A program made the translations under genes and the position numbers. The notes beneath the pieces were generated by a model. That model worked only from the letters and a program-made list of their open reading frames with translations, searched no databases and was not told the origin of the DNA. This document shows, piece by piece, positions 1 to 47,540 of a stretch of 47,540 nt of DNA (position 1 is the stretch's first letter; each line of letters begins with the position of its first letter). Source of the stretch: Candidatus Izemoplasma sp. (GTDB lineage Bacteria > Bacillota_I > Bacilli_A > Izemoplasmatales > Izemoplasmataceae); the NCBI GenBank assembly GCA_029939945.1, contig JAOZRX010000005.1, positions 1 to 47,540 of the forward strand. Direction: 5' to 3'.

Positions 1-23
1 GAATCTCTAACGCGTTTAAACAT
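1..23 (-). CDS. 5' end of a divergent gene (partial)
   Basis: An ATG at 23-21 on the minus strand is preceded by a good ribosome binding site (AAAGGTG, six bases before the ATG) and reads MFKRVRD before the window edge. It would be transcribed divergently from the radical SAM gene. Only seven complete codons are visible, so no function can be given. Confidence 0.5.
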
Positions 24-102
24 AATTATCACCTTTTGTTATTATAACATATAACTAACTTCTTTTCCCTAAAATATGGTAAAATATATCTAGGTGATTT
101 TG

Positions 103-1035
103 ATGAGTTTAATGACAAAAGAAAAACCATATAATACTCTAAATGCTTTTTATCGAAACAAGTTCGGTAAAAAGGTTTTTAAGATATCATTAAATGGAGA
201 TTTTACTTGTCCTAATAAAGATGGTAAAAGCGGGTATGGTGGTTGCATATATTGTAGTGAATTAGGTAGTGGTGACTTCGCAGGGAATAAGAAATTGCCA
301 TTAAAAGATCAATTCGCTCAAATCAAGACACTCATGCTAAATAAGTGGAATGATGGATTATATATTGCCTACTTTCAAGCAAATACAAATACATATGATG
401 AAGTGGGCAGACTAAGATACTTATATGAAACAGCATTGTCTCTAGATGATAAAATTATTGGTCTAAGCATTGGTACAAGATGTGATGCCCTAAACGATGA
501 AATATATGACTTACTTTCAGAATTTAATGAAAAAACGTATCTTCAGATTGAATTAGGTCTTCAATCAATTAATGAAGAGACATCTGACTTTATAAATAGA
601 TCCCATACTCTTAAATGTTTTGATGATGCAGTCGAAGAATTAAGAAGAAGAAATATCGAGGTTGTTGTTCATATAATCAATGGTTTTCATTTAGAGAGTA
701 AAGAAGATATGCTTGATACAGTTAGACACCTTAATAAATTAGATATTCAAGGGATTAAAATACATTTATTGCATATAATGAAAAACACTAAACTAGGTAA
801 CATGTATTTAAAAGATCCTTTCAAAATATTAACTTTAGAAGAGTATGCTGATATCACCGCAGCTCAAATTGAAATACTTAATCCTAGTATAATTATTCAC
901 AGACTTACAGGAGACGCTCCAAGAGAATCTCTTATAGCTCCACTTTGGAGTTTAAAAAAATTCGTTGTAATGAACGAAATAGATAAGTTATTAAGAGGCA
1001 GAAATAGTCGCCAAGGTATCAACTACACAAAATAA
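103..1035 (+). CDS. TIGR01212-type radical SAM protein (YhcC-like)
   Basis: A 310-residue radical SAM protein of the YhcC/TIGR01212 family, whose reaction is not well established. The N-terminus carries a cysteine cluster in the arrangement TCPNKDGKSGYGGCIYC, the family's spaced form of the iron-sulfur binding motif. It is followed by LQIELGLQS and VVHIINGFHLE, typical barrel strands of the family. The frame is open from a GTG at 94, but that GTG is inside the AGGTG ribosome binding site (92-96). The ATG at 103, six bases further on, is therefore the likely start. It is a single gene, closed by the hairpin at 1038-1057. Family assignment is firm; substrate unknown. Confidence 0.85.
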   Translation: MSLMTKEKPYNTLNAFYRNKFGKKVFKISLNGDFTCPNKDGKSGYGGCIYCSELGSGDFAGNKKLPLKDQFAQIKTLMLNKWNDGLYIAYFQANTNTYDEVGRLRYLYETALSLDDKIIGLSIGTRCDALNDEIYDLLSEFNEKTYLQIELGLQSINEETSDFINRSHTLKCFDDAVEELRRRNIEVVVHIINGFHLESKEDMLDTVRHLNKLDIQGIKIHLLHIMKNTKLGNMYLKDPFKILTLEEYADITAAQIEILNPSIIIHRLTGDAPRESLIAPLWSLKKFVVMNEIDKLLRGRNSRQGINYTK

Positions 1036-1037
1036 TA

Positions 1038-1067
1038 GGACTCACAAATGTGAGTCCTTATTTTTAT
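1038..1067. terminator. Bidirectional intrinsic terminator
   Basis: A perfect 8-bp stem, GGACTCAC (1038-1045) with GTGAGTCC (1050-1057) and a four-base loop, is followed by TTATTTTT on the plus strand. On the minus strand it is followed by a T-rich tract (TATTATTTT). It sits between the convergent ends of the radical SAM gene and the glm/cit operon and can serve both. Confidence 0.85.
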
Positions 1068-2344
1068 CTTAATAAATACTTCAATTCTTCATAAATCATT
1101 TTAACAACAAGCATATCAGCACTTCCTCCAGGCGAGATATTTCTCTCTTTATACTGATTACTAAGATTTTCCACTAAAGAAATATTATTAGTATATCCTC
1201 CGCTTTTTACTAAATCACTCATTGTTTTTTGAACTTCTTTGAGAGTCTCATAATTAGTTCTATTAATTATCGTTGTATCATCTAGTTCACTCATTAAATG
1301 GATAAGATATTCTAAATGAATATAGTTTGTCATTCTATCTCGGTAACTCGGTATTTCAAAGATTAACTGAAGCCCATTTAATACTTCTCCTCTTATACCT
1401 TTTAAACCATATTCCAAATAAGCAATATCACCATGAGTTTTCACTTTTTTATCTTTAACTAATTCAAAATAATCTCCAATAATTAACTTACTTAATTTTA
1501 TTATTTCTTTTTTCAAATAAACTAATCCAAGATTGTTTCTAATAGCTCTAGCTAATACTGGTAAAAAGAATCCTAATATAAAGATTAATCCTTTTTGTGT
1601 ATTTACATTATTTGTTGTTTTAAACATTGCAGTTTCAGCTCTTTTACCAATTTCCCTTAATTTTTCAGGGTCTTCAACATCATGTAGTCCATATATGATA
1701 TACTCCTTTAAATAGGGCTTAATAGCAAATGTACTATTAACAAAAGTTTGAAAATCCATATCAGTATGTACTCCACTATCATGACTAGATACTAATCCAA
1801 ATTTAGGATATAAGTCTAGTTCATAATAGATACATTTAATAACTTTGTTCAATATATGATTTACTAAGAATTCTTCTGTTATTTCATCAATCTTTTTAAA
1901 TAATTCTTCTTGTGTATGTGTTTGATTTCTAACACATATATGTGAATAATTATCACAGATTAAACATTTTCTCATTTCACATTCAAGTGTACTTCTTGTG
2001 ATTGATTTTTCATTATAAACATCAATATCAACTAGTTTTCCTAGAATATTAGCTTCTTCTATTAAAATTGCTTTTTCTTTAACGATATTTCCTTCTTCTT
2101 CAATAACGTAATACACATAATTCCCATCTAATGATCTCACTTGATCTTTATGAGTGATTTTCTTTTTAAATTCACGAGTAATGTATCCATCATATAAGTT
2201 ACAAATAAATTTTAGTTTATTTGGGTTTTTATCAGCACCAGGAACATTTGATTTTAAAATAACGATTGTTTTATACTTATACTCTTTCATTAATTCTTCA
2301 ATATGATATGCTCTTTTCTCTCTAGCTTCTAATATTAATGACAT
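1064..2344 (-). CDS. citXG: CitX-CitG fusion: prosthetic-group synthesis and transfer for citrate/citramalate lyase
   Basis: A 426-residue fusion. Residues about 1-160 resemble CitX, the holo-ACP synthase that attaches the prosthetic group; the region DIDVYNEKSITRSTLECEMRKC with the later CLICDNYSHIC and H motifs fits that family. Residues about 165-426 resemble CitG, triphosphoribosyl-dephospho-CoA synthase, with ELDLYPKFGLVSSHDSG and NVNTQKGLIFILGFF matching its conserved blocks. The two activities make 2'-(5''-triphosphoribosyl)-3'-dephospho-CoA and load it on the CitD carrier. It is the last gene of the operon and overlaps citC by one base (TAATG), so it is probably translationally coupled. 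Fused citXG forms are known in other bacteria. The lyase served here is probably citramalate lyase. Confidence 0.88.
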   Translation of the reverse strand: MSLILEAREKRAYHIEELMKEYKYKTIVILKSNVPGADKNPNKLKFICNLYDGYITREFKKKITHKDQVRSLDGNYVYYVIEEEGNIVKEKAILIEEANILGKLVDIDVYNEKSITRSTLECEMRKCLICDNYSHICVRNQTHTQEELFKKIDEITEEFLVNHILNKVIKCIYYELDLYPKFGLVSSHDSGVHTDMDFQTFVNSTFAIKPYLKEYIIYGLHDVEDPEKLREIGKRAETAMFKTTNNVNTQKGLIFILGFFLPVLARAIRNNLGLVYLKKEIIKLSKLIIGDYFELVKDKKVKTHGDIAYLEYGLKGIRGEVLNGLQLIFEIPSYRDRMTNYIHLEYLIHLMSELDDTTIINRTNYETLKEVQKTMSDLVKSGGYTNNISLVENLSNQYKERNISPGGSADMLVVKMIYEELKYLLR

Positions 2345-3363
2345 TAGTGTCTACCTAACTTCTTTTCTTTTATTTTTTCTATTATAAGTTGTCCCTTTAC
2401 ACTTGTTAAATACTCATATGTAGCAAGTGGAACATACTTTTTAATTTTACTTAATTTATTTGATTTTATTAATTTTCTTACTAGAGATGCACTAACGATA
2501 TTAGAACCAACTTTTTTCCTTTTGATAATCACTATATGGCTTCCTAAGTAATCTTTTAGTACCTTATTATATTTATTTGTATTATAAGAGAACGGTTCTT
2601 CTCCTAAATATCTTTTCTTTATATTAAAGATTTTCTTGTAATACTCTTTATATACTAAAACATCAATCAAGGTTTGTTCATCTTTAATTAATTGATCTTC
2701 TTTTAAGAAGTATTTTGGGAAAGTTATTTTTGATACTAAATAAGATAATGTTGGTAAAACTGTCACATTATCTAAATGAGCTGTTGCTTTCTTAATAATC
2801 TCAAAACGATCTAAGAAAGGAAAACTAGATAAGTCTTCACTTACAACGAAAACGAGGACTTCTTTATTTTCTTCTGCGGCAGTTTCAATTAGATATAGAT
2901 GACCTAACGTCATCGGATTAGCGTTAATAATAACTGCTGCTTTTTTGTTATCAGATAGTGAATATTCCTTTTTAAGATTATTTAAGACATTATCTATTTC
3001 GTCTCCGCCTTCAAGTAAAACAGTATTCATTGTAACAACAATAGTTTTCATATTTAGACTTGTGAAAATTCTTTCATTATTTGGTATTGTATAAACAAAA
3101 TAATGAAAGATGTTTTTTTGACTTAAAATATTTACTAAATGGGAAAACATTAGATTTGTAATGTTTTGTCCACTATATTCTTGAATGATCAAGAAGCACT
3201 TCATCACGTTGTTTGCGAGTGACGCTGTTGCTATCAATAAGTCATTATCATATACTAATATTGAATAATCAATATCGTATTCATAATCAAGATTATTTTT
3301 ATTTAGTAATGCAATTAATAATTCTCTTTCTTCATCTAGAATAACTTCTTTAATTTGAAACAT
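2344..3363 (-). CDS. citC: [Citrate/citramalate (pro-3S)-lyase] ligase
   Basis: A 339-residue protein of the CitC family, which acetylates the thiol of the lyase acyl-carrier prosthetic group using acetate and ATP. The N-terminal ~115 residues look like a GNAT-type domain. The C-terminal part is the nucleotidyltransferase domain, with VIINANPMTLGHLYLIETAA carrying the NPxTxGH signature and a later VSASLVRKLI segment. The start ATG follows AGAGGTGG with suitable spacing. It lies between citF and citXG in the glutamate fermentation operon, so its partner is the CitD-like protein of this operon. Confidence 0.9.
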   Translation of the reverse strand: MFQIKEVILDEERELLIALLNKNNLDYEYDIDYSILVYDNDLLIATASLANNVMKCFLIIQEYSGQNITNLMFSHLVNILSQKNIFHYFVYTIPNNERIFTSLNMKTIVVTMNTVLLEGGDEIDNVLNNLKKEYSLSDNKKAAVIINANPMTLGHLYLIETAAEENKEVLVFVVSEDLSSFPFLDRFEIIKKATAHLDNVTVLPTLSYLVSKITFPKYFLKEDQLIKDEQTLIDVLVYKEYYKKIFNIKKRYLGEEPFSYNTNKYNKVLKDYLGSHIVIIKRKKVGSNIVSASLVRKLIKSNKLSKIKKYVPLATYEYLTSVKGQLIIEKIKEKKLGRH

Positions 3364-3374
3364 GTAACCACCTC

Positions 3375-4796
3375 TTATTTTTGATATATGTTATCAATAA
3401 TTTCAAAAGTACGATCTTCTACTTCACCTATTATCTTATCATGTTTTACAATATCTTGTGGAATATTAGTAAATTTGTAGGCAATACGTGATAATTCTTC
3501 TATTGTTACAATCTTTAGTTTTGAGTTCTTAAGTTTCTTAATTAAGTCTTTACGAAGAGGATTTATTGCAATTCCTCTTTCTGTAACTAAACAATCAATA
3601 TTTTTACCTAAGGTAGTAATAGTTGTTACCCTCTCTTTAATTACAGGAATTCTTCCTTTAATTAAAGGAGAAACTATCACACAAATTTTAGATTCACTCG
3701 CAGTATCGCTATGCCCACCAGATCCTCCAATTAATGTTTGATGTGAATCAGTAGTTACATTTACATTGAAATTGTAATCAATTTCTGTTGCTCCTAAAAT
3801 TACTATATCTAAATCTTTTATTATTTGAGATTCGTCAGTTGGATTAGCGTACCTTGATGCACTTATCGGAATGTGCATTTTGTTTCTACTAAGTGATTCA
3901 ATTGCTTCTAAATCGAAGCATTGAACATCATATAGTTTCTCAACTAAACCTTCTTCTAACATATCGACATGATATTTTGTTATTCCACCACTAAAGAAAG
4001 ATGCTTTTATATTTTCTTTTATCATTATGTCTCTAACATCTTTTGTTACTCTTAAACTCACTCCCCCAGCTCCACTTTGGAAACTGAAGCCATGCTTTAT
4101 TGCTCCTAATTCATGGAGTAATAAAGATGTATTTTTCGCTATTTTTACACCAATCGGATTTTTAGTAACTTCTGTTGTTCCAGATACTATTCCTTGTCTA
4201 TCACCAATCTCATCAACTAAAAGAATATAATCAATATTTGATCCGTCAATCTCTGGAGATTCAATATCTAAATCAACTAAATTGTCAGTTACTAATACTT
4301 TTATTTTAGCGTGAACTGAATCAGGTATTGAGTAACCTAAACTTCCGCATTTATTTTTACCCAAATAACCGACACTGTCTCCATATGAATTAACATAAGG
4401 GGCAGCGATAAAGGCAATATCAATTTTGTTTTTACCTTCAATAATGCTTCTAGCACGTCCTCCATGAGTTTGCATTGTAAGTTTACCCTCAAGTCCATTA
4501 TTAGATATATATTCAGCCACAGGGCCATTTAAGTAGTTTGTAGTGATATTATTGATTTGCTTGTTCTTAATTAATTCAAGAATACTTGTATAACTAGGGA
4601 AAATAGCACTAGGAAATAGATTTATTCCTTGTACTTTTTCTTTTAAGTATTTATTCAATACATAGTTTATTACATAATCTCCATTACGTAAATGATGATG
4701 AAAACTGATATTTCTGTTTAGAGAAATATCTACTAGAGTAAAAAGTTCATCAATGTCATTGATGACTTTTACAATTTGTCTTTTTTCATGTTCCAT
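3375..4796 (-). CDS. citF: Citrate/citramalate lyase alpha subunit (CoA-transferase subunit)
   Basis: A 473-residue alpha subunit of the citrate lyase family. It exchanges the acetyl group on the carrier for the substrate acid, giving the acyl-ACP that the beta subunit cleaves. Recognisable stretches include FQSGAGGVSLRVTKDVRDIM, GATEIDYNFNVNVTTDS and IGGSGGHSDTA, all typical of CitF. The frame is open from a GTG at 4805, but that codon is part of the AGGTG ribosome binding site, so the ATG at 4796 is the better start. It sits between citE and citC. In this operon the substrate is probably (S)-citramalate rather than citrate, because the upstream genes make mesaconate; the sequence alone cannot distinguish these. 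Confidence 0.9.
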   Translation of the reverse strand: MEHEKRQIVKVINDIDELFTLVDISLNRNISFHHHLRNGDYVINYVLNKYLKEKVQGINLFPSAIFPSYTSILELIKNKQINNITTNYLNGPVAEYISNNGLEGKLTMQTHGGRARSIIEGKNKIDIAFIAAPYVNSYGDSVGYLGKNKCGSLGYSIPDSVHAKIKVLVTDNLVDLDIESPEIDGSNIDYILLVDEIGDRQGIVSGTTEVTKNPIGVKIAKNTSLLLHELGAIKHGFSFQSGAGGVSLRVTKDVRDIMIKENIKASFFSGGITKYHVDMLEEGLVEKLYDVQCFDLEAIESLSRNKMHIPISASRYANPTDESQIIKDLDIVILGATEIDYNFNVNVTTDSHQTLIGGSGGHSDTASESKICVIVSPLIKGRIPVIKERVTTITTLGKNIDCLVTERGIAINPLRKDLIKKLKNSKLKIVTIEELSRIAYKFTNIPQDIVKHDKIIGEVEDRTFEIIDNIYQK

Positions 4797-4805
4797 AAAA
4801 ATCAC

Positions 4806-5618
4806 CTACATGTTATATTTTTTAGCTTTATCTAATAAGTTCTTAGCTTTCTCAATTATTGGTAAATCAATCATTTTACCATCTAGAGAAAATGCTCCTT
4901 TAGTATTATCTAAAGCTTTTTTTACAATTCTTTTTGCTTCAGTAATTTCTTCTTTAGAAGGAGAAAAAACTTGGTTAATAATATCTACTTGATTAGGATG
5001 AATAGAGGATTTAGAAGTGAATCCTAAATTCTTAGCATTTAGTGAGTCTTCTTTTAAACCAACTTCATCTTCTTTGTTAGTGTAAGGTGTATCTATTGAA
5101 TCAATGTTATAAGCTCTAGCTACAATTGCAATAAAGCTTCTTGCATATAAAATCTCAGTTCCTAAAAGTGTTCTGTTAATTCCTAATTCTTTTGTATAAT
5201 CTTCTGCCCCTAGAAGTAGCGCAGTTACATTTTCTTGATCTGCGATTTCTTTAGCCTCTAATAAAGCCATTGGCGACTCTATAATAGGAATAATAGCTTT
5301 ACTACTGAGTTTATTCAATTCTTCAATTGCCTTTACACTTGCTTTTGGTAAAACATAACCGTTGATATCTAAATCTTTTGTTGCTTTCACATCTTCTAAA
5401 AAATATAAACTATCATAACTATTAATACGAATGTATAAATCGATATCTTTATATGAGTACTTCTTTAAGAAGTTTTTGATTAAAATTCTAGCTGAATCTT
5501 TATCATAACTAGTTACTGAATCTTCAAAGTCGATAATAACTGCATCACTTTCAAAAACATCAAGATTTTGAATCATTGATGGAGTGTTCCCTGGAATAAA
5601 TAAATAGCTTCTACTCAT
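4806..5618 (-). CDS. citE: Citrate/citramalate lyase beta subunit
   Basis: A 270-residue CitE-family lyase (HpcH/HpaI aldolase fold). It cleaves the acyl-ACP to acetyl-ACP plus the oxo acid, which would be pyruvate if the substrate is citramalate or oxaloacetate if it is citrate. The start reads MSRSYLFIPGNTPSM, the usual CitE N-terminus, followed by DAVIIDFEDSV (metal-site region) and LLLGAEDYTKELG. It overlaps the end of citD by 8 bases and is followed by citF after 9 bases. Family assignment is firm; substrate inferred from context. Confidence 0.9.
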   Translation of the reverse strand: MSRSYLFIPGNTPSMIQNLDVFESDAVIIDFEDSVTSYDKDSARILIKNFLKKYSYKDIDLYIRINSYDSLYFLEDVKATKDLDINGYVLPKASVKAIEELNKLSSKAIIPIIESPMALLEAKEIADQENVTALLLGAEDYTKELGINRTLLGTEILYARSFIAIVARAYNIDSIDTPYTNKEDEVGLKEDSLNAKNLGFTSKSSIHPNQVDIINQVFSPSKEEITEAKRIVKKALDNTKGAFSLDGKMIDLPIIEKAKNLLDKAKKYNM

Positions 5619-5868
5619 TAATATCGCCTCTTCTTTTAAGTGCTGTTTCTAGTCTTGATTTAATTGTATAATCAAGAGCACCTTTGTCAGCACATTTTAC
5701 TAAAATATTTGTAATTTTGTGTTCTTTTAATGTGTTAGTTATCACTTCTTTGATTTGATCACCAAATTGAGCAAACACAACACTTTCAATAATTATTTCT
5801 AATTTATCTGAATCAGAGATTGTTATTAAACAATCACTTGATTCTAGTGAACCAGCACTAGTTTTCAT
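5611..5868 (-). CDS. citD: Citrate/citramalate lyase acyl carrier (gamma) subunit
   Basis: An 85-residue acyl carrier protein of the CitD family. The N-terminal AGSLESSDCLITI matches the conserved AGTLESSD block; the first serine after the glutamate (Ser10) corresponds to the residue carrying the phosphoribosyl-dephospho-CoA group in characterised CitD proteins. It is a normal length for the family. It lies directly downstream of methylaspartate ammonia-lyase and overlaps citE, which ties the lyase to the mesaconate-producing part of the pathway. Confidence 0.9.
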   Translation of the reverse strand: MKTSAGSLESSDCLITISDSDKLEIIIESVVFAQFGDQIKEVITNTLKEHKITNILVKCADKGALDYTIKSRLETALKRRGDINE

Positions 5869-5878
5869 AAAATCAATC

Positions 5879-7117
5879 CTATCTATTTATTAAAGCTAAT
5901 GTTCTATTCATAACGTTATTTACAATCATAATTCCTTCATCTGAGCCCATACCAGGTTTAGCTAAACACTGAGTAGCCTCACAAGCTATTGCAATATTAG
6001 TAGTAACTTCAGCCGAAATATTAGTTTCATTACAAGACCCACCACTATATGCTCCGATATTTCTATCTTTACAATAAAGTAATGCTTCAATTATATTATT
6101 AACTCCTCCTAAATCAGGAGTTTTTACTTGAAGCATATGTCCAGCTAAATTATCAGCAAAGTATTTAACATCATCTAATGTATTACACCATTCATCAGCT
6201 ACAATTTCAACTGTACCATTATTATCATTAATTATTTTTGTGATATCTCTTAAAGCAATCATTGTATCTTTTCTATTTCCAGCATCAACTGGTCCTTCAA
6301 TTCTTAAAATGAATGGGGCAGCAATTTCTTCTAATTCTTTTAAATACTTATAGATTTTTTTTACGTTTTGGTCGAAAATTACACCAATTGTTCCATATAC
6401 ATCAATATGGAAGATTGGTCGATAAGTTTTATCTGAGCTTAAACTTAATACTCTATTTTTGAGCCAAGAAACGTAATCTTTTAATATTTCACCTTTAAGT
6501 CCTAGTTTTGTTTCAATATTGTTAATTAATGCATGAGGCATAACCTCAACTCTTTTAATAATCATTTTATCAACATTAGTATAACGATCATCACCACTTT
6601 GAGCAAACATTGGAACACGGTGATATTCTTTATTAGTAATGTTATATTCTTTTCTAATTACTTCTGGAATTGTTATTTTATTAGCTTTAGCTGTCGCATC
6701 AAGTAAAGCTTGAGTAATTCCATAACGTAAAGCAGTATGAATAAGTTTTCCATCTATTTTAAGTGAATCCACTTCAATAGCTAGTTCTTTAAAAGTAGAA
6801 ATATCTTTTCCAATAAGAAGTGGTTTAATATATTTATCAATTTCCTTTATTCCTTCTTTACTTAAAAATAATGAATCTCTTCCACCAGCTCCACTGTATT
6901 GCACAGCTGCTGCATCACCAAAGGCTACTTGCCCATCTTCTAAAATAATCATTATTGAAATTGCTTCACCTTTTTGTCTGATATAAGAAAATTTAGATGT
7001 TGAAGGTTTACCTTTATAGACAAATCCATCTTGTTTTGCCCCTGATTTAACAGCGGCTTGATCATCGAAATAAAATCCTGTTAGGGAAAGTGAACATACG
7101 ATATCTTTTATTTTCAT
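5879..7117 (-). CDS. mal: Methylaspartate ammonia-lyase
   Basis: A 412-residue enolase-superfamily enzyme that removes ammonia from (2S,3S)-3-methylaspartate to give mesaconate, the second step of methylaspartate glutamate fermentation. Matching elements are FYFDDQAAVKSGAKQDGF at the N-terminus, the metal ligand strands HIDVYGTIG, IEGPVDAG and VADEWCN, the lysine strand LQVKTPDLGG, and the C-terminal YSGGSCNETN block. The length is normal for the family. It follows glmE by 11 bases and precedes citD by 10. The next enzyme, mesaconase, is not in this window and must be encoded elsewhere if the pathway is complete. Confidence 0.95.
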   Translation of the reverse strand: MKIKDIVCSLSLTGFYFDDQAAVKSGAKQDGFVYKGKPSTSKFSYIRQKGEAISIMIILEDGQVAFGDAAAVQYSGAGGRDSLFLSKEGIKEIDKYIKPLLIGKDISTFKELAIEVDSLKIDGKLIHTALRYGITQALLDATAKANKITIPEVIRKEYNITNKEYHRVPMFAQSGDDRYTNVDKMIIKRVEVMPHALINNIETKLGLKGEILKDYVSWLKNRVLSLSSDKTYRPIFHIDVYGTIGVIFDQNVKKIYKYLKELEEIAAPFILRIEGPVDAGNRKDTMIALRDITKIINDNNGTVEIVADEWCNTLDDVKYFADNLAGHMLQVKTPDLGGVNNIIEALLYCKDRNIGAYSGGSCNETNISAEVTTNIAIACEATQCLAKPGMGSDEGIMIVNNVMNRTLALINR

Positions 7118-7128
7118 TGTTATCTCCT

Positions 7129-8586
7129 TTAGTCTTTAGTAAATCCTACTAAGCATCCTTCTGATATAGCGTAAATATCATCAATTGTCATTTGAATTGA
7201 TAATTCACGTTTTTGAATCTTTGCTCGTTGTACTAGTTTTTCACGATGAAAATCTTTTAGTTCATCTGAAAAACCTAAACATCCAAATTCTAATATTCTA
7301 ATTTTTCCATCAATATCTCTAGCTGGTAATATTTTACCGTTATTAAGTTCGCTAGGAGCAAAAGGTATATCGATTATTCCTGCTTTAAAGGCTTTTACTA
7401 CACCTGTAGCGATATCTCCTTTACCAATTTTAACGATAGCATGAATTAGTGAATCAACTTCTTTTTTTATTTGATCGATTTCTTCTTGAAGTTCAGATGA
7501 ATCAGGTGCTTTTTGATCTTTTAGTAAGTTAACAACCATTTTAGATGTTCGTAATCCTTTAGCATTTGCTTCTTTTGTTGGTATACCTTGAGATTCATGA
7601 GTTGTTTTTGTTATCATCTTTGTTGCCTTACCAAGAGCAGCTACTGTTGATGCGTATCCAATTAATCCAATTGCTTCAGATTCATTACTAGGAAATCCAC
7701 CCATCCATTGATGGAAGACAGTAGTTATAAATACATCTTCATATCCAAATAATTTTAAATAGTGATTTGTTTGTTCTTCAAGAGCTCTTAAAGCAGCAAT
7801 ATCTTGAACAAGATTTCCACCTTGTCCGTATCCTACTGTAATATTCTTAACTCCTTGTTCAGCAGCTAAAATACTTTCAATTATTGCGACTGTATTTGAA
7901 ATACAAGGTGGAACTAATGTTCCTGTAAGAGGACCATAAGGTTCACGATTTAATTCAATACCTTGTTCGTAATAATATCCGACTAATCTATCAACATATT
8001 GCCAGTATCTTATTGTATCTTCTAAACTAATAATTTTAGCATAGGGAATATTATATGAAATTCCTCCACCTTCATTTGATGTCCACATTGAAGCATGGAT
8101 AATTTCAGAAAGAAGTCTTGCATCAGGTGTTCCATGTCTTGCTTGTAAAGGCACATTGACATTTTCATATACTTTAGTACAACCATCTACTCCATGGTTT
8201 ACTGCAGGGAATCCATTAAGTAATGAACGTCCTTGTTTTTCTGATTCTTTAATTCCATCTTCAGCGTTTTCATAACGGTTATGTCTTGTATATGAATCAA
8301 TAGTTGATGGCAAGAAATCAGCTTGTCCAACCTTCTCTAAATATTGTAACAATTCTATGTGCTCATCCAAACGAGCAACACCAGCGCGTGGTTGTACAAG
8401 TGTTATTCCCTCTTCTTTTGCTTTTCTTAATTTTAAGGCAAAGTTTTTATGGGGAGGAACACTTTTTAATCTTTTAACTGATTCTTCTAATTTTAATGCA
8501 GGATGTTCTCCTGTTGGCCAACCTTGTAAGATTTCTTCTCTAATTTTTAAGAAATCTTGTAATGGCATTTTCTCATTTTTAACCAT
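7129..8586 (-). CDS. glmE: Methylaspartate (glutamate) mutase, E subunit
   Basis: A 485-residue epsilon subunit of glutamate mutase, the barrel subunit that with GlmS and adenosylcobalamin interconverts L-glutamate and threo-3-methylaspartate. Typical blocks are [10 protein letters not shown] near the N-terminus, [44 protein letters not shown] and [14 protein letters not shown]. The start ATG is preceded by AAGGAGATAC. It is the third gene of the glm operon, 13 bases after glmL. Confidence 0.96.
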
Positions 8587-8599
8587 TTGATGTATCTCC

Positions 8600-9994
8600 T
8601 TATAGTAAGTATTGTTTCATTAATTTTAATGAGCTTTTAGGATGTTTTTGTGAAAGTAATCCCATTGCTGACATTATGTAACTTCGATCAATTAATATTG
8701 ATGGATTATTTGGTCTTAACTCTAATTTTTTATTTGATTTCTTATTTACTGATCTTAAAATATTTTTAGCTGATGAATTATTTATTAATACTCCACCAGT
8801 TCCAATAACATATTTAATTTCTGATAAATCTTTTCCTGTTTGATAATACATATTACCTAGAGGTGTATGTACAACTTCAACATGTCCTACATGTCTACTT
8901 ATAGATACATCACAACAAATTTTAGCTATCGCTTTATCAAATTCTTCTTCATCTTTAGTTTCTGGAATGAAATCAACATTCTCTCTTCTTCTTTCTAAAG
9001 ATTTAGCAATGTTATGATTACATTTATCATCTTCTTCAAAATATTTTCTGAATTCATAATCGGATACTAAATTTAGTAAAGCATTAGCACTGTATCTCAT
9101 TCCAAGATCACCTTCAACAGTTCTCTTAGCAAAAGGTTCTTGAAGACCTTTCATTATAACTTCTGTTCTTTTTGGAAATCCTTCACCAATAGTATGGACA
9201 TCAGTTGTAGCTCCACCAATATCGATAACCATTAATTCTCCAAAACCTTCAATATCTTCATATCCATTTGATAATAATTCAGCAGCAAGAAGCACGGCCT
9301 CCGGTGTAGGCATAATTATTTCACCTATTTTTTGTTCGGCTTTTTTAATTCCTTTTGCTTCAATAATTTGATCAATAAATATTTTTCTAATTACTTCTTT
9401 TGCTTCTTTTACATTTAATTTTTTTAATTGTGGCATAACGTTATTTACAATATAGAATTCCATTTTAGTATTTTCATACATTTCTTCAATTTCATCAACC
9501 GCATCTTTATTTCCAGCGATGATAATAGGAACATCTATTTCAGCTTCTTTTAATCTTTTAGCATTATGGATAATACATTCTTTGTTTCCACCATCAGTCC
9601 CACCAGCTAGTAAAATAATATCAATATCTGCTTCTTTTAGTTTTTTGATTTCACGTTTAGTAATATGATGCGAAAAAACCATATTGACAATCGCTCCAGC
9701 TCCAAGACAAGCTCTTTTAGCAGCTTCAACAGTCAATTCTTCAACAAGACCAATTGCGGCCATTTTAAGACCACCAGCTGCACTACTACATGCTGAAAAT
9801 CCTGAAATGTTTTCCATATTAATTTCAGGGTGATTCCTTAAAAGTCTCTCTAAAGCTTTATCGTATCCTTCGAGAACATTTGTATCTACAGTGGTAGTTG
9901 CTTTTGAAGTTCCAATGATATAATTATCATCTAAATCTACTGCAGTAAGTTTTGTGTAAGTCGAGCCAAAATCAACTAAAAGATAAAGTTCCAT
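8600..9994 (-). CDS. glmL: Glutamate mutase reactivation/MutL-type ATPase
   Basis: A 464-residue GlmL/MutL protein of the ASKHA (actin/Hsp70-like ATPase) superfamily. It is encoded between glmS and glmE in nearly all such operons and is thought to protect or reactivate the cobalamin mutase. Phosphate-binding segments are [16 protein letters not shown] at the N-terminus and [17 protein letters not shown] in the middle, with [10 protein letters not shown] near the end. Its start ATG overlaps the last base of the glmS stop codon, so translation is probably coupled. Confidence 0.93.
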
Positions 9995-10398
9995 TAAATA
10001 CCGATATCCTCCTTTAGATCTACTAGAGCTTGTTCGATTTTTACACCGGGTGGATACACTCTATCAAATCCCATTTTTTTGAATCTCTTTTCAACTTGAA
10101 TGAAATCTTGTTTCCCAACAACGATATTACCACCAACATAAAGTTTGATATCGCTTAATCCTGCTTCGTCGCATTGCTCTTTCATGTATTGACAATCTAA
10201 TTCTCCGTGTCCGTATAAACTAGATATTAAAATCGCTTTTGCATCTGTTTCAATGGCAGCATTGATAAAATCCTCTTGTGATGACAAAACGCCGATATTA
10301 ACAACATTATATCCGTTTTTTGATAAAACATAGTCAATTATCTTATTGCCTACTGCATGTACGTCAGCACCAATAACTCCAATAACAACAGTTTTCAT
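9994..10398 (-). CDS. glmS: Glutamate mutase sigma subunit (cobalamin-binding)
   Basis: A 134-residue B12-binding subunit of glutamate mutase. [19 protein letters not shown] contains the DxHxxG motif whose histidine replaces dimethylbenzimidazole as the lower cobalt ligand; [12 protein letters not shown] and [10 protein letters not shown] complete the Rossmann-like cobalamin fold. It is the first full gene of the glutamate fermentation operon. The ATG follows AGGAGG, and the leader upstream holds a small ORF and a hairpin. Confidence 0.96.
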
Positions 10399-10418
10399 AA
10401 ATTTCCTCCTGAAATGAC

Positions 10419-10451
10419 AAAAGGATGCTTATCTGTAATAGATAATCATCC
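10419..10451 (-). terminator. Hairpin in the glm leader, possible attenuator
   Basis: GGATG-A-TTATCT pairs with AGATAA-G-CATCC (10423-10451) around a five-base loop: 11 bp with one mismatch. On the minus (operon) strand only TTTT follows before GTC, so it would be a weak terminator. On the plus strand TATTTTTTTT follows, which would stop antisense transcription well. Its first base is the last base of the stop codon of the small ORF at 10451-10543, an arrangement seen in leader-peptide attenuators. Confidence 0.45.
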
Positions 10452-10543
10452 TATTTTTTTTGTGAAAGATAAACAAGGTCGTTTAAAACTAAAACGGCTT
10501 GAATTTGTATCGAGATTATTTCTCTTTTTAAGATATCATTCAT
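10451..10543 (-). CDS. 30-codon ORF in the glm operon leader
   Basis: A small frame with an ATG at 10543 preceded by AGAGG at a spacing of nine bases. It begins MNDILKREIISIQIQ and ends LVYLSQKK before TAG. The stop codon abuts the hairpin at 10423-10451, so a terminating ribosome would cover its 5' arm. It lies between the predicted promoter and glmS. Glutamate occurs once, so a simple amino-acid-starvation leader for glutamate is not supported. It could be a leader peptide, a small membrane-associated protein or chance. Confidence 0.4.
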   Translation of the reverse strand: MNDILKREIISIQIQAVLVLNDLVYLSQKK

Positions 10544-10591
10544 AATAGTCAACCTCTGTTCGTATAAATAATTTTCTTAGATACATATAAT

Positions 10592-10619
10592 ATTATACAT
10601 ATTATAGAATTTATTGCAA
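10592..10619 (-). promoter_or_regulatory. Promoter of the glm-mal-cit operon
   Basis: On the minus strand TTGCAA (10619-10614) and a perfect TATAAT (10597-10592) are separated by 16 bases. Transcription would begin near 10585, giving a leader of about 190 bases that contains the 30-codon ORF and the hairpin. Confidence 0.65.
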
Positions 10620-10637
10620 GTAATATTATCATTTTTA

Positions 10638-10651
10638 TGAAAACGCTTGTA
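10638..10651. promoter_or_regulatory. cre-like (CcpA) site upstream of the glm promoter
   Basis: TGAAAACGCTTGTA matches the cre consensus TGWAARCGYTWNCW at all but one position. It lies about 20 bases upstream of the -35 box, centred near -60, where CcpA sites are more often activating than repressing. No ccpA gene is in the window. Confidence 0.5.
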
Positions 10652-10670
10652 AATATAGCCTATTTATAAT

Positions 10671-10697
10671 AAAAAAACACCTTTTCAAGGTGTTTTT
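10671..10697 (-). terminator. Terminator of the priA-metK-lemA operon
   Basis: A perfect stem, AAAAACACCTT with AAGGTGTTTTT and a three-base loop (10673-10697), directly overlaps the stop codon of the LemA-like gene. It runs into a T tract and TATT on the minus strand. Confidence 0.85.
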
Positions 10698-11175
10698 AGC
10701 CAAAATATTCTTTTATTTGTAAATTCATCTTAATTGCGAGAAATCTTGTTGGAAAAACATTTATTGTTTGATTGTAAACAAGTACTTTCGTATTATAAAG
10801 CCTTCTAGCTTTCTGTAGTTCTTCAAATTTTCGGATAATTAACTTCAAGTTTTCATCTTCTTGGTCCTCAATATCATCATAGATGGTATTTAGATAAGAA
10901 AATAGGTCTTGTCGCTCTTTAAGAAGTAGAAATCTTAGTCTCTTTTTACGGTACTTTGATAATTTTTTAATCAATACCATATTATCTTCATTTTGGAGTA
11001 ATTCCTTATTCTCATAAAACATAATTGTTGTATCTAGTAATAGCTTATGAAAAAGAACCTCTTTTGCTGAAACATCAGTCCATAAATTAAGAAGTTTTTT
11101 TCTAAGTCGAATTGTAAGTACTACTAATGCTAGTAAAATGAATAAGAAAATTAACAAATTAGTTAAAAAATCCAT
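10696..11175 (-). CDS. LemA-like membrane-anchored protein
   Basis: A 159-residue protein with one N-terminal membrane segment (residues about 5-23, LTNLLIFLFILLALVVLTI) followed by a helical, charged region. The C-terminal RRLYNTKVLVYNQTINVFPT resembles the conserved LemA motif (ARxxYN...YNxxIxxFP), and the overall layout also fits the LemA family, whose role is not settled. It is the last gene of the housekeeping operon, 12 bases after metK, and its stop codon is inside the terminator stem. The match is to the motif only, so the assignment is moderate. Confidence 0.6.
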   Translation of the reverse strand: MDFLTNLLIFLFILLALVVLTIRLRKKLLNLWTDVSAKEVLFHKLLLDTTIMFYENKELLQNEDNMVLIKKLSKYRKKRLRFLLLKERQDLFSYLNTIYDDIEDQEDENLKLIIRKFEELQKARRLYNTKVLVYNQTINVFPTRFLAIKMNLQIKEYFG

Positions 11176-11187
11176 TATACATCACTC

Positions 11188-12345
11188 CTATAAATATTTT
11201 TTTAGTTGTTCAACTTTATCTAGTTTTTCCCAAGGTAGATCAATATCTGTTCTACCAAAGTGTCCATAAGCTGCGGTTTGTTTATAAATAGGTTGTTTAA
11301 GATTTAGTGAACTGATTATTCCTTTAGGAGTTAAATCAAAGTTCTCTTCTATCGCTTTAATAATAATCTCATTACTAACAACACCAGTATTAAATGTTTC
11401 AACCATAATAGATGTTGGATGGCTTATTCCAATAGCGTAAGATAATTGAAGTTCGCATTTTTTAGCTAGACCTGCGGCAACAATATTTTTAGCAACATAA
11501 CGAGCAGCATAAGCTGCTGAACGATCCACTTTTGATGGATCTTTTCCACTAAATGCTCCACCACCATGACGACTAAATCCACCATATGTATCAACGATAA
11601 TTTTTCTACCAGTAAGTCCAGCGTCACCTTGAGGTCCACCAATAATAAATTTACCTGTAGGATTAATATAAATTTTTGTATTTTCGTCTATTAATTCACT
11701 CGGGATAACTTCATTGATAACATGTTTTGTTATGTCATCTGTTATTGTTTGATGAGTTATTTTATCACTATGTTGTGAAGATACTACAATTGCTTCTATT
11801 CTAATAGGGTTATTTAACTCATCAAATTCAAAAGTAACTTGAGTTTTACCATCAGGTCTTAAATAAGGTAATATTCCTGTTTTTCTAACATGAGATAATT
11901 GCTTAGCAAGTTTATGAGCATAAACAATTGAAATTGGCATATATTCTAATGTCTCATCAGTAGCATAACCAAACATTAACCCTTGGTCTCCAGCTCCTTG
12001 AGATTTTTCTACTCCTTCGCCTTCATTTACTCCTTGAGCAATATCTGAAGACTGTGGATCTATTGCGACTAATACAGCTAAGTTATCTGCGTCAAATCCG
12101 TATTTCCCACGATCATAACCGATTTCTTTCACTGTATTTCTAACTATTTTTTGGATATCAACATAAGTTGATGTTGTGATTTCTCCTGCGACTAAAACTA
12201 GCCCAGTAGTAACCAATGTTTCACAAGCAACACGTGCATCTTTATCTTTTGCTAAAATAGCATCTAATATTGCATCACTTATTTGATCACTTATTTTATC
12301 AGGATGTCCTTCAGTTACACTTTCTGATGTAAAAAATTTCTTCAT
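11188..12345 (-). CDS. metK: S-adenosylmethionine synthetase
   Basis: A 385-residue methionine adenosyltransferase, which makes SAM from methionine and ATP in the cytosol. Diagnostic blocks are [20 protein letters not shown] at the N-terminus, [12 protein letters not shown] (methionine/ATP site) and [20 protein letters not shown]. The frame is open from a GTG at 12354, but that codon is part of the GGAGTG ribosome binding site; the ATG at 12345 fits and gives the usual MKKFFTSES start. It is internal to the operon, and no SAM riboswitch is seen nearby. SAM is also needed by KamA and the radical SAM protein of this window. Confidence 0.97.
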
Positions 12346-12356
12346 AATATTCACTC

Positions 12357-13994
12357 CTATCCGACGTATCTATATTTGTCGTAGAAAGTCTCAAATTCCA
12401 TTTGATACTTCATGAAACGATCAAGTATATACGGTTCAAAATATTCTTTAAATTCTAACTGTAATAAATCAATAACTCTTTTATGTTTTAATTTATTTTT
12501 ATAGTTTCTACTTTGTCTTAAAATATCATACATTTCAGCTAATAAGATAACTTCACCTTCTTGGCTTCTTTGAACTCTTTTCATTCTTTCAGTAAATTCA
12601 GAATCAACTGTTTTTTCAAAATGAGCTCTAATGATATCTTCACTCTTTTGATTTAATTGTAATCTCTTAATTATGATTGATCCTAAAATTGTTTTTTCTC
12701 TTATGATTGTATAGTCTCTTTCATTTAAAACTTCTTTAGTTTCATATTCTAAAATTTGTAAATCACTAACTTTGTCAATATGAATAACACTGTACTCATA
12801 TATCTCAGTACAAACATTAGAACTTAGTCCTAATACGCTAGCTAATCTACTAGCCAGTTCAGCTACTCTATGAGCGTCTTCTTTGTTTTGGTTAATAGTA
12901 TTAGAATTAAACACGCCAATAACGTCAAATACATCACCTACGACAGCTTTAAAGTCAATTTCCATGTCTCTTCTTTTAACAAGTTCTTCTTTACGTCTAT
13001 TATTCATCATTTCACTAATTGAAACACTTGAATATAAAGCGATATAGAATACTACTAATAGTAAAGTTCTTAAAACAATATCAATTAAAATGTTGTTATT
13101 AGTAACAAATAAATATTCATATATTTCAAGTAAACTACTAGCGTGATTATATAATGGATACATTATTGCGATATGCACCAAAGTCATCATTACAATAACT
13201 AGCTTAAATAATCTTCTTAACATTGCAGCATCTTGATATAGCGCGATAACTACAAGTGCAAAGTAAATTAAGATATACCCTGCTTGAGCAATTGAAGCAT
13301 CAGTCATAGCGTAAATTGATCTAGCGATTAGTTCATTTTCCTTAGCGAAATTAGATAATAATTCACTATTACTAATAACATTTGCGACCGAAAAAGTAAC
13401 TGCACCATATGTTAGTTTTATATAAACTCCAAAAGAACCAACTAAGATATATATACTTCCGATATACATCGCCATTTGTTGTTTGAGCAATGTTCTAGGT
13501 TCTTCATGGATAATTTTTTTCAATGTTGTATTGATAGCTAACATTACAATTGCAAATCCAGCAATTACAATATAGTTTTTGTTTTGATTTCCAATTAATG
13601 CGAATAGGATAAAAACAAAGTTGGTTACAACTAAGATGTTTTTATTAACCAAATTTCGACGATACAAAACGGATGTATCATCTAGGATGTCTACACCAGC
13701 TTCAAAATTGAATTTATCAGCAAATTTTTTGGCAGTAACTTTATAAAAGATTCGTAATTTTCTTCTCCATGTAGAAGGTTTTTCGATAACCTCTTTCTTT
13801 TGCCTACCAGGGTAATAAACACTAACTCTTTCGACTAAACTCTTGAAGAATCCAGCGATTCTATCTGCGAAAGTTAGTTTAGTTGGATCAATACCTTGAT
13901 TCAACTCACTAATATATTCTTTTAGTCCTTCAGGTTCATCTTTAAGACGGGACTTTTTAAAAAAATCATCGAGTTGTTTTTGGTTTTTAGCCAT
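12357..13994 (-). CDS. Polytopic membrane protein with a degenerate HD-type domain
   Basis: A 545-residue protein. Residues 1-110 are charged and cytosolic, residues about 115-325 contain six or seven hydrophobic segments (for example [17 protein letters not shown] and [18 protein letters not shown]), and the last ~200 residues look like an HD/HD-GYP-type helical domain. The latter has [18 protein letters not shown] and YSVIHIDKV where a full enzyme would have H...HD.GK, and lacks a clear HHE/GYP motif. A signalling phosphohydrolase or an inactive derivative is possible. It sits between pgpA and metK, 12 bases or less from each neighbour. The domain call is by motif only. Confidence 0.5.
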
Positions 13995-14006
13995 AAAAAC
14001 TCCCTC

Positions 14007-14570
14007 CTAAATGTCTAAATCTAGTTTTATTTCCTCTACAGTTGGATCTTTTTTTGCTTCTTCTTCATTTGATACTTGAGCAACTCTAGTTGAAGCTGCT
14101 GCGGCTATTGCTCCGACGATATCATCCATAAATGTATGACACATTCCGTTCTCATGTTTTCCGTCTTCATTTAAACGGTCTACTACAAGAGGCTTATTAA
14201 CATCAATATCACCAAAGTTAGTTTTACCAATTGTTCCATATAGTCCTGCAAGTTCAAGTCCAAATAATTCATCTATCCCAAACATTCCTAAATCTACTTT
14301 TAGAATGTCATAGATTGGTCCTTTAATAAGGTGTTCATCTGTTAGTCTATCTATTTCTGCACCTAGTTGTAATAGATGAAAAACATCTCTTAATGAAAGA
14401 ATTTTTTCAACTGAATTTAATACTTCTTTTCTTGAAATATCAGGATTCCATCTTGCTTGTTGTCTAAATGCAACCTCTACTATTTCATCAACAGTTACGG
14501 TACGTTCTAATAGAGTTTTTATATTCATTTCTAGCATTTCTTCTCTTGAAAATATTGTTCTTTTTACCAT
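14007..14570 (-). CDS. Phosphatidylglycerophosphatase A family protein (YutG-like)
   Basis: A 187-residue member of the PgpA family in its soluble YutG-like Bacillota form. The core GMFGIDELFGLELAGLYGTI and CHTFMDDIVGAIAAAAST hold the conserved aspartate-rich positions. PgpA enzymes dephosphorylate phosphatidylglycerophosphate to phosphatidylglycerol, but the exact substrate of YutG-like forms is less certain. Start ATG follows AGGAGTGGT. It is in the operon between fmt and the membrane HD protein. Confidence 0.8.
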   Translation of the reverse strand: MVKRTIFSREEMLEMNIKTLLERTVTVDEIVEVAFRQQARWNPDISRKEVLNSVEKILSLRDVFHLLQLGAEIDRLTDEHLIKGPIYDILKVDLGMFGIDELFGLELAGLYGTIGKTNFGDIDVNKPLVVDRLNEDGKHENGMCHTFMDDIVGAIAAAASTRVAQVSNEEEAKKDPTVEEIKLDLDI

Positions 14571-14610
14571 AATACCACTCCTAACTAGTCTATTATATCA
14601 TATTTGCGGC

Positions 14611-15558
14611 TTATTTAAATACTTTATCTACCAATATTAAGTTTCTTCCCGCGCCGTTCATAAACGTTTTAACATCTTGCTTTTTCTTACCTTCTAATTG
14701 AACAGCTTTTACTCTTATTACACCATTGATACATTTAACTCCAAATGCATCATCAAAAAGCTTAATTATTGTTCCATTTTGCTTATGTGCTTGATCCTTC
14801 TCAAACGAGGGACAAATAAGGTCTTCAACACTTAATAATTTAATATTCTTTGAATCAATTGTTGAATAACAACTAGGATCAGGTGAAAATGCTCTAACGT
14901 GAGCTTCAATTTCTTGAACACTTAAATCCCAGTTAATTCTTTCTTCTTCCCTTTTTAAGTTATAAGCATATGTTGCTAAATGTTCATCTTGAATTTTTCT
15001 TTTATTAGTTCCTTCAATAATGGAAGGTAATGTATCCATTAAAAGATCTCTTCCTAATCTACTTAATTTCTCAAATAATATTCCTGATGTATCACTTGAT
15101 AAAATCGGGATGCTTTTTTGAGATATTATATCTCCACTATCCATTTTATAAGCCATATACATAATTGTTACTCCTGTTCTATTATGCATTCTTTTAATTG
15201 CCCTTTGAATTGGAGCTCCACCACGAAGTAATGGTAATAAACTACCGTGGACGTTGACTGATCCAAGTCTCGGATAATCAACTACTTCATTCGGTATTAT
15301 TTGTCCGTATGCAGCAGTAATAATAATATCAGGTTTTAATTCTATTATACGAGAATAATCTTGTTTAATATTTCTTGGTTGAAATACTTCTATTCCAAGT
15401 TCAAGAGCTTTTTCTTTAACTGGGCTGAATGTTAATACTCTTTTTCTCCCAACTAGTTTATCAGGTTGAGTTACAACTAAATCAACACCATATTTTAGGT
15501 GTAATGCTTTTAATATTCGTACACTGAACTTTGGTGTACCCATAAATACTATTTTCAT
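14611..15558 (-). CDS. fmt: Methionyl-tRNA formyltransferase
   Basis: A 315-residue enzyme that formylates initiator methionyl-tRNA with 10-formyltetrahydrofolate. MKIVFMGTPKFSVRIL is the standard start; VNVHGSLLPLLRGGAPIQRA is the SLLPxxRG folate-binding motif, followed by GVTIMYMAYKMDSGDI. The C-terminal domain is present, and the length is normal. It is 11 bases downstream of priA, the usual neighbour. Confidence 0.96.
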   Translation of the reverse strand: MKIVFMGTPKFSVRILKALHLKYGVDLVVTQPDKLVGRKRVLTFSPVKEKALELGIEVFQPRNIKQDYSRIIELKPDIIITAAYGQIIPNEVVDYPRLGSVNVHGSLLPLLRGGAPIQRAIKRMHNRTGVTIMYMAYKMDSGDIISQKSIPILSSDTSGILFEKLSRLGRDLLMDTLPSIIEGTNKRKIQDEHLATYAYNLKREEERINWDLSVQEIEAHVRAFSPDPSCYSTIDSKNIKLLSVEDLICPSFEKDQAHKQNGTIIKLFDDAFGVKCINGVIRVKAVQLEGKKKQDVKTFMNGAGRNLILVDKVFK

Positions 15559-15569
15559 ATAATCAACTC

Positions 15570-17909
15570 CTATAACAATGTTGGATTTTTATCGATTGAT
15601 ATCGATAAAATCTCATTGTAATCATAATATATCTTTTTCAATATTTCATCCATTATATCTGACTTTTGATATTTAATAATAATTTGTGCTCTAAAATAGT
15701 TATTAATTCTTGATATTTTAGGTAAAACAGGACCTAAAATTACAATATCATCAGGTAGTTCTTTTCTTAGTCTCATAACTATTTTAGTTCCTTCTCTTAA
15801 AACTGTGCGAACATCTTTATCACTAGCTACAATTTGAACTAAGTTATAAAACGGTGTATATCCAGCAATTTCTCTAATATTCATTTCTGTTTCATAAAAT
15901 GAATGATAATCATGACTCTTCGCATGATTTATGGCGTAATGATCTGGATTATATGTTTGGATAACTACTTCTCCTAAGATATCGTGTCTTCCAGCTCTTC
16001 CTGATACTTGAGTTAAAAGTTGGAATGTTTTTTCAATAGCTTTATAGTCCGGTAAACTTAAAGACATATCAGCAGCCAAAACTCCAACTAATGAAACTTT
16101 AGGAAAATCTAATCCTTTAGCAATCATCTGTGTCCCTAGTAAGATATCACCATTATGTTCAAAATCATATAGCAATTTCTCATGAGCTCCTTTGAAGTTA
16201 GTTGTATCAGTATCCATTCTAATAACTTTAGCATCTGGGAATCTTTGATGAATAAATTCTTCTACTCTTTCAGTACCTATTCCCATGTATCTAATATATT
16301 TACTTGAACAACGGGGACAAACAGAAGGATTAGGTTCATCATGCCCACAATAATGACATTTTAAACTATTAGTCCTATCGTGATATGTTAAAGATATATC
16401 ACAATTAGGACACATAATAACTTCACCACAACTCCTACACATTACAAATGTAGAATGTCCTCTTCTATTTAGTAATAAAATAATTTGTTCTTTCTTTTCT
16501 AAACGGTCTGTCATTAAATCATCTAACCTTTTAGAAAAGATACTTCTATTTCCACCTTTAAATTCAAATCTCATATCTTCAATATATACTTCAGGCATCC
16601 TAGCTTTATTAGCTCGATACCTCATTTCTAGTAGTTTATAATCTCCTTGCAATGCATTATAATAGCTTTCAACACTAGGTGTAGCACTACCCATAATTAA
16701 TGGGATTTTATAATGTTTACATCTTAACATGGCAACATCTTTTGCTTGATAAGTTGGAAGTGTATCTTGTTTATATGAATCACTATGTTCTTCATCAATT
16801 ATGATAATTCCTAAATTATCAAATGGAGCAAAAATAGCACTTCTAGCTCCGACTACTACACTTACTTCTTTTCTTCTTATCTTACGCCATTCATCATATT
16901 TTTCACCAATGCTTAACCCACTATGTAATAAAGCAACATTCTTACCAAATCTTCCTTTAAACCTTGAAACCATCATTGGTGTTAAACTAATTTCTGGAAC
17001 AAGCATAATCGCTTCTTGTCCTTTCTTAAGTACATCTTCAATGATATTTAAATAGATTTCTGTTTTACCACTTCCGGTAACTCCATGAAGTAAGAAAACT
17101 TGATAATTATTAATATCCTTGATAATCTCTTCATAAACATTTACTTGTTCATAGTTAAGTACTACCGTCTTATTATTTGGTCCATAAACGCTTGGTACTT
17201 CACGATAAATTTCAAGTTTATATTCTTCAATAACTCCTTTTTCAATAAGTGACTTTAATGTTGCAGAAGCAACATTAACTACTTGCATTAAATCTCTTTT
17301 GTATACATCAGGATGTTCTTTTAAATAATCTAATACCGCTATTTGTTTAGCTCCTTTTAGTTCAATGTCAGGATTAATTAATTTTATCTTTTTAAGATAT
17401 TTTTCACTACTTGCTTGTTTAACTTCATAAGTAATAAATAAATTACCTGATTTTATGTTTTGTTTTATTTCTCTTAAATATTCATCTAGTTCTTTATCAA
17501 ATAACACTTCTTTAAAACGATTAAATTTTAAAGCAAAGTCAAGTGATAATATACTACTATCAACAACATTTAATTTCTTTTTATATTTTGATTTTAAAGC
17601 TTTTGGTAACATCGCTTGGTAAATACTAACTAAAGGACTAGTATTAGAAATACTTAGTTCTTTACCTAGTTCTATTAGTTCATCAGTTAGAGATGGAATT
17701 ATATCTAATACTTCCATAACTCTTTTAAGTTTCTCATATTCACTTTTTTCTTTTAACTCTAAAACATACCCCATAATTAAACGAGATCCAAAAGGTACTT
17801 TTACCCTTTGTCCTACTTCAATAATATTTTCTAACTTTGAAGGTATTAAGTAATCGAATGTACGATCAACTTCTTTTGCCTTCACATCTACTAATATACT
17901 GGCAATCAT
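15570..17909 (-). CDS. priA: Primosomal replication restart helicase PriA
   Basis: A 779-residue 3'-5' helicase that reloads the replisome at stalled forks. It has an N-terminal DNA-binding domain (VDRTFDYLIPSKLE...GQRVKVPFGSR), Walker A LLHGVTGSGKTEIYLNII, DEEH box IIIDEEHSDSYKQ, and motif III GSATPSVESY. The zinc-binding cysteines are in CRSCGEVIMCPNCD and CHYCGHDEPNPSVCPRCSSK, followed by the C-terminal helicase motifs DTDTTNFKGAH and QVSGRAGRHD. All expected parts are present. Followed by fmt. Confidence 0.97.
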   Translation of the reverse strand: MIASILVDVKAKEVDRTFDYLIPSKLENIIEVGQRVKVPFGSRLIMGYVLELKEKSEYEKLKRVMEVLDIIPSLTDELIELGKELSISNTSPLVSIYQAMLPKALKSKYKKKLNVVDSSILSLDFALKFNRFKEVLFDKELDEYLREIKQNIKSGNLFITYEVKQASSEKYLKKIKLINPDIELKGAKQIAVLDYLKEHPDVYKRDLMQVVNVASATLKSLIEKGVIEEYKLEIYREVPSVYGPNNKTVVLNYEQVNVYEEIIKDINNYQVFLLHGVTGSGKTEIYLNIIEDVLKKGQEAIMLVPEISLTPMMVSRFKGRFGKNVALLHSGLSIGEKYDEWRKIRRKEVSVVVGARSAIFAPFDNLGIIIIDEEHSDSYKQDTLPTYQAKDVAMLRCKHYKIPLIMGSATPSVESYYNALQGDYKLLEMRYRANKARMPEVYIEDMRFEFKGGNRSIFSKRLDDLMTDRLEKKEQIILLLNRRGHSTFVMCRSCGEVIMCPNCDISLTYHDRTNSLKCHYCGHDEPNPSVCPRCSSKYIRYMGIGTERVEEFIHQRFPDAKVIRMDTDTTNFKGAHEKLLYDFEHNGDILLGTQMIAKGLDFPKVSLVGVLAADMSLSLPDYKAIEKTFQLLTQVSGRAGRHDILGEVVIQTYNPDHYAINHAKSHDYHSFYETEMNIREIAGYTPFYNLVQIVASDKDVRTVLREGTKIVMRLRKELPDDIVILGPVLPKISRINNYFRAQIIIKYQKSDIMDEILKKIYYDYNEILSISIDKNPTLL

Positions 17910-17930
17910 TTAATCACCATCCTTCACAAT

Positions 17931-18731
17931 CTATTTAGTTATATTAGAATCAATTAATCCTAATCTTATTAATCCGTTTATTAATCCATCTTCTTTTATG
18001 TCATCAGTTAAATACTTCGCATGCTTCTTTGCATTTATACTTCCGTTACCCATACAAACACTATTAGGAATAAAGTCTAACATTTCAATATCATTATCTC
18101 CGTCTCCAAAGGCATATGCATTTTCTAACTTAATATTCTCAAGTTCTAATATTCTTTTTATCCCTTGTTCTTTACTCATCCCTTTACTTAAGACATCAAA
18201 TCCATCTCCTAGCCAAGAAACAACTTCCATATCATAAAATAACTCTTTATAATAGTCATGATTTTCATTTTTTGAAAAAGCCCACATTTGAAAGATATCA
18301 TTATCCATATAAAAATGTGGATCTATTCTTGGTAATTTCATATCTACTAACTCAAAAGCCAGTTTCCCTTTATCATCAACTATATTTAATGTTTCATCAA
18401 ATTCACCTAAGAATCCATATTTCATTTTATCTTCTTCAAACTTCTTAACTACACAAAGTACTTTATCTTTAGGGATTGGATTACGGTGAATAGTAACTCC
18501 ATCTTTAATAATTATTTGTCCATTTATTGTAATAAATATATTAATATATTGCTTAATTTCTTCTATTATATGAAGCATATAAAAAGCACGACCTGTCGCA
18601 ATCGCTATTTCAATATTTTCATTTTGATGTAGGATTTTTAATGCTTCAATTGTTGAAGCAGGTATTTTCTTAATATCTGGATCATAGAGTGTACGATCGA
18701 TATCAAAAAAGATTATTTTCTTATTAGTCAT
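17931..18731 (-). CDS. Cof-type HAD-superfamily hydrolase
   Basis: A 266-residue HAD phosphatase of the Cof/IIB subfamily. Motif I is IIFFDIDRTLYDPD, motif II lies in IAIATGRAFYML, and motif IV is YAFGDGDNDIEML. Members dephosphorylate small sugar phosphates or cofactors; the substrate here is unknown. The frame extends upstream to 18818, but the ATG at 18731 has AGAGGTGC five bases before it and gives the usual N-terminus. It is the first gene of the operon that runs through priA to lemA. Confidence 0.85.
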   Translation of the reverse strand: MTNKKIIFFDIDRTLYDPDIKKIPASTIEALKILHQNENIEIAIATGRAFYMLHIIEEIKQYINIFITINGQIIIKDGVTIHRNPIPKDKVLCVVKKFEEDKMKYGFLGEFDETLNIVDDKGKLAFELVDMKLPRIDPHFYMDNDIFQMWAFSKNENHDYYKELFYDMEVVSWLGDGFDVLSKGMSKEQGIKRILELENIKLENAYAFGDGDNDIEMLDFIPNSVCMGNGSINAKKHAKYLTDDIKEDGLINGLIRLGLIDSNITK

Positions 18732-18914
18732 GTTTTGCACCTCTAACTTATTATAACATAAATATATATATAATATCATTATAAAGGGTTTTTGAAAAAA
18801 AAGTGTTTTAATAATCATTCATTCAACTCAATTTGATTTTTGAACTTGTTTATCGTATTATTAATTTATAGTATTTAATATTTCTGTGAGGGATAATCAT
18901 CTAACGTGGAACAC

Positions 18915-18959
18915 AAGGTTATCATTTTGAATATTTTTGAATATTTTTTTGATAACCTT
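18915..18959. repeat. Inverted repeat at the broken 5' end of the RHS fragment
   Basis: AAGGTTATCA (18915-18924) and TGATAACCTT (18950-18959) form a perfect 10-bp inverted repeat around a 25-base AT-rich loop. On the plus strand TTTA follows, so it could act as a terminator. It lies just where RHS homology begins and could mark a junction. It is not part of a recognised insertion sequence. Confidence 0.45.
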
Positions 18960-20517
18960 TTTAGGTTGGCATGGAAGACAACTAAATCAAATTCTTTTAC
19001 TCAGCAATCCAACTACTACTTCTAATCTTATTGCTGAGAGTAATTATTCATATACAAATAATTCAATGACTAACGATAACCCTATTTCTGTTAATGCAAA
19101 TACAATATACACATTAACAGTTCCATCAATGCCTGGTTCAAATGATGCACCATACATCATGGTTTATGGTGAAGATGAAAACTATCTAGTTGGAGACGCA
19201 GATGAACTATGTACACTTGATGGAGATGTATGGATTTGTTCTTTTACAACCTCTTCTTCTGAAACATATCTTAATACATTGAACTTCTATCATTCTGATA
19301 TAGGATTATTTATGAGTTATTATGATTTTGAAGATTTGAATTTTACTTTATATGAGGTTGGAGAATATACAACGACTATATCTTACACATATAATGATCA
19401 AGGCTACAGAACAAGTAAAACAATAAATGAAACTACAATAGATTATCACCTACAAGGTGATAAGGTATTATTTGAAACTGATGGAACATATGGTATAATT
19501 TTTACATATGATTTTGATGGAAAAATAATAAGTTTTAACTATGACTCAAACAAAGATGAAGGACCTGAAGGAATAGAATATTACTATATACGTAATCAAC
19601 AAGGAGATATTACTAAGATAGTAGATAAAGATGGAGATATAGTAGTTGAATACTATTATGATGCTTGGGGTAAATTATTAAATATTATTGATTCTACCTC
19701 CGACTCTATAGGAACTATAAATCCATATCGATATCGTGGATATCGATATGATGAAGAAACAGCATTATATTACTTAAATAGTAGATATTATGATGAGAAT
19801 ATTGGTAGGTTTATTAATTCTGATGGATTATTAGGCTCTCAAGGAAATATACTTGGTCATAATATGTTTGCATATACACAAAACAATCCAGTAATGTATA
19901 CAGACGGAACCGGATATGAAGCAGAGTGGTATAATCCACTTTCTTGGAATAGTGGTACAAAAATAGCTGTTGCAGTGGGTATCATACTTGTTTTAGGAAT
20001 AGCAACAGTTATAACTGGCGGGGCTGCAGCTGGAGCTGCAGGATTCATATTTGCAGGGGCATTTCAAGGAGCAATAACTGGTGCACTCATTGGAGGAGCA
20101 ACAGGAGCAATAATAGGTGGAACTATTAGTGGGCTAAGTGGAGATGGATTTAAGAATGGTGCAATTAATGGTGCTGCAGATGGAATAATGATGGGTGCAT
20201 TCTTTGGAGGTGCAGGAGGTGCAGTAAATAGACTATCTATTTTATCCAAATGGAATCAAGGAAATTCTGTAAGTAAATTTGCTGCAATGAAATACCATTA
20301 TGAGACTCATAGTATTCAAACTGGATCGCAATTTTTGGGTAATGGAATGGTAAAATATACCAGAGATGCATATGCCTTTGGTCAAGCATATTCGAGTTCA
20401 GCTTTTTGGAAAACATATGAATCAAGTTTAAAGCAACCTGGCTGGATGATAAATAACTCAACTGGAAAAGGATTATATGATTTCAGTTACAGAATAATAT
20501 ATTTTCTAAATAAATGA
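18937..20517 (+). CDS. 5'-truncated RHS/YD-repeat protein with a C-terminal toxin-like tip
   Basis: A 526-codon frame with only a TTG and no ribosome binding site at its 5' end (in-frame TGA at 18928), so the N-terminal part of the gene is missing. Residues 9-16 (LGWHGRQL) are RHS-like. An unusual beta-rich insert (about 24-140) follows. Residues about 145-325 are an RHS core: YTYNDQGYRTSKT, YYYDAWGKL, YRYRGYRYDEETALYYLNSR, GRFINSDG, and FAYTQNNPVMYTDGTGY at the core's end. After that comes a glycine-rich hydrophobic stretch (about 345-430) typical of pretoxin regions, then about 95 residues with KYHYETHS and YTRDAYAFGQ, probably a toxin domain of unknown type. A candidate immunity gene follows at once. 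It may be a silent orphan tip. Confidence 0.7.
   Translation: MNIFLITFLGWHGRQLNQILLLSNPTTTSNLIAESNYSYTNNSMTNDNPISVNANTIYTLTVPSMPGSNDAPYIMVYGEDENYLVGDADELCTLDGDVWICSFTTSSSETYLNTLNFYHSDIGLFMSYYDFEDLNFTLYEVGEYTTTISYTYNDQGYRTSKTINETTIDYHLQGDKVLFETDGTYGIIFTYDFDGKIISFNYDSNKDEGPEGIEYYYIRNQQGDITKIVDKDGDIVVEYYYDAWGKLLNIIDSTSDSIGTINPYRYRGYRYDEETALYYLNSRYYDENIGRFINSDGLLGSQGNILGHNMFAYTQNNPVMYTDGTGYEAEWYNPLSWNSGTKIAVAVGIILVLGIATVITGGAAAGAAGFIFAGAFQGAITGALIGGATGAIIGGTISGLSGDGFKNGAINGAADGIMMGAFFGGAGGAVNRLSILSKWNQGNSVSKFAAMKYHYETHSIQTGSQFLGNGMVKYTRDAYAFGQAYSSSAFWKTYESSLKQPGWMINNSTGKGLYDFSYRIIYFLNK
19868..19899 (+). repeat. Left copy of the 32-bp direct repeat
   Basis: It begins TTGCATATACACAAAACAAT and encodes the AYTQNNPVMY segment at the end of the RHS core. 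It is identical in all 32 bases to 24055-24086. Divergence begins exactly at 19900, where the toxin tip starts. Confidence 0.95.
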
Positions 20518-20528
20518 GGATGAAAACA

Positions 20529-20849
20529 ATGAAAATGATAAGAAATAGCATTATTAACTCATACATGAAAATTAAGATGCCTAATGTACTTATTGATGAT
20601 GAATACGACTTCATTTATGATCATACTTTATTAGGAGGGTTTATCTCAAAGTATGAAAATGGGGTTGCAATTAATATTAATGAGTTGATGGATATGAAGA
20701 ATCAAAGGATCATAAAACATTTTGAAAGAGTTATATATAATTGCAAGAATACAGAGCACAGAGAAAATATTAGGAATTACAAAATAAGTTACATGTCACT
20801 AATTGAATATTTAATATTGGAAAATGAAAATAATACTATTTCAAAGTGA
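20529..20849 (+). CDS. Candidate immunity protein for the RHS tip
   Basis: A 106-residue protein of no recognised family, starting MKMIRNSIINSYMKIKMP. In-frame ATGs exist at 20514 and 20520, but the TGAGG that includes the RHS stop codon (20515-20519) makes the best ribosome binding site for the ATG at 20529. It directly follows the RHS tip, overlapping or abutting its stop, has no signal peptide and is helical and charged. Small cytosolic proteins in this position are usually immunity proteins that bind the toxin tip. The role is inferred from position only. Confidence 0.5.
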   Translation: MKMIRNSIINSYMKIKMPNVLIDDEYDFIYDHTLLGGFISKYENGVAININELMDMKNQRIIKHFERVIYNCKNTEHRENIRNYKISYMSLIEYLILENENNTISK

Positions 20850-21035
20850 TAAAAGTAACTATAATATATACTACTAGATAACTATACAGACTCCAATATT
20901 TGTTAAACAGATAATTTCTGTGTTCTTACTTATGCATTATGAGCTTTTAGAAAAACAATTTATTCATATCAAATCATCTTATCCGCGGGTTATAATAGGC
21001 TTACAAGAGTCTGTTGAGTAGGAAAGGTGATTACT

Positions 21036-22613
21036 ATGGAACAACTAATCACAGCTTTATATTGCAGAGTATCTCGAGAAGATGATTTATCCGAGTTAAG
21101 TTCAAGCATCGAGACACAGAAAACATATTTAAAGAAATACGCAATTGAAAATAATCTAACACATATTAAATTCTATATTGATGAGGGTTATTCAGGAACA
21201 TCATTTGATCGTCCTGGGTTTCAGGAATTAATTCAAGATATAGAAGAACATAATGTTACCACCATTATTACAAAAGATTTATCAAGATTGGGTAGAAACT
21301 ATTTAACAACTGGCTATTATATCGAACACTATTTTCCAACAAACGGTGTTCGATATATTGCTATCAATGATAATGTAGATACATCATTGAGTGAGAATGA
21401 ATTTACACCATTTCGCAATATATTGAATGAATGGTATGCAAAAGATATTAGCAAGAAAATCCGAAGTGCCTATCGAACAAAGGCCATTTCAGGACAGTTT
21501 ACTGGATCTTATGCGCCATACGGTTACACAAAAAATCCTAAGAACAAGAATCATTTGTTAGTACATGAACCACAAGCTCAGGTTGTGAGAACTATTTTTA
21601 AGTTATATCTTGAAGGATTCAGTATTTACAGAATCTCTCATATTCTAAGAGAGAAGAGAGTTTTAACACCACGAGCTGAAACGAATAAAGCAACAGGTAA
21701 ATATGGATCTAGTAATATCATTAACTATCCTTTTATCTGGTCTGTTGGAACCATAAGTAACATATTGGAAAACAAAGAATATACAGGATGCTTGGTATCT
21801 AATAAACATCAGACAAAGTCATATAAAGAAAAAAGACTAACAGTGAATCCGAAGGCTGAATGGATAATTGTAAAGGAAACACACCAAGGCATCATTGATA
21901 AATCATCTTTTGAAATGGTCCAACAAATGAAATCAAAAAATAAACGAACTAAGAAGTATTTTCGACCTAACATTTTCAGAGGAAATATATATTGTGGAGA
22001 TTGTGGTAAATCCCTATCCCTCTCTGTCAGACCAGATAGAAAAACACACGGTACATTTGAATGCAGTTCTTATAAACGCTATAGTAAAATCAAATGTGCT
22101 AGTCACTATATTACTTATGAGGTGGTATATAACTACTTCATATCTAATTTGGAGTGCGTTCTTAAAAGTTTCAAAAAAGATAAAAATCAATTCATAACAA
22201 ATCTAATAGAGATAAATGATATATCAGAGTCTACTAAGAAACTCAATATAAAGAAAATTGAGATAACAAATCGTCTCAATAAAGTAAATGAAGTTATAAA
22301 AAATCTTTATGAAAGTTATGTGTTTAAACACATATCAGATGATGTATTTCAGCTACTTGAAAAAACATATGAACAAGAACGATCAGAAATTATGAGTGAA
22401 ATCGAGAAAATCCAAAATAAGCTAGATCAATGTCAATCTTTTGTGAGTGATGCTAATAAGTTTTGTGATATACTATCTACAATCAAAAATATTAAACAGC
22501 TTAACGAGAAGACTATTCATACGTTGATTAGCAAAATATTTGTATACAATACTAGGTCTAATGGAGTTAATAGGGACGTAGAGATTCGATACAATTATAT
22601 TTCTAAAATGTAA
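21036..22613 (+). CDS. Large serine recombinase (TndX/TnpX-like)
   Basis: A 525-residue large serine recombinase. Residues 1-150 are the resolvase domain: ALYCRVSREDD with the catalytic serine at residue 13, DEGYSGTSFDRPGFQEL, and TKDLSRLGRNYLTTGYYIE. A recombinase domain follows (PYGYTKNP...RTIFKLYLEGFSIYRIS). Then come a zinc ribbon, with cysteines in YCGDCGKSL and later in FECSSYKRYSKIKC, and a C-terminal coiled coil (about 390-475). The frame is open from a GTG at 21027, but that is in the AAGGTG ribosome binding site; ATG 21036 is the likely start. It is intact and probably active, and may have inserted the segment that carries it. Confidence 0.92.
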   Translation: MEQLITALYCRVSREDDLSELSSSIETQKTYLKKYAIENNLTHIKFYIDEGYSGTSFDRPGFQELIQDIEEHNVTTIITKDLSRLGRNYLTTGYYIEHYFPTNGVRYIAINDNVDTSLSENEFTPFRNILNEWYAKDISKKIRSAYRTKAISGQFTGSYAPYGYTKNPKNKNHLLVHEPQAQVVRTIFKLYLEGFSIYRISHILREKRVLTPRAETNKATGKYGSSNIINYPFIWSVGTISNILENKEYTGCLVSNKHQTKSYKEKRLTVNPKAEWIIVKETHQGIIDKSSFEMVQQMKSKNKRTKKYFRPNIFRGNIYCGDCGKSLSLSVRPDRKTHGTFECSSYKRYSKIKCASHYITYEVVYNYFISNLECVLKSFKKDKNQFITNLIEINDISESTKKLNIKKIEITNRLNKVNEVIKNLYESYVFKHISDDVFQLLEKTYEQERSEIMSEIEKIQNKLDQCQSFVSDANKFCDILSTIKNIKQLNEKTIHTLISKIFVYNTRSNGVNRDVEIRYNYISKM

Positions 22614-22704
22614 TTGGTTCCCATATTATACATTACTCCAGTAATATATCAAACAGTGTAATTTGCAAAACGAAGTCATAATTTTATTATTTTTCATTTA
22701 GAGA

Positions 22705-22758
22705 TTGACAAATATGTAATATTCGTCTAAAATGGAATTGAACTCCATAATAGACGAA
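22705..22758 (+). promoter_or_regulatory. Promoter with overlapping inverted repeat for the DUF4143 ATPase
   Basis: TTGACA (22705-22710) and TAAAAT (22728-22733) are spaced by 17 bases. The inverted repeat TTCGTCTA (22722-22729) / TAGACGAA (22751-22758), with an inner ATGGA/TCCAT pair, covers the -10 box and the transcription start. It could be an operator or a 5' mRNA hairpin. GAGGG (22761-22765) is the ribosome binding site. Confidence 0.65.
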
Positions 22759-22771
22759 ACGAGGGTTAATT

Positions 22772-23989
22772 ATGTATATAGATAGACAAATAGAATCTAG
22801 AATTTTAAAAGTTAAAGAAATGTTTAAAGTATTGTTGATTACAGGACCAAGGCAAACAGGCAAAACAACAACACTTAAACATTTATTTAAAGATGACTAT
22901 AACTATGTAACATTAGATGATATAACAGAGTTAGAAATTGCTAAAAACGATCCAAAACTATTTTTTCTAAACAATCCTTTACCACTAATAATTGATGAAG
23001 TTCAGTTTGCACCGAGTTTATTTAGTGAGATAAAAAGAAGGGTTGATGAAATAGAAGATTATGGACAAATTATCTTAACTGGTTCCCAAACATTTCATTT
23101 AATGCAAAATATTACAGAAACATTAGCTGGTAGAGTTGCTATTCTTGAATTCTCGGGGTTATCGTATCGAGAGATTAGTGGTGACAAATATTCTAAACCA
23201 TTTATTCCCAATGATGATTATTTAAACACAAAAAGAAGCACTAAAAACAATATTAATCTTTGGAATTTCATTCATAGAGGAAGCATGCCTGAATTATATA
23301 AAAAAAGTGATATTGATTGGCAAACATATTATGCTTCTTATGTTAGAACTTATATTGAACGAGACGTAAGAAGTTTATTAAATGTCAAAAATCTAGACTT
23401 ATTTTCGAGATTTATGATTAGCATAGCTGCTAGAACTGGGCAATTAATTAATTACTCAAATATATCTAATGAAATCGGCGTAGATATTAAAACAATCCAA
23501 AGTTGGTTGAAGGTACTTGAGGCATCAGGAATTATTGTTATAATTAGTCCTTTTTCAAACAACTCACTAAGAAGAATCGTGAAAACACCTATGATTTATT
23601 TTCTTGATACGGGATTAGTTAGTTATTTACTCAAATGGAATACAAAAGATACATTACAAAATGGAGCAATGAGTGGTCCAATATTAGAAACGTATGCGGT
23701 TTCTGAAATTATTAAATCATTTAAAAACAATGGATATCTAGATATCCCAATTTCTTTTTATCGAGATAAGGATATGAAAGAAATAGATTTAATTGTTAAT
23801 GATAATGGAATATTATATCCAATAGAAATTAAAAAAACAATGAATCCTAATTCGTCTATGGCTAAAAATTTTAAAGTACTTAACAAAGCCCTCGGCTTTA
23901 AAGTATTTAATGAAATAATTCTTTGTCTAATTAGCAAAAAAACATTATTAAAAGACTACTTAGTCGCATATCCAATAGAGAAAATATAA
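22772..23989 (+). CDS. ATP-binding protein, AAA_14 / DUF4143 family
   Basis: A 405-residue ATPase with Walker A LLITGPRQTGKTTTLKHLF, Walker B LPLIIDEVQFAPS and ILTGSQTFHLM (sensor region). The C-terminal DUF4143 domain includes PMIYFLDTGLVSYLL and the nuclease-like motif EIDLIVNDNGILYPIEIKK (D...ExK). The family is common in anaerobes and mobile regions, but its function is unresolved; nucleotide binding is clear. It lies between the serine recombinase and the right 32-bp repeat, with its own promoter, so it is likely cargo. Only a distant relative of the protein at 36792-38123. Confidence 0.85.
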   Translation: MYIDRQIESRILKVKEMFKVLLITGPRQTGKTTTLKHLFKDDYNYVTLDDITELEIAKNDPKLFFLNNPLPLIIDEVQFAPSLFSEIKRRVDEIEDYGQIILTGSQTFHLMQNITETLAGRVAILEFSGLSYREISGDKYSKPFIPNDDYLNTKRSTKNNINLWNFIHRGSMPELYKKSDIDWQTYYASYVRTYIERDVRSLLNVKNLDLFSRFMISIAARTGQLINYSNISNEIGVDIKTIQSWLKVLEASGIIVIISPFSNNSLRRIVKTPMIYFLDTGLVSYLLKWNTKDTLQNGAMSGPILETYAVSEIIKSFKNNGYLDIPISFYRDKDMKEIDLIVNDNGILYPIEIKKTMNPNSSMAKNFKVLNKALGFKVFNEIILCLISKKTLLKDYLVAYPIEKI

Positions 23990-24054
23990 TATTATTAATT
24001 ATATCTATTCATATATCATTAATTTACATTCAATAACTACTGATTTTTCATGAA

Positions 24055-24104
24055 TTGCATATACACAAAACAATCCAGTAATGTATGTAGATCCAAATGG
24101 TTAA
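24055..24104 (+). pseudogene. Remnant of the original 3' end of the RHS gene
   Basis: The right copy of the 32-bp repeat (24055-24086) reads AYTQNNPVMY and continues VDPNG and a TAA stop (24102-24104). This is the usual end of an RHS core (NNP...DPxG). Upstream the frame is closed by a TGA three bases away, so it is a disconnected fragment. It is followed by a strong terminator that probably belonged to the intact RHS gene. Confidence 0.8.
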
Positions 24105-24118
24105 AGATATTGTTTAGC

Positions 24119-24155
24119 AACAGCCAATTTGAGATAAGCTCAAATTGGCTGTTTT
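24119..24155 (+). terminator. Intrinsic terminator after the RHS remnant
   Basis: A perfect 15-bp stem, AACAGCCAATTTGAG with CTCAAATTGGCTGTT and loop ATAAG, followed by TT. It separates the accessory island from rnjA. Confidence 0.85.
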
Positions 24156-24262
24156 ATAATATGTTCCTTTACCTTACAAAACATTTAACTATGTATTACA
24201 GCATTTATTTGTTATAATACATTTAGAAATATACATTTCATTTTAAGGAGGACTATTAAGTA

Positions 24263-25945
24263 ATGCAAAATAAATTATTAAAACAAAACGAAGTCGGTGT
24301 TTTTGCATTAGGTGGTCTTGGTGAAGTAGGAAAAAATATGTACTGTGTTGAGTACCAAGATGAGTTAGTTATTATCGACTCTGGTATTCTTTTTCCAGAT
24401 GATCATTTGTTAGGAATTGATTACGTTATTCCTGACTATACATATTTAGTTGAAAATCAAGAAAAAATAAAGGCTTTAATCATTACCCATGGTCATGAAG
24501 ATCATATTGGGGGAATCCCTTATTTATTACGCCAAGTAAAAATACCAAAGATATACGCTAGCGGACTCGCTATCGGATTAATTAAAAACAAGATGGAACA
24601 AAATCGTGGAGTTAGATACAATCTAATTGAATATCAAGAATTTGAAAAAATAGTTTTAGGAAAATTAAGTATTAGTTTCTTTAGAACAAATCACTCAATT
24701 CCTGATTCTTTTGGAATTGTTGTTCATACACCTGAAGGAGTAATTGTCCATACAGGTGATTTTAAGTTTGATTTCACTCCAACTGGACCTGATGCAGATT
24801 ATCAAAAAATAGCACAACTAGGTAGAAAAGGAGTTCTTCTTCTTTTAAGTGATTCAACGAATGCAGAACTTGCTGCATTCACAAAAAGCGAGCAATTAGT
24901 TAGTGAAAATATTAAAGATATCTTTACTAAAATTGAAGGTAGAGCAATTGTAGCTACATTTGCTTCTAACATTCACCGTGTTCAACAAATTGTTGAAGCA
25001 AGTATTGCGACAAAAAGAAAAATTGCTATATTTGGTAGAAGCATGTTACGCACAGTTGATGTTGGAACTGATATGGGATATATAAAAGCACCTCCTGGTA
25101 CTTTTATTGATTCAAATCGTATTAATAAATATAACGCTCACCAAATAACAATTATTTGTACAGGAAGTCAAGGAGAACCACTTGCTGCACTATCAAGAAT
25201 AGCTGCAGGAACACATCGTCAAATTAAGATACAACAAGGTGATACTGTAATATTTAGTAGTAGTCCAATTCCTGGTAACTTTGCTTCTGTAAGTAAAACA
25301 ATTAATCAATTATTTAGACGTGGTGCCAATGTAATTATTAATTCACCATTATCAGATGTTCATACATCAGGACATGGTGGACAAGAAGAATTAAAATTAA
25401 TGCTTAAATTAATAAAACCTAAATACTTTATGCCAATTCATGGTGAATATAGAATGCTTAAAATTCATTCAAATATTGGGATTATGACAGGAGTTAAAAA
25501 AGGTAATGAATTTGTCTTTGATAACGGAGGAGTATTAGCCGTAACTAGAAAGTCTGCTAGATACGCAGGTAAAGTTCAGGCTGGAAGTATCTATATTGAT
25601 GGTAAGGGTATTGGAGACATTGGAAATATCGTTATTAGAGATCGTAAATTACTAAGTGAAGATGGATTACTAAGTGCAATAGTTACAATTGATAAAACTA
25701 ATTTACAAGTTTTAGGTAAGCCAGCAATTATCTCTAGAGGATTTATCTACATGAGAGAACATGAAGAACTTACTAAAGGCATGAGTTCACTAGTTTCTGA
25801 AACAATTCAGAAAAAAATAATTTCAATGAAGAAAGTAAATATCACAGTACTAAAAAAAGATATCACTAAATTACTTAATGAATATATCTATTCTAGAACT
25901 GAGCGTAGCCCAATGATTATGCCAGTAATTATGACAGTAAATTAA
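24263..25945 (+). CDS. rnj: Ribonuclease J
   Basis: A 560-residue RNase J of the beta-CASP metallo-beta-lactamase family, a 5'-3' exonuclease and endonuclease of mRNA decay and rRNA processing. Metal-binding motif is ITHGHEDHIGGIPYL, with HTGDFKFD, SDSTNAE, the beta-CASP segment VATFASNIHRVQQI, and IHGEYRMLKIH near the C-terminal part. The length is normal. GGAGG (24247-24251) is the ribosome binding site at a long 11-base spacing. A TATAAT at 24213-24218 is the probable -10 box. Whether it is the J1 or J2 paralogue cannot be told. Confidence 0.95.
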   Translation: MQNKLLKQNEVGVFALGGLGEVGKNMYCVEYQDELVIIDSGILFPDDHLLGIDYVIPDYTYLVENQEKIKALIITHGHEDHIGGIPYLLRQVKIPKIYASGLAIGLIKNKMEQNRGVRYNLIEYQEFEKIVLGKLSISFFRTNHSIPDSFGIVVHTPEGVIVHTGDFKFDFTPTGPDADYQKIAQLGRKGVLLLLSDSTNAELAAFTKSEQLVSENIKDIFTKIEGRAIVATFASNIHRVQQIVEASIATKRKIAIFGRSMLRTVDVGTDMGYIKAPPGTFIDSNRINKYNAHQITIICTGSQGEPLAALSRIAAGTHRQIKIQQGDTVIFSSSPIPGNFASVSKTINQLFRRGANVIINSPLSDVHTSGHGGQEELKLMLKLIKPKYFMPIHGEYRMLKIHSNIGIMTGVKKGNEFVFDNGGVLAVTRKSARYAGKVQAGSIYIDGKGIGDIGNIVIRDRKLLSEDGLLSAIVTIDKTNLQVLGKPAIISRGFIYMREHEELTKGMSSLVSETIQKKIISMKKVNITVLKKDITKLLNEYIYSRTERSPMIMPVIMTVN

Positions 25946-25946
25946 A

Positions 25947-26033
25947 TCAAAAAGTGTTATTAATACAAGAGACTTTAAAGAAATAATCTAATTTCATTGT
26001 TGTACTCTTTAAACCTTTATCCATTTTTGCCAT
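25947..26033 (-). CDS. Possible 28-codon ORF with a strong ribosome binding site
   Basis: ATG at 26033 follows GAGGTGG at seven bases and begins MAKMDKGLKSTTMKLDYFF, ending in TGA. The ribosome binding site is also one arm of the hairpin at 26037-26078. It may be a decayed gene start (for example of a transposase) or a small protein; no family is recognised. Confidence 0.25.
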   Translation of the reverse strand: MAKMDKGLKSTTMKLDYFFKVSCINNTF

Positions 26034-26036
26034 ATT

Positions 26037-26078
26037 AAAACCACCTCTTACTATATATTATAGTCCAAGGTGGTTTTT
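26037..26078 (+). terminator. Probable rnj terminator
   Basis: AAAACCACCT (26037-26046) pairs with AGGTGGTTTT (26068-26077), with an additional inner stem (ACTATA/TATAGT), followed by T and CATTT. It stops transcription from rnj; on the minus strand the stem includes the ribosome binding site of the small ORF. Confidence 0.7.
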
Positions 26079-26136
26079 CATTTGTGGTTTAGTATACCTT
26101 TTTAATTTATTACTAACCAAATTCATGTTTACTATT

Positions 26137-27000
26137 TCACTCTACTATTAAGTTTTTTGTTATACTCTTAAAGAATTCTGCGCTCCATAAATTAAGATTT
26201 TCTACATCTTTAATAAATGGTAAAACATCTTTCTTTGCTTCAGTAAAATCAATTTTATCAAAACGATCAGATAAAATATCAATAAGAGCATCCAAAGTTA
26301 ATCTTTGTTCATTACTTATAGAATTAGTTTGTTTTAGTCTTGAGTGTAAATGTATTAAGTTAACAGGTGTATTGGTCGCAAGATAAAAGATATAATCATA
26401 CAAATCACGACCTTTTACTCTATTTCTCCAATTTCTTGCAATAACTGCATGAATTTTACTTGCAAATAAAGATGGCTTATCATAGACTCTCACCTGATAA
26501 GGAAAAGGTAGTAATCGATAGTTCAATTCGGTTGTGGCAAACTCAGGTGGACTAATATCAATTTCAAATCTTATCTTGATTTTTTCATTTTTAAGAATTA
26601 AATCGTTTTGATTAAAATTAGGATAAAAAATCAATAATAGCTCTTTAGTATTTCCTTTTAAAAAAGCTGATTTAATACTTGTGACATTTTGCTTTTCTTT
26701 AGTTGTTATTTCAAATTTAAGACCTAATGACTCAACAATTTGATTTAAAGCAGGTATATACTTATCCAGTAAAAAATCTTTGTCAGGAATTAATAATGTA
26801 AAATCTAAATCTTCAGAAAACCGATTAAGTCCATGAAAAATTCTTAAAGCAGTCCCTCCATAAAAAGCTGCATTCTTAAAAAAATCAGTTTTTGAGAGGC
26901 CAGCTAATGTAATTTCTTGCATTATTTCTTTAATAGCATTTTTTTTATCATCAATCGTGTTTAAATTGTAGTTTTTGAGCATTTGATCAAGAATGGTCAT
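26137..27000 (-). CDS. abiEii: AbiEii-type nucleotidyltransferase toxin
   Basis: A 287-residue AbiEii/AbiGii family protein, the toxin part of type IV toxin-antitoxin systems that can block phage growth. The nucleotidyltransferase motif is in FYGGTALRIFHGLNRFSEDL followed by DF (GGTxLR...DLD). Downstream SKIHAVIARNWRNRVKGRDL and YDYIFYL is the conserved K...R...RDLYD region. It overlaps the antitoxin gene by 14 bases, so expression is coupled. Full length for the family. Its location beside the accessory island suggests a second defence or maintenance module. Confidence 0.9.
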   Translation of the reverse strand: MTILDQMLKNYNLNTIDDKKNAIKEIMQEITLAGLSKTDFFKNAAFYGGTALRIFHGLNRFSEDLDFTLLIPDKDFLLDKYIPALNQIVESLGLKFEITTKEKQNVTSIKSAFLKGNTKELLLIFYPNFNQNDLILKNEKIKIRFEIDISPPEFATTELNYRLLPFPYQVRVYDKPSLFASKIHAVIARNWRNRVKGRDLYDYIFYLATNTPVNLIHLHSRLKQTNSISNEQRLTLDALIDILSDRFDKIDFTEAKKDVLPFIKDVENLNLWSAEFFKSITKNLIVE

Positions 27001-27589
27001 ATTTTCCTACCTCCTTAGTTACAATTTTCTTTAGTAATCTCATATTTGTAGATCTATATTTATCACATAAAAATAGTAGATTATCAAAATTCAGGTTGAA
27101 AAACTCATCCTCACTAATCCTTAAATCTTCAAAAATAAGTATTTTTAAAGCTTTCATACTAGATTGGGGAGAAGCTATATAAAGTCTATCACATATTGCC
27201 TTTTCAGGACTAGCAATAATATAAGAATATCCATTATCTATATAACTTTCTATTCCAAAAGGATAAGCCGTTTTAGGAATGTCACGATATGTAAATACTC
27301 CAAAGATATTATTATATATTTTCGATCTATTCTTATTAAATGTTGCATTTGTATACACAACTACTTTTTCAGGTATTAAACCATGGTAATAAAGTGCATA
27401 TTCAAAAGATAAATAGGACGGTCCATAAATGTATGCAGACAAAAAGTGTCCTGGTGTGTTTTTATCAGTCTCATATAGCCCTTTAACAACTGGAAAAAGA
27501 TTCTCTTTTTTTATCTCTCTATGTATCTTTCCTAGGGGATCTGAATAATCATCATATAAACTAAGCAAATCATTAATCGTTTTAACCAT
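26987..27589 (-). CDS. abiEi: AbiEi-type antitoxin/autoregulator
   Basis: A 200-residue protein in the AbiEi antitoxin position. Known AbiEi proteins have an N-terminal winged helix that binds inverted repeats in their promoter, plus a C-terminal antitoxin domain. YGPSYLSFEYALYYHGLIPE and ASPEKAICDRLY are characteristic of the family. An in-frame ATG at 27604 overlaps the ribosome binding site itself; the ATG at 27589, eight bases after GGAGG (27602-27598), is the better start. A 15-bp perfect inverted repeat flanks its promoter. Confidence 0.85.
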   Translation of the reverse strand: MVKTINDLLSLYDDYSDPLGKIHREIKKENLFPVVKGLYETDKNTPGHFLSAYIYGPSYLSFEYALYYHGLIPEKVVVYTNATFNKNRSKIYNNIFGVFTYRDIPKTAYPFGIESYIDNGYSYIIASPEKAICDRLYIASPQSSMKALKILIFEDLRISEDEFFNLNFDNLLFLCDKYRSTNMRLLKKIVTKEVGKYDHS

Positions 27590-27594
27590 ATCTG

Positions 27595-27641
27595 TTTCCT
27601 CCATATAATTGTATTATACACCATTATATGGAGGAAATCAA
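27595..27641 (-). promoter_or_regulatory. abiE promoter with palindromic operator
   Basis: On the minus strand TTGATT (27641-27636) and TATAAT (27618-27613) are 17 bases apart. The perfect inverted repeat TTTCCTCCATATAAT (27595-27609) / ATTATATGGAGGAAA (27623-27637) covers the -35 edge and spacer on one side and the start site plus ribosome binding site on the other. This fits autorepression by AbiEi, as known for other AbiE systems. Confidence 0.8.
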
Positions 27642-27705
27642 TATGTTTAGTAGCAAATTGTTTCAATGAGAATTGCTTAACTATCAGTATAGTTTCTTTG
27701 CCATT

Positions 27706-27748
27706 AAAAAACACTTCCCTACTTATAATAGTATAGAAGTGTTTTTTT
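27706..27748 (-). terminator. Terminator of the lysine fermentation operon
   Basis: AAAAACACTTC (27707-27717) and GAAGTGTTTTT (27736-27746) pair, with an inner TACT/AGTA stem. T tracts flank it on both strands. It lies about 60 bases after the end of kamE. Confidence 0.8.
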
Positions 27749-27808
27749 ATTAAGTGTTCCCCAAATTAGGTTCAGCGTAAGAATTAGTCGCCTTTTTTTG
27801 TAATCCGT

Positions 27809-28582
27809 TTATTTTCTTTTACTTAATTCTTGAATAAAGAATGAAGCTACATCTTCAGCATATTTTTTAGGTCCAAATCCTGCATCAAATCCTAATTCTT
27901 TAGCAAGTTCATGAGTAATTCTAGGTCCACCTACAATTACAATAAATTTATCTCTTAGATTTTCAGCTTCAAGCAATTCTACTAAGTTAACAAGATTCTT
28001 TATATGAACATCTTTTTGAGTTACTGTTTGAGATATTAATAAGACATCAGCTTTAACTTCTAAAGCTTTTTTTATTAGCTCTTCATTTTCAACTTGGCTG
28101 CCCATGTTGTATGCATCAATATTACGATATCTTTCAATGCCGTAATGTCCTGCGAAGCCCTTCATATTCATAATAGCATCAATTCCTACAGTATGAGCAT
28201 CTGTTCCTGTAGAAGCTCCTACAACAACGATATTCTTGCTGAAATTATCATCAATATAATCTTCTATTTCTTTTTTACTCATCACATCTGTTTCTACAGT
28301 TTCTACTTTTATTTTTGTGTAATCAATTGTATGACTTGTTGAACCATATACTATGTACATTGTAAATTCATTATCCAAAGTTATACTTTCAGCAACTAAA
28401 GGATCTAGAATTCCCATTTTTTTTGCTAGTAATTTAGCTGCTTCTACTCCTAATTCATCATTCTTAATAGGTAATGTGAAACTAAGTTGCACTTTTGAAT
28501 CATTTAGGGTATCACCATAAGGAGATAATTTTGTTAAGTCAAGGTCTTTAGAATAAGTTTTTTCATTCATATCATATCCCAT
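27809..28582 (-). CDS. kamE: Beta-lysine 5,6-aminomutase, beta (cobalamin/PLP) subunit
   Basis: A 257-residue small subunit of lysine 5,6-aminomutase. VVVGASTGTDAHTVGIDAIM carries the DxHxxG cobalamin motif, and the following NMKGFAGHYG holds the lysine that in characterised enzymes binds PLP. ADVLLISQTV and IVVGGPRIT complete the B12 fold. With KamD it converts beta-lysine to 3,5-diaminohexanoate. It is the last gene of the operon, its ATG one base after the kamD stop and preceded by GGAGG. Confidence 0.95.
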   Translation of the reverse strand: MGYDMNEKTYSKDLDLTKLSPYGDTLNDSKVQLSFTLPIKNDELGVEAAKLLAKKMGILDPLVAESITLDNEFTMYIVYGSTSHTIDYTKIKVETVETDVMSKKEIEDYIDDNFSKNIVVVGASTGTDAHTVGIDAIMNMKGFAGHYGIERYRNIDAYNMGSQVENEELIKKALEVKADVLLISQTVTQKDVHIKNLVNLVELLEAENLRDKFIVIVGGPRITHELAKELGFDAGFGPKKYAEDVASFFIQELSKRK

Positions 28583-28583
28583 A

Positions 28584-30146
28584 TTACTTAACCTCCCTTA
28601 ATTCTCTAACCATTTGATCAAGAACTGGATTAGTATACATTGGATGTTTTTCTTTTACTCCATGAAGTCCTTTTCCTCCATCAAGTGGTCTCTTTATCCC
28701 AGCAAATATACCTCTTTCAATCGTTGTAAAAATTCCAATATTTTCAATTTCTTTCAAGAGGTTTAGAGCGTCATTTAGCACTTTTGAAGCTCTTGTTTTA
28801 ATTATTCCACCATCTTTAAATTCTATTTCATCTCCAAAATCTTTCATTGTATGATTAATATATTTAGCATTTTCAATGGCTAAATATCTATCACTCATAA
28901 AAGGAGTGTGAACTGCTTCAGTGAGCATTCCAAGTAAATGTATTTTTTGGTTAGTTGTAGTTGTGACAATATTAAATAATGCATTTTGAATATATCCTTT
29001 AAAAATATTACCTGTCATATGTTTTGTTGGAGGCATGTATTTTAAAGGAGCATTTGGGAATATTTCACGAGCCATTTGGGCTTGTGAAATCTCAAGTAAA
29101 AATCCATTTTCAACTGATGGGTCTATTTCGAATGCATGACCTAGTCCCATTAGTTCTTCTTTCATATGAGCAAATAATGCGAATTGTTCATTAATAAACT
29201 GTGAAGCAAGAACCGTGTGAGCCTCAGTTACAGCATCACTAGTTGTTAGATAGTTATCTTCTCCTGTATTTATTATTATTCCTGAATAAGCATTTATTAC
29301 TCTTGAGAAATATTGATCTACAAATGTTCTTTGCATATTGATGTCTCTAAATAAGATTCCGTATAAAGAATCATTTAACATCATATCTAATCTTTCAAGT
29401 GCTCCCATAGCAGCAATTTCAGGCATACATAATCCTGAAGCATAATTAACTAACATTATGTATCTGTTTAATTCTTCTCCTACTTCATCAAGTGCACTTC
29501 TCATTATTTTGAAGTTTTCTTGAGTAGCATATGTTCCACCAAATCCTTCAGTTGTTGGACCATATGGTACATAGTCTAGTAAACTTTGTCCTGTAGTTCT
29601 AATAACAGCAACAACATCAGCCCCAGCTTTAGCTGCGGCCTTAGCCTGAGTAACGTCTTCATAAATATTACCTGTTGCTACAATAACATACAATAGAGGT
29701 CCATCTTTTTTTCCATATTTATCAAAGAAGCCATTTCTCTTTGCTTCATGTTCTTTCATTTTATAAAGAGATTCTTGGATAAAAGGTGAAAGTATTTTTT
29801 TCACTTCTTTATAATCAAGAGTTGGATATTTAGTAATATCTAGTTTCTTATCAGATACTAGTTTAGCAATCTCCATAATATCAAGATTTAGGTTCTTAAT
29901 TGTGCTTGCTAAATAATTGCTGATTCCAAGTCCTAAATCACCATTCTCAAGTATGTGGTCAACTAAGATATTTGGGTACGGAACATCAAACTCATTTACT
30001 CCATCAACTCCAAGTAAACGGCAAACAGTTCTTTCAACAGAAACTGTTGTGTGCTTATCAATAAATGTTTGCGTTTCTTTAGCAATTTTTTTAGCATATT
30101 GTCTTGCTTCAGTTACTGTTTTTTCGTTTAGATTTAATTTATTCAT
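28584..30146 (-). CDS. kamD: Beta-lysine 5,6-aminomutase, alpha subunit
   Basis: A 520-residue large subunit of lysine 5,6-aminomutase, the barrel subunit. Segments such as GKKDGPLLYVIVATGNIYED, AGADVVAVIRTTGQSLLDYV and LLEISQAQMAREIFPNAPLK are typical of the family. A GTG at 30155 is part of the GGAGTG ribosome binding site, so the ATG at 30146 is used. It lies between kamB and kamE. Confidence 0.95.
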   Translation of the reverse strand: MNKLNLNEKTVTEARQYAKKIAKETQTFIDKHTTVSVERTVCRLLGVDGVNEFDVPYPNILVDHILENGDLGLGISNYLASTIKNLNLDIMEIAKLVSDKKLDITKYPTLDYKEVKKILSPFIQESLYKMKEHEAKRNGFFDKYGKKDGPLLYVIVATGNIYEDVTQAKAAAKAGADVVAVIRTTGQSLLDYVPYGPTTEGFGGTYATQENFKIMRSALDEVGEELNRYIMLVNYASGLCMPEIAAMGALERLDMMLNDSLYGILFRDINMQRTFVDQYFSRVINAYSGIIINTGEDNYLTTSDAVTEAHTVLASQFINEQFALFAHMKEELMGLGHAFEIDPSVENGFLLEISQAQMAREIFPNAPLKYMPPTKHMTGNIFKGYIQNALFNIVTTTTNQKIHLLGMLTEAVHTPFMSDRYLAIENAKYINHTMKDFGDEIEFKDGGIIKTRASKVLNDALNLLKEIENIGIFTTIERGIFAGIKRPLDGGKGLHGVKEKHPMYTNPVLDQMVRELREVK

Positions 30147-30151
30147 AATAA

Positions 30152-31159
30152 TCACTCCAAATCTTCCAAGACATTGATAATTGGAAGGTTTATTTTTTCT
30201 TGTAGTAAGCTTCTAAATTGCGAATTGTTAAAATCATATCCCAAAGATGAATGAGGATTATATGTTAAAAATAACATATTGATTTTATTTATTACTTTTA
30301 TCTTTGTATTTGTAAATTTTAGTTTCTTGAAATATGATGCATCTACTACTATATGTGTTGCATCTTTAACAATAATAGTAAAATCTTTCAACTCAAATCG
30401 ATGATCAATTATTACTTGAACTAATTTATTTGATAGAGCTCCATCTAGATAAAGATATCTTGAAGAATTATCTAAGTATTTCTTCACAGTAGTTTCGTTA
30501 TCTAGTACTGTATCTAAATCAATTATTGTTTTATTTAAATCGTCATCCATAATCAATGACTTAGTCTCATTCTTTAATGTATTGATTATTTTATTACTAA
30601 CTTTATCAAGTATTAATTCTTCTAATAATAGTAATGTATCGTCTACTACTTTATGAATCGACTTATTATAGCTTGCTCCAGTTGATAATATTGCTGCATC
30701 AGCAATATTAAAACTTGCAATAGACTTACGAAATAACGCTCCATCAATTAATATTTTATTAACATTATACTTTCCTATTTTAGAAATAAGTAGTTTCATT
30801 TCTTTAATAGTTGAAGGTCCAGCTACTAAGGCTAGTCCTTCTGTAACGGCTTCAATAATCACTATTTCTCCTAATGGAGTTCTAATATTAGTTTTTTCAT
30901 GAATGTCAAAATCAAAATAGCATTCCTTTAAACAATCATTTGCAGTTGCTATGATTGTTTTTGGATATACTTTAATTCTCGGCTTTGGTTTCATAGTAAC
31001 ATTGTCAATTTTTTCACCATCAAGACCGATAGAAGTAAGAGCTATAACTTCGCCTTTATACTCTTCAATTATCTGATTTAAAACAGTCGTTTTTCCTGCG
31101 TTTTTTGCAGTTCCAATTATAGAAATAGTGTGATGTGGTTCAATATATTTTCTTAAAAT
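30152..31159 (-). CDS. kamB: KamB-like P-loop protein, putative aminomutase reactivation factor, non-ATG start
   Basis: The first ATG of this frame is at 30994, but the frame is open upstream to 31201. That extension encodes a clear Walker A motif, ISIIGTAKNAGKTTVLNQII, then LTSIGLDGEKID running on into the ATG-initiated part. The true protein therefore begins upstream of the ATG, near the kamA stop codon (31161). No ATG, GTG or TTG is available there; ATT at 31159 (ILRKYIEPHH...), ATA 31192 or CTG 31189 are candidates, and 31159 is used here. The C-terminal half (FLTYNPHSSLGYDF) also fits KamB proteins, thought to reactivate the cobalamin aminomutase with the MutS-like KamC. No kamC is in the window. 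Confidence 0.6.
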   Translation of the reverse strand: MLRKYIEPHHTISIIGTAKNAGKTTVLNQIIEEYKGEVIALTSIGLDGEKIDNVTMKPKPRIKVYPKTIIATANDCLKECYFDFDIHEKTNIRTPLGEIVIIEAVTEGLALVAGPSTIKEMKLLISKIGKYNVNKILIDGALFRKSIASFNIADAAILSTGASYNKSIHKVVDDTLLLLEELILDKVSNKIINTLKNETKSLIMDDDLNKTIIDLDTVLDNETTVKKYLDNSSRYLYLDGALSNKLVQVIIDHRFELKDFTIIVKDATHIVVDASYFKKLKFTNTKIKVINKINMLFLTYNPHSSLGYDFNNSQFRSLLQEKINLPIINVLEDLE

Positions 31160-31160
31160 G

Positions 31161-32420
31161 TTAAACGTGGTTCTTTCTTTTTCTAGCAGTATTAAATTGA
31201 TCTAATTTTATGTTGCTGCTTATTTCTGGATCTATTATTCCTTGTCTTGCTGCAACACAGTCTTCACATTCACACTGATTATCATAACTAGTTGGACCAT
31301 AATATGTAGTTATCATTCCTTCGTAGTTACGTAGAATTGTTTTTCCTGGTGCTTGAGATATTACGTAGTTTGGCATTACAGGAATTTTACCTCCACCACC
31401 AGGTGCGTCAACCACAAAAGTAGGGACAGCAATTCCTGAAATATGTCCGCGTAATCCTTCAATTATTTCTATACCTTTACTAACTGGTGTTCTAAAATGT
31501 TCAATTCCTCGTGATAAATCACATTGATAAATATAGTAAGGTCTTACTCTTAACTGGATTAATCTTTTAACAAGTTTTTTCATGATGTTTACACAATCAT
31601 TTACTCCTCTTAAAAGAACACTTTGATTACCTAAAGGTATCCCTGCATCAGACATCAAATCAAGAGCTTCTTTTGCCTCAGGAGTAAGTTCTTTTGAATG
31701 ATTATAATGAGTATTCACCCAAATAGGATGATACTTTTTAAGCATATTTACAAGGTCTGGTGTAATACGTTGAGGCATTACTACAGGAGTTCTTGTTCCT
31801 AATCTTATAACACCTACATGGTCAATCGTTCTTAATTCACTAATAATATACTCAAGACGAGCATCACTTACGAGTAATGCATCTCCTCCAGAAAGTAAAA
31901 CGTCATTAACTTCTGGATGGTTTCTAATATACTGAATTGCTAAATCAACATTATCCATTTTAGAACCAGTATCTTGTTGTCCTGCAAATCTTCTTCTTGT
32001 GCAGTGACGACAATACATACTACACATATCTGTGATTAAGAATAATACTCGATCAGGATATCTATGTGTAAGTCCAGGAACAACGCTGTCAGCATCTTCA
32101 TGGAGAGGATCTAAAAGATCATGAGATCCAATATGTAATTCATCAATTGCTGGAACTGCTTGTAGTCTAACAGGATCATTTACATTATCAGGATTTATTA
32201 ATGTTAGATAATATGGTGTAATTGCCATTCTGAATTGTCCTAAGACATTCGAAATAATATCAAGTTCTTCTTTTTCTAACTTGATATATTTATTTAAATC
32301 TTCAGCATTAGTTATTCTGTTTTTTACTTGCCAATGCCAGTCATTCCATTCTTTGTCAGTAGCATTTGGAAAGTATTTAGTTCTTCTTTCTAAATGCTTC
32401 ATATATAATTTTACAGCCAT
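31161..32420 (-). CDS. kamA: L-lysine 2,3-aminomutase
   Basis: A 419-residue radical SAM and PLP enzyme that converts L-lysine to beta-lysine, the first step of lysine fermentation. The iron-sulfur motif is DMCSMYCRHCTRRR (CxxxCxxC), DVLLSGGDALL follows, VDAPGGGGKIPVMPNY holds the PLP lysine, and the C-terminal CECEDC is the zinc-binding cluster seen in clostridial enzymes. GGAGG precedes the ATG by seven bases. Full length. Confidence 0.97.
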   Translation of the reverse strand: MAVKLYMKHLERRTKYFPNATDKEWNDWHWQVKNRITNAEDLNKYIKLEKEELDIISNVLGQFRMAITPYYLTLINPDNVNDPVRLQAVPAIDELHIGSHDLLDPLHEDADSVVPGLTHRYPDRVLFLITDMCSMYCRHCTRRRFAGQQDTGSKMDNVDLAIQYIRNHPEVNDVLLSGGDALLVSDARLEYIISELRTIDHVGVIRLGTRTPVVMPQRITPDLVNMLKKYHPIWVNTHYNHSKELTPEAKEALDLMSDAGIPLGNQSVLLRGVNDCVNIMKKLVKRLIQLRVRPYYIYQCDLSRGIEHFRTPVSKGIEIIEGLRGHISGIAVPTFVVDAPGGGGKIPVMPNYVISQAPGKTILRNYEGMITTYYGPTSYDNQCECEDCVAARQGIIDPEISSNIKLDQFNTARKRKNHV

Positions 32421-32431
32421 GATAATTCCTC

Positions 32432-33463
32432 CTAAGTATATTTCTTCTCGAATAATAATTTTATTTTAGGAACACTATTAACTAAGTTTATAGTTAACTC
32501 AGCATGTCCTTTTGTATATCCATTACCAATAATCATTGTTACATCACTTCCAACACCTTCTGCGCCAAGAGCAGCTTTTGTAAAGGATGTTGCCATACTG
32601 AAGAAATATACAACTCCTGTATCTTTTGTAATTAAGATACAACTCATTTCTGTATTAGGTACATTAACTACATTGATTGTTACATCAACTGGGCCATTAT
32701 TTGCTTTTATAACTTTATCATATACATCTATTGCGTTAGTTGCATCAGCCAAAACTACTAAGTCACATAAATCTAAATCTTTAAGATCTTGAATTTGAGA
32801 TTCTTCATTTACAACTCCAATTACTTTTCCTGATGAAGTAGCTTTTTCCATTGCTTGATAAGCACATAGTACACCACTTTTTCCAGCAGCTCCAATTATA
32901 GCTACTGTGTCTCCCTCTTTCACAAGTTTATCAACTTGAGCAGGAGCCCCAGCTACATCAAGAGCAGCTAAAACAAGATGTTCATCCATATCTTTAGGAA
33001 TTCTTGCGAAGATTCCTGTTTCAAATAAAACAGCTGTTCCAACGATATTAACTTGATCATTTGTTATATTAATTGAATTGATTTTATTTATTACAAGTGG
33101 CGTTAATGATAAAGAAACTAATGTAGCAATTTTTTCTCCAACTTTAAGTGTTTGATCAGGGAAAAGAGAACCAACTTGTTTAACTTTTCCGATTAACATT
33201 CCACCACTTCCTGTGACAGGGTTTTGCATTTTACCTTTTTCTTTTACAATACTTAAAATCATTTCTTCCATTAAATCAACATCATTATTACAAGCATTTT
33301 TTATTTGTGTAAAAGAAGCTGAATCAATATTCAAAGTAATAACATCTATTAATAGTTCATTATCAAATATATTCATATCGTTATTAATTTTAGTTGCTGC
33401 TTGAGGTAATACTCCTTTTGGAGTTATTACTCTATTAGTACCGTATTTACATAATTTTTCCAT
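32432..33463 (-). CDS. kdd: L-erythro-3,5-diaminohexanoate dehydrogenase
   Basis: A 343-residue NAD(P)-dependent dehydrogenase that oxidatively deaminates 3,5-diaminohexanoate to 3-keto-5-aminohexanoate. The start MEKLCKYGTNRVITPKGVLP and the Rossmann loop VAIIGAAGKSGVLCAYQAM match the Kdd family. It sits between kce and kamA; gaps are 4 and 11 bases. Confidence 0.93.
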   Translation of the reverse strand: MEKLCKYGTNRVITPKGVLPQAATKINNDMNIFDNELLIDVITLNIDSASFTQIKNACNNDVDLMEEMILSIVKEKGKMQNPVTGSGGMLIGKVKQVGSLFPDQTLKVGEKIATLVSLSLTPLVINKINSINITNDQVNIVGTAVLFETGIFARIPKDMDEHLVLAALDVAGAPAQVDKLVKEGDTVAIIGAAGKSGVLCAYQAMEKATSSGKVIGVVNEESQIQDLKDLDLCDLVVLADATNAIDVYDKVIKANNGPVDVTINVVNVPNTEMSCILITKDTGVVYFFSMATSFTKAALGAEGVGSDVTMIIGNGYTKGHAELTINLVNSVPKIKLLFEKKYT

Positions 33464-33467
33464 ATAT

Positions 33468-34289
33468 TTACACCTTTAGTCCTAGTATTTTTCTTGCTTC
33501 ATTTGGAGTAGCAATTTCTCTATTATGTTTTTTTGCTAGTTCCACTACTCTTTCAACAAGAGCTCTATTGCCTTTTGCTTTAACTCCTTTTTCTATAAAT
33601 AAATTATCTTCAAGTCCTACTCTTACATGTCCACCATGAATTATAGCTAGTTCAGCTAAAGGAAATTCAAATCTTCCTATTCCTGCGACACTATATGTTG
33701 AGTTTTTTGGAAGACTATCTTTTAAGAATATAAAATCTCTTTTTGTACCTGTCATTCCTCCAGGAACACCTAAAACTAATCCAAAATGAAGGTGTTCTTT
33801 TATAATTCCTTTTTTATGTAATCTCATAACTTGATCAACATGCATTTTACCAAAACATTCAAGTTCAGGTAAAATACCTTTTTCATATATCTTTTTTGCA
33901 AAATAAGTAATATCATCTTCGGTATTAATAAACACTTCACTTCCACCAAAGTTAACACTACCGCAATCTAATGTACACATTTCAGGACTAAGCTCTGTTG
34001 GTTGTAATCTTTCATCATTACTCATACCAACTGCTCCTCCTGTAGAGGGCTGAATTATAACATCAGGACAAAGCTTTTTAATCTCTTTCATTGTTTCTTC
34101 AAATCTAGTTTTATCTTGAGTTGGTGTACCATCATCTTCTCTAACATGAAGATGAATAATTGATGCTCCTGCAATATAAGCAAAATAAGCTTCAACAGCC
34201 ATTTCTTTTATTGTATAAGGAACAAAGTAGTTATCTTCTTTAGTTACTTCTGCGCCACTTATGGCGCAAGTAATTATTAGCTTTTCCAT
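33468..34289 (-). CDS. kce: 3-keto-5-aminohexanoate cleavage enzyme
   Basis: A 273-residue BKACE (DUF849) enzyme. It converts 3-keto-5-aminohexanoate and acetyl-CoA to acetoacetate and L-3-aminobutyryl-CoA. The zinc ligands are in SIIHLHVREDDGTPTQ (HxH), and IHGGHVRVGLEDNLF holds further active-site residues. One-base overlap with the end of kal (shared position 34289) suggests coupling. Confidence 0.95.
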   Translation of the reverse strand: MEKLIITCAISGAEVTKEDNYFVPYTIKEMAVEAYFAYIAGASIIHLHVREDDGTPTQDKTRFEETMKEIKKLCPDVIIQPSTGGAVGMSNDERLQPTELSPEMCTLDCGSVNFGGSEVFINTEDDITYFAKKIYEKGILPELECFGKMHVDQVMRLHKKGIIKEHLHFGLVLGVPGGMTGTKRDFIFLKDSLPKNSTYSVAGIGRFEFPLAELAIIHGGHVRVGLEDNLFIEKGVKAKGNRALVERVVELAKKHNREIATPNEARKILGLKV

Positions 34290-34672
34290 TAGTATCTTTG
34301 AAACTCTTTAGGAACAATACAAGTCCCACTAGCCTTAGCTACTAAGATTTTTTCTTTTAATACATGAGCAGCTGAAGGGCTATGTTTAGGTAGTGCTTCT
34401 ATTACCTTATATGCTTCAAATTGCATCTTTCTTGAAGTGTTACCCGTGCTTGTAATCCAACCAGTTACTTCAATATAATCTCCAGCATATAAAGGAGCTA
34501 AAAATTCAACACTATCATAAGCTCTAAATAATCCTTCATCTCCATCATTTCTAATTAATAATTCAGTAGCACAATCACCAAATACTTGCATAATAAATGC
34601 ACCATCTACTAATCCTCCACCATAATGTGCATGATGAGCTGATAATCTCATTCTAATTAATACTTTTTCCAT
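34289..34672 (-). CDS. kal: L-3-aminobutyryl-CoA ammonia-lyase
   Basis: A 127-residue hotdog-fold protein matching 3-aminobutyryl-CoA ammonia-lyase: [19 protein letters not shown] and [16 protein letters not shown] are the family's conserved parts. It releases ammonia to give crotonyl-CoA, which then enters butyrate formation. It lies between atoA and kce. Confidence 0.92.
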
Positions 34673-34674
34673 AA

Positions 34675-35337
34675 CTAATCCTCCAATTCCATTACTTTTG
34701 GTTCTTTAATAATTAAAGTTGCTCCTGTTGCTTCTACTATTTCCATGATTGTATATTCAGGGTTATATTCTAGAAGATGAAGACCGTCTTCTTTAACTTC
34801 CATAACACCCATTTCAGTTATAATCATATTTACTTGATTTTTAGCAGTTAGTGGTAATGTGCATTCTTTTAAAATTTTAGGTTTACCTCTGTTTGTATGA
34901 GTTGTAGCGATAATAACTTTTTTAGCACCAGTTACTAAATCCATTGCCCCTCCCATTCCAGGAACCATTTTCCCAGGAATTATCCAAGAAGCTAAACTAC
35001 CTAATTCATCTACTTGAAGACATCCTAAAACAGTTACATCAACATGTCCTCCTCTAATAATAGCGAAGGATAAAGCTGAATCAAAATACATTCCGCCTTC
35101 TACTAAAGTAACAACTTGTCCTCCAGCGTTAGTGATATCTTTATCATAGTTATCTTCTGTAGGTGCTGGTCCTAATCCAATTAGACCATTTTCACTTTGA
35201 AGATCAATTTTTACATCTGTTGGAAGAAAATTACCAACTAAAGTAGGAAGACCTATACCTAAGTTTACTAAATCTCCATCACTTAATTCTTTAGCTACTC
35301 TTTTAGCTATAAAATTTTTAGTTTCTTGTCTATCCAT
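34675..35337 (-). CDS. atoA: Butyrate-acetoacetate CoA-transferase, subunit B
   Basis: A 220-residue beta subunit of a class I CoA-transferase. [14 protein letters not shown] and the active-site glutamate in [12 protein letters not shown] are diagnostic. It moves CoA from butyryl-CoA to the acetoacetate made by Kce, forming butyrate and acetoacetyl-CoA. It follows atoD directly. Confidence 0.93.
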
Positions 35338-35985
35338 TTATTCTTCCTCCTTAATGATATAATCAATAAAAACATGAGGAGTATCTACGTTATCAGGATC
35401 TATTCTTTCAACAATTTCTCTAGCTAATACAATAACTTTATCTGTCGCAGTTGCCATAACTGGGTTAAAGTTTCTTGTTGTTTTAGTGAAATTAGTATTA
35501 CCATATTTATCTACTGTAGTACCATAAAGAAGCGCTAAATCCGCTCTTATAGGCAACTCTAAAATAAAGTCTTTAGAGTCAACTGTGACAATCTTTTTTC
35601 CTTTTTCAACGATAGTTCCAAGTCCTGTAGGAGTTAAGAATCCACCAAGTCCAGCACCACCTGCTCTTATTTGTTCAGCAAGTGTTCCTTGAGGTACTAA
35701 AATACATTCCATTAATCCTTCACTCATCAATCTTCCAGCTTCAGGATTTAGACCAATGTGTGAAGCTATAAGTGTCTTTACTTGAGAATTTGCAATTAGT
35801 TTTCCAACACCTAAATCAACAAATCCAGCGTCATTACAAATGATTGTTAAGTCTTTAACATTTAGTCTTACTAATTCATCCATTATCTTTTCAGGAGTAC
35901 CTACAGCCATAAATCCACCAACCATAATACTCATCCCATCAAACACGTGATTCTTAAGTTCTGATAATTTAATAATTTCTTTCAT
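35338..35985 (-). CDS. atoD: Butyrate-acetoacetate CoA-transferase, subunit A
   Basis: A 215-residue alpha subunit. MSIMVGGFMAVGTPEKIMDE and GAGLGGFLTPTGLGT are the conserved glycine-rich segments of class I CoA-transferase alpha subunits. It pairs with the AtoA-like gene that follows without a gap. Confidence 0.93.
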   Translation of the reverse strand: MKEIIKLSELKNHVFDGMSIMVGGFMAVGTPEKIMDELVRLNVKDLTIICNDAGFVDLGVGKLIANSQVKTLIASHIGLNPEAGRLMSEGLMECILVPQGTLAEQIRAGGAGLGGFLTPTGLGTIVEKGKKIVTVDSKDFILELPIRADLALLYGTTVDKYGNTNFTKTTRNFNPVMATATDKVIVLAREIVERIDPDNVDTPHVFIDYIIKEEE

Positions 35986-36010
35986 AAAGCACCTGCCTTC
36001 TTTAGTATTA

Positions 36011-36439
36011 TTAATCTTTAATTGGTGGCATTAATAATGCTTCACCAATTATTACTTTTTCATCATCTTGATTGCACGCAATACAATCAAATAAAACTCT
36101 ATTCTTTTCAATATTAATTTCTTTAACTGTAACTTCTGCCTTAATAGTATCTCCAAAATAAACTGGTCTTCTAAAGCGCAATGTTTGAGACATATAAATA
36201 GATCCCGGACCAGGCAATTTCATACCCAATAAATGACTAAATAGTGATCCTATTAACATTCCATGACTTATTTTTTTCTTAAACATTGTTGTTTTAGCGT
36301 ATTCTTCATCAAAATGTGCAGGATTATAATCTCCTGTAATTTCACCAAACATCTCAATATCTTTTTGGGTAATAGTTTTTTTACTACTGACAGATTCACC
36401 AATACTTATTTCATGAATCGATTTTCCTATTTTTACCAT
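36011..36439 (-). CDS. MaoC-like (R)-specific enoyl-CoA hydratase
   Basis: A 142-residue single-hotdog hydratase of the MaoC/PhaJ group. EITGDYNPAHFDEEYA holds the Asp/His catalytic pair, followed by ISHGMLIGSLFSHLLG. The frame is open to 36493, but the upstream part overlaps the terminator. ATG 36439, preceded by GAGGAAG, is the likely start. It is first in the lysine operon, where it could hydrate crotonyl-CoA made by Kal. That is inference: such a gene is not part of the standard set, and its product could be (R)-3-hydroxybutyryl-CoA. Confidence 0.8.
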   Translation of the reverse strand: MVKIGKSIHEISIGESVSSKKTITQKDIEMFGEITGDYNPAHFDEEYAKTTMFKKKISHGMLIGSLFSHLLGMKLPGPGSIYMSQTLRFRRPVYFGDTIKAEVTVKEINIEKNRVLFDCIACNQDDEKVIIGEALLMPPIKD

Positions 36440-36463
36440 AGATCTTCCTCGCTTTCTTTTTAG

Positions 36464-36504
36464 AAAATAAAAAGAGCAGTTTATGTTCATCACATAAACA
36501 GCTC
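36464..36504 (-). terminator. Intrinsic terminator of the lysine riboswitch
   Basis: On the minus strand GAGC-T-GTTTATGT (36504-36492) pairs with ACATAAAC-T-GCTC (36486-36474) around a five-base loop, then TTTTTATTTT. It lies between the promoter and the first gene. Its 5' arm includes the predicted P1 3' strand of the aptamer (36501-36496). Confidence 0.85.
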
Positions 36505-36672
36505 ATCATTTTTAATAAAATGACAATGAATAAAGATTTCCCTTTATTCATCAAGAATTTACCATAGTAGACATAGCAAACCTTTCGGCAAATCCCTCCT
36601 TCTTAAATAGTCTTTAGCGTCTACGCCATTAACACCTATTTAGTACCCAGGAACATGCTCCTCTGTATTCTT
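36492..36672 (-). ncRNA. Lysine riboswitch (L-box), predicted ON switch
   Basis: Minus-strand leader matching the lysine aptamer plan: P1 5' strand AATACAG (36669-36663); AGAGGAGC, as in the AGAGGUGC of known L-boxes; P2 closed by CTAAATAG/CTATTTAAG; GAAGGAGGG and TTTGCCGAAAGG, like GAAAGGGG and GCCGAAG. P4 is a 9-bp hairpin (36527-36550) and P5 TCATTTT/AAAATGA (36506-36523). Loop 2 GTAGAC (36619-36624) and loop 3 GTCTAC (36567-36572) are exact complements, as expected for the kissing loops. P1's 3' strand CTGTTT is also the terminator's 5' arm, so lysine binding should prevent termination. Identified by eye. Confidence 0.75.
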
Positions 36673-36697
36673 ATTTTTATCCCTTATTTACACAATA

Positions 36698-36727
36698 ATT
36701 ATATCTTAGATTGTAAGCGTTTGTCAA
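36698..36727 (-). promoter_or_regulatory. Promoter of the lysine fermentation operon
   Basis: Perfect TTGACA (36727-36722) and perfect TATAAT (36703-36698) on the minus strand, spaced by 18 bases. Transcription would start near 36691, about 20 bases before the aptamer. Confidence 0.8.
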
Positions 36728-36732
36728 CGCTT
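36712..36732. promoter_or_regulatory. cre-like palindromic operator on the -35 box
   Basis: TGTAAGCGTTTGTC (36712-36725) fits the CcpA cre consensus well. AAGCGTT and AACGCTT (36715-36732) form a perfect 7-4-7 palindrome that covers the whole -35 box. Binding here would block RNA polymerase. CcpA is the best candidate, but another regulator with this palindrome is possible. Confidence 0.6.
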
Positions 36733-36791
36733 ATTTATAGTGAATATTAGTTTATTAAAAGAATGACTAAATCAAATTTATACACCCTATT

Positions 36792-38123
36792 CTATAAATT
36801 AATTAGTTCCTCATATGATAATAATGCAAAAATATAATGTGGAATTGCTTTTGTAATATTATTTGAAATATTTATATTATTCATTGAAATTTTATATGCT
36901 TTTTTTGGGGAATAAGTATCTATATAACCTTTCATACTCTTTGATTTTGTGTTTCCACCAGATTTGCATTCAATAGGTAAAATATTCCCTTTTGATTGAA
37001 CTAGAAAATCTATCTCATAATCTCCTAATCGTATATAAAAGAGGTCCTGAGATTTAGAAATAAGCATTTGAGCGAGAAGTTGTTCCCACAATGCTCCTTT
37101 GAATAATCCCAGTTCATTATTTTGAATTTTATAGACATATTCTTTTCCTAACATGTTGACTAGGAGACCAATATCATTCATATACAATTTAAATATTGAA
37201 CCTTTACCATCTATTAGAGTCCCTTTTAAATGGTCTATATTATAACACTTTGTTACATTACCAGTTCTTTCTAGCCACTCAATCGCATTACCAAAATGTC
37301 TTGCTCTTTTATTTTTTTCTACTACAGAATATATAAAACGATGATTTTCTTTTGAAAATTGATTAGGTATAGAATCAAAACATTTTATAGTTTTAATTTT
37401 ATTTTCTTGATTAGTCTGATATTGTTGAATATCACTTCGATATAAATCAACTATTTCCCCTTGCTTAATAAATACATCCCCATAATCTTTGTTTGTTATA
37501 TATGATAGCACTACTCTAGGCATTCCTCCAACGATAATATACTCTTTTATGTCATTATTTAGAAGGTCATGATAAATGTCATTTGTGAGTATACCTAATT
37601 TAGATTTCTCTTTTATAGTTTCTAAGATTTCATTAAAATCAGGCTTATACTTTGCCCATAAAAATTCTTCAAAATCCATCGGGTACATTTCAATATGTTT
37701 TACCGTTGGTCCAGGATTAAGATATTCACCACCTAAATTAACACCCAGAAGAGAACCACTTGCGATAATCTTAAATTTTTTCATTTCTGTTAATGGTTTC
37801 AATAGTGAAAAAGCCCTTTTAGATAATTGTATTTCATCCAAAAATAGCAAAGTGTTTTCCATAGTAATGTTGAATATGTTCTTTGAAACTCCATATGCTT
37901 GTAAAACTTTAACAGCTTCTTCAGGATTAGGCATTTTATCAAATGAATTTCTCATATCCATTTGATCCTCAAAGTTGATATATAACAAATTTCTAAACTC
38001 TTTTTTTCCAAATTCTTTCACAATGAAAGTCTTTCCTGTTTGCCTTGCACCTTTAATTAGCAACGATTGTGATGTGTTGTTGTTTTTCCACTCTAATAAC
38101 TCTTGATATATTTTTCTCTTCAT
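36792..38123 (-). CDS. ATP-binding protein, AAA_14 / DUF4143 family (second copy)
   Basis: A 443-residue ATPase with Walker A SLLIKGARQTGKTFIVKEF, Walker B NTLLFLDEIQLSKRA, and SGSLLGVNLGG. The C-terminal DUF4143 domain includes YEIDFLVQSKGNILPIECKS (D...ExK) near residue 400. An open frame continues upstream through three tandem repeats, but ATG 38123 with AGGTG upstream is the true start. Function of the family is unknown. It is a lone gene between the lysine and galactose operons, with its own promoter. Confidence 0.85.
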   Translation of the reverse strand: MKRKIYQELLEWKNNNTSQSLLIKGARQTGKTFIVKEFGKKEFRNLLYINFEDQMDMRNSFDKMPNPEEAVKVLQAYGVSKNIFNITMENTLLFLDEIQLSKRAFSLLKPLTEMKKFKIIASGSLLGVNLGGEYLNPGPTVKHIEMYPMDFEEFLWAKYKPDFNEILETIKEKSKLGILTNDIYHDLLNNDIKEYIIVGGMPRVVLSYITNKDYGDVFIKQGEIVDLYRSDIQQYQTNQENKIKTIKCFDSIPNQFSKENHRFIYSVVEKNKRARHFGNAIEWLERTGNVTKCYNIDHLKGTLIDGKGSIFKLYMNDIGLLVNMLGKEYVYKIQNNELGLFKGALWEQLLAQMLISKSQDLFYIRLGDYEIDFLVQSKGNILPIECKSGGNTKSKSMKGYIDTYSPKKAYKISMNNINISNNITKAIPHYIFALLSYEELINL

Positions 38124-38139
38124 ATTATCACCTAACTCA

Positions 38140-38234
38140 ATTATACCATTCCCCGGTAAAACGTGCAAGTTAATTAAATTATTCCCCGGTAAAACGTGCA
38201 AGTTAATTAAATTATTCCCCGGTAAAACGTGCAA
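38140..38234 (-). repeat. Three 33-bp tandem repeats forming the ATPase promoter
   Basis: CCCCGGTAAAACGTGCAA occurs at 38151, 38184 and 38217 with a 33-base period. On the minus strand each unit supplies TTGCAC. The copy nearest the gene is followed after exactly 17 bases by TATAAT (38145-38140), while the other two are followed by TTTAAT. A promoter segment has been triplicated, or the units are regulator sites. The spacers are identical, so it is not a CRISPR array. Confidence 0.8.
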
Positions 38235-38298
38235 AAGCTATTTAATCTATCTGGCAAACATGATTTATTTTATTAAAATCTAATAATTTGTAGCTATT

Positions 38299-38331
38299 AA
38301 AAAAGCCAGTAGTCTATCTACTAACTTTTTT
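38299..38331. terminator. Terminator after the GH2 gene
   Basis: AGTAG (38308-38312) and CTACT (38318-38322) form a stem that extends, after small mismatches, into AAAAAAG/CTTTTTT. It can work in both directions and would close the alpha-galactosidase operon on the minus strand. The 80 bases between it and the GH2 stop hold nothing recognised. Confidence 0.65.
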
Positions 38332-38413
38332 ATCAATTACGTTCAAGAAAACTCCCTCTTCAATAATGTTGAGAACAATATAAGTGGGGGATGAATTGAA
38401 CCAAAATTCTATT

Positions 38414-40762
38414 TTACTTAGCATTAATCATTATTATTTTATCTTTAAAATGGTTTGAAGAAATAGTTATTTTAGTTTCTCCTATTTCACCAATTGTTTT
38501 AACATAAAATCCAATACTTCCACCAATAAGTGCTAGATTAGGTGGTCCAATAAGTTCAAGTGGTCCTTTTATTTTTATTCTAATAACTTCATTTGAATAA
38601 ACTAAAGGATTTAAATACTCATCTAGATGTTTTACTACTATTCTTGTTGTTTGGTAAGTATCAGTTTCACTAAGTGTATCATCATCTACTTCAACGTATA
38701 AATCTGAACTATAACTAGTACCAATTATTTTAGTAGCTACTAGATTCTTTTCAATATAAGCCTCAAACTTATAAGTAGTTGATTCACTTCCCCATTTACC
38801 GATATATTTCTCATATAGTTTAGCTGCGTCATCAAATTTCATTTTGTTTCTAAATAGGAATAAAGCCATTTTTATTTTGTATTTAAATGGAAAATCAATT
38901 CCGTATTTCATTACTGCCTTAAATAGCTCTTTAATTCTAATATTGTCTTTAGGACTAAAATCTTCATTCTCACTTATTAAATTACCGATAAAATCATCAA
39001 TAATAATTGGTGGATGAGGTAAATCAGGATATTCTAAGCTAGGATAGAAATAATCAATAAAATCATCATCAATATAAAACTTTATACTATCCGCATTTGT
39101 CATAACGTATATTTCTTTAATTTCACTTGCTTCTTGTTCACCAATATTTAAACTTGATAAAACTTCAAGATAAGGTTCTCCTTCACTTTGGCTCTTATAA
39201 ACACTAGCTGCATATTTTGGTATTCTAAACATATCTAGTACTCCGTGATAACAGATTCTATCCCCACTACCAAAGTCTTTATGAGTATTATAATCAAACA
39301 TACACCAACCAATTGCTCCTGATATATTAGTATATTTATAAGAATCATTTTGAACTCTTAAATGTCTTTTAGCGTGATATACACGATGATATTCATCATC
39401 AAATTTCTTTGTTGGATACATATGTCCGTTATATTCAGTAATTAGATATGGAACATTCTTTTTAGTTACTTTACGAGCTTTTTCTACTCCCTCGTTATAT
39501 CCTCTATGAATAAAATCATTATATGTATACACATCTTCAAAGAATTTACTTCCTTTAATATTTCTTACTCCGCCTGTTGGGCGGAATGGATCTAACTCTT
39601 TTGCTATTTTGTTTGTTTCTTTATATAAAGCGTCATTATCTGGAGACTCGTTTATTCTTACTCCCCACATAATTACTGAAGGATGATTGTAGTCTCTAAC
39701 AATCATTTCAGTAACATTTTGTTTGGCAACTTCTTGCCAAATCTTATTACCGATATGTTGCCATCCAGGAATCTCATTTATTACTAATAATCCTATTTCA
39801 TCACAACGATCTAAGAAATGTTTACTTGGAGGATAATGACTACTCCTAACAACATTTAATCCAAGATCATATTTTAGGATATCAGCATCTTTCTTTTGTG
39901 CATTACTAGGCATTGCGTAACCAACATATGGGAATGATTGATGTCTGTTTAATCCTCTTAGTTTAATATGTTCTTTATTTAAGAAGAACCCTTTAGTATT
40001 GAATTGAACACTTCTCTTAGCAAAACGAGATGAATAAGATATTTTACCATCCATTAAAATATCTAAATGATATATTACTGGCTTATCTAATGTCCATCTT
40101 TTAAAATCTAAGACACTATGAACACTAATCTTCTCTCTTAAATCGTATTCTCTTTCAAATGCATGTACTAATTTATTGTCTCTATAGATATTAAATTTAA
40201 AAACACTACTCTTCTTAGCTAGAAAATTAATCATCATTCTAATTTCTAAAGTATCTGCGATTACATCTATAAAAGCATTCTCAACGAAGTTAGCTTCATG
40301 TTCTATGATATATACTTCTCGGTAGATTCCACCATAAGTTAAATAATCAACCACATGTCCATGTGGTGGAATATCAGTTCTTTCTTTAGAATCAACCATT
40401 ACGAAGATAGTATTATCTCCATTATTAAGTTCTTTAGTAATTTCTACACTAAAAGCAGTATAACCTCCCTTGTGAGAAGTTACTAAAGTAGAATTGACAT
40501 AAACCTCAGCATATGCCATAACTCCTTCAAAATGAAGAGTATAGCGTTTTGATTTAATTTTCTTTATTTCAAAAACTTTTTGATAACTACTAATGAATTG
40601 ATAATCCTTTTCAGAAAAATTGTTATAAGGAAGTTCAATATTAGTATGGGGAAGATTTACTTTCTTACCAGCAGGAAGCGCAGTTATGTATGATTCTTTA
40701 TAATTTGGTTTATAATCCCAATCATAATTCAGGGTAAGCGTCTTCAATTGTTGTTTTTTCAC
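38414..40762 (-). CDS. GH2 family beta-galactosidase
   Basis: A 782-residue glycoside hydrolase of family 2, cytosolic, without signal peptide. The N-terminal jelly-roll begins NLPHTNIELPYNNF. The barrel has LRGLNRHQSFPYVGYAMP, acid/base Glu in MWGVRINESP, and nucleophile Glu in PYLITEYNGHMYP. A beta-galactosidase is likely from the gene set; beta-glucuronidase cannot be excluded from sequence alone. It starts with GTG (40762) after AGAGGTG and overlaps the transporter gene by 41 bases. Confidence 0.85.
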   Translation of the reverse strand: MKKQQLKTLTLNYDWDYKPNYKESYITALPAGKKVNLPHTNIELPYNNFSEKDYQFISSYQKVFEIKKIKSKRYTLHFEGVMAYAEVYVNSTLVTSHKGGYTAFSVEITKELNNGDNTIFVMVDSKERTDIPPHGHVVDYLTYGGIYREVYIIEHEANFVENAFIDVIADTLEIRMMINFLAKKSSVFKFNIYRDNKLVHAFEREYDLREKISVHSVLDFKRWTLDKPVIYHLDILMDGKISYSSRFAKRSVQFNTKGFFLNKEHIKLRGLNRHQSFPYVGYAMPSNAQKKDADILKYDLGLNVVRSSHYPPSKHFLDRCDEIGLLVINEIPGWQHIGNKIWQEVAKQNVTEMIVRDYNHPSVIMWGVRINESPDNDALYKETNKIAKELDPFRPTGGVRNIKGSKFFEDVYTYNDFIHRGYNEGVEKARKVTKKNVPYLITEYNGHMYPTKKFDDEYHRVYHAKRHLRVQNDSYKYTNISGAIGWCMFDYNTHKDFGSGDRICYHGVLDMFRIPKYAASVYKSQSEGEPYLEVLSSLNIGEQEASEIKEIYVMTNADSIKFYIDDDFIDYFYPSLEYPDLPHPPIIIDDFIGNLISENEDFSPKDNIRIKELFKAVMKYGIDFPFKYKIKMALFLFRNKMKFDDAAKLYEKYIGKWGSESTTYKFEAYIEKNLVATKIIGTSYSSDLYVEVDDDTLSETDTYQTTRIVVKHLDEYLNPLVYSNEVIRIKIKGPLELIGPPNLALIGGSIGFYVKTIGEIGETKITISSNHFKDKIIMINAK

Positions 40763-42134
40763 TTACATCACCTCTTTTAATTTTTAATTCATTAATTATT
40801 TCATTATATTTTTGTTCATCTATAATATGTTTCTTATTAAAGATATATCTTGATAATAACATTCCAAACACTGGAAGAATAAACATTAATATTCTTATTC
40901 CCCAAATTGTTAAATCACTTTGAGGAGCAGCAACATCTTCAATGTCAGGAACAAACTTGATTATAGCTAACCCAACTCCTACTACTCCCATTGAGAGACC
41001 TGTGGCGAGTTTTACTACAAACGTTTGAACACTAAATACTATTGCTTCACTTCTTCTACCTGTGACTAGTTCTCCGTATTCAACTGTGTCAGTTAGTAAT
41101 ACTGTTTGAAGGACCATACTAAGTCCTTGTCCAAAGAATACAGCGACTCCTATTACAAATACCATTACTATGAAGTTCCCCAGTATAAAGGCATTAATAA
41201 ACAAGAGAATAAACGCAACTACTTGAACTAAAATTGATAAGTTATAGATTTGTTTTCTTGTCATCTTTTTAGCAAGAGACGGATAAAGTACTACTCCACT
41301 TATTTGGACTACTCCACCAAAAGCTAAAAACGGGAATAATAAATCTAAATTACCAATATCGTACTTAATATAATAATAAGCCATTGCGCTTGTAATATAT
41401 AGTACAAAATTGCTAATTACAATAACAATCATAACAACCATTAATTGATCATTCTCTTTTAATAATTGAAACATTCTTTTTAAAGTGATTTTATCTTGGC
41501 TTTTTACAACTATTTCTTCTTTAACATTAGCTACCATAAATATTTGTGAAACTAAGAATAATGCACTTATTATAATTGCGAATAAGAAAAATCCATGTAA
41601 CATTTCACTATTAGATTCTCCTCCACCTAAGAAGATAACAATAATAATATAAGGTGCACTAACTAAGAAGTACCCAATACTTGTAAAAAATCTAGTAATA
41701 GCAGAAATACTTTCTCTTTCTTCTTGTTTATCAGTTAAAGAAGGTATCATCGACCAAAACGGGATATCCATTAAAGTATATGTCATTCCCCATAATGTAT
41801 AAAGAACAGTTATATAGATCAACATAGCAGTTGAATCAACTGCTAAATCTGGTTTAAAGAATACAAATACTAATACAATAGCATTAAGTACAGCACCAAT
41901 TAATATCCAAGGTCTAAATTTGCCCCATCTAGTTTTTGTATTATCAACAATTGTTCCCATGATAGGATCATTAATTGCATCCCATACTCTAACTACCATA
42001 AACATTATACCAACAAATGCTGATCCAATTCCAACATAATCGATTAAATATATACTCATAATGGTACTCATAGCAAACATTGCGTCTTTTCCGATTCCAC
42101 TTACTCCAAAAATCCATTTTGTTTTATTACTCAT
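40722..42134 (-). CDS. GPH family sugar:cation symporter
   Basis: A 470-residue membrane protein with about 12 transmembrane segments, of the MelB/LacS-like GPH family. VVRVWDAINDPIMGTIVDNT and WGKFRPWILIGA are its N-terminal signature; GELVTGRRSEAIVFSVQTFV is the corresponding C-half motif. No IIA domain is attached. Three ATGs in a row lie at 42140-42132; the third is spaced best from GAGGAG. The gene overlaps the GH36 gene by 8 bases. It probably imports melibiose/raffinose- or lactose-like galactosides with Na+ or H+. Confidence 0.88.
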   Translation of the reverse strand: MSNKTKWIFGVSGIGKDAMFAMSTIMSIYLIDYVGIGSAFVGIMFMVVRVWDAINDPIMGTIVDNTKTRWGKFRPWILIGAVLNAIVLVFVFFKPDLAVDSTAMLIYITVLYTLWGMTYTLMDIPFWSMIPSLTDKQEERESISAITRFFTSIGYFLVSAPYIIIVIFLGGGESNSEMLHGFFLFAIIISALFLVSQIFMVANVKEEIVVKSQDKITLKRMFQLLKENDQLMVVMIVIVISNFVLYITSAMAYYYIKYDIGNLDLLFPFLAFGGVVQISGVVLYPSLAKKMTRKQIYNLSILVQVVAFILLFINAFILGNFIVMVFVIGVAVFFGQGLSMVLQTVLLTDTVEYGELVTGRRSEAIVFSVQTFVVKLATGLSMGVVGVGLAIIKFVPDIEDVAAPQSDLTIWGIRILMFILPVFGMLLSRYIFNKKHIIDEQKYNEIINELKIKRGDVSEKTTIEDAYPEL

Positions 42135-44475
42135 CATCATTCTCCTCTTTTATAATAAATAATCTTGATCCAAAATCAGGTAAAAGCATTACATTATCAT
42201 TATAACCAGTTCCAGTGAACTGGTGATGAAGTAATAAATCAATATTACTTAACTGATTTCCAGTTAATTCTTTATTAAAATCATCAAGTTTAAACATATA
42301 TCTGTTCGCAACTAAATTATGTAAGAAATGATTTACTTTTAGTTTAATTGGTAAAGCTTCATTAACCAAACTTCCAAATGTTCTTATATTTGTATATTGA
42401 GTACGTGTTGTAATATTATACATTTTGTCTTTATTTAAGTCTTTTATTTTTATTGTTTCAAAACCTGGGTTAGGTTTAGCTAGTTTTTGAAAGAATCCTA
42501 ATATCGCTTCTTTCTTGTCTCTGCTTATAACCATCCAAATAGTGTAGTTCGTATCATAGACACTAAGAAGTCTTTTAAAAGAACCATATTGAAACAAATG
42601 ACGATACTCTTTATAGAACTTAACTTGTTGTTTTATAACTTTCTCATCAAATGGAGTTAAGATACTTAAATCAAGTTCATATCCTAATACTCCGAAACAA
42701 GCAACATTAAATCTTGTTTCGAGAGGTGTGTGTCTCATAACCTGATGAGATCTATCTCCACAAACATGATTTGATATTGTTGAAAGAGGGTATAGTAAAC
42801 TTGTTCCTTCTTGAATATACAACCTTTCAAAAGCATCAGTATTGTCACTTGTCCAAGTTTGAGGCATATAGTAAAGCATTCCTAAATCAAATCTATTTCC
42901 TCCACTTGAACAAGACTCAAATAAAATGTCTGGAAATTTTTTTGTTAGGTATTCTAAAATTTCATAAAGACCAAGAACATATAAGTGATTAAACTTCCCT
43001 TGATTTTCTTTTGATAAGTAATTACTGAAGACATCACTAAAGTTTCGATTCATATCCCACTTAACATATTTTATGTTCGCACTACTAAATAAATTGGTCA
43101 ACGTTTCCTTTAAATATAGTCTAACTTCAGGGTTAGTCAAATCTAGAATTAACTGGTTTCGACCTAGACTTGGAGGCGTTTTCGGTAGTTTTACTGACCA
43201 GTTTGGATGTTCTCTATATAGGTTGCTGTCTTCGTTGACCATCTCTGGTTCCACCCAAATACCAAAATCTAAACCAAGTTTATTTACTTGATCACAGATT
43301 CCCTTTACTCCTCTAGGTAATTTCTTTTTATTATAATACCAATCGCCAAGTGAAGAAAAATCATCATTTCTCTTCCCGAACCATCCGTCATCCAAACAGA
43401 ATAATTCGATACCTAGTTTTTTAGCTTTCTTCGCGATTGATAATAACTTTTTTGAATTAAAGTCAAAATATGTTGCTTCCCAATTGTTTATTAAAATTGG
43501 TCTCTCTTTATATTTGCTTTTTTCATTAATAATATATTCATTTATTAATCTATGAAAATTATCGCTTAGTTTGTTAAGTCCTTTATTCGAATAAGTCATT
43601 ATTACTTCTGGAGTGACAAATGATTCATCAATCTTTAAAGGATATCTGAAATCAAAACTATTAACTCCAGCGTTAACTCTTAACAAGTTATGAGGTGACA
43701 CTTCAATGTTAACTTCAAAGTTTCCAGAATAGACTAAAGAAAACCCATATGCGTCTCCGTAATCCTCTAATGTGTTTTTATTCTTAAGAATGAAAAATGG
43801 GTTGTGGTCACTACTTGAGACACCTTTCTTAGAATCAAATCTCACAGTTCCATTTATTAACTCAAAATCAGAGATATGTCGCTCTCTAATCCAAGCTCCA
43901 TCGAGCTTACTTAAAACGAAATTTTTATTCACTAAATCCAAATTAAAACTGAGAACTTTATCAAGAATAATTTGTCCATTACTTTTATTGATGACTTCTA
44001 AACTTCTTACGATTATGTCTTCTTCTTCAAAAATCGAATAATAAAGTTTTAAGAAAATGTTTTCAGTTTCATCTTTCAATAAAATTTCTAAAGTTTCATC
44101 TTTTTTTGTCTCTGGTAAATATTCTATAATTCGATTTGTCAAAATTTTATGCGATTGATATTTAAAATCTAGTGTTCTGTGAGCGGTATCTAATTCCATA
44201 TGAAAAGTAGGCTCTCTATAATCACCTTTTCCGAAGTTAGATACCTCTAAGAGAGTATGATTTAATGAATAACCCTTTTGTTTAGCCGAATATGAATTTG
44301 AACTACCAAGTTCAAATTCATACTTCAACCTGACATCATTGATATCCTTAACTTTCAATATTTTATCTCCATAGTATATATGTTCTAAATGATTAGCTTC
44401 ATTTATCATCATAATGTAAGTAGAATTTTTTGTTTGTAGGTAAAATGTTTTTTCTTCTTCATAGAATTTAAACAT
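42127..44475 (-). CDS. GH36 alpha-galactosidase
   Basis: A 782-residue glycoside hydrolase of family 36, slightly longer than the common ~730. The nucleophile Asp is in IKYVKWDMNRNFSDVFSNYL and the acid/base Asp in TWTSDNTDAFERL. ESCSSGGNRFDLG and ELFCLDDGWFGKRNDDFSSL are conserved too. It is cytosolic. The frame is open to 44496, but AGGAGTG lies just before ATG 44475. First gene of the galactoside uptake operon. Confidence 0.93.
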   Translation of the reverse strand: MFKFYEEEKTFYLQTKNSTYIMMINEANHLEHIYYGDKILKVKDINDVRLKYEFELGSSNSYSAKQKGYSLNHTLLEVSNFGKGDYREPTFHMELDTAHRTLDFKYQSHKILTNRIIEYLPETKKDETLEILLKDETENIFLKLYYSIFEEEDIIVRSLEVINKSNGQIILDKVLSFNLDLVNKNFVLSKLDGAWIRERHISDFELINGTVRFDSKKGVSSSDHNPFFILKNKNTLEDYGDAYGFSLVYSGNFEVNIEVSPHNLLRVNAGVNSFDFRYPLKIDESFVTPEVIMTYSNKGLNKLSDNFHRLINEYIINEKSKYKERPILINNWEATYFDFNSKKLLSIAKKAKKLGIELFCLDDGWFGKRNDDFSSLGDWYYNKKKLPRGVKGICDQVNKLGLDFGIWVEPEMVNEDSNLYREHPNWSVKLPKTPPSLGRNQLILDLTNPEVRLYLKETLTNLFSSANIKYVKWDMNRNFSDVFSNYLSKENQGKFNHLYVLGLYEILEYLTKKFPDILFESCSSGGNRFDLGMLYYMPQTWTSDNTDAFERLYIQEGTSLLYPLSTISNHVCGDRSHQVMRHTPLETRFNVACFGVLGYELDLSILTPFDEKVIKQQVKFYKEYRHLFQYGSFKRLLSVYDTNYTIWMVISRDKKEAILGFFQKLAKPNPGFETIKIKDLNKDKMYNITTRTQYTNIRTFGSLVNEALPIKLKVNHFLHNLVANRYMFKLDDFNKELTGNQLSNIDLLLHHQFTGTGYNDNVMLLPDFGSRLFIIKEENDDE

Positions 44476-44819
44476 CTTTATCACTCCTTGTTTCAATGTT
44501 TACACTAGAGTTTAGCACAGATTTTTTTATTTGATTTTTTTATTATAGATTACAAATTTATAACTTTCTTAATATCTATCTTTGATATTGCCATATTTTT
44601 TGCATTCTTGAATCGTTTTTTTAGGTACCCTCTACAGTATATCTAATATAATTTACAAGAATAACTATTTAGTGTATATACATGTATTATTTTATATATT
44701 TTTGCTAGTTTTTTTAATTATTTTGAACAGTATCAATTTTGATTGGTCAATACATTTGTTACCTTATCAAAATCACTGCTCTCAATTTTTGATACCTTTG
44801 AGAGAGCACTTAAAAACCG
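44476..44819 (-). other. Intergenic region before the alpha-galactosidase operon
   Basis: A 344-base AT-rich region without a convincing gene. Near galT a hairpin (TGCTCTC 44777-44783 / GAGAGCA 44802-44808) lacks a good T tract, so it is a doubtful terminator. A 12-base inverted repeat (ATCAATTTTGAT, 44732-44743) may be an operator. TATAAT-like sequences are present, but no -10/-35 pair is clear enough to call. Confidence 0.4.
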
Positions 44820-46304
44820 TTAACTTAAATAGTTAATTAACTCCCTAGTGAACCTATCAAACTGTTTTTTTCCAGCTGAAGTTTGCTTAAATACTCCTGA
44901 ATTTTCGATACATTTAACAAATTTTAGAGCAACTTCTTTGTTGATGAATTCATCTATATCTTTACCTTTGTATTCACCTTTTAAATACGTCACCCACTCA
45001 TAATGTATGTTGTTTTTTGGAAGGTTTTCATTGTTAAGTATTACATTTTTTATTTCTTGTAACTCGTGTTTTAACCTTGCTGGTAACACAGCGAGACCCA
45101 TTACTTCAATAAGGCCAATGTTTTCTTTCTTAATATGATGATTTTCTGGATGTGGGTGAAAGATCCCAAGAGGAAATTCATCGCTAGTTTGGTTGTTTCT
45201 TAGTGTTACGTCTAAGATATATAAATCGCCGTCTTTACGTGCTATAGGAGTTATTGCATTATGAGGTTTATCTGTATGAGATAAGATACCTGCTTCTAGA
45301 TCATTGTAGTTTTCCCAGAATTTAAATAGTTTATCAGCTGTCTTTATAACTGTTTCTCTATTCTTTGAAACTAATCTAATCACACTCAAGGGCCAATGTA
45401 ACTGTCTTATTGTTATATCATCAATAATATGTTCTGATAGAATCTTAGCATCTTCTATTGGAAAATGGTGTCTTCCTCCCTGGTAATGCTCATGACTAAG
45501 TATAGATCCTCCTACAATTGGAAGCCCTGCATTAGAACCAAGAAAATAGTGTGGTAATTTATCAACGAAATCAAATAGTCTCTTAAATGTATTAATTGTA
45601 ACATTCATTGGTTCATGTTCTTTTTTGAGTACTATTGAGTGTTCGTTGTAATATACATATGGTGAATATTGAAGATAGAAATCCTCTTTGTTTAGCTCCA
45701 TATGTACTATTCTATGATTTGTTCTACCTGGCTTAGATTGATTCCCATAAAATCCTACTTGTTCTTTACATAGTAAACATTTTGGATATGTAGAGCTTGT
45801 TGTTTTGCCTTGTTTAATAATATCTCTAGGATCTTTTTCTGGTTTACTAAGATTTATTGTAATATCAAAAGGACCATAAGGAGTATCTGATTTCCAAATG
45901 ATATTTTTTGAAGTTCTTTCGGTTTTGATATAATTACTTTTTTGCGATAATTTATAGAAATAGTTGGTTGCTTTTACTGGATCATCACTTAATAATTTAT
46001 CGAATAGATAATTTATTGTTGATGGTCTTGGAAGCAATATATCCATAATCTTAGCCTCAAACAAATCTCTTTGTGTTGTTGTATCAGGTTTGAATAACCC
46101 TTTAGTAAAAGCGTAATTAAGGATAGGTCGTAATAATGACGACGGTTCTACTACTTCTATATCCCCTACATCTGAATCACTATAATCTTCTACTTCAAGT
46201 AAATGTATTAGTTTATTTATTGTGTAATCGAAATCTTCTTTTTCAAGTAATAATTCGTTAATTCCATAAAGACATAGGCTTTTAATATCACTATTTATTT
46301 TCAT
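44820..46304 (-). CDS. galT: Galactose-1-phosphate uridylyltransferase, class II (Bacillota type)
   Basis: A 494-residue GalT of the long Bacillota form, which exchanges UMP between UDP-glucose and galactose-1-phosphate. SILSHEHYQGGRHHFPIEDA carries the histidine motif; CLLCKEQVGFYGNQS and FPLGIFHPHPENHHIKKENI are also conserved. The frame is open to 46352, but AGGAGG is nine bases upstream of ATG 46304. It overlaps galE by 14 bases, so it is coupled. Confidence 0.93.
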   Translation of the reverse strand: MKINSDIKSLCLYGINELLLEKEDFDYTINKLIHLLEVEDYSDSDVGDIEVVEPSSLLRPILNYAFTKGLFKPDTTTQRDLFEAKIMDILLPRPSTINYLFDKLLSDDPVKATNYFYKLSQKSNYIKTERTSKNIIWKSDTPYGPFDITINLSKPEKDPRDIIKQGKTTSSTYPKCLLCKEQVGFYGNQSKPGRTNHRIVHMELNKEDFYLQYSPYVYYNEHSIVLKKEHEPMNVTINTFKRLFDFVDKLPHYFLGSNAGLPIVGGSILSHEHYQGGRHHFPIEDAKILSEHIIDDITIRQLHWPLSVIRLVSKNRETVIKTADKLFKFWENYNDLEAGILSHTDKPHNAITPIARKDGDLYILDVTLRNNQTSDEFPLGIFHPHPENHHIKKENIGLIEVMGLAVLPARLKHELQEIKNVILNNENLPKNNIHYEWVTYLKGEYKGKDIDEFINKEVALKFVKCIENSGVFKQTSAGKKQFDRFTRELINYLS

Positions 46305-47289
46305 TACTAAATCCCTCCTTATGAAGTTGATGGAATTTCCATGCTGATGCAATTATTGATGAAACATCATTATATTTTTTAATCCATTTCAATTCTCGTT
46401 CTGCCTTCTCACTAGATGCAATAAGTCTAGCAGGGTCTCCTGCGCGTCTTCCTGTTACAATGGCTTTAATAGGATGTTCTGAGACTTTTCTAGAAGCTTC
46501 AATCATTTCAAGAACGCTAAATCCAGCCCCACTACCAAGATTAAATATATCACTCTTATTAGTGTCTATTACTTTTAGCATAGCTAATATGTGAGCTTCA
46601 ATCAAATCCTCTATATGGATATAATCTCTTATGCACGTTCCATCAGGAGTATCATAATCATCTCCAAAGATGCTTATATTATTTCTTTTTCCGAGTGGAA
46701 CTTGCAGTATTAAAGGGATTAAATGGGTTTCTGGATTATGACTTTCACCAATTTCTCCAGTGTGAAACGCACCCGCTACATTAAAATATCGTAAAGCTAT
46801 GTATTTTATACCATGTGCAATATCTGCCCACTTCATCATTTTCTCCATTGCAAGTTTAGTTTCCCCATAAGCATTTGTAGGAATTTCCAAAGTATCTTCA
46901 GTGATCGGCATAACTGTTTTTTCGCCATATACAGCCGCAGAACTACTGAAAACAATATGTTTTACATTAGCTTCACTCATTGCTTCAAGTAATACTTTTG
47001 TGCCTTGTACATTATTGTCATAGTATTTCAAAGGTACTTTCATACTCTCTCCCACTAGGCTAAATGCAGCAAAATGTATTACAGCATTAATATGGTCGTC
47101 AAGCAGAACTTTAATAACCGAAGACTTATCTCTAACATCAACATTATAAAATTTAGCTCTCTTATCAACAGAATCAATATAACCTGTAGATAAGTTGTCA
47201 ATTACACTAACATTGTACTCTCTTTCTAGCAAGATTTTAACAGCATGACTACCAATATAACCGGCACCACCCGTAATCAATACATTCAT
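46291..47289 (-). CDS. galE: UDP-glucose 4-epimerase
   Basis: A 332-residue SDR-family epimerase that interconverts UDP-galactose and UDP-glucose. It has the NAD-binding VLITGGAGYIGSHAVKIL, the catalytic SSSAAVYG serine and YGETKLAMEK (YxxxK), and CIRDYIHIEDL. Its ATG overlaps the galK stop (ATGA). Second gene of galKET. Confidence 0.96.
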   Translation of the reverse strand: MNVLITGGAGYIGSHAVKILLEREYNVSVIDNLSTGYIDSVDKRAKFYNVDVRDKSSVIKVLLDDHINAVIHFAAFSLVGESMKVPLKYYDNNVQGTKVLLEAMSEANVKHIVFSSSAAVYGEKTVMPITEDTLEIPTNAYGETKLAMEKMMKWADIAHGIKYIALRYFNVAGAFHTGEIGESHNPETHLIPLILQVPLGKRNNISIFGDDYDTPDGTCIRDYIHIEDLIEAHILAMLKVIDTNKSDIFNLGSGAGFSVLEMIEASRKVSEHPIKAIVTGRRAGDPARLIASSEKAERELKWIKKYNDVSSIIASAWKFHQLHKEGFSNENK

Positions 47290-47540
47290 TTTAATTCCTC
47301 ACTTTCTAACTTTCTGGCTCCATCAGCGGCTTTAACAACATAAAAGTCTGCTGAAATTCCAGTATTTTTTTTATAATCTTTTGAAACTTTATCTATAATT
47401 TTATCCACATCACAAGTCTTAACAAGTGATATAGTACAGCCTCCAAACCCTGCCCCAGTCATTCTCGATCCTAATGCACCGTATTCTCTAAATGAGTTAA
47501 CAAGTGAATCTAGTTCTTTACAGGATACTTGATATAAATC
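47286..47540 (-). CDS. galK: Galactokinase, C-terminal part (window edge)
   Basis: The last 84 codons of galactokinase. LGSRMTGAGFGGCTISLV is the GHMP-kinase motif 3 typical of GalK, and DFYVVKAADGARKL is the usual C-terminus. The 5' part lies beyond the window. Its TGA overlaps the galE ATG. It phosphorylates galactose released by the GH36 and GH2 enzymes. Confidence 0.93.
   Translation of the reverse strand, partial: DLYQVSCKELDSLVNSFREYGALGSRMTGAGFGGCTISLVKTCDVDKIIDKVSKDYKKNTGISADFYVVKAADGARKLESEELK

What the first reader, a model, noticed from the sequence alone, without database searches (positions are those of the whole stretch)
19868..24104. A recombinase-bearing segment that gives an RHS gene a toxin tip and an immunity gene
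A 32-bp perfect repeat at the end of the RHS core flanks 4.2 kb: toxin-like tip, candidate immunity gene, large serine recombinase, DUF4143 ATPase. The right copy continues VDPNG-stop, the standard RHS end. So the uninterrupted locus would be a plain RHS gene, and with the segment it becomes a toxin-carrying one with immunity. If the recombinase uses the RHS core as its attachment site, this is a mobile system that arms RHS proteins. Classical tip displacement by homologous recombination is the alternative, and would leave just such an orphan end.
Basis: partly seen in the sequence, partly recalled or inferred. Interest (0 to 1): 0.82.

Follow-up and report, generated by a model that had tools for sequence, protein, structure and literature searches.

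The report
Recombinase-carried toxin tips for RHS proteins
A DNA-cutting enzyme (a large serine recombinase) appears to travel with a toxin end-piece and its antidote as one small mobile unit that splices itself, exactly in frame, onto the end of RHS weapon genes, which would explain how these bacteria keep changing their toxins.

Summary
The repeat, genes and coordinates are real. The mobile unit is 2.75 kb (19890-22639: tip, putative immunity gene, TndX/TnpX-like serine recombinase), not the 4.2 kb between the 32-bp repeats. Crossover is inferred at a CC inside the RHS codons NN|PVM. The arm that starts the tip (AGTAATGTATA..GGAACC) is mirrored 24 bp behind the recombinase stop; a scan of the window for that arm finds exactly this place as the best second copy. 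Twelve recombinases of the nearest clade (100/99 support) all sit in RHS tip arrays. In 25 cassettes the outer hexamer at the tip start matches its own cassette's far end better than the neighbour's (permutation P=1e-5). Cassettes shared between genera begin and end at the CC. A second recombinase clade uses another site in the RHS core. DUF4143 and the VDPNG-stop copy lie outside the cassette. Same-genus relatives lack the whole 5.4-kb islet, and the window's RHS is a 5'-truncated fragment. No circle or excision was seen. I found no earlier description in the held papers.

The parts
18937..20517 (+). 5'-truncated RHS core (about 317 aa) fused in frame to the toxin-like tip; no N-terminal delivery part
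   Evidence: TIGR03696 Rhs_assc_core; no Pfam hit for the tip
19868..19899 (+). left copy of the 32-bp repeat, the end of the RHS core (B-left half, CC, start of the tip)
19888..19889 (+). CC, inferred crossover dinucleotide between RHS core and tip (left end of cassette)
19890..19911 (+). tip-start arm of the att site (AGTAATGTATACAGACGGAACC), also coding for the first residues of the tip
   Evidence: mirror arm found at 22637 on the minus strand, 17/22
20514..20849 (+). candidate immunity gene, 111 aa, overlaps the tip stop by 4 nt
   Evidence: position only, no family match
21027..22613 (+). large serine recombinase of the TnpX/TndX kind, member of the RHS-dedicated clade
22614..22637 (+). 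second arm of the att site behind the recombinase stop (GGTTCC..TATACATTACT), inverted copy of the tip-start arm
22638..22639 (+). CC, inferred right end of the 2.75-kb cassette
22772..23989 (+). AAA_14/DUF4143 ATPase; lies outside the cassette, probably unrelated
24055..24104 (+). second RHS end (AYTQNNPVMYVDPNG-stop) with the right copy of the 32-bp repeat
24120..24152 (+). terminator-like hairpin behind the plain RHS end
   Evidence: sequence
18776..24178 (.). RHS islet of about 5.4 kb that same-genus genomes lack (limits uncertain by about 25 bp)

Best explanation
The unit 19890-22639 is a mobile RHS-tip cassette: toxin-like tip, putative immunity gene and its own large serine recombinase. 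Shown by sequence: the two ends carry an inverted-repeat att arm around CC; the same arrangement recurs in RHS loci of many genera; homologous cassettes begin and end at the CC. Inferred: the cassette closes into a circle whose joint is the dyad attP (22614-22639 joined to 19890 onward). The recombinase then recombines attP with the NN|CC|AGTNATG site at the end of an RHS core (attB), so the new tip is fused in frame to the core. The previous tip or plain end is pushed downstream behind the cassette's recombinase-side arm. Repeated insertions build arrays of silent tips, and older cassettes lose the recombinase by internal deletion. In the window the cassette sits on a truncated RHS fragment, so this copy is probably a stored or decayed one.
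For: Site: RHS cores read ..AACAAT|CC|AGTNATGTATACAGAC, most orphan tips read [recombinase stop + 23-24 bp ..CATTACT]|CC|AGTNATG. Breakpoints: G264/G376 RHS cores are 58-84% alike up to the CC, then 100% identical over 1.2 kb, 82-95% through the recombinase, and unrelated after the next CCAGTGATGTA; G069/G050 share an 88% identical 2.83-kb cassette followed by different tips. Homologous tips sit behind a core in one genus and behind the recombinase-side arm in another, with homology starting at the CC (window vs L071:6670; L263 vs L284). Arms: 25 cognate pairs, hexamer 17-22 bp from CC, mean 4.1 matches vs 2.5 with the adjacent next tip, permutation P=1e-5, still 1e-5 after removing near-copies. 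In the window GGAACC/GGAACC; in a scan of 2 x 47.5 kb the best non-self match to the tip arm is exactly the place behind the recombinase. Specificity: the site pattern gives 21 hits in 11 of 90 genomes of the order and hits in 10 of 395 of the class, 0 for the reversed control. Phylogeny: the 12 site-1 recombinases are one clade, 100/99. Cassette ends still keep the last codons of a recombinase at 11 of 18 orphan sites. Other tips are known toxin domains: TNT, Colicin_E5, and Ntox37 just below its cut-off. Unoccupied RHS end in the same genome.
Against: No circle, no excision and no occupied/empty pair within one species was observed. Most genomes are metagenome assemblies. The sequence right of the window's second CC (AGTAATATATC) encodes no tip, and the DUF4143 segment plus the 20-bp core copy at 24055 are not explained. 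The attachment arms match poorly in some cassettes (L264, L087, some of L071). Insertion in front of an older tip needs an attL-like target, unusual for serine integrases. The window tip has no known toxin family, and the RHS here is truncated.
Confidence: 0.84

Rival explanations
1. Classical RHS tip displacement by homologous recombination; the recombinase gene is a passenger of the tip module.
For: Arrays of orphan tips are the known outcome of displacement (PMC2935791). Some orphan starts keep 15-30 bp of core, including the window's right copy.
Against: Most orphan starts carry no core but a recombinase-derived arm ending at the same CC. Breakpoints lie at CC on both sides between cores only 58-84% alike. 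The mirrored, cassette-specific arms have no meaning under homologous recombination.
Confidence: 0.08
2. One reading: the 32-bp repeats are the att sites and the whole 4.2 kb, including the DUF4143 gene, is one element that leaves a plain RHS gene on excision.
For: The repeat is exact and the right copy is a plain RHS end.
Against: The dyad partner of the tip-start arm is at 22614-22637, not at 24055. No other cassette examined carries DUF4143, and its relatives occur in genomes without these cassettes. Serine recombinases exchange at a central dinucleotide and do not need 32-bp duplications (general knowledge).
Confidence: 0.05
3. The recombinase is an unrelated integrase element that happens to lie behind an RHS tip.
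For: Distant relatives (under about 40% identity) mostly insert elsewhere.
Against: All 12 members of its clade lie in RHS tip arrays, with the att arm doubling as the tip's first codons.
Confidence: 0.03

Closest known systems
RHS C-terminal displacement and orphan tip arrays (Jackson et al. 2009, PMC2935791)
   Same: RHS core kept, tips replaced, old tips stored downstream; a circular intermediate was postulated
   Different: There: homologous recombination in core fragments of variable length, no recombinase. Here: fixed CC breakpoint, dedicated serine recombinase, att arms
TndX (Tn5397) / TnpX (Tn4451) large serine recombinases
   Same: Same protein architecture; TndX 38% identical, TnpX best PDB match
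   Different: Those move resistance transposons/ICEs into ordinary target sites (general knowledge); this clade targets RHS cores and carries a tip that completes the target gene
Integrons and gene cassettes
   Same: Stepwise arrays of silent cassettes, insertion at one end next to an expressed position
   Different: Integrons use a tyrosine integrase outside the cassettes and folded attC sites; here a serine recombinase rides in the cassette and the insertion makes a protein fusion
rAID immunity arrays of Bacteroidales (PMC12247911)
   Same: Recombinase next to arrays of interbacterial-conflict genes
   Different: Tyrosine recombinase, immunity genes only, no toxin tips
Polymorphic toxin cassettes (Zhang et al. 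2012, PMC3482391) and V. cholerae effector-immunity arrays (PMC5361080)
   Same: Toxin plus immunity as the exchange unit
   Different: No site-specific recombinase for the tips; integrons named only by analogy; XerC/D noted only beside polyimmunity loci

Membership tests
large serine recombinase (TnpX/TndX kind) | N-terminal resolvase domain with catalytic serine | tested here: met
   PF00239 E 2e-22; S16 and R14 invariant in the clade
large serine recombinase (TnpX/TndX kind) | recombinase domain, zinc ribbon and long C-terminal region | tested here: met
   PF07508, PF13408, PF14287 above cut-off
large serine recombinase (TnpX/TndX kind) | attP beside the gene with inverted arms around a central dinucleotide | tested here: met
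   sequence-level only
large serine recombinase (TnpX/TndX kind) | recombination activity on attP x attB | not testable with these tools
   needs an assay
RHS polymorphic toxin | RHS-associated core domain followed by a variable tip | tested here: met
   TIGR03696 E 2.7e-18 at residues 241-326 of the ORF
RHS polymorphic toxin | N-terminal delivery part and full repeat region | tested here: not met
   only about 317 aa of core before the tip
RHS polymorphic toxin | tip with toxin activity | tested here: inconclusive
   no family match for the window tip; sister cassettes carry TNT, Colicin_E5, Ntox37-like tips
RHS polymorphic toxin | cognate immunity gene behind the tip | tested here: inconclusive
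   position fits, no family match
classical RHS tip displacement array | orphan tips carry core fragments of variable length | tested here: not met
   most orphan starts have recombinase-derived arms ending at CC; only a few keep 15-30 bp of core
integron | tyrosine integrase and attC sites | tested here: not met
   recombinase is a serine recombinase; attC sites were not searched for

The most novel reading that the evidence does not exclude
Bacilli and Clostridia have a general cassette system for RHS toxins in which two separate clades of large serine recombinases have each taken a different conserved stretch of the RHS core (NN|PVM and D|VET..SRYY) as attachment site, so that every insertion installs a new in-frame toxin tip with its immunity gene and archives the old one. 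The first codons of the tip are at the same time the recombinase's attachment arm.
Probability: 0.75. Interest if true: 0.88.

Novelty: new variant of a known kind. Interest (0 to 1): 0.82.

Why it matters
How RHS proteins swap their toxin ends has been put down to homologous recombination, with the origin of the supposed circular intermediate left open (PMC2935791). A dedicated recombinase with predictable attachment sites gives a concrete, directly testable mechanism, explains the orphan tip arrays of these bacteria, and gives a way to find new toxin-immunity pairs by their att arms. It would also supply serine recombinases that naturally make in-frame protein fusions.

Tried and rejected
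The 32-bp repeat as element ends (rejected: the mirrored arm is at 22637). DUF4143 as cargo (rejected). Strictly newest-first arrays (not supported: the intact recombinase is not always in the first cassette, L070, L071). Toxin family of the window tip: no match in Pfam, NCBIfam, PDB sequences or phages, and a structure model from two sequences was too poor to use (pLDDT 42). Viral contigs: recombinases of this kind but none of the close clade, and no att-site match. Plasmids: only TndX-like relatives under 40%. The first version of the second-site scan returned nothing because of a script fault, repeated.

Full report
Observation. The 32-bp repeat, the ORFs and the plain RHS end are as described. 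The RHS ORF begins at 18937 and holds only about 317 residues of core before the tip; there is no N-terminal delivery part. The neighbouring genes are an HAD-type hydrolase (17931-18818, minus strand) and an RNase J-like hydrolase (24263-25945); both names are my reading of the sequence.

Place in the chromosome. In four other genomes of the same genus (G001, G003, G004, G006) the HAD and RNase J-like genes lie side by side with a short intergenic region, and everything between about 18776 and 24178 is absent; more distant family members also lack it. So the whole RHS islet of 5.4 kb is an arrival in this lineage, and the empty state of this locus is no RHS at all. The window genome is a metagenome assembly of 145 contigs, 85% complete. 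Its nearest named relatives with the recombinase are Izimaplasma-like and Acholeplasmataceae bacteria.

Recombinase neighbours. The nearest recombinases (42-49% identical) come from other genera and families, and they sit in arrays of RHS tips. RHS cores end ..AACAAT CC AGTNATGTATACAGAC. Most orphan tips begin at the same CC, but what stands left of it is not RHS core: it is the stretch just behind a recombinase stop codon..CATTACT. A degenerate pattern for this junction gives 21 hits in 11 of 90 genomes of the order, and hits in only 10 of 395 genomes of the class, with none for the reversed pattern.

Exact ends. In G264 and G376, from different genera, the RHS cores are 58-84% alike. Identity becomes 100% at AATAAT|CC for 1.2 kb (tip and immunity gene), stays 82-95% through the recombinase, and falls to about 35% right after CATGACTCCAGTGATGTA. 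G069 and G050 share an 88% identical cassette with different next tips. Across 66 sites, homologous tips found behind a core in one genome and behind the recombinase-side arm in another start to align at the CC; the window's own cassette is such a case against L071:6670 of G037.

Attachment arms. Serine integrases bind inverted arms around a central dinucleotide (general knowledge). Here TACATTACT-CC-AGTAATGTA is a perfect 9-bp dyad. Further out, a hexamer 17-22 bp from CC differs between cassettes (GGAACC, ATAAGC, CCCAGC, AGCACC) but agrees between the tip start and the far end of the same cassette. Over 25 cassettes the cognate match is 4.1 of 6 against 2.5 with the physically adjacent next tip; permutation P=1e-5, unchanged after removing near-copies. 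In the window, scanning both strands for the 22-bp tip-start arm gives, after itself, the minus strand at 22637 as the best place (17 of 22), which is 24 bp behind the recombinase stop. This fixes the cassette at 19890-22639, 2750 bp, and puts DUF4143 and the right 32-bp copy outside it.

Fossils. Eleven of 18 orphan junctions still carry the last codons of a recombinase although the gene itself is often gone, and L071 also keeps N-terminal remnants. I read this as cassettes that each came with a recombinase and later lost it. The order of decay in the arrays is not strictly newest first.

Cargo. The window tip has no family match, but sister cassettes carry TNT, Colicin_E5 and an Ntox37-like domain just below its cut-off, so the tips as a class look like toxins. 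The immunity assignment of 20514-20849 rests on position only.

Phylogeny and a second site. The twelve RHS-linked recombinases at this site form one clade (100/99). A separate clade (100/100, eight of nine rows RHS-linked) from Bacilli and Clostridia is followed by RHS fragments that start at another fixed place in the core, D|VETxLYYLxSRYY. I did not run the arm test on this second clade.

Literature. Jackson et al. 2009 (PMC2935791) proposed homologous recombination with circular intermediates for tip displacement and left their origin open. Zhang et al. 2012 (PMC3482391) describe cassettes and mention XerC/D only next to polyimmunity loci. The V. cholerae study (PMC5361080) compares arrays to integrons by analogy. 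rAID uses a tyrosine recombinase and immunity genes (PMC12247911). Searches for Rhs together with serine recombinases gave no description of this system; the library lacks most subscription papers.

What stays open. No circle or excision was seen. The target for insertions in front of an existing tip would be an attL-like site. The right-hand RHS end of the window, with 20 bp of core left of CC, belongs to a minority type of orphan start (also L068:406, L071:7942, L072:7358, L283:1519) that may come from classical displacement.

Noticed in passing
L074, L075, L076, L125, L130, L273, L281: A second serine recombinase clade whose downstream RHS fragments all start near D|VETxLYYLxSRYY of the core: a second attachment site in RHS genes.
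   Followed up: partly
window 18905-18966: A hairpin insert of about 55-60 bp (GGTTATCA..TGATAACC) seems to split the RHS reading frame near LTW/HGRQL, like a small MITE.
   Followed up: no
L269 and L270: Tip and immunity gene 100% identical between two genera while the recombinase of the same cassette is 82-95%: a very recent transfer, perhaps with exchange inside the cassette.
   Followed up: no
L068:406, L071:7942, L072:7358, L283:1519, window 24055: Orphan tip starts with 15-30 bp of core-like sequence left of CC instead of the recombinase-side arm.
   Followed up: partly
window 26137-27604, minus strand: AbiEii-type toxin (PF08843) with a 205-aa upstream partner, a likely type IV toxin-antitoxin pair next to the islet.
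   Followed up: no
L271 (G400): Recombinase of the clade followed by a tip starting NKYDPTG at the equivalent position, preceded by defence-like genes instead of a tip.
   Followed up: partly
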